DNA of 50,823 bases from Gemmatimonadota bacterium (GTDB taxonomy: Bacteria > Gemmatimonadota > Gemmatimonadetes > Gemmatimonadales > GWC2-71-9). Positions 1 through 50,823 of the stretch are shown one piece after another. Numbering within the stretch: the first letter of the stretch is position 1; each line of letters begins with the position of its first letter. The stretch covers positions 1-50,823 of the forward strand of contig JAEUJI010000323.1 in assembly GCA_016794805.1 (NCBI GenBank), given 5' to 3'. Both the position numbers and the translations under genes were made by a program. The notes under the pieces were generated by a model. The model searched no databases, had not been told where the DNA came from, and saw only the letters and a list, made by a program, of their open reading frames with translations.

Positions 1-349
1 TGAAGGTGTCGAGAAAGATCGTCACCCGGTCATCGGTATCGAGGTTGTCCCGGTCCGCGACGGTGGCGCGGACCCCCGTGGGCACCCGGTCCCGGGCGAT
101 GATGCCGAAGTAGATCGCGGTCGGCGCGTACCAGACCAGGACCTCGGTGGCCTCCTCGGCGGGGCGCCCGTCCACCGGCTGATACTGGTGGAAATCGGTG
201 AGCCGGGCGGCTTCCCGCCAGACGGGCTCGTCGAGCCGCCCATCGACGAGGACCGCGGTGTCGCGGCGCGGGATGGAGACGGTGTGCGCAGACGCGATCG
301 TGTCCTGCGGCGCGGCGGCGAGCGCCGCGAGCAGTGTGAGGGTCAGCAT
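1..349 (-). CDS. DUF5916/CBM9-like secreted protein, N-terminal part
   Basis: The reading frame is open to the window edge, so only the first 116 residues are present. It starts with a short hydrophobic signal peptide (about residues 1-13). From residue 36 it shows DGRLDEPVW, followed by aromatic strands (WYAPTAIYFGI). This is the usual start of the CBM9-like domain of DUF5916 proteins, large secreted proteins with a C-terminal barrel region that are common in Gemmatimonadota and Bacteroidota. The ATG at 349 was chosen because the ATG at 360 runs into a stop after five codons. It lies 50 nt after the MacB-type permease on the same strand and may be the last gene of that operon. Its substrate is unknown. 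The family call is from the N-terminus only. Confidence 0.75.
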   Translation of the reverse strand, partial: MLTLTLLAALAAAPQDTIASAHTVSIPRRDTAVLVDGRLDEPVWREAARLTDFHQYQPVDGRPAEEATEVLVWYAPTAIYFGIIARDRVPTGVRATVADRDNLDTDDRVTIFLDTF

Positions 350-399
350 GCCGTCGACATCCGGGCGTCAGGGACGGGGGCGCGCACCGGCGTGCGCGC

Positions 400-1614
400 C
401 TATTCGTACCGCAGGGCGATGATCGGGTCGAGCCGGGCGGCGCGGCTGGCGGGCCAGATGCCGAAGACCAGGCCGATGGCCGCGCTGGTCCCGAAGGCCA
501 TGCCGATGCTCTCGGCCGAGATCAGCGTGTTCCAGCCGTTGTTGGTGGCGAGGGTGTCGGTCACCCACCACCCCAGGCCGATGCCGAGCAGGCCGCCCGC
601 CAGGCACAGCACCAGCGCCTCGATCAGGAACTGGAACATGATGTTGAACTTGGTGGCGCCCAGCGCCTTCCGGATCCCGATCTCCCGGGTCCGCTCGGTC
701 ACCGACACCAGCATGATGTTCATGATGCCGATCCCGCCCACGACCAGGCTCACCGCCGCAATGCTCGCCAGCAGCGTGGTGAAGATCTGCGAGGTCGCTT
801 CCTGGGTGGCGAGGATTTCCTGGGAGCCGCGGATCGTGAAGTCGTTTTCCATCCCCGGCCGGATCTTGTGCTCCCGGCGCATCACCCGCTCGATGTCCAC
901 CATCCCCAGCTCGATCGGCACACTGTCCTTGACCTCGACACTGATGGCGCGCAGCCGGTCGTTGCCGAACACCCGGTACTGCGCCGTGTTGAGCGGGATG
1001 AAGATGATCTCGTCCGGGTTCTGCCACGAGTTGCTGGCGCCCTTGGGCTGCAGCACCCCGATGATCTCGAAGGAAATGCCCCGGATGGCGATGGTCTGCC
1101 CGATCAGGGCCTGCGCGTTGGCGTTGAGCATCGTGGGGATCTCGGCCCCCAGCACGGCGAAGCGCTCCCGCGCCTTGTCCTCGCCGTCGGTGAACACCCG
1201 GCCGTGCGCCAGCTTGTACCGCTTCACCGACATGAAGTTGGAGGTCACGCCGGAAATGGAGGTATTGATGTTGGTGCCGATGTACTTGGCCTGCAGACTG
1301 TTGGTCAGCTCCGGCACCACGTCCTTGAGCTGGGTCGCGTCCCGGCGGAGGGCGTTGGCGTCGTCGCTGGTGAGGCTCACCCGGTTGGCGCTGGCGACCC
1401 CGCCCATGCGGCCCCAGTTGGGGTAGATCTGCAGCACGTTGGGCCCGATGGACTCGATCTGCTCCTCGACCGCCTTCTGCGCCCCGGCGCCGATCCCCAC
1501 CATCGTGATCACTGCCGCCACGCCGATGATGATGCCCAGCGCCGTGAGGATCGAGCGCAGGGCGTTGACCCGGACCGACTGCAGGGCCACGCGGAAGATC
1601 TCGAGGATGTTCAT
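400..1614 (-). CDS. MacB-type ABC transporter permease
   Basis: 404 aa inner-membrane permease of the MacB/FtsX family. TM1 lies at about residues 21-43, followed by a periplasmic MacB core of about 240 residues. Three C-terminal TM segments follow (about 281-304, 327-351, 369-388). The family signature TERTREIGIRKALGAT is at 306-321, and the usual ending PASRAARLDPIIALRYE is at 388-404. It does not transport through its own channel: MacB-type permeases couple cytoplasmic ATP hydrolysis to conformational change in the periplasm and drive export through an adaptor and TolC. The matching ATPase (3112-3864), adaptor (1617-3104) and TolC (3861-5162) are adjacent, so this is the permease of a tripartite pump whose ATPase is a separate chain. 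It begins 2 nt after the adaptor stop. Substrate not readable from sequence. Confidence 0.92.
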   Translation of the reverse strand: MNILEIFRVALQSVRVNALRSILTALGIIIGVAAVITMVGIGAGAQKAVEEQIESIGPNVLQIYPNWGRMGGVASANRVSLTSDDANALRRDATQLKDVVPELTNSLQAKYIGTNINTSISGVTSNFMSVKRYKLAHGRVFTDGEDKARERFAVLGAEIPTMLNANAQALIGQTIAIRGISFEIIGVLQPKGASNSWQNPDEIIFIPLNTAQYRVFGNDRLRAISVEVKDSVPIELGMVDIERVMRREHKIRPGMENDFTIRGSQEILATQEATSQIFTTLLASIAAVSLVVGGIGIMNIMLVSVTERTREIGIRKALGATKFNIMFQFLIEALVLCLAGGLLGIGLGWWVTDTLATNNGWNTLISAESIGMAFGTSAAIGLVFGIWPASRAARLDPIIALRYE

Positions 1615-1616
1615 GG

Positions 1617-3104
1617 TCAGGGCCTCGTGGTGCCGGTGGTCGGCGCCTTGCTGCCGGAGGTGGTGGTCGGGCTGGAGAGTCCGGGAATGCCTCCGCCGCC
1701 GGTCATGCGCTGCATCCGCTCGTTGAATTCCTTCTGCGATTCGATCAGCCCGGCGCTGGGGAGGATCAGCACCGAGTCGGTCTCCGCCAGGCCGGTGGTC
1801 ACCTCGCTGTAGTCCAGGTCCGTGAGCCCGGTGCTGATGTTGGTCGCCACCGGCTTGCCGCCCCGCTGCACGAACACGATGTACTTCCCGCCAAAGCGGG
1901 AGTCCGTCTGCGGCCGGCGCCCGCCCCCGGCGCTCATCCCGGCGAACACCTTCCGGAGCATCGCCTTCTCCGCCGCGGTGGGCTCCTCCCCCGACATCCG
2001 CTTCTTCATGGCGTCGCGGACCTGCTCCTCGGTGACCCCCTCCGGCAGGGCCACCGTCTGCCCGGTGGGGAGCGTCATAGTGGCGCCGGCCGGCTTGGCC
2101 CCGGCAGTCGAGGTGCGCATGGCGCCGCTCTCGCCGCCGCTGGCCTGGGCCAGCTGCGTCTGGACCTCGGCCGGGGTCAGCCCCAGCACCTCGGCGGCGC
2201 TGGTGACGTCCCGCTGGGTCCGGAGCGCCGCGACCGGCACCGCCAGCACCCCGTCCCGCCGGCCCACGTGAATCTGCACCTCGGCGTTCATCCCCGGCTT
2301 GAGCAGCCCTTCCCGGTTCTGGATCCGTACCATGACCGGAAACATGGTCACGTTCTGCTGGGTGACGGCCAGGGGCTCGATCTTGAGTACCGTGCCCTCG
2401 AAGGGGCGGTTGGGATAGGCGTCCACGGTGATCGTGGCCCGGAGCCCGCGCTCGATCTTCCCGATGTCGGTCTCGTCCACCAGGGTCCGCACCTGCACCA
2501 GGTTGAGGTCCGCCATGCGCAGCAGCACGGTGCCGCCGCCCACGTCGCTGGTGGGGGAGGAGATCACCTGGCCCCGCTCCACGCTCTTCTCGATGATCGT
2601 CCCGCCGATCGGCGCGCGCACGTCGGTGTCCTCCAGCCGGATCCGGGCGTTCTCCAGCGCCACCTCGGCCCGCACCACCTCCGAGCGGGCGTTGGCGAAG
2701 TCGAGCACCGCCTGCTCGTGCTCCTGCTCGGTGAGCGCCTTCGACTCGAACAGCGCGTCGGACCGGTTCTTCTGCGCGGTGGCGTTCGCCAGCTTGGCCT
2801 TGGCCACGTCGAGGTCCGCCTCCGCCTGCGCGAAGCTGTTCTTGGCGGTGCGCGGGTCCACCTGGATCAGGAGGTCGCCGCGGGCGACGGTGCTGCCGGT
2901 CTCGACGTTCAGCTTGAGGATTTCCCCCGAGGCCTTGGACTTGACCTCGACCGTGGTGTCGGGCTGGATGGTCCCGTTGGCGCGGGCCGAGACCACGATG
3001 TCCCGCCGCTCCACCGCCACCGCCTGGTAGACCGGCAGGGGCGGGGCCTCGGGCTTGCTGCAGGCGGCGAGGGCGAGCACGGCGAGTACGATGGGGTGGC
3101 GCAT
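1617..3104 (-). CDS. Periplasmic adaptor (MFP/HlyD family) lipoprotein of MacA type
   Basis: 495 aa. The start at 3104 was chosen over an upstream in-frame ATG because it gives a clean lipoprotein signal (lipobox LAAC, Cys15). Then follow a barrel-sandwich half (about 45-85), a coiled-coil hairpin (about 86-158), the second barrel-sandwich half with DVRAPIGGTI (161-170), and a beta-barrel up to about 297. Residues 298-403 are an insertion of about 105 residues, rich in Ala/Gly/Thr with one helical stretch (LPEGVTEEQVRDAMKKRMSG, 353-372). After it the membrane-proximal domain resumes (GGKYIVFVQRGG). The C-terminus is a Gly/Ser/Thr-rich tail. It links the inner-membrane ABC complex to TolC. It lies 7 nt after the ATPase gene and 2 nt before the permease gene. 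Confidence 0.9.
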   Translation of the reverse strand: MRHPIVLAVLALAACSKPEAPPLPVYQAVAVERRDIVVSARANGTIQPDTTVEVKSKASGEILKLNVETGSTVARGDLLIQVDPRTAKNSFAQAEADLDVAKAKLANATAQKNRSDALFESKALTEQEHEQAVLDFANARSEVVRAEVALENARIRLEDTDVRAPIGGTIIEKSVERGQVISSPTSDVGGGTVLLRMADLNLVQVRTLVDETDIGKIERGLRATITVDAYPNRPFEGTVLKIEPLAVTQQNVTMFPVMVRIQNREGLLKPGMNAEVQIHVGRRDGVLAVPVAALRTQRDVTSAAEVLGLTPAEVQTQLAQASGGESGAMRTSTAGAKPAGATMTLPTGQTVALPEGVTEEQVRDAMKKRMSGEEPTAAEKAMLRKVFAGMSAGGGRRPQTDSRFGGKYIVFVQRGGKPVATNISTGLTDLDYSEVTTGLAETDSVLILPSAGLIESQKEFNERMQRMTGGGGIPGLSSPTTTSGSKAPTTGTTRP

Positions 3105-3111
3105 AACGGCG

Positions 3112-3864
3112 TCAGTTCCTGGGCGTCTGGAAGTCCTGCGCGACCTTGCCGTCGTGCAGGTGAATCTGCCGCTCGGCATGCGCGGCGATGTCGTGTTCGT
3201 GGGTGACCAGCACGATGGTCTGGTCCTGGGTGTGCAGCTCCTCGAACAGCGCCATGATCTCCTGGCTGGTCGTGGAGTCGAGGTTGCCGGTGGGCTCGTC
3301 CGCCAGCAGGATGCTGGGCCGGTTCACCAGCGCCCGGGCGATGGCCACCCGCTGCCGCTGGCCGCCGGAGAGTTCATTGGGCCGGTGGTGCACCCGCTCC
3401 GCCAGGCCCACGCGCCGGAGCGCTTCCAGGGCGCGCTCCCGGCGCTCCCGGGTGGAGACGCCGGCGTACACCAGCGGCAGCTCCACGTTGTGCAGCGCGT
3501 CGGCCCGGGGCAGGAGGTTGAAGGTCTGGAAGACGAACCCGATCTCCTTGTTCCGGATCCGGGCCAGCGCGTCGTCCCCGAGTTCCGAGACCCGGTAGCC
3601 GTTGAGCCAGTACTCGCCCTCGCTCGGCGTGTCCAGGCACCCGATCAGGTTCATCAGGGTGGACTTGCCGGAGCCGGAGGGCCCCATCACGGCGACGTAC
3701 TCGTTGCGCCGGATCGTGACATCCACCCCCCGGAGGGCGCGCACGATCTCGCCTCCCATGTCGTACTGCCGGGCGAGGTTCCGGGTGACGATGATCGCGT
3801 CCCGCGGCACGTCCCCGGGAAGCTGCGCCATCCGTTCCGCGGTATCGCCGAGTGCAGTGCTCAT
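3112..3864 (-). CDS. ABC transporter ATP-binding protein (MacB/LolD type)
   Basis: 250 aa cytoplasmic ATPase with every catalytic motif present: Walker [10 protein letters not shown] (61-69), Q-loop Q113 in [10 protein letters not shown], signature LSGGQ (165-169), Walker B ILLADEP (185-191) and H-loop His222. The motif [11 protein letters not shown] and the small size are typical of the LolD/MacB/FtsE class. It powers the permease at 400-1614. The start codon overlaps the stop of the TolC gene by 4 nt (ATGA), indicating translational coupling. The first 22 residues are a short N-terminal extension with no recognisable domain. Confidence 0.95.
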
Positions 3865-5162
3865 AGCCGCCGTCCGATGAGGGCCCCGATCTGGGCGCGG
3901 GCCTTGAGGTAGTCAAACCGCGCGGTCACCACATCCACTTCCGCCTGCGCCAGCGCTTCCTGCGAATTCAGCACGTCCAGGATCGTCGCCGCCCCCACCC
4001 GGTACCGCTCGCTCACCACCCGGAGGTCCTCGGTGGCGGCGTCCAGGCTGGCGCGGGTAATCTCGATCCGTACCGCCGCCGCCTCGAGGGCCGCGTACTG
4101 CGTGGTCAGGGAGGAGAGCACCTCACGCCGGGCATCCTGCGCATTCGCCTCCGCCACGTCCAGGGAGGAGAGCCGGGTGGCGATGGTCTGCTCCCGCTGG
4201 AACCGGTTGAAGATGGGCCAGGAGAGCCCCAGCTGCAGCTGCCGGCTGGCGAAGAACTGGTAGTCGTCGGTGCTGTTGGCGTTCCAGTTGGCCGAGCCGG
4301 ACAGCGCCAGCGTCGGCAGGTACTGCGACCGGGCCGACTTCACCGAGGCGTCCGCCGCGCGGGCGTTCGCCTCCGCCGCCTGCACCTGGGGCGAGCGGGC
4401 CAGCGCCTCCTGATTGAGTTCCAGGGTGTCGAGCCGCGCGGTCGGGTTGTAGAAGGTCGAGTCATCCTCCGCGGCGACCCGCCCGTCGAGCCCGAGGGTG
4501 CGGGCCAGCGCCGCCTGGGTGCGCGCCACGTCGCTGCCGGCGGACACCAGCGCCAGCCGGGCGTTGCCCAGGTTCACGATGGACCGCAGCGAATCCGACC
4601 GCGTCGCCGAGCCGACCCGCAGCTTGGCGTTGGACAGGTTGAGCTGCTCCTCCGCCCGCCGTACCCCCGCCTCCCGCACCCGGACCAGCTGCTGGGCCGC
4701 CAGCGCGTCGAAGAACTGCTGGGTCGCGGTCAGCCCCGCCTGGAACTCGGCGTCGGTCAGCCCCGCCTCGGCGGCATCCTGCGTGGCGCGGGCCGCCTTG
4801 CCATCCGCGCCGCGCCGGAACCCGGTGAAGAGGTCCACGCTGCTCGAGACACCGAAGCCCACGTTGTTGGTGCTCTGGCTCTCCAACTGGCCGGAGGCGC
4901 CCACGCCCTGCGTCTCGCGGTAGCTCCGCGTGCCGCTCGAGGAGGCGGTCAGGTTCGGCAGCCACGCGCCCTTGGCCGAGCGCACCTGGGCATCGGCGTT
5001 CCGCAGGGAGCCCCGCGCCTGCACCACGGCGGGCTGGGCCACCTGGGCCATACGGATGGCGTTCTCCAGGGTGACGGACGGAATCTGGGCCGCGCCGGGT
5101 GCGGCGCTCAGCAGGAGGAGGAACGGCGCCCACCAGCGCGCATACCGCGGGAACAGGTTCAT
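3861..5162 (-). CDS. TolC-family outer membrane efflux protein
   Basis: 433 aa with an N-terminal signal peptide (cleavage near APGAAQ). It contains two TolC-type repeats of long heptad-rich helices with the typical [16 protein letters not shown] near the C-terminus (the conserved G-x-x-T/L-D-VL motif). It forms the trimeric outer-membrane duct of a tripartite export pump. It follows the Spy/CnrX-like gene with a 4-nt overlap and overlaps the ATPase gene by 4 nt, so it belongs to the same transcript as the pump and the sigma module. Length matches the family. Confidence 0.93.
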
Positions 5163-5557
5163 GGGGTGACGGAGTCTCGCTGGTTCTTGTCCTGCCGCTC
5201 CCGGTCGAGCCGGGCGGTGACGGCCTGATACCGCTGTTGCTGCTCGGGGGTGAGCAGGCGCCGGACATCGGCGCGGATGGTGTCCCGCATGGCATCCATG
5301 CGCGGACCGAGCTCGGCGTACATCGCGTCGATCTTCTGCCGGTGCCGGGAGAGCACCCCACGCAGGCTGTCCTCCTGCACCTCGGTCAGGTCCAGTTCGT
5401 CCTCCAGCAGCTCGACGTACCAGTCGCTCCCGTGGTGACTATGGGAGCCGGGCCGCTCGTGGCTGTGGAGCCGGGCGGTGAGGATGCTCCCCGCCGCCGC
5501 GCCAGCCAGAGCGGCGAGGAGCAGCATTCCCGCGGCCTTCCAGGTGTCCGGGCGCAT
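5159..5557 (-). CDS. His-rich Spy/CpxP/CnrX-like periplasmic sensor
   Basis: 132 aa. One uncleaved-looking TM anchor lies at about 8-28, followed by a histidine cluster (His31, 33, 39, 41, 42). Then come amphipathic helices with two LTxxQ-type motifs (LTEVQ 57-61, LTPEQ 102-106). This is the layout of the heavy-metal-resistance/Spy/CpxP fold, and specifically of membrane-anchored CnrX, which binds metal through N-terminal His residues and releases an anti-sigma factor. It sits 3 nt after a short TM protein and after an ECF sigma gene, as in cnrYXH, which supports a sensor rather than a chaperone role. The metal-binding role is inferred from His content and context. It could instead be an envelope-damage sensor without metal specificity. 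Confidence 0.75.
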   Translation of the reverse strand: MRPDTWKAAGMLLLAALAGAAAGSILTARLHSHERPGSHSHHGSDWYVELLEDELDLTEVQEDSLRGVLSRHRQKIDAMYAELGPRMDAMRDTIRADVRRLLTPEQQQRYQAVTARLDRERQDKNQRDSVTP

Positions 5558-5560
5558 CCG

Positions 5561-5890
5561 TCAGCGGCCCCCGCCGAGCGCGAAGCCCATGAGGGCCTCC
5601 CCATCCAGGGGGGTGTCCGTGGCCAGTACCTCCGCCGCCGGGTCGGCGCCGCCCTGCGGTTCCCGGCCCAGCGCCAGCCAGAAGCCGAGGGCCGCGCCCA
5701 GCACCAGGGCGGCGGCGATGCCCGGCCGCGCCCAGCCGGCGAGGACATGCCACAGCGAGTCCCGCTCCGGGAGCCGGGCGAGGACCGACGCGGTGAAACC
5801 GGTGGCGTCACCGGCGTCCAGCAGCGCCCGGAGCTCGCGCCCGAGCGCCGGGTCGCGGGACAGGTCGAATGGTTCCTCGTGCATGCTCAC
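5561..5890 (-). CDS. Short single-TM protein, probable anti-sigma factor (CnrY-like position)
   Basis: 109 aa (GTG start at 5890 overlapping the sigma stop by 4 nt; a second start, ATG at 5884, is equally possible). The strong AAGGAGGGG stretch upstream overlaps the sigma 3' end. An N-terminal acidic/helical cytoplasmic part of about 50 residues precedes one TM segment (about 56-74). A short periplasmic tail follows. There is no HxxxCxxC zinc anti-sigma motif, unlike the other two anti-sigma genes in this window. Position directly between the ECF sigma gene and a CnrX-like gene, plus topology, suggests it holds the sigma factor at the membrane. No sequence family is recognised, so the function is inferred from context. 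Confidence 0.6.
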   Translation of the reverse strand: MSMHEEPFDLSRDPALGRELRALLDAGDATGFTASVLARLPERDSLWHVLAGWARPGIAAALVLGAALGFWLALGREPQGGADPAAEVLATDTPLDGEALMGFALGGGR

Positions 5891-6438
5891 CCCTCCTTCA
5901 GTGGCCGCAGCAACTCCCGCAGCTTCCGCTTCGCGTGGAACAGTTCGGACCGGACGGTGCCTTCCGGCACGCCCAGCAGCTGGCCGATCTCGCTGTGGGC
6001 ATACCCCTCGACTTCAAACAGGACCAGCACGACCCGCTGCCGCTCCGGCAGCGTCGCGAGCGCGGCATCCAGCCGCTCCCCCGTCACGCGCCGGTCCGCC
6101 ACCTGGTCCGGCGGCGGTCCGGCGTCCGCCCGGTCGAACGGCACCGGCTCGGTGGTCCGGACCCGGCGCCGCCGGGCGAGGTCCCGGGCCGCGTTGACCG
6201 CGATCCTGGCCAGCCACGGTCCGAGCGCCTGCGACGGCTGGAATCGGTCCAGCGCGTTCCAGGCTGAGAGAAACGCCTCCTGGGCGGCATCGTCGGCGTC
6301 TGCCGCGTGGCGCAGGACTGCCCGGGTCAATCGCCGGACCATGGGGGCGTGTGCCTCCACGAGAGACCCGAATGCGTTCCGGTCTCCCTGCAGCGCCTTG
6401 GTTACCAGTTGGGCTTCGGACTCAGCGGAGATACGCAC
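5887..6438 (-). CDS. ECF RNA polymerase sigma factor (RpoE-like)
   Basis: 183 aa from the GTG at 6438. Region 2 spans about 15-90 (DADDAAQEAFLSAWNAL at 47-63, then ARIAVNAARDLARRRR). Region 4 spans about 125-177 with helix-turn-helix HSEIGQLLGVPEGTVRSELF at 148-167. The GTG was preferred to the ATG at 6591 because it is preceded by CGAGGA and by a TACAAT -10-like box at 6481-6486, which would put the transcript start downstream of the longer start. It heads an eight-gene minus-strand operon with a membrane anti-sigma candidate, a periplasmic sensor and a complete ABC efflux system, so it probably activates its own operon when the envelope is stressed. Confidence 0.9.
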   Translation of the reverse strand: MRISAESEAQLVTKALQGDRNAFGSLVEAHAPMVRRLTRAVLRHAADADDAAQEAFLSAWNALDRFQPSQALGPWLARIAVNAARDLARRRRVRTTEPVPFDRADAGPPPDQVADRRVTGERLDAALATLPERQRVVLVLFEVEGYAHSEIGQLLGVPEGTVRSELFHAKRKLRELLRPLKEG

Positions 6439-6463
6439 CGTCCTCGGAAATCGTTGACCGCCG

Positions 6464-6486
6464 CCCCCGTTCGCGGGGGAATTGTA
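6464..6486 (-). promoter_or_regulatory. -10-like box and leader hairpin upstream of the sigma operon
   Basis: On the minus strand a TACAAT hexamer (6481-6486) is followed at once by an inverted repeat, CCCCCG / CGGGGG with a 4-nt loop (6464-6479). The GTG of the sigma gene then follows 25 nt later. No good -35 is visible at 16-18 nt, which fits an atypical or activator-/ECF-dependent promoter. A second dyad, CCGCCC/GGGCGG (6487-6505), covers the spacer. Inference only. Confidence 0.35.
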
Positions 6487-6723
6487 CCGCCCCGCGACAG
6501 GGCGGAGCGAATCAGTCCGGTGCCCGGAGCAAGTCGGCAGCCCGGCACCGAGCCTGAAGTTGTTGCGAGGCATGAGAATACGCGAGATCAACCGGCCGCT
6601 CCGGGGGTCGCGCAGGGCTTGCTACTGGGGTGGTCCGAAGCCCCGACTACGACCGGCGCCCCGTACGGCGAGGCGGGCCAGGAGTTACTCCGGATTCACC
6701 CAGGGCCTCAGGGAGTGGAGCCC

Positions 6724-7926
6724 ATGCGCATCGCCTATGTGAGTGCCGACCCGGGGGTGCCGGTGTTCGGCCGGCAGGGGGCGTCGGCACACGCCCAGTT
6801 CATGCTGCGCGCCCTCCGGGCCTTGGGGCACATGGTGGAGCTCTTTACCCCCAGGCTCGGAGGCGAGCCGCCCCGGGGCCTCGCGGACATTCCGCTGCAT
6901 CCGGTGCCAATCGCCCGCCGGTCCCGGCGCCGACCGCCAGCCTGGACCGCACTCGAGGTGAACCACCACCTCCGTACCGCGCTCGAAGCCACGGGTCCCT
7001 TTGACCTGGTCTACGAGCGGTACTCCCTCTGGAGCTATGCGGCGATGGACTGGGCCAGCCGGACCGGTGTCCGCTCCGTGCTGGAGGTGAACGGGTTCCT
7101 GGCGGAAGCTGCGCCCAGGCTCCCGGGCCTGCCCGCCCGGCACACCGCGGAGCGGGTGGCGCGGCGGGCCGTGGGGATGGCGGGGACGGTCGTGGCGGTC
7201 TCACGCGGCATCGCGACCGAACTTGCCGACTTCGGAGCGCCGGCGGGCCGGCTCCACCTGGTCCCGAATGCCGTGGATCCGGATCGCTTCCCCGAGGGGC
7301 TGGCGCCGGCGTGGTCGGCGCCGCCCGGCAGCTTCACGGTGGGGTATCTCGGCGCGCTGCGGGAAAGTCATGGCGTGGCGGCACTGCTCCGTGCGGTGGC
7401 GATCCTCCACCGCTTCCACGCCGACTGTCAGCTGCTGCTCGTGGGGGACGGCCCGGAGCGGGAGCGGCTGGAAGACCTGACCGCCACGCTCGGCCTCGTG
7501 GACCAGGTGCACTTCGCGGGGGCGGTGGCCCCGGATGAGGTGCCCGTCTGGCTCGCCGGCATGGACGTGGCCGTGGCGCCGCATCACGGGGTGCCCGACG
7601 CACCGATTGCTCCCCTCGCGGCCGCGGAGTGCATGGCGGCGGGGTTGCCCCTGATTGCCAGCGCGGTGGGAGAGCTCAGGGACCTGGTGCAGCACGAGAT
7701 CACGGGCTTCAAGGTGCCGCCGGGGGATGCCATGGCGCTGGCGAGCGCCGTGGCCCGGCTGCGTCAGGACTACGCGCTGCGCCGACGCCTGGGCAGCAAC
7801 GGTCGCGCGGCGGTGCTTCGGGGCCCTACCTGGGCCGACACCGCCCGCCGGATCGTTAGTCTGGCCGCCCCGGGGCCACGGCCCGGTGTGCACCTTCCCG
7901 AGCCGTCGGGCTGGTCGCCGTGCTGA
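6724..7926 (+). CDS. Glycosyltransferase family 4 (GT-B fold)
   Basis: 400 aa. The ATG at 6724 was chosen because the N-terminal strand MRIAYVSADPGVPVFGRQG starts there, and GGGAGTGGAG is upstream. Upstream in-frame sequence looks non-coding. The N-terminal half is the acceptor domain (GASAHAQFMLRALRALGH is a typical G-G loop helix). The C-terminal half carries NAVDPDRF, VGYLGALRESHGV, LLLVGDGPERERLE and CMAAGLPLIAS, which is the nucleotide-sugar donor domain. The second Glu of the E-x7-E motif is present, but I do not see an acidic residue at the first position. Soluble or membrane-associated. Acceptor and sugar unknown. It is divergent from the sigma operon, and no other polysaccharide genes are adjacent. 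Confidence 0.9.
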   Translation: MRIAYVSADPGVPVFGRQGASAHAQFMLRALRALGHMVELFTPRLGGEPPRGLADIPLHPVPIARRSRRRPPAWTALEVNHHLRTALEATGPFDLVYERYSLWSYAAMDWASRTGVRSVLEVNGFLAEAAPRLPGLPARHTAERVARRAVGMAGTVVAVSRGIATELADFGAPAGRLHLVPNAVDPDRFPEGLAPAWSAPPGSFTVGYLGALRESHGVAALLRAVAILHRFHADCQLLLVGDGPERERLEDLTATLGLVDQVHFAGAVAPDEVPVWLAGMDVAVAPHHGVPDAPIAPLAAAECMAAGLPLIASAVGELRDLVQHEITGFKVPPGDAMALASAVARLRQDYALRRRLGSNGRAAVLRGPTWADTARRIVSLAAPGPRPGVHLPEPSGWSPC

Positions 7927-8156
7927 GCTCATGGGGCCCCGGGCTGGTCATCAGCACCCAGGCACCGGCCTTGTATCGAATCGCTACGGGTGCCACGAAT
8001 CGTGGCTCTCCGTTCGGGCAACCGGGTGAGCGTCTAATTGACAAGTCGATTGTTTCCAGCGACTTAGACAGCAGGAACGAGGTGGATCGGAGCGGTGCAG
8101 ATCATGCCAACCGTAGGGGTGACCGTCCAAGTGTCTCCTGTGGCCACCGAGGTACC
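7927..8156 (+). promoter_or_regulatory. Intergenic region upstream of the AAA+ regulator
   Basis: About 230 nt that are clearly more AT-rich than the flanking genes. An open frame runs through it from 7920, but its translation lacks domain character, so I treat it as non-coding. It contains TTGACA at 8038-8043 with AT-containing sequence 17 nt downstream (GACTTA, a poor -10). A GAGG about 4 nt before the GTG at 8157 could be the ribosome site. Confidence 0.3.
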
Positions 8157-9505
<1,349 letters not shown>

Positions 9506-9506
<1 letters not shown>

Positions 9507-10141
9507 TGCGGTTCCGGTTCCTGGGCCCCGCGGCCCTCGTGGCGATCCTGCTGGCCTGCGGCGCCTCCGATGGCGGAGAGAATGGCGGCGTCGGGCCCGG
9601 CCCGGACTCGACCGTCGGCGAGGACAGCCTGGCCTTCCTCCGTCCGGCCCCGACCGCGCCCGCCTTCGGCACCCGGACGGTGAGCTTCTGGGCCATCCGC
9701 GGCGAGCGCACCGAGGTGCGGCTGATGTACCAGCTCAAGCCGGGCCAGGTCGACTCGACCGAGTTCGTGCGCTTCCGCATTGATGACAGGACCCTGGTGA
9801 GCGACAGCGCCGGCAACCCGCTCGCCACCGGCGACTCGGTGCGGATCACCATGAGCGTGTCCGACACCCTCCGGCTGATCATCGAGTTCCAGCCGTCAGG
9901 GCTGGTGTTCAACCCCTCCAGGCCCGCCCGGCTCTGGATCAAGTTCGGCGAAGCGGATCACGACCTCAATGAGGACGGCGTCATTACCGCCGCGGATACC
10001 ACGCTGCTGCTGGGGCTGAGGATCTGGAAGCAGGAGCAGCTCGCGGAGCCCTGGTCGCTGCTGGCGAGCACGGTGGATACCGTGTCGCAGGAGGTGGAGG
10101 CGGATGTCGCCGGCTTCACCCGCTTCGCGGTGGCCTACTAG
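9506..10141 (+). CDS. Lipoprotein with dockerin/EF-hand-like calcium loop
   Basis: 211 aa. The ATG at 9506 overlaps the regulator stop (TGATG), preceded by GGAGGAGG, so translation is coupled. Lipobox LLAC with Cys18, then a Gly/Asp-rich linker. Residues 151-168 (DHDLNEDGVITAADTTLL) match one half of a dockerin or EF-hand calcium loop, with acidic residues at alternating positions. The C-terminus (AGFTRFAVAY) resembles the end of ZU5-like or Ig-like strands in surface lipoproteins. Probably exported to the outer membrane. Function unknown. Cotranscription with an enhancer-binding-type activator suggests it is a target or accessory of that regulator (inference). Confidence 0.7.
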
Positions 10142-10147
10142 GTCCCG

Positions 10148-11155
10148 ATGACCGCACCGATGCGTGATCCCTCCGCGGGCGCCTCGCCGCTCCAGGCGGC
10201 CCGCGCTGCGGCCGCCCGGGGCGGCTGGGGGGAGGTGCGCGCCCTCCTGGCGGGGCACCCGGCCGTCGGGGAGGACGCGGAGCACACGCTCCTGCTGGCC
10301 GAGGCGCAGCTCCGCACCGGCGACCTGGCCGAGGCGCGCGCGCTGCTTGCCCCGCTCGCGGCCCGGCTCGCCGCGGAGGGGAACAGCGCCTTCCGGCGGC
10401 GGGCGGTGAACATGCTGGGCGCCGCCGCCTTCGAGCTCGGCGAACTTGCCGAGGCCGAGACGCGGTTTCAGGACGCGCTGGCCCTGGCGAGCGCCGGGGA
10501 GGATCCGCTCACGGCGGGCCGGGCGACCAACAACCTGGGGATGATCGCGCACATCCGGGGTCGCTATGACGAGTCGCTGGCCCGCTACCAGCTGGCGGTG
10601 CCGGTGTACCAGCGGACCGGCTCGCTCACCGGCCTCGCGGAGACGCACCACAACATGGCGCTCGCCCTGCGCGAGCTGGCGCAGCTTGACGCGGCGGAGA
10701 AGCAGGAACGCCGGGCCATCGAGTTCGCCCGCGAGGCCGGCAACGGCCGCCTGCTCGCCATGGCGCACGTGGGGCGGGCGGAGCTGCTGCTCCGCCGGGG
10801 GAACGCCGTCGTGGCGGAGGCGGGCGCCCGGCTGGGCGCCGAGGAGTACGCGGCGATTCCCGACGCCGTGGGAGAGGCGGACGCCCTCCGCCTGGCCGGC
10901 GCCGCGCGGACTGCGCTCGGGAATCTCGCGGGGGCGCGACTGGCGCTCGACCGGGCGGTGGAGCTCGCCTCCGGGCATGGCAGCGCGCTGATTGAGGCGG
11001 AGGCCCGGGCGGCGCGGGCCCGGCTGGCGGCGGCGGAAGGGAACCTGGACGGGGTGCGCGCCGACGTGACCGCGGCGCTGGCGCTGTTCGACCGGCTCGG
11101 CGCGGTGGACGATCGCGCGGCGCTCGAACGCTGGCTGCGGGACGTCGGGGGCTGA
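10148..11155 (+). CDS. TPR-repeat protein
   Basis: 335 aa, very Ala-rich, built of roughly eight 34-40 residue helix-turn-helix units. Clear TPR units include AFELGELAEAETRFQDALAL, NNLGMIAHIRGRYDESLARY and NMALALRELAQLDAAEKQE. There is no signal peptide or TM segment, so it is cytoplasmic. It lies 6 nt after the lipoprotein gene and is probably its operon partner, providing a protein-protein scaffold. Function cannot be assigned further. Confidence 0.8.
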   Translation: MTAPMRDPSAGASPLQAARAAAARGGWGEVRALLAGHPAVGEDAEHTLLLAEAQLRTGDLAEARALLAPLAARLAAEGNSAFRRRAVNMLGAAAFELGELAEAETRFQDALALASAGEDPLTAGRATNNLGMIAHIRGRYDESLARYQLAVPVYQRTGSLTGLAETHHNMALALRELAQLDAAEKQERRAIEFAREAGNGRLLAMAHVGRAELLLRRGNAVVAEAGARLGAEEYAAIPDAVGEADALRLAGAARTALGNLAGARLALDRAVELASGHGSALIEAEARAARARLAAAEGNLDGVRADVTAALALFDRLGAVDDRAALERWLRDVGG

Positions 11156-11188
11156 TCGCCGGGCGGCACCGCGCCGGCGGCCGGCGGC

Positions 11189-12604
11189 TCAGAGCATGCC
11201 GCGGCGGCGCCAGGCCTGGAGGCCCAGCACCAGGGCAAACCAGAGGCAGATCCCGCCGAAGACGTAGCTCATCACCGTCGGCAGTCCCACGAACAGCAGC
11301 CCCAGCACCCCGAGCACCGCCACGAACGAGCCGGCCAGCGAGCGGAAGGCGCCGCTCACCAGCTGCCGGGCGGCCAGGACGGTGCGGGCCCGCAGTTCGC
11401 GCCGGCCCCGCTGCTTCGGCGCCGGCGCCGAGCCCGCGAGGCGCTCGAGGCGGCTCGGCATCACGCGGCGGAGGGCGCGGGGGCCGCGGCGGGGCTGGCG
11501 CACGACCTCCGCGCTCCGGGCGATGTCACGCCGGAACTGGTGCTCCATGGCGCGGGCCAGCTCCCGGTCCTCGATCACCACGTCCAGTTCGTAGTTTCCG
11601 ATCAGGCTCGACGCGTTGATGTTGCTGGTGCCCACCCGGGTCCAGCGGCCGTCCGCCACCATCGTCTTGGCATGGATCATGGCCCCGTTCCACTCGAAGA
11701 TCCTGAGTCCCGCGCGCAGGATGTCCCGGTACCCGATGCGGGTGAGGTTCCGCACCATGGGGACGTCGCTGGCACCCGGTACCAGCAGCCGGATGTCCAC
11801 GCCGTCCCGTTCGGCCAGGGCCATGACCTCGAACAGGCGGGGGGGCGGCACCAGGTAGGCATCCACGATCCACAGCCGGCGCCGGCACCCGGCGGCGAGG
11901 TACTCGATCACCCGGTAGGCCCGCTGCTTTCCCGGCTCGCCGATGACGACCCGCACCGCGGCCTCGCCCATGGAAGGCACGTCCGGCACCAGTTCGTCCT
12001 CGGGCAGCGGCGCGCCGGTCCGGTTCCACACCCGCGCGAAGGCCACGTCGAGGGCGTGGGTGGCGGGGCCCTCGATGAGCACCGCGGTGTCGCGCCAGGG
12101 CGGGATCGCGCGGGCCGGATCGCCGGCCCATTCGTCCCCGATGCAGAGCCCGCCCACCACCGAATGGCTGCCATCCGCCACCACCAGCTTGCGATGATCC
12201 CGGGCGATGAACCGGTGCGGCTTGAACAGCGAGGGGGTGCCGAAGCAGCGCACCTCGCAGCCGGCCTGCCGGAGGTAGCGCCAGTAGGCGCCACCGGTGG
12301 CGATCGAGCCGAGCCAGTCGTAGAGCACCCGCACCGGCAGCCCGGCGCGGGCCCGGGCCGCCAGCGCCTCGGCGAAGCGCCAGCCGGTGGCGTCGTCCCG
12401 GATGATGTAGTTCTCGAAGTGGATGAAGCGAGTGGCGCCCTCGATCAGCGCCAGCATGGCGCCGTAGGCGGCGGGACCGTCCTGCAGCAGCGCCACGCGG
12501 TTGCCGGGGATGGGCCGCGCGGCGGCGGCCCGGTCGATCGCCCGCTGGACCACCGGTCGGCCGGAGAGCGGGAGCCGGCCCTGGCGATCCGGGACGACGG
12601 TCAC
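11189..12604 (-). CDS. Phospholipase D / cardiolipin synthase-like protein with C-terminal TM segments
   Basis: 471 aa from the GTG at 12604, which overlaps the stop of the HD-domain gene (GTGA). A longer frame up to 12832 lies entirely inside that gene and is unlikely. It has two complete HxK(x)4D motifs, HRKLVVAD (137-144) and HAKTMVAD (311-318), each followed by the expected Gly/Ser-Asn region (GTSNINASS at 325-333). This is the duplicated PLD active site that condenses phosphatidyl groups, as in cardiolipin synthases. Canonical Cls proteins have N-terminal TM helices. Here the N-terminus is soluble and two TM helices lie at the C-terminus (about 424-444 and 446-464). Substrate is inferred from the family. 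Confidence 0.85.
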   Translation of the reverse strand: MTVVPDRQGRLPLSGRPVVQRAIDRAAAARPIPGNRVALLQDGPAAYGAMLALIEGATRFIHFENYIIRDDATGWRFAEALAARARAGLPVRVLYDWLGSIATGGAYWRYLRQAGCEVRCFGTPSLFKPHRFIARDHRKLVVADGSHSVVGGLCIGDEWAGDPARAIPPWRDTAVLIEGPATHALDVAFARVWNRTGAPLPEDELVPDVPSMGEAAVRVVIGEPGKQRAYRVIEYLAAGCRRRLWIVDAYLVPPPRLFEVMALAERDGVDIRLLVPGASDVPMVRNLTRIGYRDILRAGLRIFEWNGAMIHAKTMVADGRWTRVGTSNINASSLIGNYELDVVIEDRELARAMEHQFRRDIARSAEVVRQPRRGPRALRRVMPSRLERLAGSAPAPKQRGRRELRARTVLAARQLVSGAFRSLAGSFVAVLGVLGLLFVGLPTVMSYVFGGICLWFALVLGLQAWRRRGML

Positions 12605-13182
12605 CCGGTGCCCAGCCCGAGCTCGCGTTCCACCGGGCGGAGGGCCCCGAGGACGAAGGCGATGTGCTCGTCCAGCGGGACCCCGAGCTCCGCCGCGCCC
12701 TGCACCACGTCGTCCCGGTTCACCCCGCGGGCAAAGGCCTTGTCCTTGAGCTTCTTCTTCACGCTCTGCACCTCGAGGTCGGCGAGGCTCTTCGACGGCC
12801 GCACCAGGGCGCAGGCCACCAGGAAGCCGCACAGCTCATCCACCGCGAACAGGGCGCGGGCGAGCAGCGTGTCGCGCGGCACGCCGGTGTAGCTCGCATG
12901 GCCCAGGATGGCGCGCTGCAGCTCCGCGGGGAAGCCCTGGGCGGCCAGCAGCCGGACCCCTTCCGCCGGGTGCTCCTCGGTGGCGGCATGGGCCTCGTTG
13001 GGGAAGCGCTCGTAGTCGAAATCGTGCAGCAGCCCGACGAGTCCCCACACCTCGGGGTCGGCGCCGTGGCGCGCCGCCAGCGCCCGCATGGCGGCCTCGA
13101 CCGCGTACATGTGGCGGCGAAGCGCCTCCGATCGGGTGTACTCCTGCATCAGCGCCAGGGCGCGGTCCCGGGTCCAGGTCAT
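12601..13182 (-). CDS. HD-domain protein
   Basis: 193 aa, starting at the ATG at 13182 (MTWTRDRALAL); the upstream ATG at 13218 would lie within the hairpin at 13198-13226. It carries H24 in LRRHMYAVEAAM and the His-Asp pair in LLHDFDYERF (53-54), followed by HPAEGVRLL and ILGHASYTG. This is the metal-binding HD-superfamily pattern of small phosphohydrolases. Members of this subgroup are often annotated only as HD domain or hydrolase. It overlaps the PLD-like gene by 4 nt. Substrate (nucleotide or lipid head group) unknown. Confidence 0.85.
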   Translation of the reverse strand: MTWTRDRALALMQEYTRSEALRRHMYAVEAAMRALAARHGADPEVWGLVGLLHDFDYERFPNEAHAATEEHPAEGVRLLAAQGFPAELQRAILGHASYTGVPRDTLLARALFAVDELCGFLVACALVRPSKSLADLEVQSVKKKLKDKAFARGVNRDDVVQGAAELGVPLDEHIAFVLGALRPVERELGLGTG

Positions 13183-13197
13183 GCCATACAATGAACG

Positions 13198-13226
13198 GCC
13201 CCCCGTCGCCGGTGGCAACGGGGGGC
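13198..13226 (-). terminator. Hairpin terminator after the SGNH gene
   Basis: Perfect 9-bp inverted repeat GCCCCCCGT / ACGGGGGGC (13198-13206 and 13218-13226) with an inner GCC/GGC. It lies 21 nt after the SGNH gene stop and before the HD gene start. On the minus strand it is followed by CGTTCATTGT, mildly T-rich. It separates the FadL-SGNH unit from the HD-PLD unit. Confidence 0.6.
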
Positions 13227-13246
13227 GGTCCAGGCGTCCGGGAACC

Positions 13247-14503
13247 TCAGTTGGGGCAGCTGATGCCGCCGCAGACCGGGACCGGCAGGGTGGTGCCGTA
13301 CTTCAGGTTGATGGCGGACGCCACCGAGTCGGCGATGAGCCGGTGCGCCAGGGTGCTGGGGTGGATCCCGTCCATCGAGAACAGGGTACCGAAGGCGATC
13401 GGGCCCGCCGGGAGCAGGCTCACGTCCGGGAAGGGCAGGATGGCGCCCGGGACGTTGGCCCGCTGGAACGCCAGCGTCGCGTTTGCGTCCACCACCGGCC
13501 AGTCGTTGGCCGCCCCGACCGCCGCGATGTGGGCGTTGTACCCCGCGACGGCGGTCTGCATCGCCGCAATCTCCGCGGCGCTGATGACCTCCGCCGCCAC
13601 CGTGCAGTCGATCGACGAGGGCACACCCTGCAGGGCGGCGCCCAGCTTGGTGAGCGCCACGGGCCAGGGCACGAGCGTGGTGGTCCCGACGCCGAGAGGG
13701 GAGCAGTTGGCGTTGACGGTGAAGGTCGGCACCCCGGCCAGCAGCGGGTTCTGCGGCGGGAAGGGCGGCGGGCAGCCGCCGTTCTTGGCGCAGTAGTAGA
13801 TCGCCGCCAGCGAGGCATACGGGATGATGGTGACGTCGGGGACGTTCACCAGCACGACGCCCCGCGCCCCGGAGCTCGCGAGCACGGTGGCCACGCTGTC
13901 GTACGCGGCATTGAAGGCCGCCGCCGCGGTGATCTGAGTGCTGTCGCCCGCGTTGGTGCTGGAGATGAGGGCGCCCAGCACGTCGTTGGCACCGATCCAG
14001 GCCGTGATGAACGTCGGGTGGAGCTCCGTCAGGTGGTCGAGCTCCGTCCGGCCGCCCAGGAAGATGGTCTTGAGCGGGTCAAACGAGGACGGTGGCGGGC
14101 CGAAGTTGGTGAACAGGTTGGCCACGACGTTGCCCGGGACGGCCACGTTGTTGAACGGCCCGTGGCGCGGGACCCGCAGGTCGCAGGTGGAGGAGGTGCC
14201 GCCACCGACCCGGGCCTGGGTCACGTTGTTGGTGAACGGCGGCGGGCAGCCCCGGCCGGCCAGCTGGGGATAGTTGAAGCTGGTGCCCATGGCCGCGGCC
14301 AGCAGCTGGGCATAGGAGCGGAGCTGGGTGCTGTCGCTGATGCCGCCGGACTGGAAGCCGGCGGTAATGCTGTTGCCGAGCGAGGCGTACCGCTGGAACA
14401 GCGGGTCCACGACCGGGGGGGCGTTGAGCTTCTCGTCGGTGCGGCATCCCGCGAGCACCGGCAGCGCGACGAGCAGGGAGGTAACGAGTCGCTTGATCTG
14501 CAT
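13247..14503 (-). CDS. SGNH/GDSL-type esterase lipoprotein
   Basis: 418 aa, lipobox LAGC with Cys20. The block I motif reads LGNSITAG (42-49), with Ser45 as nucleophile and Asn in place of the Asp of GDSL. Block III GAND is at 171-174, and the catalytic Asp/His pair DGIHPS is at 378-383. This is the SGNH hydrolase pattern for lipases or esterases acting in the periplasm or at the outer membrane. It contains paired cysteines typical of exported proteins. It lies 18 nt after a FadL-type porin gene on the same strand and before a strong terminator hairpin, so the two form a bicistron: hydrolysis of an ester at the surface and uptake of the product (inference). Confidence 0.88.
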   Translation of the reverse strand: MQIKRLVTSLLVALPVLAGCRTDEKLNAPPVVDPLFQRYASLGNSITAGFQSGGISDSTQLRSYAQLLAAAMGTSFNYPQLAGRGCPPPFTNNVTQARVGGGTSSTCDLRVPRHGPFNNVAVPGNVVANLFTNFGPPPSSFDPLKTIFLGGRTELDHLTELHPTFITAWIGANDVLGALISSTNAGDSTQITAAAAFNAAYDSVATVLASSGARGVVLVNVPDVTIIPYASLAAIYYCAKNGGCPPPFPPQNPLLAGVPTFTVNANCSPLGVGTTTLVPWPVALTKLGAALQGVPSSIDCTVAAEVISAAEIAAMQTAVAGYNAHIAAVGAANDWPVVDANATLAFQRANVPGAILPFPDVSLLPAGPIAFGTLFSMDGIHPSTLAHRLIADSVASAINLKYGTTLPVPVCGGISCPN

Positions 14504-14521
14504 GGTCTGGCTCCGGGAGCG

Positions 14522-15889
14522 TCAGAAGGTGTACGTCAGGGTCGCGCCGAACAGGTGCGCCTTGAACTCGAAGAGCCCGTTGTCCGGCTGCCCGAACTCG
14601 ACGGTGCGGCCGCGGCGGTTCTGCTGGTTGATGTACTGGTACGCGGCGTCCACGTGCAGCTTGCTGCCCAGTCGGGTGCCGAAGCCGATGGTGAACTCGG
14701 AACGCTTCCCTTCCGGCAGGTTCGGCGTCACGGACCCCTGGGGCAGCGCGGCGTCATGGAAGAGGTACCCGCCCCGGATGGACGTGGTGGGGCTGATCTC
14801 GTACTCCGCGCCATAGCGCCAGGCGGTGGTGCCGCCGGCATCCTCGACCAGGTTGGACTGGGGCAGCAGGTCGGTGATGATGGCGACGGTGTCAAACACC
14901 TTCCAGTTGGTGTAGGTCACATCGAACAGCAGGCGCAGCTTGTCGATGGGGCGCACACTGACGCCCGCGGTCAGCTGCTCCGGCATGCGGAGCGCGGTGC
15001 GGCCCCCCTGATCCTGCAGCGGCCCGGCGCCACGGAACTGCGGCGCCAGGATGCTGTCGAGCGGGGTGCCGGTGGGCGCGCCGAGCGGATTGTTCCGCGG
15101 CAGCGCGATCCCGGTGAAGACCTGGTCGATCTTCGCCTCGGCGCCCTCCACCTCGACCTTCTGCCGCGACAGGTACCGCACCCCGAAGCTCAGCCGGTCG
15201 GTGGGCTCGAAGATCATCCCCACGTGATACCCGACCCCGGTGCCGTTCCCGCTCAGCTTCACGTCGGCGATGTCGGTCCCGACCGGGAACCCGAGCATGC
15301 CGAAGGTCACCCCCGGCGCCGCGAACTGGGTGGAGAGATCCACCCGCCGTTCCAGTTTCAGGAACAGCAGGTTGATGTCCAGGCCGGCGCCCACCTTCAC
15401 CATCTTGTGAAGCTGGTAGCCCAAGGTGGGCTGGACGTAAATCGCGCGGATCGTGCTGTGGTAGCCGAGGAAGCGGACCTGGGAATTTTCCGGCCACTCG
15501 GTGGTCAACCCGTAGGGCGCGAAGGCGCCGATGCCGACGCTCAGCTTGTCGGTCAGGCCACCGATGGCATACAACGCGGGGACCGGGATCACCTTGTCCT
15601 TCAGGTCGGTGCCCAGGCCGGTGGCATCGTCCGTGAACCCGCCGCTCGGGGCGATCGCCGTCACGCCCGCGGAAATGGTCCAGACACCCTTCTTCGTGCC
15701 GGCGATGCCGGCCGGGTTGTAGAAGAGGGCGGAGCCGTCCGCGCAGGGCGCGGCCACCGCGGTTCCCGCGCGGCCCATCGCGCAGGACCCATGCTCATTG
15801 ACGCTGTATCCCTGCGCCCTCAGCCCTGCCGGTGCGCCCGAAAGGGCGACCAGCCCGCTGACGGCGAGCCAGACCGGAAACCGCCGCAT
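14522..15889 (-). CDS. FadL-family outer membrane transporter
   Basis: 455 aa with a signal peptide (cleaved near GLRAQG). The mature protein starts with the family hallmark region: Gly-rich, then GSALFYNPAGIA at 52-63, which forms the FadL hatch. Long amphipathic beta strands follow, ending in aromatic TYTF for barrel assembly. FadL proteins let long-chain fatty acids or other hydrophobic compounds diffuse laterally across the outer membrane. First gene of a two-gene unit with an SGNH esterase lipoprotein. A well-formed promoter with a dyad over its -10 is upstream (15943-15983), and GGAGA precedes the ATG. Confidence 0.92.
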   Translation of the reverse strand: MRRFPVWLAVSGLVALSGAPAGLRAQGYSVNEHGSCAMGRAGTAVAAPCADGSALFYNPAGIAGTKKGVWTISAGVTAIAPSGGFTDDATGLGTDLKDKVIPVPALYAIGGLTDKLSVGIGAFAPYGLTTEWPENSQVRFLGYHSTIRAIYVQPTLGYQLHKMVKVGAGLDINLLFLKLERRVDLSTQFAAPGVTFGMLGFPVGTDIADVKLSGNGTGVGYHVGMIFEPTDRLSFGVRYLSRQKVEVEGAEAKIDQVFTGIALPRNNPLGAPTGTPLDSILAPQFRGAGPLQDQGGRTALRMPEQLTAGVSVRPIDKLRLLFDVTYTNWKVFDTVAIITDLLPQSNLVEDAGGTTAWRYGAEYEISPTTSIRGGYLFHDAALPQGSVTPNLPEGKRSEFTIGFGTRLGSKLHVDAAYQYINQQNRRGRTVEFGQPDNGLFEFKAHLFGATLTYTF

Positions 15890-15942
15890 AGAGTATCTCC
15901 GATAAGGATAGACTGCGGTTGAGGAGAAACGGGGTGGTGCGG

Positions 15943-15983
15943 AGACTGGTAGTCAGTCTAGGGCCCGGTCACAACTTTGTCAA
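15943..15983 (-). promoter_or_regulatory. Sigma70-type promoter with an operator-like dyad for fadL-SGNH
   Basis: On the minus strand TTGACA (15978-15983), a 17-nt spacer and TAGACT (15955-15960) form a near-consensus promoter. The inverted repeat AGACTG-N5-CAGTCT (15943-15959) overlaps the -10 and start site, a position typical of repressor operators. The leader to the ATG is about 58 nt. The rest of 15890-16058 holds no gene that I can see. Confidence 0.65.
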
Positions 15984-16058
15984 AAGGATACGCGACTGTC
16001 CGGCATGGGGTTGGGCCGGGGCCGGACGGGGGGCTCACCGGCGGCTGGAGCCGCCGGG

Positions 16059-16487
16059 TCAGTGCAGGGTGGGGTGCTCCCCGGCCGGGCCGGGAATCTG
16101 CCCCGCCGACAGCGGCACCCGGTATTGCTCGGCCCCGTCCAGCACGATCTCGAAGGCGTAGTGCCCCGGCGCGGGCAGGGGCAGGTCGAAGACCAGCACC
16201 GCCCCCGCCTCCACGTCGGTGACCCCTGCCGGAGGCTCGCCGAAGTTCACCGCGCCCTCGCCTTCGACCAGCCGGTTGCCGGCCTCATCCACGAACCGGA
16301 TCCGGATGCTGTGGCTCCCGATTTCGGTGCGCCGCCCCCGCACCCGGAGCACCAGGTGGGCCCGGGTGTGGACCGTGGGGAACTGCTGCACCCAGATGTG
16401 CTGGAACAGCCCCAGCACCGAGAGCTTGCCCTGCTGGTCGATCAGGGCGTAGTCGGCCAGCACCGCGAAGTCGAGCTGCAGGGTCAG
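16059..16487 (-). CDS. Conserved hypothetical protein (DUF6941-like), probable CTG start
   Basis: 142 aa, no signal peptide or TM. It reads as one beta-rich domain with conserved-looking stretches ([20 protein letters not shown] near the N-terminus, then [17 protein letters not shown]). It resembles small proteins annotated DUF6941. The family start [10 protein letters not shown] comes only a few codons after the cyclophilin stop. No ATG, GTG or TTG fits, but a CTG at 16487 overlaps that stop (CTGA), mimicking ATGA coupling. A longer start at 16700 would bury the N-terminus in the cyclophilin gene. Function unknown. Confidence 0.65.
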
Positions 16488-16930
16488 CTCACCCGGATCG
16501 AGGTGATCTCGTCGTTCTTCCGGATCGCGTTCACGATGTCCATCCCGCTGGTGACCTGGCCGAACACCGTGTGAACCCCGTCCAGGTGGGGTTGCGGGGC
16601 GTGGCAGATGAAGAACTGGCTGCCGCCGGTGTCCTTCCCCGCGTGCGCCATCGAGAGGCTCCCCGCCGCGTGCTTGTGGACGTTGCGGTGGGTCTCGCAC
16701 TTGATCTTGTAGCCGGGGCCGCCGGTGCCGGCGCGGGGATCGTTCGGGTCCCGGGAGTTGGGGCAGCCCCCCTGGATCATGAAGTTGTTGATCACGCGGT
16801 GGAAGCGCAGCCCGTCGTAGAACTTCTCATTGGCCAGCTTCTCGAAGTTCTCGACGGTCTTGGGGGTCTCCTCGTCGAACAGCTCCGCGACGATGCGGCC
16901 CCGGCTGGTTTCGATGGTGGCGGTCTTCAT
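16484..16930 (-). CDS. Cyclophilin-type peptidyl-prolyl cis-trans isomerase
   Basis: 148 aa, cytoplasmic (no signal). The start at 16930 is [19 protein letters not shown], the usual N-terminus of short bacterial cyclophilins. The in-frame extension to 17197 is non-coding. Active-site segments are present: [13 protein letters not shown] (catalytic Arg in FHR), GSQFFICH, and [14 protein letters not shown]. Accelerates proline isomerisation in protein folding. Followed with a 3-4 nt overlap by a small DUF6941-like gene. Confidence 0.93.
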
Positions 16931-17009
16931 GGTCGTCCGCGGATTCGGGAGTCGGAAGTGGGCGTAAGGGCGCCACAAGTAAGCCGCCCGGCCGCCTTCC
17001 CTCAATCCC

Positions 17010-17036
17010 CCGGGGGCCCCACGGTCTGGCCCCCGG
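17010..17036 (-). terminator. Hairpin after the DUF255 gene
   Basis: Perfect 9-bp inverted repeat CCGGGGGCC / GGCCCCCGG (17010-17018 and 17028-17036), 9-nt loop. It lies directly after the DUF255 stop and before the cyclophilin leader. No T-tract follows, so it may be a weak or factor-dependent terminator. Confidence 0.5.
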
Positions 17037-17039
17037 AGG

Positions 17040-19136
17040 TCACCCCTCGCAGCCGTCCGCCGGGCCCGCCACAAGCTCCGCCAGCCGCGCCTGCCAGTCC
17101 GCGGGATCCTCCGCCGGAAGCTGGCACGACGCGCCAACGCAGAGGAAGCCGCGGGTGACGCTCCCATCCCCGAGCATGCCGCGGATGGCGGGGGCAAGGG
17201 TGGCCCCGGCCCGGTCCGCCGCCCGCACCAGGCGGACGACCCGGCGCGGCAGAAAGGTGCGGCGCGCGGCCCGGTGCATCGTCTCGGCCCGCGCGGCGCT
17301 ATCCGGCTCCCCGCCTTCCACGATTACCAGGTGCGTCGCCGGGTGCACCGCCCAGTCCAGGGCGGCGAGCAGCGCCGATCCGAAGATGCCGAGGCCGCTG
17401 GCCGCCCCGGCGAACGCCCGGAGCAGCGCGTCACGGCGGGCATACCACTCCGGGCCCTGAGTGTGCTCCGCGAGCCGTGCGAGGCAGAGCGCCGCGATGC
17501 CGTTGGGCGATGGGGTCGGCGCATCCTGGATGGGCTTGGCGCGCGCGGGCAGCAGGCCCGGCCCCTCACGGCTGGCGGTGTCGAACAGCCCTCCCGCCAC
17601 CGGGTCGAGGTAGTCGGCCCAGACCCGCTCCATGATGCCCGCGCTCCACTCGAGCCAGGCGGGCTCGCCCGTCGCTTCGAAGGCCTCGATCGCCGCCAGG
17701 GCCACCTGGACCTGATCGTCCAGCAGGCCGCCAACACCCCCGGGCAGGTGGGCCAGCGCATGCGGGTCCCGCTGCTCCCGCCGGATCCGCTCGAGAGTGC
17801 GGAGCCCCTGTGCCGCTGCCCAGGGCTCCTCCAGCGCCACCGCGGCCGGGATCAGCGCCCCGGCCAGCATCCCGTTCCACGCCGTGTACCGGTTCCGGTC
17901 AATGAAGGGCGCGGTCCGGCCGGCTCGCGCGGCGCGGAGCCGGTCTTCGGCCAGGTGCAGCCGTCGGGCGGCCTCGGCCGGTGTGATGCCGAGCCGGGCG
18001 GCGATGGCCGGCAGCGGCTCGGTCACGTGCAGCACGTTTTTGCCAGGGTTGTGGTGCATCTCCCCGGCCGTGCCGATGTCGTACCAGGCCGCCGCGACCG
18101 CAAGCAGGTCCTCATCCCCGATGGCGTCCCGGGCTTCGTCGAGGGTCCAGGTGAAGTAATCGCCATCATCGTGCAGCCCCACGTCCGCGTCCTGGCTGGC
18201 GCCGAATCCCCCGGCCTCATCCGCCAGGACCTCCCGCAGCCAGCGGACGATGCCACGCCCGGTCACCGCGAACTCCGGATCCCCCAGCGCCAGGAAGCCA
18301 TCCACATAGGCCCGCAGCAGCTCGGCATTGTCGTAGGACATCTTCTCGAAGTGGGGCACCACCCAGCGGGCGTCCACCGAATAGCGATGGAATCCCCCCG
18401 CCAGGTGGTCGTGGATGCCACCCCGGAGCATCGCCGCGAGGGTGTGGGCCGCCATGTCCCGGGCGGCACCGCTCCCGGTGTCCCGCCAGCGGGTCAGCAG
18501 CAGGCGCACGGCGCCGGGGTGGGGGAACTTGGGCTGGGTGCCGAACCCGCCGTTGACCGGGTCGAAGAGCCGGGCCATCGCGGTCTCCGCCTCGGCCAGG
18601 TGAGATGCGGTGGGCTCGCCAGGCGCCGCCTCGTCGAGATGTTCCTCCAGTACCCGGCGCAGCGTGCCCGCCTGCTGGGCCACCCGGTCGCGCTGGGTCC
18701 GGTAGAGGTTGAGGATCTGGGTCAGCACCGCGCGGAAGCCGGGCCGGCCATACTTGCCGTCCGGCGGGAAGTAGGTCCCGCCGTAGAACACCTCGCCGTC
18801 CGGGGTCAGGAAGGCCGTCAGCGGCCACCCTCCCTGACCGGTGATGGCCTGCACCGCGCGCTGATAGCGCGTGTCCACGTCGGGCCGTTCGTCCCGGTCC
18901 ACCTTCACGCACACGAAGTTGTCGTTGAGGAGCTCGGCCAGGGCCGGGTCCTCGTACGACTCGCCATCCATCACGTGGCACCAGTGGCACCAGACCGCGC
19001 CGATGTCGAGCAGCACCGGCCGGTCCTCCGCCGCGGCGCGGGCGAACGCCTCCGCGCCCCACGGGAACCAGTGGATCGGCTGGTGGGCCGCGGACTGCAT
19101 GTAGTCGGAGGGGGACCCGCCGAGACGGTTGGTCAT
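17040..19136 (-). CDS. Thioredoxin-domain protein, DUF255 / YyaL-SSP411 family
   Basis: 698 aa, usual length for the family. The N-terminus is a thioredoxin-like domain with the hallmark [10 protein letters not shown] and VWCHWCHVM (Cys50-His-Trp-Cys53), followed by [20 protein letters not shown]. The remaining 500 residues form an (alpha/alpha)6 glycoside-hydrolase/epimerase-like barrel ([36 protein letters not shown]). No signal peptide, so cytoplasmic. The biochemical role of this widespread family is poorly known. Single-gene unit ending in a hairpin. Confidence 0.93.
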
Positions 19137-19293
19137 GCAGGCAAGGTAGGCGAGCGCCAGCGCATCCGCGCGGCGGGTCGTTCCGGTCCGCGGGGGCCCG
19201 TCGGGTTCCCAGCGTCGGGTCGAAACCCCGCCCCGGCGTCTCCCCGTAGGTCGGTCACCCCGCCTGCACTACCCCGGACCATGGAGGACAGTC

Positions 19294-19812
19294 ATGCCAC
19301 GCGTTCCACGTTGGGTCGTATTCGCCGGTGTCGCCGTCCTCGCGCCGCTCGCCGTCGAGGCGCAGGGCGCAACTCCACCGACCGGCTGCACCGCTGCCGA
19401 GCATCGCCAGTTCGACTTCTGGCTGGGGCGCTGGGATGTGACCGTGTCCGGACAGGCCGCCGGCACCAACGAGATCACGCTGGAGGAGGATGGCTGCGTG
19501 CTGCACGAGCACTGGGTTGGCTCGAAGGGCGGGACCGGGCAGAGCTTCAACTGGTACGACCGGGCAGCCGGGCGCTGGCACCAGGTGTGGGTGGACAACC
19601 AGGGCACCGGGCTGCAGCTCGCGGGGACGTACGCCGATGGCAGGCTTACCCTGACGGGAACCGCGCCGGGCCCCGGCGGTGTGCCCCAGCCGCAGCGGCT
19701 CACCTTCTTCAAGAATCCGGACGGCACGGTGCGCCAGCTCTGGGAATCCTCGGCCGACGGCGGGGCCACCTGGCAGGCGGTGTTCGACGGGCTGTATCGC
19801 AGGAAATCGTGA
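19294..19812 (+). CDS. Secreted lipocalin-like conserved protein
   Basis: 172 aa with a cleavable signal peptide (VEAQG). The mature part begins EHRQFDFWLGRWDV, the pattern of a family of small beta-barrel proteins (DUF1579-like) in which FDFWxGxW starts the first strand. It continues with HEHWVGSKGGTGQSFNWYD and WHQVWVDNQG. GGAGGA lies 8 nt upstream of the ATG. Predicted periplasmic, possibly binding a small hydrophobic ligand. Function unknown. Divergent from DUF255 and convergent with tryptophanase. Confidence 0.75.
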   Translation: MPRVPRWVVFAGVAVLAPLAVEAQGATPPTGCTAAEHRQFDFWLGRWDVTVSGQAAGTNEITLEEDGCVLHEHWVGSKGGTGQSFNWYDRAAGRWHQVWVDNQGTGLQLAGTYADGRLTLTGTAPGPGGVPQPQRLTFFKNPDGTVRQLWESSADGGATWQAVFDGLYRRKS

Positions 19813-19830
19813 GGCGCCGCCGCCTCCGGC

Positions 19831-21207
19831 TCACTCCAGCGGCGCGAAGCGCGCGGTGAAGTGCCGCAGGTATGGTGCCTGCTCCACGAAACGGTAGCCC
19901 CGTACGGCCGCGCGCCGGGCGTGGACATTGAGGATCGCCTCGACCACGTAGTCGATGTGGCTCTGGGTGTACACCCGGCGCGGGATCGCCAGCCGGACCA
20001 GTTCCATGGACGCGGTGGACTCGGCGCCGGTCGCCGGATCCCGCCGCCCGAACATCACCGTCCCGATCTCGACCGCCCGGATGCCGGCCTCCCGGTAGAG
20101 TTCCACCACCAGCGCCTGGCCCGGCAGTTCCGCCGGCGGAATGTGGGGGAAGAGCGCCGCGGCGTCGATGTAGACGGCGTGCCCTCCCGGCGGCTGGACG
20201 ATCGGCACGCCCTGCTCCGCGATGTGCCGGCCGAGATACGTCGTGGAGGTGATCCGGTAGAGCAGGTAGTCCTCGGCCAGCGCCTCGTGCAGCCCCACCG
20301 CGATCGCCTCGAGGTCGCGTCCCGCCAGTCCGCCGTAGGTGGGGAAGCCCTCGGTGAGGATCAGCAGGTTCCGCTCCTGCTGGGCTACTCCGGCGTCATT
20401 GCTCGCGATGAACCCGCCGATGTTGGCCAGCCCATCCTTCTTGGCGGACATGGTGGCGCCGTCGGCGTGGGAAAACATCTCCCGCGCGATCTCCAGCGGG
20501 GCGCGCGCAGCGTAGCCCGGTTCCCGCAGCTTGATGAAGTAGGCGTTCTCCGCGAAGCGGCAGGCGTCAATGTAGAGCGGAATGCCGTGGGCCCGGCACA
20601 GCGCGGACACTTCCCGGATGTTGGCCATCGACACCGGCTGCCCGCCGCCGGAGTTGTTGGTGACGGTGAGCATGCAGAGCGGAATCCGCTCCCGCCCGAC
20701 CTCCGCGATCAGCCGGGCCAGCGCCCCCACGTCCATGTTGCCCTTGAACGGGTGCACCGCCTGCGGCTGGCGCCCCTCCGGAATGACCAGGTCCACCGCG
20801 CGGGCGCCGGTGAACTCCACGTTGGCGCGCGTGGTGTCGAAGTGCGTGTTGCTTGGCACCACGTCCTCCGCCTTGCACATGACGGAGAACAGGATCCGCT
20901 CGGCGGCCCGCCCCTGGTGCGTGGGGAACACGTACTTGAAGCCGAAGATGTCCTGGATGGCCCGCTCGAACCGGTAGAAGGACGGACTCCCGGCATAGGA
21001 CTCATCCCCCCGCATCATCGCGGCCCACTGTTCGCTCGACATGGCCGAGGTCCCGCTGTCCGTCAGCAGGTCGATCAGCACGTCCTCGGAGTGCAGCTGG
21101 AACACGTTGTAGGCCGCCTGCCGCAGGCGCTGCTCGCGTTCGTCCCGGGTGGTCATCCGGATCGGTTCCACCGACTTGATCCGGAACGGCTCGATGATGG
21201 TCTGCAT
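19831..21207 (-). CDS. tnaA: Tryptophanase (tryptophan indole-lyase)
   Basis: 458 aa PLP enzyme of the beta-eliminating lyase family, with ATG at 21207 (MQTIIEPFRIKSVEPI). The PLP lysine is Lys257 in MSAKKDG; TDSGT and EGFPTYGGLAGRD are conserved. Overall the chain resembles tyrosine phenol-lyase (SVEPIRMTTRDER, NIGGF), but discriminating positions are tryptophanase-like: Asp124 (Thr in TPL), Ile381 (Arg in TPL) and His449 in LRHFTARF (Phe in TPL). Expected reaction: L-tryptophan to indole, pyruvate and ammonia. No tnaC-like leader peptide is visible upstream. Divergent from a BaiN-like flavoprotein. Specificity is inferred from recalled family alignments. Confidence 0.88.
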   Translation of the reverse strand: MQTIIEPFRIKSVEPIRMTTRDEREQRLRQAAYNVFQLHSEDVLIDLLTDSGTSAMSSEQWAAMMRGDESYAGSPSFYRFERAIQDIFGFKYVFPTHQGRAAERILFSVMCKAEDVVPSNTHFDTTRANVEFTGARAVDLVIPEGRQPQAVHPFKGNMDVGALARLIAEVGRERIPLCMLTVTNNSGGGQPVSMANIREVSALCRAHGIPLYIDACRFAENAYFIKLREPGYAARAPLEIAREMFSHADGATMSAKKDGLANIGGFIASNDAGVAQQERNLLILTEGFPTYGGLAGRDLEAIAVGLHEALAEDYLLYRITSTTYLGRHIAEQGVPIVQPPGGHAVYIDAAALFPHIPPAELPGQALVVELYREAGIRAVEIGTVMFGRRDPATGAESTASMELVRLAIPRRVYTQSHIDYVVEAILNVHARRAAVRGYRFVEQAPYLRHFTARFAPLE

Positions 21208-21247
21208 GATGACTCGTGCGCGCGTGGGAGGAAGGCCAGGGGGCTGA

Positions 21248-21280
21248 AATATGGAGTGTCGCCCCCGACTCCGGCATATT
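21248..21280. promoter_or_regulatory. AT-rich dyad in the tnaA / flavoprotein divergent promoter region
   Basis: The 112-nt divergent gap contains AATATG (21248-21253) and CATATT (21275-21280) as an inverted repeat, with inner GAGT/ACTC and TCG/CGA matches. Both outer arms read CATATT toward their gene and lie about 34-40 nt from each start codon, so each could serve as a -10 element. Otherwise it is a shared operator. Inference. Confidence 0.4.
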
Positions 21281-21319
21281 CCGCCTCCGTGATCCCCCGA
21301 TCCGAGCCCCGGACCCGCC

Positions 21320-22555
21320 ATGACGGCTGAAGCCGACCCGCGCGCCATCGTCGTGGTCGGTGCCGGCGCTGCCGGCCTCATGGCCGCGGCGCACGCCGCG
21401 CCCTCCGGCCGCCCCGTGGTGCTGGTAGAGGGGACGCCGGACGGGGGGCGGAAGGTCCTCATCAGCGGCGGCGGGCGCTGCAACATCCTGCCCTCCCACC
21501 TCGAGCCGGCGCGCTTCGTGTCGGAGTCGCCACCGCACCTGGTGCGGCGGCTGCTCGCCGCCTGGCCACTCCGGGACCAGCGGCAGTACTTCGAGCTGGA
21601 CCTGGCCATCCGCCTGGTGCGGGAACCGGAAACCGGCAAGCTCTTTCCAGCCTCGAACCGGGCCCGGGAGGTACGGGACCGGCTGGTCACCGCCGCGCGG
21701 GAGCGGGGCGTCCAATGTCGCTTCGGCCGTCGGGTGCTGGGGGTGACGGGTGGGGAGGGCCGCTGGGAGGTTCGGCTCGATGGCGGTGAGGTGATCGCGG
21801 CGCGGGCGGTGGTGATCACCACCGGCGGCCTCTCGGTTCCGGCCACCGGCAGCGACGGCTTCGGATTGAACCTCGCACGGGAGCTGGGACACCGGGTGGA
21901 ACCCACCTACCCGGCGCTGACGCCGCTCCTGGCCGGCACAGCCCCTCACGTGGCACTGGCCGGCGTCACGGTCACCGCGATCCTCGAGGCCCGGGGCGGG
22001 GGCCTCACCGCCACGGCTCGGGATGGATTCCTCTTCACCCACCGCGGCTACAGCGGCCCGGCGGTGCTCGACGTCTCCCATGTTGTGACCCGGCATCGGG
22101 ACGGCCCCGATCGGGCCCGGATCCGGGTGCAGTGGTGCGGCGTGGACGCCGCCGCGTGGGAGGCGCGCCTCACCACCCGTTCTCCCCAGCAGGTGGCGAC
22201 GGTCCTGCGGGAGGAACTTCCTGCCCGCCTCGTGGAGCGGCTGCTGCTCGAGAGTGGAGTGCCGGCCGATACCCAGCTTGCGCAGCTGCCCCGCGAAGCC
22301 CGGCGGGCGCTGGTCGAGCGACTCTGCCGGTACGAACTACCCTGGACCTCGGATGAAGGGTACAAGAAGGCAGAGGTCACCGGCGGCGGAGTGGCGCTGG
22401 GGGAGGTGGAGCCGGCCACGCTGGAGAGCCGTCGGGCGCCGGGGATCTACTTCGCCGGTGAGGTGCTGGATGCCTTCGGGCCGATCGGGGGGTACAACTT
22501 TGCCTGGGCCTGGGTGACGGGCCGGTCCGCGGGGCTGGCCGCCGCCAGGAAATGA
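21320..22555 (+). CDS. BaiN/YhiN-family NAD(P)/FAD-dependent oxidoreductase (HI0933-like)
   Basis: 411 aa. Rossmann dinucleotide motif VVGAGAAGLMAA (12-23), followed by the family-specific GGRKVLISGGGRCN, ITTGGLSVPATGSDG and the C-terminal FAD-contact GIYFAGEVLDAFGPIGGYN. The family includes YhiN and BaiN, flavoproteins of mostly unknown physiological substrate (BaiN acts in bile-acid dehydroxylation). Cytoplasmic. Divergent from tryptophanase. The shared intergenic dyad hints at co-regulation but no pathway link is evident. Confidence 0.92.
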   Translation: MTAEADPRAIVVVGAGAAGLMAAAHAAPSGRPVVLVEGTPDGGRKVLISGGGRCNILPSHLEPARFVSESPPHLVRRLLAAWPLRDQRQYFELDLAIRLVREPETGKLFPASNRAREVRDRLVTAARERGVQCRFGRRVLGVTGGEGRWEVRLDGGEVIAARAVVITTGGLSVPATGSDGFGLNLARELGHRVEPTYPALTPLLAGTAPHVALAGVTVTAILEARGGGLTATARDGFLFTHRGYSGPAVLDVSHVVTRHRDGPDRARIRVQWCGVDAAAWEARLTTRSPQQVATVLREELPARLVERLLLESGVPADTQLAQLPREARRALVERLCRYELPWTSDEGYKKAEVTGGGVALGEVEPATLESRRAPGIYFAGEVLDAFGPIGGYNFAWAWVTGRSAGLAAARK

Positions 22556-22585
22556 CGCGGGGCGGACCGGATGGCCCGCCCCGCG
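22556..22585. terminator. Bidirectional hairpin between convergent genes
   Basis: Perfect 10-bp inverted repeat CGCGGGGCGG / CCGCCCCGCG (22556-22565 and 22576-22585), loop of 10 nt. It starts right after the flavoprotein stop and 30 nt from the stop of the convergent barrel gene. No T-tract. Confidence 0.6.
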
Positions 22586-22615
22586 CCGGAGCGACTACGG
22601 GAGGTTCCGCCCGGC

Positions 22616-23158
22616 TTACTTGAAGCCGAACGACACGCCGACCGTCAGCGGAATGAAGGTGGTGCTGCTGCCGCTGGTGGACACCGAGAGGTACCGGCTT
22701 TCGACGAAGATGTTCGCATCGCTGCCCGCCTTGAACTTCAGGCCGGCGCCGCCGCCGAACGCGACCTTGGACTCGCTGATGCTCCCGCCGCCGCCCTCAG
22801 CCTTGACCTGGAAGTACCCCACGCCACCCAGGATGTACGGCTTGAGCCCGCTGCCGGTCTTGATGTCGTAGGTCACGCTGCCCATGCCGCCGGCGAGCTT
22901 GAACTTCGCGTCGACATTCGCGTCGACCTTGTTCTGTCCGTAGAAGAACTCGCCGCGGAACCCGAGCCCCGACGGAAGCCCATAGCCCAGGTGGGCCGTG
23001 CCGTGCCAGCCGAGCTTGGCCGCGTCGCCAAAATCGCCCAGCGGCACCGTGAGTCCACCGCCCACGCCGGCGCTCACCTTGGACTGGGCGCTCAGTGAGC
23101 TGGTGGCTGCCTGCGCGGCAAGGGCGACGGCGAACAGGGAAAGCACAAGGCGCTTCAT
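22616..23158 (-). CDS. Outer membrane beta-barrel protein (OmpA/OprF-like, 8-strand type)
   Basis: 180 aa with a signal peptide (cleaved near LSAQS). The mature chain alternates glycine/aromatic strands (SAGVGGGLTVPLGDFGD at the start), and the final strand ends VGVSFGFK, close to the aromatic barrel-assembly signal. Size fits a small eight-stranded barrel. It is a tandem paralogue of the next gene upstream (same length, same first strand xGLGGGxTVPL and GYG/GDFGD turn). Preceded by AGAGGAGCAGG. Function unknown; probably surface-exposed or structural. Confidence 0.8.
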   Translation of the reverse strand: MKRLVLSLFAVALAAQAATSSLSAQSKVSAGVGGGLTVPLGDFGDAAKLGWHGTAHLGYGLPSGLGFRGEFFYGQNKVDANVDAKFKLAGGMGSVTYDIKTGSGLKPYILGGVGYFQVKAEGGGGSISESKVAFGGGAGLKFKAGSDANIFVESRYLSVSTSGSSTTFIPLTVGVSFGFK

Positions 23159-23237
23159 GGTCCTGCTCCTCTGTGGAATTCACCCGCACGTTCAGCCACC
23201 ACGGCTGGCGGTCAGGTCGGTGGAATCTAGCCTACTG

Positions 23238-23780
23238 TCAGAATCCGCCGAAAGTTACGCCCGCCATGACCGGCGCAAACTGCGGTTTCTGACCATCGGT
23301 GTAGACATTGACGTATCGGGCCTCCGCGTATAATGCGACCGCCCGGCCCCCGAAGGAGAATCCCGCGCCCGCGTTGATCGCGGGATTGGTGTCGCTCACG
23401 TCCCCGAAGTTGGGGCTCGAGGTCGTGGTCTTGAGGTACCCGCCACCCCCGAAGACATAGAACCGGTTGGGCGAGCGCCTGGCCCCGAACTGGAACACCA
23501 GGCTGGCGAGCCCGCCGGCCTGGGTCTGGCGTCCCGAGATCGCCGAGAGGCTGTTGCGGGCGTACAGCCCGTCGAGCCGCAGGCCGAGGGAGGCGCTCGC
23601 CGCCGGGAAGAACGAGAGGCTGGCGTTGCCCATCCAGCCCCGATCCACGACATCGCCATAGCCACGAAGGGGAACGGTGACGCCGCCACCGAGGCCGAGG
23701 CGGATATCACCCTGGGCGTGGGCGGTGGTGGGCAGCAGCAGCAGGAACAGGAGGGCAGCCCGGGGGAAGCGGGGGCGCAT
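23238..23780 (-). CDS. Outer membrane beta-barrel protein, paralogue of the neighbour
   Basis: 180 aa from the ATG at 23780 (MRPRFPRAALLF), giving a normal signal peptide cleaved at AHAQG; the longer frame to 23813 adds a non-signal extension. The first strand LGLGGGVTVPLRGYGD and C-terminal VMAGVTFGGF show the same small-barrel architecture as 22616-23158, and the two lie 79 nt apart on the same strand. Sequence between matching strands has diverged strongly, so this is an old duplication. Function unknown. Confidence 0.8.
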   Translation of the reverse strand: MRPRFPRAALLFLLLLPTTAHAQGDIRLGLGGGVTVPLRGYGDVVDRGWMGNASLSFFPAASASLGLRLDGLYARNSLSAISGRQTQAGGLASLVFQFGARRSPNRFYVFGGGGYLKTTTSSPNFGDVSDTNPAINAGAGFSFGGRAVALYAEARYVNVYTDGQKPQFAPVMAGVTFGGF

Positions 23781-23880
23781 GGTACACCTCGGTAGAGGAG
23801 TCGAGGATACCACGGTGCCGGGACGGGAGGAGTGCCGCCGTAACCGGAGTCACAATGCGGCGTGGATCACCAGCGGCGGA

Positions 23881-24915
23881 CTACTGGACCCGTTGCACCA
23901 GGCGCTTGAGAGAGTCCACTGGGGCTTGGGCCACCACCGAGATGCGGTATCCCTCCTCATCCAGCCAGGTCGCAACGCTCACACCGGTGGATGAGGTGCC
24001 GTAGGCGGTCTCGCCATTCTCGAGCGCCGGATCATCAATGGGCCGGAAGCCGGAAGAATCGGCGGGGATGAGCTGCTGGTCCACCAGGATCCGCCCGCCA
24101 TCCGGCGCCCGGTACACCACGCGCACCACGTCGAGCCCCCGCTGGGCCCCGGGGACGGCGGAGGCCGGCCCAATCTCCACGTGGTCCGGCTCGAGTCCAT
24201 TGAGCAGGCGCAGGCGCCCGCCCAGCCGGAGGCTCGCCTCGCCGCTGCCAACGGCGCGGAACCGGGGGGAGACCGGAATGGAGGCGCTGGAGGTGGCGGC
24301 CGGATTCGGCGTGGTCGCGGGGGTGGGCGCAGGCGCGCTCGGCCGCGTCGAGGTGTTCGGCGCGGTCCGGGCGCCGGCCGGGGGGTTGACCCGGACGGGG
24401 TCGGGTCGCGGGCTGGCATTGCGCGCCGCCTGCGCGTCGGACGCGGGAGGCGGCGCCGCCGAAGGACCGGTGGCTGGCACGGGTGCGGTGGTCGCGCCGG
24501 CCGCAATGCCATCGCGTCGCTGCGGTGCCGGGGGGGCGCCCCGACCTTCCCGCGACGCGACGGCCATGCCCTCGTTGGGCTGGCGGAGGCGGCTCGCCCC
24601 ATAGCCCACCACCAGCGCCAGGATCACTGCCGCTACCCAGAGGAGCGTGGTGATGTCCGGGGCCCAGTTGCGTTCCTGGACGTCATCGGTGGGAAGGAGC
24701 ACCAGCCCCCCGGGCGTCACGGTCGCGGCCGGGCCGGCCTCGTGCGCCAGGTCAGGGAAGTGCTCATCGACTTCGCGGTAGTTGTCGCGCCACTCCTCCA
24801 GCCGCCGGGCGCAGGCGCGACAGGACTCGGCGTGGCGCTTGATCCGCGTCACCTCGCCGCCGCTGGCGCTCCCGTCAATCAGCTTTTCTAGCAGCCGGTC
24901 GTTCAAGTGGAACAT
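23881..24915 (-). CDS. Zinc-finger anti-sigma-like membrane protein, second copy
   Basis: 344 aa from the ATG at 24915 (MFHLNDRLLEKLIDG). The N-terminal cytoplasmic domain carries HAESCRAC, the H-x3-C-x2-C zinc anti-sigma signature (residues about 29-36). One TM segment follows near 92-108 (TTLLWVAAVILALVVGYG), then a long Pro/Ala/Thr-rich periplasmic linker. The C-terminal domain of about 110 residues (LGGRLRLLNGLEPDHVEIGP ... DSLKRLVQRVQ) is shared with the preceding gene 24953-26029. It lies 37 nt after that gene, so this operon has one sigma factor but two anti-sigma-like proteins. It may sense a different signal or regulate in series. Confidence 0.8.
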   Translation of the reverse strand: MFHLNDRLLEKLIDGSASGGEVTRIKRHAESCRACARRLEEWRDNYREVDEHFPDLAHEAGPAATVTPGGLVLLPTDDVQERNWAPDITTLLWVAAVILALVVGYGASRLRQPNEGMAVASREGRGAPPAPQRRDGIAAGATTAPVPATGPSAAPPPASDAQAARNASPRPDPVRVNPPAGARTAPNTSTRPSAPAPTPATTPNPAATSSASIPVSPRFRAVGSGEASLRLGGRLRLLNGLEPDHVEIGPASAVPGAQRGLDVVRVVYRAPDGGRILVDQQLIPADSSGFRPIDDPALENGETAYGTSSTGVSVATWLDEEGYRISVVAQAPVDSLKRLVQRVQ

Positions 24916-24952
24916 GCCGAACAATCTACCTTCCAGGTCCAGCCGACGCAGG

Positions 24953-26029
24953 TTACCGGACGCGCTGCAGCAATCCCCGCAGCGAATCGGTGGGCAGAAA
25001 ACCCGTAAGCGCAAGTCGGAAGCCGTGTTGATCCAGCCACCGTACGCTCTGCATACCCTGGGCCGGGACCGTCAGGACGGTGTCACCCGGGAGCAGGGCT
25101 GCCGCCCCCACCCCGGCCGCTGAGCGCTCCTCAGCCTGGGTACGCTGCTGATCCAGCCACAACTCCCGGCCCGGCGGATCTTCGTACACCACACGCACCA
25201 CGGGGATGCCCGGTTCCGCTCCGGGGACGATGGACCCCGGGCCGGTGAGCACCCGCTCCGGCTTGAGTCCATCCAACAGACGGATGGTCCCCCCGAGGAT
25301 TCTCACCGCCCGCTCCATGGTGACGGGCTGGAACCCCATGTCGGTCAATCGGTTACCAGACTTTGCGGAGCTCGCCGACTGGTCCGCCGCTGCCAGTGTC
25401 CCGATGGGTGGTGCCGCCACGACGGTCGGTGCCGGGGAAGGGTCGGGAGTCGGCGTCCGGGCTCGGAGGTCTGCCATCTCTTCGCGAGTGGCGTCGGGGG
25501 CCTGAAGCGTCCGCTCCCCGTCGCGCCGCGGCGCCGCTTCCAGGGTGTTCTGCCGGGCAAGCTCAGCCGGAGGCCCTGCGGCGGGGGCGGTCGTGGGTGC
25601 CGCAGGGGCAATGAGCCCGGTCGTGGCAGCCGCGCCCGAGTCGAGGCCAGCGGGCGTGGCGCCGCCGGGCTCCTTGCTGCTGGCGACGTCAGTCGGGATG
25701 GCCTGTCGGTCCATCCCACGCACCAGGTATCCGAGGCCCAGGGCGGCCACCAGGGTGGCGGCCCATCCGAGCGTCCGCCACGGCAAGGGGCGACGGGTGG
25801 CCACGGCGCCCGCGCCCCTGGGCTGCACCGATGGAAGCGGCGCCGGCTGCCGCGGCAGCTCGATGCCCGTGACCAGGGCATCCGCCTCCACGGAATACGC
25901 CCTGATCTCGTCATACAGGCCGCGACAGTCGGCACAGGCGGCGAGGTGGGCCTCGGCCTCCCGACGGGCGCTGGCGGTGAGTTCCCCGTCCAGCAGGCTG
26001 GTCAGCTGTCCTTCATCAAGATGCGACAT
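24953..26029 (-). CDS. Zinc-finger anti-sigma factor, membrane-anchored
   Basis: 358 aa. The start at 26029 (MSHLDEGQLTSLLDGELTAS) overlaps the sigma gene by 14 nt. The zinc anti-sigma motif AHLAACADC (H-x3-C-x2-C) is at about 28-36. A single TM lies near 88-103 (WAATLVAALGLGYLV). The periplasmic part is a low-complexity Ala/Pro/Thr linker and then a C-terminal domain (RILGGTIRLLDGLKPERVLT ... DSLRGLLQRVR) that is homologous to the end of 23881-24915. It should bind the ECF factor encoded just upstream and release it on an envelope signal sensed by the C-terminal domain (inference). Confidence 0.85.
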   Translation of the reverse strand: MSHLDEGQLTSLLDGELTASARREAEAHLAACADCRGLYDEIRAYSVEADALVTGIELPRQPAPLPSVQPRGAGAVATRRPLPWRTLGWAATLVAALGLGYLVRGMDRQAIPTDVASSKEPGGATPAGLDSGAAATTGLIAPAAPTTAPAAGPPAELARQNTLEAAPRRDGERTLQAPDATREEMADLRARTPTPDPSPAPTVVAAPPIGTLAAADQSASSAKSGNRLTDMGFQPVTMERAVRILGGTIRLLDGLKPERVLTGPGSIVPGAEPGIPVVRVVYEDPPGRELWLDQQRTQAEERSAAGVGAAALLPGDTVLTVPAQGMQSVRWLDQHGFRLALTGFLPTDSLRGLLQRVR

Positions 26030-26519
26030 GGCGGTCCTTCCCCTGCGCGCGGTATGCCTCCACCAGGCGCTTGCGCGCCCGGCAGATCGTGGTTCCGATC
26101 GCGCCCTTGGCGAGCCCGGTGGCGGCCGCGATTTCGTCGTAGTCGAAGCCCTCGGCCTTGAGCAGCAGCACCTCGCGGTCGAGGTCCCGCAGTTCGGTGA
26201 GGGCGGCCTGCACGGCCTTGGTCTTCTCGTTCCGTTCGAAGTCCTCGTCGGGTGGTCCGGCGCTGGTGGCGCTCTCTCCCTTGAGCAGCTGCAGCCGGCG
26301 GCCCTGCCGCACCGCCCGCCGGCCGTCGTCACGCACCAGGTTGAGCGCCACCGCAAACAGCCAGGGCCGGGGATTGTCCGGCGGGGCGGCGAGCGCGCGG
26401 GCGAACACCTCCGCCGCCAGGTCCTCGGCCCGGTCCTGGTCGCCCGTGCGGCGGTAGAGCATCCGCACGAGCGGCTGGTGGAACTGGGCGAACAGCTCTT
26501 CGATCGGCACGTGAGTCAT
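26016..26519 (-). CDS. ECF RNA polymerase sigma factor
   Basis: 167 aa. Region 2 lies at about 5-75 (AEDLAAEVFARALAAPPDNP, then WLFAVALNLVRDDGRRAV). Region 4 lies at about 105-160 with the helix-turn-helix YDEIAAATGLAKGAIGTTIC. The ATG at 26519 is 3 nt after the stop of the VIT-vWA gene, and the 3' end overlaps the anti-sigma gene. The order VIT-vWA, sigma, anti-sigma, anti-sigma implies that the sigma factor is transcribed with the secreted vWA protein. Confidence 0.92.
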   Translation of the reverse strand: MTHVPIEELFAQFHQPLVRMLYRRTGDQDRAEDLAAEVFARALAAPPDNPRPWLFAVALNLVRDDGRRAVRQGRRLQLLKGESATSAGPPDEDFERNEKTKAVQAALTELRDLDREVLLLKAEGFDYDEIAAATGLAKGAIGTTICRARKRLVEAYRAQGKDRHVAS

Positions 26520-26522
26520 CGG

Positions 26523-28694
26523 TTACCCGCGGAAATCCCGCACGAAGGCCCGCACTTCGGCCTCGCTCAGCGTCGCCTTGCCGCCGCCGCCGATGCGGAG
26601 GCTGGCCTTGCGCCCGGCGATCACCAGTTCATCTCCCACGCCCAGACTGCCCGCCAGTTCCGGGAGCGCCCGGGTCACGGCGAAGTACGCCGCGCTGTAC
26701 GGGGCGATGCTGAGCACCCGGAGGCTATCGCTGTGGCCGACGTCCGTCCAGACACCCTGCACCAGGTTGAACACCCGTCCCCCTGCGCGCCGCACATCGC
26801 GGCTCGAGCCGGAGAGCACTTCCAGCCGTGCGTCCGCCGCCTGGTCCGCGGCCGCGAGCGTGGTGGCGCGGGAGAGCTCGCCACTCGCCTTGGCTGCCTC
26901 GAAGGCCCGCAGCCCGGTCTGCGCCGAGGGGGCCGTGGCCGGCAGGGCGTTGCCCGCGCCGAGTGGGCCCTGGCCATCCTGCCGCTGCGCGACGACACCG
27001 GGTTCCTGCACCAGGTACGAGGTGTACTCGGTGAGGATGCCATGCCGCAGGCCGAGCTGGCGGATCTCGCCGATCAGGGCCTCGCTGCTGCCTTCGAGAC
27101 GCAGTTGCCGGTTGAGATCACCGATCCGGCGGGCGGCCCACAGCCGGGCGATGAAGCCGTTCCGGTCCTCGGTGGCCGGGAACACGGCCTGCGCGGTGAA
27201 GCGCTCACGCCGGCCGTTCCGCTCCCCCTCGAACACCACGACGCCGCTGCCCTGCCCGCGGTACCGGCCGAAGAGCACCAGTTCCTCGCCATAGAAGAGA
27301 TCGGGCAACTGGGCCGGCGAGAGGTCACGGAAGGTGACCGGGCTCTCGACCAGGCGCAGGTTCACCAGTGCGGGGCGCCGGAGCTTGCCCATCAGGTTGC
27401 CCATCGCCACCTCGACGTCGCCCTCGGGCGGCACGTACTCGGCGGTGCCGCGGCCTTCCCTGGCGAGGCGGTCGAGCAGGTAGGTGTTGACGTCGTGACC
27501 GACGCCCACGGTGAACACGCGAGCCCGTCCGATCCGGCTGGCCGCCATGGCCGCGATGCGATCGGGCTGCGACTCCCCGACCGAGGGGATGCCATCGGTC
27601 ATGAAGAGGACCAGCGGGAGCCGTCCCTCCGGCACGGCGGTGCCAAGCACCGCCTCGAGCGCGCCGGCGATGTTGGTGCCGCCGTCGGCGTTGAGCCGGT
27701 CCACGAACGCGGTCGCCTCACGCAGGACGTCGGGGGTGGCGGGGGCCCAGCCATCGCGGAAGTGCGTGATACCGGAACTGAACGCCACCAGCCGGAAACG
27801 GTCGCCCCGGTGCAGGGTGCCGAGCGCCTGCCGGATTGCCGCCTTGGCCTGTTCCAGCTTGGTGCCGGACATGGAGCCGGAGACATCCACCACGAAGGCC
27901 ACGTCCCGGGGTACCACGGAGCCGGCCTCGGACTCCGCCGGTGAGAGGAGGAGCATGGCGTAGCCGTCCTCGCCGCCGGGGGCGTGCGCCAGCACGCTGG
28001 TGCCGATGAGTCCGCGCCGGAGCGGCAGCAGGATCTCGATGTCGCCACCGGTCCGCGGATCCACCCGCAGCTCCAGACGGCCGCCGTCGCGCCGGACGGT
28101 CAGGGGATGGGTCGGGGAGTAGGGGGCGCCGTAGGCGTCCTGATCGGCCGCGGAGAGCTGCCAGCTGCCGGCCTCGCCGCCCCGGGTGCCCAGCGCGTAG
28201 CGGACCCGGAGGGCGTCACCCGCCCGGTCGAGGAGCTGGGTGTAGCGCAACACCACCTTCCGGGTCTCGCCCGGCTGGATTGGAAAGACCTGGGCCCGGA
28301 CCAGGCCATGGCCGGCGAGGGTGAGCAGGGCCGGGTCCTTCTGGCGCCGCACGATCTCCTCGTAGATCCCGCGAGCCTGATCGGCGTTCAGCATCTCGCC
28401 CTTGAGCTCCTGGTCTCCCATCCAGAGGGAGAAGTTCTGGAACACCGCCTCGCCGGGCAGCGGATAGAGGTAGCTGCCCTCGGCGATGGCGCCGCCCTGA
28501 TTCTGGAAGCGTTCCTCCACTTCCACCCGGGCGACCCGGCCTTCGATGACGGTGCGGACTTCGGAACCCACCCGGACGACGGCGGCGGGGGTGCGAATGG
28601 CAACACGGGGACGTTCGATGTCAATCCAGCCCTGGGCGGTCGCCGGGGTGGACGCGAGCGCGAGCGCGAAGGCGCTCAGGAGCAAGTGACGCAT
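26523..28694 (-). CDS. VIT and von Willebrand A domain secreted protein
   Basis: 723 aa from the ATG at 28694, with a signal peptide cleaved near TATAQG. A VIT domain spans about 30-155 (EGRVARVEVEERFQNQGG, then YEEIVRRQKDPALL). A vWA domain spans about 262-440 with an intact MIDAS (DVSGSMSG at 270-277, later MTDGIPS). The C-terminal 250 residues include a segment with a Pro/Ala/Gln-rich linker and a final domain I do not recognise. VIT-vWA proteins bind metal-dependent protein partners outside the cell or in the periplasm. It is the first gene of a sigma/anti-sigma operon, which suggests it is part of the signal-sensing surface machinery. Confidence 0.9.
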   Translation of the reverse strand: MRHLLLSAFALALASTPATAQGWIDIERPRVAIRTPAAVVRVGSEVRTVIEGRVARVEVEERFQNQGGAIAEGSYLYPLPGEAVFQNFSLWMGDQELKGEMLNADQARGIYEEIVRRQKDPALLTLAGHGLVRAQVFPIQPGETRKVVLRYTQLLDRAGDALRVRYALGTRGGEAGSWQLSAADQDAYGAPYSPTHPLTVRRDGGRLELRVDPRTGGDIEILLPLRRGLIGTSVLAHAPGGEDGYAMLLLSPAESEAGSVVPRDVAFVVDVSGSMSGTKLEQAKAAIRQALGTLHRGDRFRLVAFSSGITHFRDGWAPATPDVLREATAFVDRLNADGGTNIAGALEAVLGTAVPEGRLPLVLFMTDGIPSVGESQPDRIAAMAASRIGRARVFTVGVGHDVNTYLLDRLAREGRGTAEYVPPEGDVEVAMGNLMGKLRRPALVNLRLVESPVTFRDLSPAQLPDLFYGEELVLFGRYRGQGSGVVVFEGERNGRRERFTAQAVFPATEDRNGFIARLWAARRIGDLNRQLRLEGSSEALIGEIRQLGLRHGILTEYTSYLVQEPGVVAQRQDGQGPLGAGNALPATAPSAQTGLRAFEAAKASGELSRATTLAAADQAADARLEVLSGSSRDVRRAGGRVFNLVQGVWTDVGHSDSLRVLSIAPYSAAYFAVTRALPELAGSLGVGDELVIAGRKASLRIGGGGKATLSEAEVRAFVRDFRG

Positions 28695-28787
28695 GGATCC
28701 CTCATTGGCTTCAGGAGTCGGCCGGGGGATGCGCCGGGGGCCCACACTTGCACGGCGGGGCTGGACGGGGGGCGCGCGGAGAACAAC

Positions 28788-28808
28788 GGGCGACCACAAG
28801 GGTCGCCC
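28788..28808. repeat. REP-like palindromic element
   Basis: Perfect 8-bp inverted repeat GGGCGACC-ACAAG-GGTCGCCC in the divergent gap between the VIT-vWA gene and the GNAT gene, so it is not a terminator for either. The sequence, followed by CTTAC, resembles a short palindromic intergenic repeat scattered in many bacterial genomes. A partial copy (GGTGCCCTTAC) occurs near 28838. The rest of the 181-nt gap is GC-rich without a clear promoter. Confidence 0.5.
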
Positions 28809-28875
28809 TTACTCGGGCGGTGGGGGACGGCGCCGGTGGGTGCCCTTACGCGTCGGAGGGGGCGGGACCTATCCT

Positions 28876-29394
28876 ATGGGCATGGCGACCATCAGCGTGC
28901 GGCGGACCTACCTGGAGATGACCTCGCCGGCCCAGCTCCTGGCCGAAGGGACGGCGAGCCCGGGCGTCCGCCTGGAGGAGATTCACGACTGCCCCTGGCA
29001 CTTCTACCGCTACCTCTATGCGGAAGTGGGGCGACAGTATCACTGGCGGGACCGCCTGCCGTGGACCGAGGCGCAGTTCCGGGACTGGCTCGCCGGTCCG
29101 AGCACGATCTGGCTGCTCTCGGTGCGGGGCGCTCCCGCGGCGTACTTCGAGCTCCGGGGACAGGACGACGGTTCGGTGGAGATCTGCTACTTCGGAGTGC
29201 TGCCGGAGTACCAGGGGCGGGGGCTCGGCAAGTACCTGCTGACCCGCGCGGTGGAAGAGGGGTGGCGGCGGGGGGCGAATCGGGTGTGGCTGCACACCTG
29301 TACGCTGGATCATCCCGGGGCGCTGCCCAACTACCTCAAGCGCGGCTTCCGGGCGGTGCGTGAAGAATCCTACCTGGCCGACCTGCCTGACTGA
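28876..29394 (+). CDS. GNAT-family N-acetyltransferase
   Basis: 172 aa from the ATG at 28876 (another ATG at 28882 is possible); the long upstream extension to 28693 crosses the palindromic repeat and is non-coding. The acetyl-CoA binding core is clear: ICYFGVLPEYQGRGLGKYLL (strand beta4 and the Q/R-x-x-G-x-G/A pyrophosphate loop), then VWLHTCTLDHPGALPNYLKRGF, the C-terminal strand and helix. Cytoplasmic. Substrate unknown. Single gene, convergent with endonuclease III. Confidence 0.88.
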   Translation: MGMATISVRRTYLEMTSPAQLLAEGTASPGVRLEEIHDCPWHFYRYLYAEVGRQYHWRDRLPWTEAQFRDWLAGPSTIWLLSVRGAPAAYFELRGQDDGSVEICYFGVLPEYQGRGLGKYLLTRAVEEGWRRGANRVWLHTCTLDHPGALPNYLKRGFRAVREESYLADLPD

Positions 29395-29405
29395 TCCCTG
29401 ACAGC

Positions 29406-29423
29406 GCCCCCGAGCGGGGGGGC
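29406..29423. terminator. Short GC hairpin between convergent GNAT and nth genes
   Basis: GCCCCC / GGGGGC inverted repeat (29406-29411 and 29418-29423) with a 6-nt loop, in the 28-nt gap between two convergent stop codons. Likely shared terminator, short stem. Confidence 0.45.
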
Positions 29424-30148
29424 TACGCCTGGCTCGAGGGACAGAGGTCGCGAAGGACGCAGTCCCCGCACCGCGGCCGCCGGGCAATGCACACCGCGCG
29501 GCCGTGGAGGATCAGCAGGTGAGACACAAGGGTCCAGTCGGCACGGGGGACCAGGTGCATGAGGTCCTGCTCGATCTTCACGGGGTCCGTGTTCCGAGTC
29601 AGGCGGAGCAGGCCTGAGAGCCGGGTCACATGGGTGTCCACCGTGACCCCCTCGTTGATGCCGAAGGCATTCCCGAGCACCACGTTTGCGGTCTTCCGGC
29701 CCACGCCCGGCAGGGCATGCAGTTCCGCCATGGTGCGGGGGATTTCGCCGCCGTGGCCGGTCATGACCGCCTGCGCCATCGCGATCAGGTTCTTCGCCTT
29801 GTTGCGGAAGAAGCCGGTAGACTGGACCAGCCGCTCGACGTCCGGCTGGCGGGCCCGGGCGAGCGCGGCGGGGCCGGGATATGCCGCGAACAGCGCCGGC
29901 GTCACCAGGTTCACCCGGGCGTCGGTGCACTGGGCGCTCAGGATCGTGGCCACCAGCAGCTGGTAGGCGTCGGCGTGGTCCAGGGCGCAGTGCGCGTCGG
30001 GATAGGCCTGCTTGAGCCGTCCCAGGATCTCCGGGGCGCGGGCGGTCGCGGGCGGGAGCTTTGGTGGCCTGATCCGGGCTGGCCTCGCGCTGCGAGCACC
30101 GGGGCCCGGGCGACCGCGAGGGGCGCCTTTCCGCGGGCGGCCGGTCAT
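29423..30148 (-). CDS. nth: Endonuclease III (DNA glycosylase/AP lyase)
   Basis: 241 aa. Helix-hairpin-helix LPGVGRKTANVVLGNAFG (146-163) with catalytic Lys152. The catalytic Asp171 is in VDTHVTRL. The 4Fe-4S cluster motif C-x6-C-x2-C-x5-C is complete (Cys220, 227, 230, 236). It removes oxidised pyrimidines and cleaves the abasic site in base excision repair. An N-terminal extension of about 35 basic, Pro/Arg-rich residues precedes the catalytic domain. The start overlaps the stop of the PolX gene by 4 nt, the last gene of a six-gene operon. Confidence 0.96.
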   Translation of the reverse strand: MTGRPRKGAPRGRPGPGARSARPARIRPPKLPPATARAPEILGRLKQAYPDAHCALDHADAYQLLVATILSAQCTDARVNLVTPALFAAYPGPAALARARQPDVERLVQSTGFFRNKAKNLIAMAQAVMTGHGGEIPRTMAELHALPGVGRKTANVVLGNAFGINEGVTVDTHVTRLSGLLRLTRNTDPVKIEQDLMHLVPRADWTLVSHLLILHGRAVCIARRPRCGDCVLRDLCPSSQA

Positions 30149-31881
30149 CGGGCTCCGCGCCGGGCGGCGACGTGGCCCAGGAATCCCTCCACCGGCAGGC
30201 TGTTGAGCAGGTCCTCCCGGGTGAGCCAGCCCTTCCGGGCGATGGCCACCCCGTATTCCACGTTGCGGATGCCGGCCAGGTTGTGTGCGTCGGCGCCGAT
30301 CGAGATCCGGAGCCCGGCGGCGCGGGCCTCCCGGAGCAGCCGCCAGTCGAGGTCGAGCCGGTGCGGATCGGCATTGATCTCGATCGCGACGCCGGTGGCC
30401 GCCGCTTTCGCGATCACGGCGTCCATGTCAATGGCATAGGGATCCCGAGACAGCAGCAGCCGGCCGGTCGGGTGCCCGATGATGGCGAGATGCGGATTGT
30501 CCATTGCGCCGAGCATCCGGGCGGTCATCTCCACGCGGCTCAGCCCGAAGCGGCTGTGGATGGAGCCGATGACGAAGTCCAGCCGCGCCAGCAGGGCGTC
30601 CTCGTAGTCGAGCCGGCCGTCCCCCAGGATGTCGGCCTCGATGCCCTTGAGGATCCGGATGCCGAGGCCCCCGGCATTCACCGCGTCGATCTCGTCCATC
30701 TGTCGCAGGAGGTCATCCGGCGAGAGGCCGCCGGCGTAGGCTGCCGCCTGGCTGTGGTCGGTGATGCCGACCCAGTCGTAGCCCTCCGCCCGGCAGGCGC
30801 GCGCCAGCTCCTCGACGGTGTTGGTGCCGTCGGAGGCCCGGGTGTGGCAGTGCAGGAATCCCCTCAGGTCCGCCCGCTCCACCAGCGGGGGAAGGGCTCC
30901 CGCGGCCGCGGCCTCGACCTCCCCCCGCCCCTCCCGGAGTTCGGGGGCGATCGGGGGCAGGCCCAGGGCCCCGTAGAACGACGCCTCGTCCGCGGTGGGG
31001 ACGAAGCTGCTCCCCCGCCAGAGCGCGGCGCCGTCGAGCGTGAAGCCGCGCGATCGGGCATGGGCCGCGAGCGCCGCCAGATGGGCGTCGCTGCCGGTGG
31101 CCTGGGCCAGCACGCCGCCGACATTGCGCGGGGTGGTGACGATCACCTGGGCTTCCGCGCCGCCACTCACCTTGAGCGTCACCCGGCGCTCGTCCTGGCC
31201 GGAGAACTCGTGGACGCCGGGGAGCTGCCCGATCCGGCGGAAAATCTCCTCCGGCCCCACGTCCGCCACCAGCACCACCACGAGTTCCCGCACCACTTCC
31301 ATCCGGCGCCGGACATCCCCCGCGACCACGGCATCCTGCACCCCCGGCAGCGCGGCGAGCGCCGCGCGAAGCGCCTCGGCCTCGTCGGCGGCGTGGTGCG
31401 CCAGCCGGAGGCCGCTCGACTGCCGCAGGAAGGCGATGCCCTTGAGGATGTTCTCCGCGGTTTTCTGCCCGAACCGGGGCAGCCGGGCGAGCCGACCGTC
31501 GCGCGCCGCCGCCTCCAGCTCCGGCAGCGAATCAATGTTCAGCGTCTCATGGATCTGCCGGATCTTGGCGACACCCAGTCCCGAGATCTGCAGCATCTCC
31601 ACCAGCCCCGGCGGCACCTGTTCGCGCAGCTCTTCCAGGAGGGAGGACCGGCCGGTGTTCACCACCTCCTGCACGATCGCGAGCGTGGCCGGGCCGACAC
31701 CCTTGGTGGCGGCGAGCGATCCGTCGGCGATCGCCTCGGCGACCCCACCGCTCAGCGCGCCCACCGCCTTCGCGGCACTCCGGAAGGCGCGCACCCGGAA
31801 CGGATTCTCCCCCTGCAGCTCGAGGAAGGCGGCAATCTGCTCCAGGACCTGCGCGACGCCCTTGCCGTCCGGTGCGGTCAT
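30145..31881 (-). CDS. PolX-type protein: HhH, degenerate polymerase-X domain and PHP domain
   Basis: 578 aa from the ATG at 31881, which overlaps the preceding stop by 4 nt. Residues 1-150 are the HhH-rich 8-kDa-like part (ENPFRVRAFRSAAKAV, ISGLGVAKIRQI). The nucleotidyltransferase core is recognisable (AGDVRRRMEVVREL at 187-200; ATGSDAH at 261-267), but the catalytic aspartates are missing: the expected G-D-x-D reads RELVV and the third Asp region reads AQVIV. The PHP domain (340-578) keeps all metal ligands: HCHT (344-347), ITDHS, GIEADI, IGSIHS, GHPTGR and IGADAH. Expected to be a 3'-5' exonuclease or phosphoesterase without polymerase activity (inference). Coupled to endonuclease III. 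Confidence 0.9.
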   Translation of the reverse strand: MTAPDGKGVAQVLEQIAAFLELQGENPFRVRAFRSAAKAVGALSGGVAEAIADGSLAATKGVGPATLAIVQEVVNTGRSSLLEELREQVPPGLVEMLQISGLGVAKIRQIHETLNIDSLPELEAAARDGRLARLPRFGQKTAENILKGIAFLRQSSGLRLAHHAADEAEALRAALAALPGVQDAVVAGDVRRRMEVVRELVVVLVADVGPEEIFRRIGQLPGVHEFSGQDERRVTLKVSGGAEAQVIVTTPRNVGGVLAQATGSDAHLAALAAHARSRGFTLDGAALWRGSSFVPTADEASFYGALGLPPIAPELREGRGEVEAAAAGALPPLVERADLRGFLHCHTRASDGTNTVEELARACRAEGYDWVGITDHSQAAAYAGGLSPDDLLRQMDEIDAVNAGGLGIRILKGIEADILGDGRLDYEDALLARLDFVIGSIHSRFGLSRVEMTARMLGAMDNPHLAIIGHPTGRLLLSRDPYAIDMDAVIAKAAATGVAIEINADPHRLDLDWRLLREARAAGLRISIGADAHNLAGIRNVEYGVAIARKGWLTREDLLNSLPVEGFLGHVAARRGAR

Positions 31882-32582
31882 GCGGCGCCAACCTCCACCG
31901 GGGTGTGCGGGCGCTGGACCCCGGCGGCGCAGGCGACGGCCCCGCCCGCCACGGGAAGGGTCCGGGCCGCGAGCAGCAGCAGCTCTTCCGCGCTGGTGAT
32001 CGAGTGCAGTCCGGCCTGCACCCCACCGTCGAGGATGGAGGCGAACCACGCCCCGCCATCCTCGCGCAGGGGCGCCTCCGGTGGGTAGCCATCGGCGGCC
32101 ACCACGCTGAAGCCGTCGGCACCAGGATGGAGCCCGAAGACCGCCAGCGCGAACAGCCCTCCCGCCGGCCAGGGGCGCACGAAGATCCCGTCCAGCGGCT
32201 GATGCGGCTCCCCTTCCGCGAGCTCCGCCCAGACCAGCCGCTCGGGAAGCTGGACGTAGTAGCAGGCCGGCGGCGCCGCGCCGGTCGCGGCGGCGGCGCC
32301 GGCAAGGAGGGCGCGAACGCGGTCCGCGGACGGCCGGATCAGCCAGCCGCCCGCCAGCCAGTACAGGAAGGCGTGGTGCAGCAGGGCCACATGCTCGGCC
32401 ACGCCCTCGCCGATCCCCTCCTCCGGCACCAGCTCGCGGAGGTAGGTCACGACCTCGGGGTCGAGCACGAACGCATCGGCATCCCCCGCGTCGCGGCCCG
32501 TCCGGGCCAGCGACTCACGGATCTGCCCGAAGCGCGGCTCGGCGTCACTGCCGAAGGCGAGGTCGTAGGGGGTGCGGCGCAT
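31878..32582 (-). CDS. Uncharacterised protein
   Basis: 234 aa, acidic, with no signal peptide and no TM helix. I do not recognise a family. It begins MRRTPYDLAFGSDAEPRFGQ, contains an alpha-helical first half (VALLHHAFLYWLAGGWLIRP) and a beta-rich second half (CYYVQLPERLVWAELAEGEP, FALAVFGLHPGADGFSVV). Codon use and tight coupling support a real gene: 12 nt after the alpha/beta hydrolase and a 4-nt overlap with PolX. May be specific to this lineage. Confidence 0.75.
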   Translation of the reverse strand: MRRTPYDLAFGSDAEPRFGQIRESLARTGRDAGDADAFVLDPEVVTYLRELVPEEGIGEGVAEHVALLHHAFLYWLAGGWLIRPSADRVRALLAGAAAATGAAPPACYYVQLPERLVWAELAEGEPHQPLDGIFVRPWPAGGLFALAVFGLHPGADGFSVVAADGYPPEAPLREDGGAWFASILDGGVQAGLHSITSAEELLLLAARTLPVAGGAVACAAGVQRPHTPVEVGAA

Positions 32583-32594
32583 GAGGGGGGTAAG

Positions 32595-33443
32595 CTATGA
32601 CCGGGGCAGGAAGGCGTCCAATGCCGCGTGGAAGGCGGCCGGCGCCTCCACGTAGGGCACGTGGCCGCACGCGGGGATGACCCGCAACTCCGCCCGGAGG
32701 GCGTCCGCAGTCTCCCGGGCGCTGTCGAGCGGGATGGGATCCTCCGCCCCGTGGAGGACGAGGGCCGGAAGGGTCAGGGCGCGGAGCGCCGGCCGCAGGT
32801 CGAAGTCGGCCAGCGAGGCCCACACCTCGGCGCGGGTGCGTTCGGTAACGCGGAAGGGGGTCAGCGCCATCGCGCGCGCCGGGTCGTGGAAGTAACCCGC
32901 AACCGCCAGCTCGAAGATCCGGGCCGCGTGGGCCGCGGGATCCCGTTCACGCAGGCCACTCTCCCGCAGGAGTCGCCGGGCTTCCTGCAGTTCCGGCGCC
33001 AGGGTACGCGCCTGGAAGCGGCGCTCGAATTCGTCCCGCGCCGCGCGCGACACCGGCGCCGGCGAGACCAGCGCCAGCCGCTCCACCCGGGCCGGGTGCT
33101 CCACGGCGTAGAGCATGGCGAGCAGGCCGCCCCAGGAGTAGCCGGCCAGGGTGAGCCGCTCGAGCCCCCAGTCGGCGCGGAGCGCCTCCAGATCGGCAAC
33201 ATGCTCGCGCCACCCCACCGGGACCGCACGCTCCACCGGCGACCGGCCGCCGCCCCGCTGATCGTAGTAGATCAACTCCCGGCCCTCGGCCAGGGTGTCG
33301 AAGCCCGGGAGCAGGTAGTCGTGGTGGGCCCCCGGCCCGCCGTGGAGCACCACGACCGGCGGGCCCCCGCCAACCCGGCGTTCGAAGAGGGCGACGCCGT
33401 TCACCGCCCGGGTCGTGGTGGCCACCGCGGCGGCGGCGCTCAC
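32595..33443 (-). CDS. Alpha/beta hydrolase, proline iminopeptidase-like (S33)
   Basis: 282 aa, cytoplasmic. The oxyanion motif HGGPG (34-38) and YYDQRGGGRS (59-68) are typical of the prolyl iminopeptidase group. The nucleophile elbow is GYSWGG with Ser103. The likely acid is Asp235 (HGAEDPIPL) and the catalytic His261 (CGHVPYVE). A helical cap lies between. The substrate could be an N-terminal proline peptide or a different ester or amide. It overlaps the GAF gene by 4 nt at its start, within an operon that begins with an exported M28 peptidase, so it may finish degradation of short peptides. Confidence 0.88.
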   Translation of the reverse strand: MSAAAAVATTTRAVNGVALFERRVGGGPPVVVLHGGPGAHHDYLLPGFDTLAEGRELIYYDQRGGGRSPVERAVPVGWREHVADLEALRADWGLERLTLAGYSWGGLLAMLYAVEHPARVERLALVSPAPVSRAARDEFERRFQARTLAPELQEARRLLRESGLRERDPAAHAARIFELAVAGYFHDPARAMALTPFRVTERTRAEVWASLADFDLRPALRALTLPALVLHGAEDPIPLDSARETADALRAELRVIPACGHVPYVEAPAAFHAALDAFLPRS

Positions 33444-33898
33444 AGCAGGACCGCCAGGCCATCGGCGACGGCCCGGACCGCTGCTTCCTCGGCGGGGGTG
33501 AAGGGATCGGGGACGTCGCTGTCCACGTCGATCTGGCCCAGGATGGTCTCGCCCCGGCGGATCAGCACCACCAGCTCGGAGCGGGTGAAGGTATTGCAGG
33601 CGATGTAATTCCCGATGGCGCGGACGTCGCCGACGTTCTGGTCGGTCGCGGTGGCCACGGCGGTGCCGCAGACGCCCTTGCCTACCGGGATGCGGGTGTG
33701 CTCCGTCTCCCGCCCACTCCAGGCCTCCAGCAGCAGGTCCTCGCCGTGGAGCATGTAGAGGTACACGGAGGTGTACGGGGCCCCGGCGGCGCGGATCCGG
33801 TCCGCGGCGTACTGCAGCAGCGCCTGCCGGCCGGCGTCACGGCAGAAGAGGCCCCGCAGCCCGGCGACGATGGGCTGCGGGTCCAGCACGGCGGCCAT
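33440..33898 (-). CDS. GAF-domain protein, free-methionine-sulfoxide-reductase-like
   Basis: 152 aa, a single GAF domain. It carries GKGVCGTAV (Cys77) and NYIACNTFTRSELVV (Cys101), matching two of the cysteine positions of fRMsr (motif GVCG ... HIACD). However, the HIACD histidine and aspartate read Tyr and Asn, and no third cysteine is present. It may reduce free methionine-R-sulfoxide or act as a small-ligand GAF sensor. The ATG overlaps the M28 peptidase stop by one base (TGATG). Confidence 0.7.
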   Translation of the reverse strand: MAAVLDPQPIVAGLRGLFCRDAGRQALLQYAADRIRAAGAPYTSVYLYMLHGEDLLLEAWSGRETEHTRIPVGKGVCGTAVATATDQNVGDVRAIGNYIACNTFTRSELVVLIRRGETILGQIDVDSDVPDPFTPAEEAAVRAVADGLAVLL

Positions 33899-35169
33899 CA
33901 GCCGCCCCGGGTGCCGAGGGTGACGCTGACCCGCTGCTCGGCGCCGTCGCGCAGGAAGCGCAGCTCGACGACATCGCCCGGCTTGTGCTGACGGAGGGCG
34001 CCGGTGAGCGCCTGCAGATCGGAGACGACGGTCTCGCCCAGGCGGGTGATGATGTCGTTGCCGCGGAGCCCGGCCTTTTCCGCGGGGCTGCCGGCGCGGA
34101 CGCCGGTCAGCCGCACCCCGCCGGGATTCTCCGACATGTCGGGGACGGTGCCGAGGTAGGCGCCGTATCCGGGAGCGGGAGCGCCGGTGGCGGCCTGCGG
34201 GGGCGGCACGTTGACGAAGGTGAGCGGCGCGCGGCGATCGGCGAGGGCCCGGACGATCTCGGCGGTGAAGTCCGCCACCTGGGCGAGGCCATCGGCGTTG
34301 ATCTTCTCCCAATCGTCGGTGGTGCGGTGGTAGTCCTCGTGCAGGTCGGTGAAGAGGTGCAGCACGGGCTTGCCGGCGCCGTAGAACGAGGACTGGTCGC
34401 TCCGGCCCCAGCCATCCCCGGAGCCACGGAGGTCGAACCGGGCCAGGGTGTTGAGCGAATCGAGCAGGGCAGGGAACTCCTGCGCCGTCGCGGTGCCGTA
34501 CACCAGCAGGCGATTGTCCCGCAGCCGGCCCACCATGTCCATGTTGACCATCGCGTAGGTCCGGGCCAGGGAGAAGAGCGGGTTCTTGACGTAGTAGTCG
34601 GAGCCGAGCAGCCCCTCCTCCTCCCCGCTGAAGGCCAGGAACACCACGGTCCGCGCCGGTGGCGCCGAGGCGAGCTTGCGCGCAATGTGAATCAGGGCGC
34701 TGGTGCCGGAGGCATTGTCGTCCGCGCCGTTGTGGACGCGGCCGGCGCTGTCGGGGTCCAGCGCGCCGAAGGTACCCGGGCCCAGGTGATCGTAGTGGGC
34801 ACCGACCACGACGATTTCATTGCGGAGCGCCGGATCCCGGCCGGGGAGCACCCCGACCACGTTTTTCCCCACCGCGCCACCGATGCCGGTGTGCGCCGCA
34901 GCCGGGGCGTCGGGCGCCACGGTGAACGGCTGGAACCAGCCCGACGGCGAGGGCCGGAGGCCCGCCTGCCGGAAGCGGCGGGCCAGGTACTCGGCGGCGC
35001 TGTCGGCGCCACTCGCCCCGATCAGGCGGCCACCGAGCCGATCGTCTGACAGGTACCGGACGTCATTGAGCAGGGCGACAGCGTCCGCCGTCGATTGGGC
35101 GGCAGCGGGAAGGGCAAGACACACGGCCCCCAGGACGAGGAGGGGGGCGGCTCGAAGGCGGGTGGTCAT
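33898..35169 (-). CDS. Secreted M28 zinc aminopeptidase with C-terminal PDZ domain
   Basis: 423 aa from the ATG at 35169 (the upstream one at 35253 adds no signal peptide); signal cleavage near PAAAQS. Co-catalytic zinc ligands: VVGAHYDHLG (His, then Asp in GADDNASG), Glu pair in FSGEEEGLLG, Asp in NMDMVGRL, and His in FTDLHEDYHRTTDD. C-terminal PDZ domain over roughly the last 90 residues (VRAGSPAEKAGLRGNDIITR). Family members release amino acids from exported peptides. Leads a six-gene minus-strand operon with 1-12 nt gaps or overlaps. Confidence 0.93.
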   Translation of the reverse strand: MTTRLRAAPLLVLGAVCLALPAAAQSTADAVALLNDVRYLSDDRLGGRLIGASGADSAAEYLARRFRQAGLRPSPSGWFQPFTVAPDAPAAAHTGIGGAVGKNVVGVLPGRDPALRNEIVVVGAHYDHLGPGTFGALDPDSAGRVHNGADDNASGTSALIHIARKLASAPPARTVVFLAFSGEEEGLLGSDYYVKNPLFSLARTYAMVNMDMVGRLRDNRLLVYGTATAQEFPALLDSLNTLARFDLRGSGDGWGRSDQSSFYGAGKPVLHLFTDLHEDYHRTTDDWEKINADGLAQVADFTAEIVRALADRRAPLTFVNVPPPQAATGAPAPGYGAYLGTVPDMSENPGGVRLTGVRAGSPAEKAGLRGNDIITRLGETVVSDLQALTGALRQHKPGDVVELRFLRDGAEQRVSVTLGTRGG

Positions 35170-35294
35170 GGGCACAAAGCTAGCAATGCACCCGGAGCGG
35201 ATGAAGGCGGATCGCCCTGCGCCGGCTCCGGCCTGCCTAAACCATTGCAGCACTTGAGACTAGGGCTTAAGTTGCGACCGAGATCACCTATATC

Positions 35295-36833
35295 ATGACC
35301 ACTCCGGCCGGCATCCTCTCCGACTTGGCGAATGTCCTCCTCCTGCTCCGGGACCAGCCGGACCGCAAGGAGGAGCAGAAACAGGCATTCCGGCGTTTCG
35401 TCGCGAACCTTCCACAAGGGGACCACTCCCTCAAGGTGACCGAGGGCGGGTTCAAGTGGGACCAGGTGGAGGTGCCGGTGGGGCGGGGTGAGGTGGCTGC
35501 GCTACAGGAGCAGTTCCGGGCCCACGGTGTGGGCGAGGTCCGGCTCCCCTCCGGCCTCATGACTTCCACCCTGCTGTCCCTCGTCCGGATGCTGGCGGCG
35601 CCCAAGGGAACCTACGGCTCCTTCGACCACCTGACCGCCCGGCTGGATTCGGCGGGCTGCGGGGTCATCCCGGTGCTGCCGTTGCCCGAGTCCCTGCGCC
35701 TCCCCGCGGACCGGAAGTCCGGAACCGAACCGTCGGGGCGGCCCTCCGCCAAGGTGGATGACGAGGGGCACATCAGCGCCATCGGGCCCGACGCGCTGAC
35801 CGAGGCGAAGGTCGGGATGATGCACTTCGCCACCCTGCAGACCCACGCGATCAGCCCGACCGATGAGCTGGTGAACCGTCTGTCGCACGCCGACAGCCAG
35901 ACCTCGCGCAACGACTTGCTCAACCAGCTCATCGCCACCGGCGAGTACGCCTGGCGGCAGAAGGAGTGGCGGGAGCTGCTCAAGGCGGCGTACGGGCTGG
36001 TGAGCCTCGAGGCCCGGGAGCAGCGATCGGACGGGGAGGGGCGGGGGTACGGGATCGCCCTCCGCCGGATGCTGCCGCGCTCGGCGCTGGAGCAGCTGGT
36101 GCGGCTCACGGCCCACGGGGACATGAAGACGGAGGCCATCGCCGTCCTGCGCCGCATGGGGGTGGACGGCACCGAGGTCCTGCTCAACGCGCTGGTCAAC
36201 GCCGAGGAAGTCGGGCAGCGGCGGGCCTACTTCAACGCGTTGAAGGAGATGAGCGAGGGGGGCGAGCTGCTGGTGCACATGCTCAGCCACGACCAGTGGT
36301 TCGTGGTCCGAAACGTCGCCGACCTGTGCGGCGAGCTCCGGCTGGAGAGCGCGGTGCACGGGCTGGCCAAGCAGGTCGCGCACGATGATGAGCGGGTGCG
36401 GCGCGCGGTGGCGGGGGCGCTGGGGCGGATCGGGGGACCCGGGTCGGTGGAGCCGTTGCGCCGGGCGCTGCGGGATGCGACGCCCGGGGTCCGGCTGCAG
36501 GCGGCCAAGGACCTGGATGGGCGGCGCAATCGCAGCCTGGCGATGACCATCGCGGTGGCCGCAGAGGAGGAGGCCAAGGCCGACGTGCAGCGGGAGATGT
36601 ACCTCGCGCTGGGGCGGATCGCCTCCACCGACGCGATCCAGGCGCTGCGCAAGGCCGCCGAACCGGGAGGCCGGCTGTTCCGGCGGAAGCCGCAGAGCGT
36701 GCGGCTGGCGGCGGTCGCGGGACTGCATGTCGCGGGGCCGTCGGCCGCCAATGCGCTCAAGGAGATGCTGCAGGACGAGGACCGCGAGGTGCGCGCCGCG
36801 GTGGAGAAGGCGCTCCAGACCCTCTGGGAATAG
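35295..36833 (+). CDS. HEAT-repeat protein
   Basis: 512 aa, cytoplasmic. Residues 1 to about 190 form an uncharacterised alpha/beta region (LKVTEGGFKWDQVEV, VRLPSGLMTSTLLSLVRML) followed by an acidic linker. From about 195 to the end run HEAT-type helical pairs: AVAGALGRIGGPGSVEPLRR, ALRDATPGVRLQAAKDL and DEDREVRAAVEKALQTL are the clearest. Such proteins are scaffolds or activity regulators of partners. The first part is the unusual piece. A weak promoter (TTGCAG 35245-35250, TAAGTT 35268-35273) lies upstream. Function unknown. Confidence 0.78.
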   Translation: MTTPAGILSDLANVLLLLRDQPDRKEEQKQAFRRFVANLPQGDHSLKVTEGGFKWDQVEVPVGRGEVAALQEQFRAHGVGEVRLPSGLMTSTLLSLVRMLAAPKGTYGSFDHLTARLDSAGCGVIPVLPLPESLRLPADRKSGTEPSGRPSAKVDDEGHISAIGPDALTEAKVGMMHFATLQTHAISPTDELVNRLSHADSQTSRNDLLNQLIATGEYAWRQKEWRELLKAAYGLVSLEAREQRSDGEGRGYGIALRRMLPRSALEQLVRLTAHGDMKTEAIAVLRRMGVDGTEVLLNALVNAEEVGQRRAYFNALKEMSEGGELLVHMLSHDQWFVVRNVADLCGELRLESAVHGLAKQVAHDDERVRRAVAGALGRIGGPGSVEPLRRALRDATPGVRLQAAKDLDGRRNRSLAMTIAVAAEEEAKADVQREMYLALGRIASTDAIQALRKAAEPGGRLFRRKPQSVRLAAVAGLHVAGPSAANALKEMLQDEDREVRAAVEKALQTLWE

Positions 36834-36835
36834 GC

Positions 36836-37903
36836 CTACCGCGGCACGAAATCCGTCTGCGCCGTGACTCGCCGGGCAAACCCCGCCAGCAGCCGCGCCG
36901 TCCGGTCCAGGTCTTCCAGCGCCACCATCTCGTTCGGGCTGTGCATGTAGCGGAGCGGCACCGACACCAGCGCCGTCGCGACGCCCTTGAGCGCGGTGAA
37001 GACGTTGTCGGCGTCGGTGCTGGTATCCCGCGGGGCCGCCTCGATGGTGTAGGGAATCCGCTCCGCCTCCGCCGTGGCCACCAGCAGGTCGAACACCACC
37101 GGATTGATGGCCGCCCCCCGGGTCAGCGCGGGGCCGCTCCCCAGCCGGTAGTCACCGTGTTTCCGCTTCTCCAGACCGGGATAGTCGGTGGCGTGGGTGA
37201 CGTCCACCACGATGGCCACGTCGGCGGCGAGGCCGGTGGCGCCGGCCCGCGCCCCGCCGCCGGTGGTGCTGATCTCCTCCCGGGTCGTGGCGGCCGCGGT
37301 GACCCGCGCCGCCGGCGGGTCCTGCGCCAGCAGCCGCAGGGCCTCGAGCACCACGAAGGCGCCGACCCGGTTGTCCAGCGACCGGCTGACCAGCCGGCCG
37401 TTGGGGAATTCGAGCACCGCGGAGGCGAGGACACCGGGGTCGCCGATGCGCACCCGGGCCGAGGCCTCCGCCCGGGTGGCCGCGCCGATGTCAATCCACA
37501 GGTCGCCGGCCTTCGAGACCTTGTCCCGGTCTTCCTTCTCCATCAGGTGGATCGCCTTCTTGCCGATGACGCCGCTCACCGTCCCGCCGTGGCCGAGGAG
37601 CTGTACCCGCTGGCCCACGAAGACCTGGTGATCCCAGCCGCCGATGGTATCGAAGCTGAGGTAGCCGTCGTCGTCGATGTAGGTGACCATCACCCCGATC
37701 TCGTCGATGTGGCCGGCCAGCATGACGCGCGGGGCGGCGGCGGGATTGAGCGTTGCGAAGGAGTTGCCGCTCACATCGGCGGTGACCTCCGCCGCGAAAC
37801 CGCCGGCCTGCGCGCGCCAGGCGCGCGCCGGCAGGGTCTCATAGGAGGAGGGGCCCGGGGTGTCGAGCAGGGTCTTGAGGAATTCGAGCGAACGACTGTC
37901 CAT
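36836..37903 (-). CDS. M42 family metallopeptidase (FrvX/TET-like aminopeptidase)
   Basis: 355 aa from the ATG at 37903. It has the M42 metal and catalytic pattern: GHIDEIG (His65, Asp67), DNRVGAFVVLEAL (bridging Asp), TTREEISTTGGGARAG (catalytic Glu-Glu) and VVDVTHATD, with a distal His in YMHSPNEMV. Cytoplasmic, usually forms dodecamers that trim short peptides from the N-terminus. The far longer open frame upstream is non-coding. Convergent with the HEAT gene with only 2 nt between stops. Confidence 0.92.
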   Translation of the reverse strand: MDSRSLEFLKTLLDTPGPSSYETLPARAWRAQAGGFAAEVTADVSGNSFATLNPAAAPRVMLAGHIDEIGVMVTYIDDDGYLSFDTIGGWDHQVFVGQRVQLLGHGGTVSGVIGKKAIHLMEKEDRDKVSKAGDLWIDIGAATRAEASARVRIGDPGVLASAVLEFPNGRLVSRSLDNRVGAFVVLEALRLLAQDPPAARVTAAATTREEISTTGGGARAGATGLAADVAIVVDVTHATDYPGLEKRKHGDYRLGSGPALTRGAAINPVVFDLLVATAEAERIPYTIEAAPRDTSTDADNVFTALKGVATALVSVPLRYMHSPNEMVALEDLDRTARLLAGFARRVTAQTDFVPR

Positions 37904-38009
37904 GTCTGATCGGGCCGGTGGCTGGGGGTCCGGGAATCTGCCCCGCGCGGGCCGGTTGTCCAGCGGCGGGGGGGTGACCGGGATCACGCTGCCAGGGGGG
38001 CTGGCGTCG

Positions 38010-38039
38010 TTGAAGAAAAGTGGGTCGGGAGCCGATACT
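38010..38039 (+). promoter_or_regulatory. Candidate promoter of the polysaccharide-lyase-like gene
   Basis: TTGAAG (38010-38015), an 18-nt spacer and GATACT (38034-38039), four of six matches for each hexamer. It lies 23 nt before the TTG start. The remaining 37904-38009 is GC-rich and shows nothing else. Confidence 0.4.
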
Positions 38040-38062
38040 GGTGGCATTCCCCAATCAGCGAG

Positions 38063-39553
38063 TTGAGAGTGCGCCGTATTGTTCCAATCTGGGTCACAAC
38101 GCTTGTCATTACCGCTGCCTGCAGTGCTCCCGCCAAGTCGGGTGGGCTCGACCCCCAACCGGCGCTGGAAGAAGTTCTGATCAACCCCACAACGGTGAGC
38201 ATCGCCGTCGGCGATTCCATCGCCTTCGATGCCATTGGGCGGTACTCCGATGGCTCCACGGCCGACGTCGGTGTGAGTTGGGCCTCGACCGGTGGCACGG
38301 TCTCGGCCGGGGGGGTGTACCGGGCGGGCAGCGCGCCAGGCACCTACCTGCTGATTGCGGTGACCCCGGACTTCCAGCATGCGGATACGGCGGTCATCAC
38401 GATCACGGACCCGAGTGGCCCTCCCTCGCTGACGGGGCTGAGCCTGCAGCCGACCAGCGCGACGGTGAACCCGGGGGCCGCCGCTTCCTTCACCGCGACC
38501 GGGAGCTACAGCGACGGCTCCTCTACCCCGATTGCCGCCACCTGGAGTGCCACCGGTGGAACTGTGAACGCCAACGGGACCTACCAGGCCGGCAATGCCC
38601 CGGGCAGCTTCCGCGTGATCGCGATCACGCAGGGGGTAGGCGACACCGCCCAGGTCACTATCCGGGACACGACCACGCCCCCGCCTCCCCCGCCGCCGCC
38701 CCCGCCTCCGGGGGGCACCATCCTGCTGACCGAAGGGTTCGATGACGCGCAGGTCGGCGCCCGTGGGTGGTATGACAATACCAGCCCTGCAATCTCGGCC
38801 ACCGAGCAGCGGGCAGGGGCAGGTGCGCTCCAGATGGCCTTCAACGCGGGGGCGACCTCGCCGGTCAAGGGCGGTGCCTTGCGCCACAAGTTCACGCCAA
38901 CCGACCGCGTCTTCCTGCGCTACTGGGTCAAGTACAGCGCCAACTTTGTGGGATCCGGGACCACCTACCATCCGCACGAGCTTCACTTCCTGACTAACGT
39001 GGACACCGACTGGATTGGCCCCTCGGCTACCCACCTGACGTTGTACGTCGAGCACACATGGCAGGCTGCGGGCGGGGTCCCGCGACTGAACATGGGCGAT
39101 GCGCTCAATATTGACGCGACCAAGGTGGGTCAGGACCTCTCGGCCGTTACCGAGAACCGGGCCGCTGCGGGATGCAATGGGAACACGGATGGGTATCCGA
39201 CGAGCTGCTATCAATCTGGCGCGCAATGGCGTAACGGCAAGCAGTGGGATGCAGCGGGGCCGTCCTTCACCAACGCTGCAGGCGCCGGCTACAAGAACGA
39301 CTGGCACATGGTGGAGGTGTACTACCAGCTGAACAGCGTTCAGGGTGGCAAGGGTGTGGCCGATGGGATTGCCCAGTACTGGTTTGACGGGCAACTGAAG
39401 GTCGATCTCCAGAATGTGCTGTTCCGCACCGGGGCGAACGCCTCGATGCAGCTGTCCCAGTTCTTGATTGCTCCTTACATCGGCGTCGGCTCCCCCGTGG
39501 CCCAGACCATGTGGGTGGATGACATCACCCTCGCCACCGGGCGCGTCCCCTGA
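38063..39553 (+). CDS. Lipoprotein with two Ig-like repeats and polysaccharide-lyase-like domain
   Basis: 496 aa. The start is TTG at 38063 or GTG at 38069; either gives the lipobox TAAC (Cys20). Two Ig/BIG2-like repeats occupy about 34-116 and 122-202 (both with GRYSDGST / GSYSDGSS and a T-GGTV turn). A run of 11 prolines (206-216) links them to a C-terminal ConA-like jelly roll resembling polysaccharide lyases and laminin-G-type lectins (WVKYSANF, HELHFLTN, NDWHMVEVYYQL, QYWFDG). Surface-anchored; may bind or cleave a polysaccharide. The stretch is noticeably more AT-rich than its neighbours, suggesting acquisition. Enzyme activity unproven. Confidence 0.7.
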   Translation: MRVRRIVPIWVTTLVITAACSAPAKSGGLDPQPALEEVLINPTTVSIAVGDSIAFDAIGRYSDGSTADVGVSWASTGGTVSAGGVYRAGSAPGTYLLIAVTPDFQHADTAVITITDPSGPPSLTGLSLQPTSATVNPGAAASFTATGSYSDGSSTPIAATWSATGGTVNANGTYQAGNAPGSFRVIAITQGVGDTAQVTIRDTTTPPPPPPPPPPPGGTILLTEGFDDAQVGARGWYDNTSPAISATEQRAGAGALQMAFNAGATSPVKGGALRHKFTPTDRVFLRYWVKYSANFVGSGTTYHPHELHFLTNVDTDWIGPSATHLTLYVEHTWQAAGGVPRLNMGDALNIDATKVGQDLSAVTENRAAAGCNGNTDGYPTSCYQSGAQWRNGKQWDAAGPSFTNAAGAGYKNDWHMVEVYYQLNSVQGGKGVADGIAQYWFDGQLKVDLQNVLFRTGANASMQLSQFLIAPYIGVGSPVAQTMWVDDITLATGRVP

Positions 39554-39565
39554 ACCGGCGCCGGC

Positions 39566-39970
39566 CTACCCGCCCCGCAGGCGCTGCGGGGCCTGCAGCA
39601 CGAGGAGCAGCAGCGCCACCGCCGTGACCACCAGGGGCAGGGCGCTGCCGCTCAGGAAGTGCGCCGCGGCGCCAAAGACCGCCGGCCCGTCCAGCAGGAC
39701 CCAGAGGACCATCACCTCGCCAAAATGGGCGTCCCACCACGCTTCGGCCGCGCGCAGCTCCTCCCGCGGCAGGCGACTCGCGAGGATCAGCGAACCCGCA
39801 CAGCCCATGGCCCCGAAGCCGAAGGCGAGGTAGACCAGCAGCTGCTGGAGCCGCGGCCCCACGGCGGCGGGTGGGGGCAGCACCGAGAAGACCACCGTCA
39901 GCAGCACGATCCCGGTGACCAGGGCCATGTGGACGATGCGGGCGGTCGCCTGACGGGAAGGGGCTGGCAT
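39566..39970 (-). CDS. Four-helix integral membrane protein, unknown
   Basis: 134 aa. It has four predicted TM helices (about 14-31, 42-64, 86-104, 108-126). No family motif is recognised. A single His-Asp pair (WWDAHFGE) lies between helices 2 and 3. A small orphan gene, convergent with the polysaccharide-lyase-like gene and divergent from the aminotransferase. Function unknown. Confidence 0.7.
   Translation of the reverse strand: MPAPSRQATARIVHMALVTGIVLLTVVFSVLPPPAAVGPRLQQLLVYLAFGFGAMGCAGSLILASRLPREELRAAEAWWDAHFGEVMVLWVLLDGPAVFGAAAHFLSGSALPLVVTAVALLLLVLQAPQRLRGG
39572..39592 (+). terminator. Hairpin after the polysaccharide-lyase-like gene
   Basis: Perfect 9-bp inverted repeat GCCCCGCAG / CTGCGGGGC (39572-39580 and 39584-39592), 3-nt loop, 19 nt after the stop. 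It overlaps the 3' coding end of the convergent membrane protein gene. No T-tract. Confidence 0.5.
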
Positions 39971-40004
39971 GCGGACAAGATAGAGCCCGCGCTAGATTGC
40001 GACC

Positions 40005-41186
40005 ATGACTCCCCCTCCCGCCCGCCGGACCCAGGGCTTCCGCGAGTCGGTAATCCGCGGCATGTCACGGCTGGCCGCCCGGCATGGGGCCATCAACCTG
40101 GCGCAGGGCTTCCCCAACTTTCCCGCCCCCGAACTCCTCAAGGAGGCGGCGGCGCGCGCCATCCGGGACGACATCAACCAGTACGCCATCACCTGGGGCG
40201 CCCGGCGCCTGCGGGAGGCGGTGGCCCGGAAGTACCACGCCTGGTATGGCATGACCGTGGACCCCGAGGCGGAGGTCACGGTCACCTGCGGCGCCACGGA
40301 GGCGATGATCGCCGCGCTCCTGGCGCTGGTGAACCCCGGGGACGAGGTCATCGTCTTCGAGCCGTTCTACGAGAACTACGGCCCAGACACGATCCTCTGC
40401 GACGCCGCCCCGGTGTACCTGCCGCTCCTCCCGGGCGAGCCGCTTGACCTGGACCGGCTGGCCCGGGCGTTCACCCCCCGGACCAGGGCCATCATCCTCA
40501 ACAGCCCCGCCAATCCCAGCGGCCGGGTCCTCACCCGGGCTGAACTCGAGGGGATCGCCGAGCTCTGCCGGCGGCACGACGCCTGGGCGGTGACGGACGA
40601 GATCTACGAGCACATCCGCTACGGGGCGCCGCACATCCCCATCGCCACCCTGCCGGGGATGGCGGAGCGGACCATCACCATCAGCGGCGCCTCCAAGACC
40701 TTCAGCATCACCGGGTGGCGGCTCGGGACGATCGTCGCGCCCGCCGGCGCGACGGACGCGATCCGCAAGGTGCACGACTTCCTCACCGTCGGGGCGCCCG
40801 CGCCGCTGCAGGAGGCGCTCGCCACCGCGATGGACGAACTCGGGCCGGCGTACTATGACGAGATGGCCGCGGCGTATCTCCGCCGCCGCGGGATGCTGGG
40901 AGACGCGCTGTCGCGCGCGGGCTTCGGCGTCACCCTCCCGGAGGGGGCGTACTACATCCTCGCCGATTTCTCCCGGCTGTCGGACCTCCCCGACACGGCG
41001 TTCGCCGAATGGCTGGCACGGGAGCGCGGGGTGGCGCCGGTGCCGGGCTCGAGCTTCTTCAGCCGGCCGGAGCTGGGGCGCCGCTACGTGCGCTTCGTCT
41101 TCTGCAAGACCGACGACCTGCTCACCGAGGCGGCCGCCCGGCTGGAAGGCGCGGGGCTGCGCGAGGCGAAAGACCTCCAGCGCTGA
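40005..41186 (+). CDS. Class I/II PLP aminotransferase (YbdL / kynurenine aminotransferase-like)
   Basis: 393 aa fold-type I aminotransferase. PLP lysine Lys231 (SGASKTFSITGWR), Asp198 and Tyr201 (VTDEIYEH), Asn170 (NSPANPSG) and substrate Arg in the C-terminal RRYVRFVFCK. The N-terminal INLAQGFPNFPAPELL and GVAPVPGSSF place it near methionine/kynurenine/glutamine transaminases and aspartate aminotransferase class Ib. Cytoplasmic. Amino donor specificity cannot be read from sequence. 22 nt before a small His/Cys-rich gene on the same strand. Confidence 0.92.
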   Translation: MTPPPARRTQGFRESVIRGMSRLAARHGAINLAQGFPNFPAPELLKEAAARAIRDDINQYAITWGARRLREAVARKYHAWYGMTVDPEAEVTVTCGATEAMIAALLALVNPGDEVIVFEPFYENYGPDTILCDAAPVYLPLLPGEPLDLDRLARAFTPRTRAIILNSPANPSGRVLTRAELEGIAELCRRHDAWAVTDEIYEHIRYGAPHIPIATLPGMAERTITISGASKTFSITGWRLGTIVAPAGATDAIRKVHDFLTVGAPAPLQEALATAMDELGPAYYDEMAAAYLRRRGMLGDALSRAGFGVTLPEGAYYILADFSRLSDLPDTAFAEWLARERGVAPVPGSSFFSRPELGRRYVRFVFCKTDDLLTEAAARLEGAGLREAKDLQR

Positions 41187-41208
41187 CCGGCCCGGATTGC
41201 GCCGCCCC

Positions 41209-41613
41209 ATGTCCCTGCCTATCGTTTCCTTCATGAAGCTCCCCCGGGCCGTCCTCCGCGGCGCTGTTGCCGTCGGGCAGATCCTGCTCTTCGTTGCGCT
41301 GCAGCTGGCGGACGGAAGCGGGCTGCACGGCTGCCCGGAGCACGACGCGGTCGGAGCCGTTGCCCCGGCGGCCACCGCTCAGCACGGTCCCGCGCATCAT
41401 TCCGAGCCCGCCGACGCGCATGACCATGCCGCCGGCTGCACCTGCCTCGGCAGCTGCCACGGATCGGCGATCACCGGAGTCCCGTCCGTTGCGCCGGCCC
41501 TCGCGCCGGCCCTGACACGCGCGTTCGTACTCAGCGCGCCCCAGCCCGTCACCCTGTTCCGGGTGGCGCCCCGCCTTCTCCCCTTCCAGATCGGCCCTCC
41601 CGCGAGCGCCTGA
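41209..41613 (+). CDS. Small His/Cys-rich exported protein (DUF2946-like)
   Basis: 134 aa from the ATG at 41209; a second ATG at 41233 is possible. A hydrophobic N-terminal helix (about 15-35) works as a signal or anchor. It is followed by a loop with Cys42, 77, 79, 83 and eight histidines (40, 45, 59, 63, 64, 71, 73, 84), including CTCLGSCH. Then a Pro/Ala-rich tail. Small proteins of this type occur next to copper or zinc TonB receptors. Gene order with a TonB receptor and a His-rich lipoprotein suggests metal binding in the periplasm. Family assignment is tentative. Confidence 0.65.
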   Translation: MSLPIVSFMKLPRAVLRGAVAVGQILLFVALQLADGSGLHGCPEHDAVGAVAPAATAQHGPAHHSEPADAHDHAAGCTCLGSCHGSAITGVPSVAPALAPALTRAFVLSAPQPVTLFRVAPRLLPFQIGPPASA

Positions 41614-41695
41614 GCCGGTTTCCGTCCCGTCCGCGGTCGCGCCAGGTGGGCGCGCGCCGGGGCCGTGACCCAGGTCCCTCACGCCAGGGTTTCCG

Positions 41696-43756
41696 ATGTC
41701 CACGCCGTTCCGTGGCGTGCCGGTCTCTTTCGCCGGCGCGCTCCTCATGCTCCTCGCCGGCGCCGGGCCGCTTGCCGGCCAGGCGCAGGATTCCGCCCCG
41801 CTGGTCCTCGAAACGCTCGAGGTCACCGCGGAACGCATCCGCGCGGTTCCGCCACCGGAGCTGGTGGTCAACGTGCCGGGCCCCGTGGTGCAGCGGCAGC
41901 AGAGCGCCAACGCCTACGACCTGGTGCGCCGCGCCGCCGGACTCGAGGTGCACGAACAGGGGCAGGGCCCAGGCTGGGCCTCTGATGTCGTCATCCGCGG
42001 CTTCACCTCGGATCACTCCTCCGACGTCCTGCTGGTGCTGGATGGCGTCCCGATTAACCTGCCGCTGCACGGGCATGTGGAGGGCTACGCCGACTGGACC
42101 ATCTTCTCCCCCGCGGCGGTGAGCGGGCTCCGGGTCATCCACGGGCCGGCCAGTCCGCTGTACGGCAACTTCGCCTTCGCCGGCGCGGTGGAGGTCAACA
42201 CCCACGCCGATGCAGAGGGTCTCGCGGCGTCGCTCGGTGGGTCGAGCTACGGCGAGGCCGGGGGTTGGATCCGTACCGGACATCGCGGCGCCTCGGGCGG
42301 CTCTCTCATCGCGCTCGATGGCCGGCGGGAAGGGGGATGGCGGGACAACAGCGACAGCTGGCTCGGCAACCTGCTGCTGCGCGGCTGGCGCCGCGTGGGC
42401 GAGCGTACCCGGCTCGAAGGGGGGCTCGCGAGCTACGCGGCTACCTGGAACTCGCCCGGCTTCCTGGCGGTGGCGGACTACAACGCCGGCCACCTCAGCC
42501 GCGCCGCCGACCGGACCGATGGGGGCTCCGGAGGCCGGGCCATCCTCCAGGGCACCCTGCTGCACCGCTTTCCGAGCGAGACCCAGCTGGACCTGCAGGC
42601 CTGGGCCCAGCTGGTGCGCTCCACGGTCTTCCTGTCCATCGCCGAGGATGGTGTGGTGGAGCAGCAGGAGGAGCGGGACCGGCGGACCGCCCTGGGTTTC
42701 ACTGCCAGCTGGCGGGCCCCGGCCGGCAGCGGCGACGTGGCGTTCGGGGTCGATGGCCGCGCCGACTGGGACGACTACCAGCTCTATGGGACGCAACGCC
42801 GAGACCGGGTCGAGACCCGTCAGCTGAGTGACGGGCAGTTCCAGCAGGGCGGGGCGTACCTGCGCTGGCGCGGCTTCGTGTTCGACCGGGTGCAGTACGA
42901 CTTCGGTCTGCGGGGTGACCTGCTCCGGGTGCGGGCCCGGGATCGCGCCATCGCCGGCGATCCCTTCCGTGCCGAGGTGCAGGGGGCCATCTCCCCCAAG
43001 GCCGGCGCCCGGGTGTTGCTCGGCGGCCCCTGGAGCATGGTGGTCACCGGCAGCCGCGGCTTCCGCAGTGCCATCGGCACCATCACGAACCCGAAGCAGC
43101 CGCTCGTCACCGCCTGGTCCGGCGAAGTCGGGGTGCAGCTGAGTGGCGACCGGGTGAACGGCCAGCTCTCCCTGTTCCAGACCAGCACCCGGAATGAACG
43201 GATCCTCGACCCGGTCACCCTCCAGGTGTCCGATGCCGGCACCAGCCGCCGGCGCGGGATCTCGGCTTCTCTGGGCGTGGCGCTCACCTCCCGGCTCCGG
43301 GTCGCGCTGGAAGGCACGCTCAACGACGCGCGAATCACCGGCGCCGGGGACACCACCGGCACCCTGGTATCGACGTCCCTCGTCGGCGGCATCCCGAGGC
43401 CGAAACCCAGCTTTCATGATGTCCCGCTCACGCCGGGCGCCCGGGTGCCCGGCGTGGCGCGCTACCTCGGCCGGGCGGAGCTCGCGCTGGCCGCGACCTC
43501 CGCGCTCGAGACCCGGGTGCTCTTCCGCTGGAGCGGTCCCTTCACCCCGATCGGCGAACCGGGGGTGCGCACCCGCCCCTATGTCCTCACCGACCTGGGC
43601 GCCTCCCTCCGCATTCCGCGGTGGGGTACGCTCGATCTCGAACTGCAGAACCTGCTGAACGCGCGGTATCCCGAGATCCGCGCCTCCGGCTTTCTCAACC
43701 CTGGCGCGCCGCGGACCCTTCGCGCCGCGCTGCGCCTCCCGCTTGCCCCATCCTGA
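41696..43756 (+). CDS. TonB-dependent outer membrane receptor
   Basis: 686 aa. The signal peptide is followed by a short N-terminus with a TonB-box-like VLETLEVTAE, with no STN signalling domain. The plug (about 45-165) contains VVIRGFTSDHSSDVLLVLDG and PLYGNFAFAGAVEV. The 22-strand barrel ends LRAALRLPLAPS, preceded by LELQNLLNARYPEIRASGFL, the conserved C-terminal TonB motif. It imports a scarce ligand with energy from TonB-ExbBD, probably a metal complex (context). Follows the His/Cys-rich gene and precedes a His-rich lipoprotein gene by 16 nt. Confidence 0.93.
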   Translation: MSTPFRGVPVSFAGALLMLLAGAGPLAGQAQDSAPLVLETLEVTAERIRAVPPPELVVNVPGPVVQRQQSANAYDLVRRAAGLEVHEQGQGPGWASDVVIRGFTSDHSSDVLLVLDGVPINLPLHGHVEGYADWTIFSPAAVSGLRVIHGPASPLYGNFAFAGAVEVNTHADAEGLAASLGGSSYGEAGGWIRTGHRGASGGSLIALDGRREGGWRDNSDSWLGNLLLRGWRRVGERTRLEGGLASYAATWNSPGFLAVADYNAGHLSRAADRTDGGSGGRAILQGTLLHRFPSETQLDLQAWAQLVRSTVFLSIAEDGVVEQQEERDRRTALGFTASWRAPAGSGDVAFGVDGRADWDDYQLYGTQRRDRVETRQLSDGQFQQGGAYLRWRGFVFDRVQYDFGLRGDLLRVRARDRAIAGDPFRAEVQGAISPKAGARVLLGGPWSMVVTGSRGFRSAIGTITNPKQPLVTAWSGEVGVQLSGDRVNGQLSLFQTSTRNERILDPVTLQVSDAGTSRRRGISASLGVALTSRLRVALEGTLNDARITGAGDTTGTLVSTSLVGGIPRPKPSFHDVPLTPGARVPGVARYLGRAELALAATSALETRVLFRWSGPFTPIGEPGVRTRPYVLTDLGASLRIPRWGTLDLELQNLLNARYPEIRASGFLNPGAPRTLRAALRLPLAPS

Positions 43757-43772
43757 ACCAGAGGCAATTCGC

Positions 43773-44198
43773 ATGCGTTCCCCTTCTCGCTTCGTCCCCT
43801 CGGCCCTGCTTGTCACCGCCACCCTGGTGGCCGCCTGCAGCGACAGCAACGAGCCGCCCGCCGAGGATCACACCCCGGTTCGCCTGGAGCTGGCGGTGAA
43901 CGGAGTCGCCATGGCGGACGACACCGTGCGCCTGACGGCGGGCGGCAGCGACACCGTGCGCGTCACCTTCTACAATGCCGGGGACGAAAACCTCGATGCC
44001 CACGAGGATGATCACTACTCCGCGCTCACCTTCCTTCCCGCGACCGGCCTCACCGCCACCATCGACTCGACCCACCACTTCCGGCACGAGGTGGTGAACA
44101 CGGTGGCGGCGGGCACCACCGGCGATATCGACATCGGCTACGGGCACGACGCCGCGGCCGATGAGTACACCTTCACGGTGGCCTACAAGGCCGAGTAG
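43773..44198 (+). CDS. His/Asp-rich lipoprotein, probable metal-binding
   Basis: 141 aa from the ATG at 43773, lipobox VAAC (Cys22). The mature part is a single beta-sandwich-like domain. It contains His33, His77 and His81 amid HEDDH, and His101, 102, 105 (HHFRH), then GYGHDAAADE. No homologous family is recognised. The histidine placement on predicted strand ends plus the adjacent TonB receptor suggests periplasmic metal capture. Last gene before two hairpin terminators. Confidence 0.65.
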   Translation: MRSPSRFVPSALLVTATLVAACSDSNEPPAEDHTPVRLELAVNGVAMADDTVRLTAGGSDTVRVTFYNAGDENLDAHEDDHYSALTFLPATGLTATIDSTHHFRHEVVNTVAAGTTGDIDIGYGHDAAADEYTFTVAYKAE

Positions 44199-44243
44199 TC
44201 CGGGAGAGATCCGCCCGGGCTCACGCCTCGTTGCATTGCGCGG

Positions 44244-44284
44244 GGCCGGAGGGTCACTCCGGCCGCCGCCCCGGGTGCCGGGGC
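44244..44284 (+). terminator. Tandem hairpin terminators after the TonB operon
   Basis: Hairpin one is GGCCGGAG-N5-CTCCGGCC (44244-44264). Hairpin two is GCCCCGG-GTG-CCGGGGC (44268-44284), followed by GTTTGCGTG, the closest match to a classic Rho-independent signal in this window. They separate the TonB operon from the next sigma gene. Confidence 0.7.
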
Positions 44285-44321
44285 GTTTGCGTGTCCTGCT
44301 CTGGCGGCGCCTGCCGTCGAG

Positions 44322-44969
44322 GTGCGATCCTTGGCCGTGCCCGATTCCCAGCACAGATTGCCGCGCCCCGACGCCCCCGGCCCGCGCCTCCTGAGCGACG
44401 CCCGGGAGGCCAGTCTCGCCGCGGGGCTCATCGCCCGCGACGAACGCGCCCTGGTGCAACTGGTGGAGGTGGCGACGCCCTGGCTGCTGGCGGTGGCGCA
44501 GGCGATGCTCGCCGACCGCGACGAGGCCGAGGAGGTGGTGCAGGAGGCCTTCACGATCGCCTGGCGCCGGGTGGACCTGTTCGACCAGAGCAGCGGCCGG
44601 CTGATGCCGTGGCTGCTCCGCATCACCCGCAATCGGGCCATCGACCGGCTGCGGGGACGGCGCCGCCGGGTGGACAAGGCGCGCCGGCTCCTGGCCCTCG
44701 GCGGGCTGGGGGCGGGCAGCGCCGCTCCCGTGGAACCGGACGAAGCCGGCACGCCCGGCTGGCAGGTGCACCGGGCCGTGCATGCCGCGCTCGCCGCGCT
44801 CCCTCCCGACCAGCGCGACGTGGTGCAGCTCGCCTATTTCGAGGGACTCACCCATTCGGAAATCGCGGGGCGGCTCGCCATCCCGCTCGGCACCGTCAAG
44901 ACGCGCCTTCGGCTTGCCTTTGACAAGCTGCGGGGCGGACTCTCCTCGCTCAAGGACTGGGTCGTATGA
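44322..44969 (+). CDS. ECF RNA polymerase sigma factor
   Basis: 215 aa; GTG start at 44322 is uncertain, and a GTG at 44337 would trim five residues. Region 2 is about 45-115 (DEAEEVVQEAFTIAWRRV, RITRNRAIDRLRGRRRR) and region 4 about 155-205 with helix-turn-helix LTHSEIAGRLAIPLGTVKTR. An ATGA overlap links it to its anti-sigma gene. The receptor upstream lacks the STN domain that FecI-type systems need, so control of the receptor by surface signalling is unlikely. Confidence 0.9.
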   Translation: MRSLAVPDSQHRLPRPDAPGPRLLSDAREASLAAGLIARDERALVQLVEVATPWLLAVAQAMLADRDEAEEVVQEAFTIAWRRVDLFDQSSGRLMPWLLRITRNRAIDRLRGRRRRVDKARRLLALGGLGAGSAAPVEPDEAGTPGWQVHRAVHAALAALPPDQRDVVQLAYFEGLTHSEIAGRLAIPLGTVKTRLRLAFDKLRGGLSSLKDWVV

Positions 44970-45703
44970 TCGCGCACGACTGGTTTGTCGAACATCGCAC
45001 CGATTTCGTCGCCCGCACCCTCGAGCCCGACGAGGAGCGGAGCTTCACCGAGCACCTCGGCGGCTGCGCAGACTGCCGGGCCGCGATCGCGCGGCTGGAG
45101 CAGGAACTGGCCTGGCTTCCCATGGGGCTTGCCCCGGTACCGCCCCGCCCCGGACTCACCCGGTCGCTGGTGGCCGGCGCGCTGGGGGAGCGCCGGGGGC
45201 CGCCCCGGTGGCTGGTGCCGTTCGCCCTGGCGGCCTCGCTGGCCCTCAGTCTTGGCGCCTGGTTCTGGGCCCTGGGTACGACCCGGGCGTTCGAGCGGCA
45301 ACTGGCGCAGGAGCGGGGACGGCTGGTGGAGGAACTGGCCATGACTCGGGACACCCTCGGCATCATCCGGGAGGCGGGGATGGTGCGCCACGCGAGCATC
45401 AGCATGGGGAAGAAGCAGGGCGGGATGCTGATCTTCGCCGACGAGCGCACCCACCGCTGGAATGTGGTGGTCTACGGGCTGCCGGCGTCCGAGCCGGGGG
45501 AGGTGTGCCAGTTCTGGTTCATCACGGACTCGGGGATGGTGCGCGGCGTGGAAGTGAAGACTGATGGCCGGAGTCCCGCGCTGCTGACCCTGCCGATGCC
45601 GCCCAATGCCCGGAACGTGATGGGCGCGGCGCTGACCATCGAGCCGATGGGCGCGACCGGTGCCGCGCCCGCCGGTGTGGAGCTGGCACACCTGATGTTG
45701 TAG
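44966..45703 (+). CDS. Zinc-finger anti-sigma factor (RskA-like)
   Basis: 245 aa. Anti-sigma motif EHLGGCADC (H-x3-C-x2-C, about 29-37). TM helix near 82-100 (PFALAASLALSLGAWFWAL). The C-terminal 130 residues match RskA-type extracytoplasmic domains (VVYGLPASEPGEVCQFWFI, GALTIEPMG-like end). It sequesters the upstream ECF factor. The extracytoplasmic part is expected to be sensed by proteolysis (family knowledge). Overlaps the sigma gene by 4 nt. Confidence 0.9.
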   Translation: MIAHDWFVEHRTDFVARTLEPDEERSFTEHLGGCADCRAAIARLEQELAWLPMGLAPVPPRPGLTRSLVAGALGERRGPPRWLVPFALAASLALSLGAWFWALGTTRAFERQLAQERGRLVEELAMTRDTLGIIREAGMVRHASISMGKKQGGMLIFADERTHRWNVVVYGLPASEPGEVCQFWFITDSGMVRGVEVKTDGRSPALLTLPMPPNARNVMGAALTIEPMGATGAAPAGVELAHLML

Positions 45704-45707
45704 CGGC

Positions 45708-47120
45708 TCAGGCCGTGGGGGCGGGCAGGCGCAGGGTGAACGCCGCGCCGCGGTCCACCGGGTCCAGCGTGAGGGTCCCACCATGGGCTTCCGCGATCGA
45801 CCGCGCGATCGCGAGGCCCAGACCGGTGCCGGCCGTGGCGCCGGAGCCGCGGGCGAAGCGATCGAAGATCCGTTGCCGCAGCTCAGGGGCCACGCCGGGC
45901 CCGAAGTCGCGGACCGTGACCCACGAGGTGCCGGTGCCACTGCCGTTTCCTCCGGCGCTGCCGGTGGAGATCTCGATGGCAGAGCCCGGAGCGTGCAGCA
46001 GGGCGTTGTGGACCAGGGCGAGCAGGGCCCGCTCCAGCATGGGGCGATCGCCCTCCACCGGTGCAGCCTCGAACTCGCCGTGCCGCAGTTCCCGGTCGGC
46101 CGCCTGGGGCAGCGCGCGGACCCGGTTCAGCACCGGAGAGACCAGATCATCGAGGTACAGCCGTTCCCGGGCCGGCTGCAGGGCGTTGGTGTCGCCGCGC
46201 GCGATCAGCAACAGGTCCCCCACCAGATTGCCGAGTTCCGCCGCTTCGGCCGCGATCCGCTCCAGGGCCTGCCGGTCCAGCACCGGGTCGGGCCTGGCGC
46301 GGAGGGTGACCTCCGCCTCGCTGCGGAGGATGGCCACCGGGGTCCGGAGCTCGTGCGCCACGTCCGCCAGGAACTGCCGCTGCCCCTCCGCCACGCCCCG
46401 TTCCCGCTCGAGCGCGCTCCCCAGCCGGTCCACCAGGAGGTTGAGCGCGTCGGTGAGGCTGCTGATCTCGTCGCCGGCGGCGTGCGGGGCCAGGCGCGTG
46501 AACCCGGTGGCGCCGGCCTCGACCTGTTCGCTGATCCGTTCCGCCGACTCCGCCACCCGCCCGATCGGGCGGAGCACGAGCCCCGAACCCCACGCGCCGG
46601 CCACGGCCCCGAGCACCAGGATGAGGGGGAGGACCGTCACCAGCGATCGGCGCAGCCGCACCAGGCGCCGCTCCAGCGGCAGGGTGCCCATGGCCACGAC
46701 GACCTGCACGCCGTCGAGGGGGACCCGGATGATTCGCGCCGGTCCATCACGGAGCTCGACGGTGGAGAGGCGCCGTGCGCTCCCCGTCGCCGGGACATCG
46801 TTGAAGTAGGGTTCACCCGGGAGCCGCTGGCTCGCCGCCACAAAGCGGCCCAGGCTGTCGAACGCGACCAGGGTGCGGTCCCCATAGGCGAGTTCGCCCA
46901 CGACATGGGCCGCGGTCGCGCCGGCCGAGCCGAACTCGGGGCGGTCCAGCTGGAACAGCGCCCGGACGCTGCGGGCCGCGTCGCTCAGCCCATGGTCGAA
47001 GTCCCGCTGGTAGCTCCGCGCCAGGTGCAGGTAGAGCCCAAGGGCTCCGAGGCCCAGGAGGACCGCGAAGCCCGTGGCGAACACCAGCGCGAGGCGGGTG
47101 CGGAGGCCGAGCGGGTTCAC
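45708..47120 (-). CDS. Two-component sensor histidine kinase
   Basis: 470 aa. TM1 is about 9-31 and TM2 about 158-182, flanking a periplasmic sensor of about 125 residues. HAMP linker follows. HisKA H-box FLADVAHELRTP with His256. ATPase N-box ALVHNALLHAP, G1 DFGPGV, and G2 GTGLGLAIARSIAEAHGG. It should phosphorylate the response regulator at 47117-47839, whose stop overlaps this gene's start by 4 nt. The signal is unknown; the neighbouring DUF2231-like protein suggests a membrane or metal cue. Confidence 0.93.
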   Translation of the reverse strand: MNPLGLRTRLALVFATGFAVLLGLGALGLYLHLARSYQRDFDHGLSDAARSVRALFQLDRPEFGSAGATAAHVVGELAYGDRTLVAFDSLGRFVAASQRLPGEPYFNDVPATGSARRLSTVELRDGPARIIRVPLDGVQVVVAMGTLPLERRLVRLRRSLVTVLPLILVLGAVAGAWGSGLVLRPIGRVAESAERISEQVEAGATGFTRLAPHAAGDEISSLTDALNLLVDRLGSALERERGVAEGQRQFLADVAHELRTPVAILRSEAEVTLRARPDPVLDRQALERIAAEAAELGNLVGDLLLIARGDTNALQPARERLYLDDLVSPVLNRVRALPQAADRELRHGEFEAAPVEGDRPMLERALLALVHNALLHAPGSAIEISTGSAGGNGSGTGTSWVTVRDFGPGVAPELRQRIFDRFARGSGATAGTGLGLAIARSIAEAHGGTLTLDPVDRGAAFTLRLPAPTA

Positions 47121-47839
47121 CCGGGGCGGATGCCCCGGGTAGGGTCGAGCGAATAGCCGGCGCCGCGCACGGTGTGGATCAGCGGCGTGAGGCCAGGCTG
47201 GTCGATCTTGCGGCGGATGCGCGACACGTAGACGTCGATGATGTTCGAGAAGGGGTCGTAGTTCTCATCCCAGACCGCGCCACTGATGGCGGCGCGGCCG
47301 CAGACCTGCCCTGCCTGACGGGCAAGATACTCGAGGAGCGCGTACTCGGTCGTCGTCATCTCCACGGGCCGCCCCGCCCGGGTGACGGTCCGGGCGGCGG
47401 GGTCCACCACGAGGTCCGCGACGGTGATCCGCGTGGGCCGGCTTTCGGGAGCCCGGCGCTGCAGGGCCCGGAGCCGGGCCACCAGCTCCTCGAAGGCGAA
47501 CGGCTTGACCAGGTAGTCGTCCGCGCCGCTGTCGAGGCCGGCCACCCGGTCCTCGACCGTATCGCGCGCGGTCAGCATCAGGATCGGGACCGGGATCGCC
47601 CGCTTGCGGAGCTCCGCCGCCAGCCCGAAGCCCGAGCCGTCTGGCAGGTTGACGTCGAGGATCACGGCGTCGTAGCGCTCCAGTTCAAGCTTCTGCCGCG
47701 CCGACGCCAGGGTGTCCGCCACGTCCACCGCATGGGCCGCCTCGCGCAGCCCCCGGGCCAGGCTTTCAGCCAGCCGGTGCTCGTCTTCTACCAGCAGGAC
47801 GCGCAATTGGTCCGCTCCCTCAATCGTCGTCGCCGTCAT
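47117..47839 (-). CDS. OmpR/PhoB-family response regulator
   Basis: 240 aa from the ATG at 47839 (the longer frame to 47878 is less likely). Receiver domain: acidic pair in VEDEH (18-20), phosphoacceptor Asp62 (VILDVNLPDG), Thr in LTARD, Lys in VKPFAFEEL. The C-terminal winged helix ends IDVYVSRIRRKID and HTVRGAGYSL. Sequence features match the CopR/CusR/CzcR-like subgroup of metal-responsive regulators, though that subgroup call is tentative. Overlaps the DUF2231-like gene by 20 nt and the kinase by 4 nt. Confidence 0.93.
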   Translation of the reverse strand: MTATTIEGADQLRVLLVEDEHRLAESLARGLREAAHAVDVADTLASARQKLELERYDAVILDVNLPDGSGFGLAAELRKRAIPVPILMLTARDTVEDRVAGLDSGADDYLVKPFAFEELVARLRALQRRAPESRPTRITVADLVVDPAARTVTRAGRPVEMTTTEYALLEYLARQAGQVCGRAAISGAVWDENYDPFSNIIDVYVSRIRRKIDQPGLTPLIHTVRGAGYSLDPTRGIRPG

Positions 47840-48338
47840 GTTGGCCTCCGCCAGTCGCCGCCTGACCGCCATCGCCACCCGGTGCGAGGGCGGCGGCTCC
47901 AGGCCGAACCTCGTCGTGCCGGATTACCCCGCCCGCCAGCGCCGTCCAGCCGAACAGCGCCGCGCTCAGCGCCAGTCCCCCGGCGGTAATGCCGCCCAGG
48001 CCGGCCGCGGCCGGGCGCGAACCCCGGCTCTGCCACAACCCCACCACGGCGATGCCGCCGGTCAGCAGCATGGCGATGAGCGCCGCCTCGCCGCGTTCCT
48101 CGTGCTCGTGCACCAGGCGCTCCTGATACCACGTGGTGTCCTCCAGCTGCTCCTCCGCCGGCTCGCCGGTGAGGAACACGGGGTAGGACACGACCGCCAG
48201 CAGGACCACCGCGCCAAGCGCCGCCCGCTGCAGGTCGCGGGACCGGCGCAGGAGGCCCCACAGCAGCAGGGCCAGGACGAGCGGAGTGCCGATGACGGGC
48301 AGGTGATTGAGTATCAGGTGCAGGTGGGCAGGGCTCAT
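47820..48338 (-). CDS. DUF2231-like membrane protein
   Basis: 172 aa, four predicted TM helices (about 10-28, 38-55, 85-101, 118-140), with NHLPVIGTPLVLAL at the N-terminus, HEHEERGEAALI before TM3, and an acidic/His-rich C-terminus (QHDGDDD). Paired His residues near TM1 and TM3 are typical of DUF2231-like proteins and suggest heme or metal ligation. It starts the operon DUF2231-regulator-kinase. Role unknown. Confidence 0.7.
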   Translation of the reverse strand: MSPAHLHLILNHLPVIGTPLVLALLLWGLLRRSRDLQRAALGAVVLLAVVSYPVFLTGEPAEEQLEDTTWYQERLVHEHEERGEAALIAMLLTGGIAVVGLWQSRGSRPAAAGLGGITAGGLALSAALFGWTALAGGVIRHDEVRPGAAALAPGGDGGQAATGGGQHDGDDD

Positions 48339-48379
48339 GGATCCGTCCGGTGGTGACCCGGGACAATCTACGGCCCACC

Positions 48380-48391
48380 CATGAATTCATG
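48380..48391. promoter_or_regulatory. Perfect palindrome upstream of the DUF2231/regulator/kinase operon
   Basis: CATGAATTCATG, a perfect 12-bp palindrome, lies 41 nt upstream of the first start codon (48338). A TAGATT -10-like element is at 48365-48370 on the minus strand. GGTAATT occurs twice (48406-48412 and 48459-48465), 53 bp apart, as a direct repeat that could serve an OmpR-type regulator. The 183-nt gap 48339-48521 is AT-rich for this genome and holds no gene I can support. Confidence 0.4.
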
Positions 48392-48521
48392 ATTAACCCA
48401 GGCCCGGTAATTGGCGGCAGTAGGTGTGGCCCTCGACCTCTGTCGTAACACATTGTCTGGTAATTACTTGCGGATTTGGATCGGGGCGGTGCGACTGGGG
48501 GGACGGCAACGTCTGGCCCGG

Positions 48522-50030
48522 CTAGTCCTGGGCGGGTTCCCCCCCGAGTTCACCCACCGGGTCGGTCATGTCCTCGTTCCCATCGGCGGGAATCGAGGCA
48601 CCGTCGGCGCCGAGCAGGCGGAAGGCCGCCCATTGGTGGCGCTTGGCGGTCTTGGAGCGGGGACCGTTGTACATCAGGGAGACGAGGAACATCCCGTCGC
48701 GGCGGCCGAGGTACCCGACCAGGGTGGACACCCCGCTCAACGTTCCGGTCTTGGCCCGCACCACGCCCGGCTCCGGCAGGCCGCCAGACAGGCGGGCCAG
48801 CGTCCCCTGGCCATTCGCCGGGAGGAGGTAAGGGAAGTTCCGCCCCGCGGCGGTGTTCTGGAAATTCGCCATGTAGGCGATGAACGTCGCGGGCGTCACC
48901 CGGTCTTCGTGGGACATGCCGCTGCCGTCCACCAGGTTGACCCCGCCGGCCACCCCGGCCACCTGCTGCACATGCTCGGTGAGGAGCGCCGGCCCGCTGT
49001 CCGGGCCCGCGGCCCAGCGGAGCAGCAGTTCCGCGCCAATGTTGAGGCTGCGACGGTTCACTTCGTAGGCCACCGAATCAAAGGTCGGTGACTCGACCGA
49101 CGCCATCTCTTCGGTCGGCGGGTTTTCCACCGTGATCGGCGAGGGCGTCCGGTCCCACACGATCCCGGCCTGTTCCAGCGCCCGGGCCCAGGCCGCGGCG
49201 AGCACCGCCTTTGGATCGCCGGCCACGGTGACCAGTCGCCGCACGCCGGCGCCGCTGCCCACGGCTCCAGTGACGAGGTACCCGCCATCGGCCATGCGCC
49301 GGATTCGGAGCCGCGAGCGGCGCCCGGCGACGGTGGTGGCATGGATCGTCACCAGGGCGTTGAGGCCGGCGGGCGAGGTCTCGACCAGGGTCGGGCGGGC
49401 GCCGGACTTCCGGCCAGGCGCCACATGCAGCCAGACCACGTTCTCGTGCAGCGTGATGGCCCCGACCAGCGGGGCGTAGATGCTGCCCCAGTTGGCACGG
49501 CGCCAGCTCGCCGGAAAACTGGCGTCGGCGGCCGAGCCATCGCCGCTGACCACCGCGAGCGGGCCACGGAGGCGCCGGACCCCGGACTGCGCCAGCTGGT
49601 TCGCCAGGTCCTGCAGCCGCGGGCCATGGCCGTCGGGACTCTCGAGGGTCGGGTCGCCGTTCAGTTCCAGCGCCCAGCGGCCATGCCATTCCCCGGTGAC
49701 CTCATCGAGCGACCCGTAGCCCATCACGCGGGTCGAGCGGCGGGCCTCGCCGCCGAGCACGCTGCGGGCGTATCCGGTCGTCAGGAGCTTGACCGTGGAG
49801 GCCGGAATGAGGGAGGCATCCGGGTTGATGGTCCACAGGAGCTGGCCATGCTGATCGGCGACCGCGATACCCCAGGTTCCCGGCGCGGCCCGGCGCGCGG
49901 TGCGGTACCACTGATCGAGCCGCAGCTTGAGGGGGCGGGGGAGTTCCTGCGCCTGCACGCGCTCCGGCAGCGCCATGGCACAGAGCGCCAGGGCGAATGC
50001 GATGAGGGTGCCACGTGTGATCAGGCGCAC
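48522..50030 (-). CDS. dacB: D-alanyl-D-alanine carboxypeptidase/endopeptidase (PBP4 type)
   Basis: 502 aa with a signal peptide (RVQAQE). Class C penicillin-binding protein architecture: SxxK with Ser78-Lys81 (PASTVK), the large inserted domains II/III (about 130-300), then DGSGMSHEDRVTP around 368-380 and KTG 427-429. It removes the terminal D-Ala or hydrolyses cross-links of peptidoglycan. In the conserved DGSGLSRxN motif the Asn position is Asp376 (SHED). Single gene, promoter candidate at 50106-50133. Confidence 0.93.
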   Translation of the reverse strand: MRLITRGTLIAFALALCAMALPERVQAQELPRPLKLRLDQWYRTARRAAPGTWGIAVADQHGQLLWTINPDASLIPASTVKLLTTGYARSVLGGEARRSTRVMGYGSLDEVTGEWHGRWALELNGDPTLESPDGHGPRLQDLANQLAQSGVRRLRGPLAVVSGDGSAADASFPASWRRANWGSIYAPLVGAITLHENVVWLHVAPGRKSGARPTLVETSPAGLNALVTIHATTVAGRRSRLRIRRMADGGYLVTGAVGSGAGVRRLVTVAGDPKAVLAAAWARALEQAGIVWDRTPSPITVENPPTEEMASVESPTFDSVAYEVNRRSLNIGAELLLRWAAGPDSGPALLTEHVQQVAGVAGGVNLVDGSGMSHEDRVTPATFIAYMANFQNTAAGRNFPYLLPANGQGTLARLSGGLPEPGVVRAKTGTLSGVSTLVGYLGRRDGMFLVSLMYNGPRSKTAKRHQWAAFRLLGADGASIPADGNEDMTDPVGELGGEPAQD

Positions 50031-50105
50031 AGGGTCGTCGTACCTCGTGGTCTCAGAATGCTCGTCGGCTGGCCGGAAAGCGGAGAATGCCGGGCAGGAC
50101 GGAGC

Positions 50106-50133
50106 AATTTACCGGTGGATCGAAAGTTGGCAA
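50106..50133 (-). promoter_or_regulatory. Candidate promoter of dacB
   Basis: On the minus strand TTGCCA (50128-50133), a 16-nt spacer and TAAATT (50106-50111): five and four matches to the sigma70 consensus. The leader to the dacB ATG is about 69 nt. 50134-50253 shows no other feature. Confidence 0.5.
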
Positions 50134-50253
50134 CCCGCGTCCCGGCAACAGCTTGGAACGCCCATGGGCCGAATCGGGGTGCCCCCGGAGGGTGAAAACA
50201 GCAAGTCGGGGGCCACCAGGGGGGATTGCGCAGGGTGGGGAGGGAAAACGACA

Positions 50254-50276
50254 GGGGCGGGGGAAGCCCCCGCCCC
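50254..50276 (-). terminator. Strong hairpin terminator after the acyl-CoA dehydrogenase
   Basis: Perfect 10-bp inverted repeat GGGGCGGGGG / CCCCCGCCCC with a 3-nt loop, 17 nt after the stop. On the minus strand it is followed by TGTCGTTTTCCC, a T-rich tract, as in Rho-independent terminators. Confidence 0.75.
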
Positions 50277-50292
50277 CGGATGGGCGACGGAC

Positions 50293-50823
50293 CTACTTGA
50301 GCAGCAGCTTGGCGATGGTCTGGAGCTGCATGTTGCTGGTGCCCTCGTAGATGGTGCCGATCTTGGCGTCGCGGTAGAACTTCTCCGCGGGGTACTCCTT
50401 GGAATAGCCATACCCGCCGAACAACTCGAGGCATTGGCTGGTGATCCGGTCGGCCACCTGGGAGCTGAACAGCTTGGCCATCGCGGCCTCGAGCTGAAAC
50501 GGCTCCTTCTGGTCCTTGAGGCGGGCGGTGTTGTACACCATGAGCCGGGACGCCTCGAGCTCCGTGGCCATCTGCGCCAGCTGGAACTGCACTCCCTGGA
50601 ACTCGGCGATCGCCTTGCCGAACTGCTTCCGCTCCTTGACGTAGGCGGCCGCGGCATCGAGCGCACCCTGCGCCACCCCGATCATCTGCGCCCCGATGCC
50701 GATCCGGCCCTCGTTCAGGGTCTCGATGGCGATCTTGTACCCCATCCCCACCGGGCCCAGCACGTTTTCCTTGGGCACCCGGCAATTCTCAAGGATCAGC
50801 TCGGTGGTGCTGGAGGCCCGGAT
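50293..50823 (-). CDS. Acyl-CoA dehydrogenase, C-terminal part
   Basis: The frame is open to the window edge; 176 C-terminal residues are visible. It shows the short-chain/butyryl-CoA-dehydrogenase-like end: [53 protein letters not shown] and IYEGTSN with Glu160 as the likely catalytic base. A FAD-dependent enzyme that introduces the alpha,beta double bond in fatty acyl or branched-chain acyl-CoA. Followed by a strong terminator. Confidence 0.93.

Follow-up and report, generated by a model that had tools for sequence, protein, structure and literature searches.

Gene layout and zinc domains

The window analysed here, a stretch of 50,823 nucleotides, is contig C262 in an assembly of 3.9 Mb; among named genomes, the closest to it are metagenome genomes of Gemmatimonadetes/Gemmatimonadales. 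Across 28694-23881, read on the minus strand, it carries a VIT-vWA protein, an ECF sigma factor and two anti-sigma proteins, here called AS1 and AS2, in this order:

28728..28753, minus strand: GTGCAA-N15-GCATC, predicted promoter of ECF type, 34 bases upstream of the VIT-vWA start codon; conserved, its spacing fixed, before the VIT-vWA genes of families f1, f3 and f9, exact match in the own genome
26523..28694, minus strand: secreted VIT-vWA protein, 723 aa, leader of the operon; signal peptide, metal-site motif DVSGSM intact
26016..26519, minus strand: ECF sigma factor, 167 aa; assigned by Pfam and by its relatives
24953..26029, minus strand: AS1, a 358-aa zinc anti-sigma whose start and the sigma stop overlap
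24956..25339, minus strand: C-terminal (outer) domain of AS1, with an RseB-C-like predicted fold
23881..24915, minus strand: AS2, a 344-aa zinc anti-sigma paralogous to AS1, with a diverged helix 4
23884..24264, minus strand: C-terminal (outer) domain of AS2, homologous to that of AS1

Gene calls, Pfam and the signal peptide agree with the initial annotation, which had placed the sigma gene directly upstream of the anti-sigmas and a secreted VIT-vWA protein at the head of the operon. The leader matches VIT and VWA_3 (both E 2e-20), and the sigma factor matches sigma regions 2 and 4. Because the start of AS1 overlaps the sigma stop and AS2 begins 37 bases past AS1, the four genes likely form one transcript. 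Downstream of AS2, a pair of similar ORFs stands in tandem (22616-23158 and 23238-23813, minus strand); both have signal peptides and resemble small outer-membrane barrel proteins. Further ECF sigma genes of the window are found at 44199-45079 (plus strand), followed by another zf-HC2 anti-sigma, and at 5890-6621 (minus strand).

AS1 encodes an HxxxCxxC domain beside an ECF sigma gene, as expected of a zinc anti-sigma, and would bind and inhibit that sigma. The motif is intact in both proteins, and Pfam matches zf-HC2 in AS1 (4e-7) and in AS2 (6e-4; borderline, with 20.2 bits in hmmscan against a cut-off of 22.2, and 23.6 in the genome search). As the initial annotation had stated, the two consecutive genes share homologous C-terminal domains, with the motifs it had quoted, and their linkers, both Pro/Ala-rich, are dissimilar. 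AS1 and AS2 can be aligned end to end (BLASTP E 3e-30), and their C-terminal domains are 40-41% identical. A chance likeness is excluded, since relatives have the same domain and a second species of the genus has the tandem copies. In each protein a single hydrophobic segment separates the zinc domain from the C-terminal domain, which is therefore predicted to lie outside the cytoplasm. The N-terminal HxxxCxxC domain and the adjoining ECF sigma gene are features that AS1 shares with the class I zinc anti-sigmas (ASDI/ZAS; RsrA, ChrR, RsiW), many of which also have one membrane segment. Unlike these, the present system has a new outer domain and, in AS2, a second copy in tandem whose helices 1 and 4 have changed.

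Distribution of the operon and its predicted promoter

The order VIT-vWA, sigma, anti-sigma recurs in relatives within families f1, f3, f7 and f9, single-contig genomes included. Of 298 genomes, 121 contain VIT, almost always as a single copy. At 18 of 20 further VIT loci, mostly taken from genomes that gave no strict promoter match, the sigma gene adjoins VIT, and 17 of these 18 also have a zf-HC2 anti-sigma. Judged by gene content and order, the operon of VIT-vWA, ECF sigma and zinc anti-sigma is a conserved feature of the class Gemmatimonadia. The open-access literature searched yielded no earlier description of the system, and nothing relevant on VIT-vWA with an ECF sigma or on DUF4349 with a sigma factor. 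The closest described protein type is the marine sortase target protein (TIGR03788; E 1e-84), in which VIT also precedes vWA in a secreted protein. However, the VIT-vWA protein scores 285 against a cut-off of 552, has no visible sorting signal or C-terminal anchor, and is fixed to an ECF/anti-sigma pair.

Several genera without VIT keep sigma and anti-sigma. At such loci (L075, L080, L083, L085, L088, L090-L092) the sigma gene is often preceded, on its own strand, by the gene of a hybrid histidine kinase, recognised by eye through a REC-like end. A kinase in the place of VIT-vWA would possibly represent an exchange of partners.

Upstream of the VIT-vWA genes of families f1, f3 and f9 we found a conserved motif with fixed spacing, GTGCAA-N15-(G/A)C(A/G)TC. 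A blind search of 298 genomes with its strict form, GTGCAAS-N14-RCRTCTCC, gave 115 sites, spread over 83 genomes, while the reversed motif used as a control gave 14 (site totals counted by hand). Reading downstream from 91 distinct sites, we met VIT-vWA at 32, the sigma gene at 12, a DUF4349 lipoprotein at 11 and one secreted family without a Pfam match at 9, so that four gene types stand behind 64 of the 91. Since the regions upstream of VIT-vWA supplied the motif, the matches there are partly circular; those before DUF4349 and the secreted family are independent. Since DUF4349 is a gene of zero to one copy in the ten genomes checked, its chance recurrence behind the promoter is not credible. 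The remaining 27 sites include, by eye, about 7 genes of SIMPL/DUF541-like and about 4 of carboxypeptidase-regulatory-like type, with one Pfam check for each type, as well as one sigma gene whose start is truncated where its contig ends.

The SIMPL/DUF541-like exported proteins belong to L228, L255, L256, L264, L274, L276 and L279. Serpin genes follow the promoter in two f9 genomes (L203, L204; G221, G348), with one confirmed by Pfam. The secreted family without a Pfam match (TSLTIYNDGR...) was encountered repeatedly, at C124:19606 of the own genome (L195, L215) and at L208, L211, L216, L218, L219 and L249-L254.

The own genome (G000) holds four sites of the form GTGCAA-N15-GCRTC, and its predicted targets are the operon, the secreted protein (C124) and the DUF4349 lipoprotein (C370). 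A site before a Wzz gene (C179) was discarded as probably due to chance: it lacks the TCTCC/TCCCC extension, and no target of this kind occurred among the relatives' sites read.

In genera without VIT, the same promoter precedes the sigma gene. The operon and a recurring set of targets thus have a promoter motif in common, as expected of an autoregulated ECF operon. Because this conserved promoter stands before VIT-vWA, the sigma gene and the recurring targets, the sigma factor probably transcribes its own operon together with a small envelope regulon. For the same reason, and because genera without VIT keep the promoter before sigma, VIT-vWA looks like an output or feedback part of the system. 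Its role as a surface input, proposed in the initial annotation, is not supported. The predicted regulon connects bacterial VIT-vWA proteins and DUF4349 lipoproteins with the control of envelope stress.

A similar promoter is shared by sister ECF lineages in which the genes are ordered alike, and the own genome encodes a close sigma paralogue on C304 (L066), with its own zf-HC2 gene beside it and no VIT-vWA. Single targets may therefore belong to either sigma.

The outer domain and its predicted fold

Compact forms of the outer domain have about 80 residues: a helix, (I/L)RL(I/L)xGLxPxR, VRV(V/I)Y, LxLxQ, then a strand and a helix at the end. The domain is present in 27 of 101 genomes of the family sample, where some of the weakest matches are doubtful, and in 41 of 395 genomes of the phylum sample. 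Surveyed together with the sigma, as the initial annotation had suggested, it is tied to the sigma gene by position in the relatives. We detected no significant sequence match in Pfam, NCBIfam or PDB, and none in Pfam for 25 members of the domain. A scan of the own genome with the model of the MucB/RseB C-terminal domain (PF17188) was negative at E <= 10. The domain may also resemble DUF4367.

The AlphaFold2 models of the AS1 outer domain (mean pLDDT 89.3, pTM 0.84) and of a shorter homologue (mean pLDDT 93.5, pTM 0.87) both placed RseB first in a Foldseek search against the PDB, with probabilities of 0.94-0.99. The top RseB matches have E 0.03-0.2, not significant alone, and TM 0.45-0.50, the aligned part of RseB not being given. 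For the shorter homologue, RseB chains took ranks 1, 2, 3, 5 and 7; for AS1, MucB appeared at rank 7. A small RseB/MucB profile brought the last strand and helix into register with the outer domain, a weak match (P 0.01). A direct sequence link to RseB by hhalign with a single sequence was rejected, as it gave a spurious match of 20 columns only. The models are suggestive of a fold closest to RseB/MucB, possibly that of the C-terminal domain.

The initial annotation had proposed a new sensor family and had asked for a known anti-sigma family as evidence against it. At the sequence level, none was found in Pfam or NCBIfam, and the domain is new as a sequence family. Its novelty as a sensor is less complete, as the nearest predicted fold is that of RseB/MucB, whose C-terminal domain is known as an anti-sigma partner. 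In MucB/RseB, helix alpha-I of the anti-sigma pairs primarily with the C-terminal domain, and the N-terminal domain is the predicted lipid binder (PMC7400510). No counterpart of the LolA-like N-terminal part of RseB was seen in AS1 or AS2, and the domain forms the C-terminus of the anti-sigma instead of a separate periplasmic protein. From the models, we infer that Gemmatimonadia carry a docking domain of RseB/MucB-C type within the anti-sigma.

The RpoE-RseA-RseB system of E. coli and the AlgU-MucA-MucB system of Pseudomonas are comparable in having an ECF sigma held by a membrane anti-sigma and an envelope-type regulon (here predicted), and in the predicted likeness of the outer domain to RseB/MucB. 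They differ in that RseB/MucB is a separate two-domain protein, whereas here only a C-terminal-type domain, without a significant sequence match, lies inside the anti-sigma. Furthermore, the zinc anti-sigma differs from RseA, and a VIT-vWA protein leads the operon. If the fused RseB-type domain is real, the RseA/RseB two-protein switch would here be one protein. An ECF system that spans a whole class in a phylum with few studies gains a predicted promoter, predicted target genes and a predicted sensor fold, which makes its regulon directly testable in a cultured Gemmatimonas.

The anti-sigmas of related ECF lineages (L153-L155, L157) end in distant versions of the outer domain, seen as weak profile matches. 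The domain may therefore be a module that zinc anti-sigmas of Gemmatimonadota have in general.

The second anti-sigma and the proposed mechanism

We saw AS2 in four genomes, which represent three genera (G000, G033, G055, G008), always in tandem with AS1. Its sequences form one clade (support 99), which the tree does not place firmly relative to AS1. By this phylogeny AS2 is an old duplicate, and several independent duplications were rejected. It is also, by its substitution pattern, under purifying selection: dN/dS is 0.27-0.63 over its parts and the gene persists in three genera, and a decaying pseudogene was rejected as well. Between two species of the genus, the outer domain is 65% identical in AS2 versus 50% in AS1, with dN/dS of 0.27 versus 0.46 (simple Nei-Gojobori, dS near 1, hence rough). 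The AS2 zinc domain is 55% identical (dN/dS 0.57), which leaves the outer domain as the best conserved part of AS2.

The zinc domain of AS2 departs from AS1 in the helices predicted to contact sigma. Against the AS1-type profile, helix 1 of the four AS2 proteins scores 14.0, 21.6, 0.0 and 12.5, and helix 4 scores 1.6, -7.7, -14.8 and -8.8; the AS1-type values, obtained by leave-one-out with helix borders that we assigned ourselves, are 44.5 +/- 6.7 and 39.1 +/- 8.3. AS2 has the HxxxCxxC motif, but its helix 1 is reduced and its helix 4 near or below zero against the type that goes with this sigma. As a point of reference, helix 1 carries predicted contacts to sigma region 4, and helix 4 most of the predicted contacts to region 2 (PMC7406223). 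In all four species seen, the AS1-type helix 4 sequence is gone from AS2. Because of these departures, AS2 is more than a duplicate of AS1 whose hold on sigma has stayed as it was. Most likely, it shares the outer input and grips this sigma differently, grips another sigma, or grips none, which makes it a natural test case for an anti-sigma changing or losing its sigma contact.

The initial annotation had favoured AS1 and AS2 both holding this sigma and integrating two outer signals, with VIT-vWA as the surface input. The tandem genes, probably on one transcript, the zinc motif intact in both, the homologous outer domains and the purifying selection on AS2 are consistent with such an arrangement. 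We nevertheless consider it rather unlikely, as the helix 4 scores of AS2 fall far from the AS1 type, most predicted sigma contacts sit in that helix (PMC7406223), and VIT-vWA stands behind the operon's promoter and is missing in some genera that keep the rest.

The same loss of the AS1-type helix 4, next to a well-conserved outer domain, would fit an AS2 that binds no sigma and acts as a decoy or co-receptor sharing the outer signal with AS1. This, too, we regard as doubtful: the zinc motif is retained, the zinc domain has a dN/dS below 1, and helix 4 varies even inside anti-sigma groups (PMC7406223), so that its divergence is no proof of lost binding. A more elaborate form, with AS2 as a sigma-blind pseudo-anti-sigma under selection, decoy or co-receptor for AS1, and VIT-vWA, itself made in the response, binding the RseB-C-like outer domain and closing an extracytoplasmic feedback loop, appears quite improbable.

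Taken as a whole, the system is likely an autoregulated extracytoplasmic stress system, in which the outer domain of AS1 serves as an RseB/MucB-C-type docking module in cis. AS1 would hold the sigma factor at the membrane through its zinc domain, and an envelope cue acting on its RseB-C-like outer domain would release it, perhaps by proteolysis of AS1, by analogy with RseA and MucA. Once freed, the sigma factor would transcribe its own operon and, beyond it, the genes of the DUF4349 lipoprotein and of a few further exported proteins. VIT-vWA would then be an exported product of the response, possibly a feedback part, and not an obligatory sensor. AS2 would share the outer input, its sigma contact being changed, redirected or lost.

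A redirected contact would mean that AS2 controls a different sigma, either the C304 paralogue or another of about 30 region-4 matches in the genome. Both sigma-contact helices are changed consistently in the AS2 clade, a close paralogue lies on C304 and ECF-like genes are numerous in this genome. On the other hand, the sigma gene on C304 adjoins a zf-HC2 anti-sigma of its own, and AS2 stays in tandem with AS1 in four genomes. We consider this alternative unlikely, slightly more so than the two simple ones above. The C304 sigma may share promoters with the operon's own sigma or be the partner of AS2.
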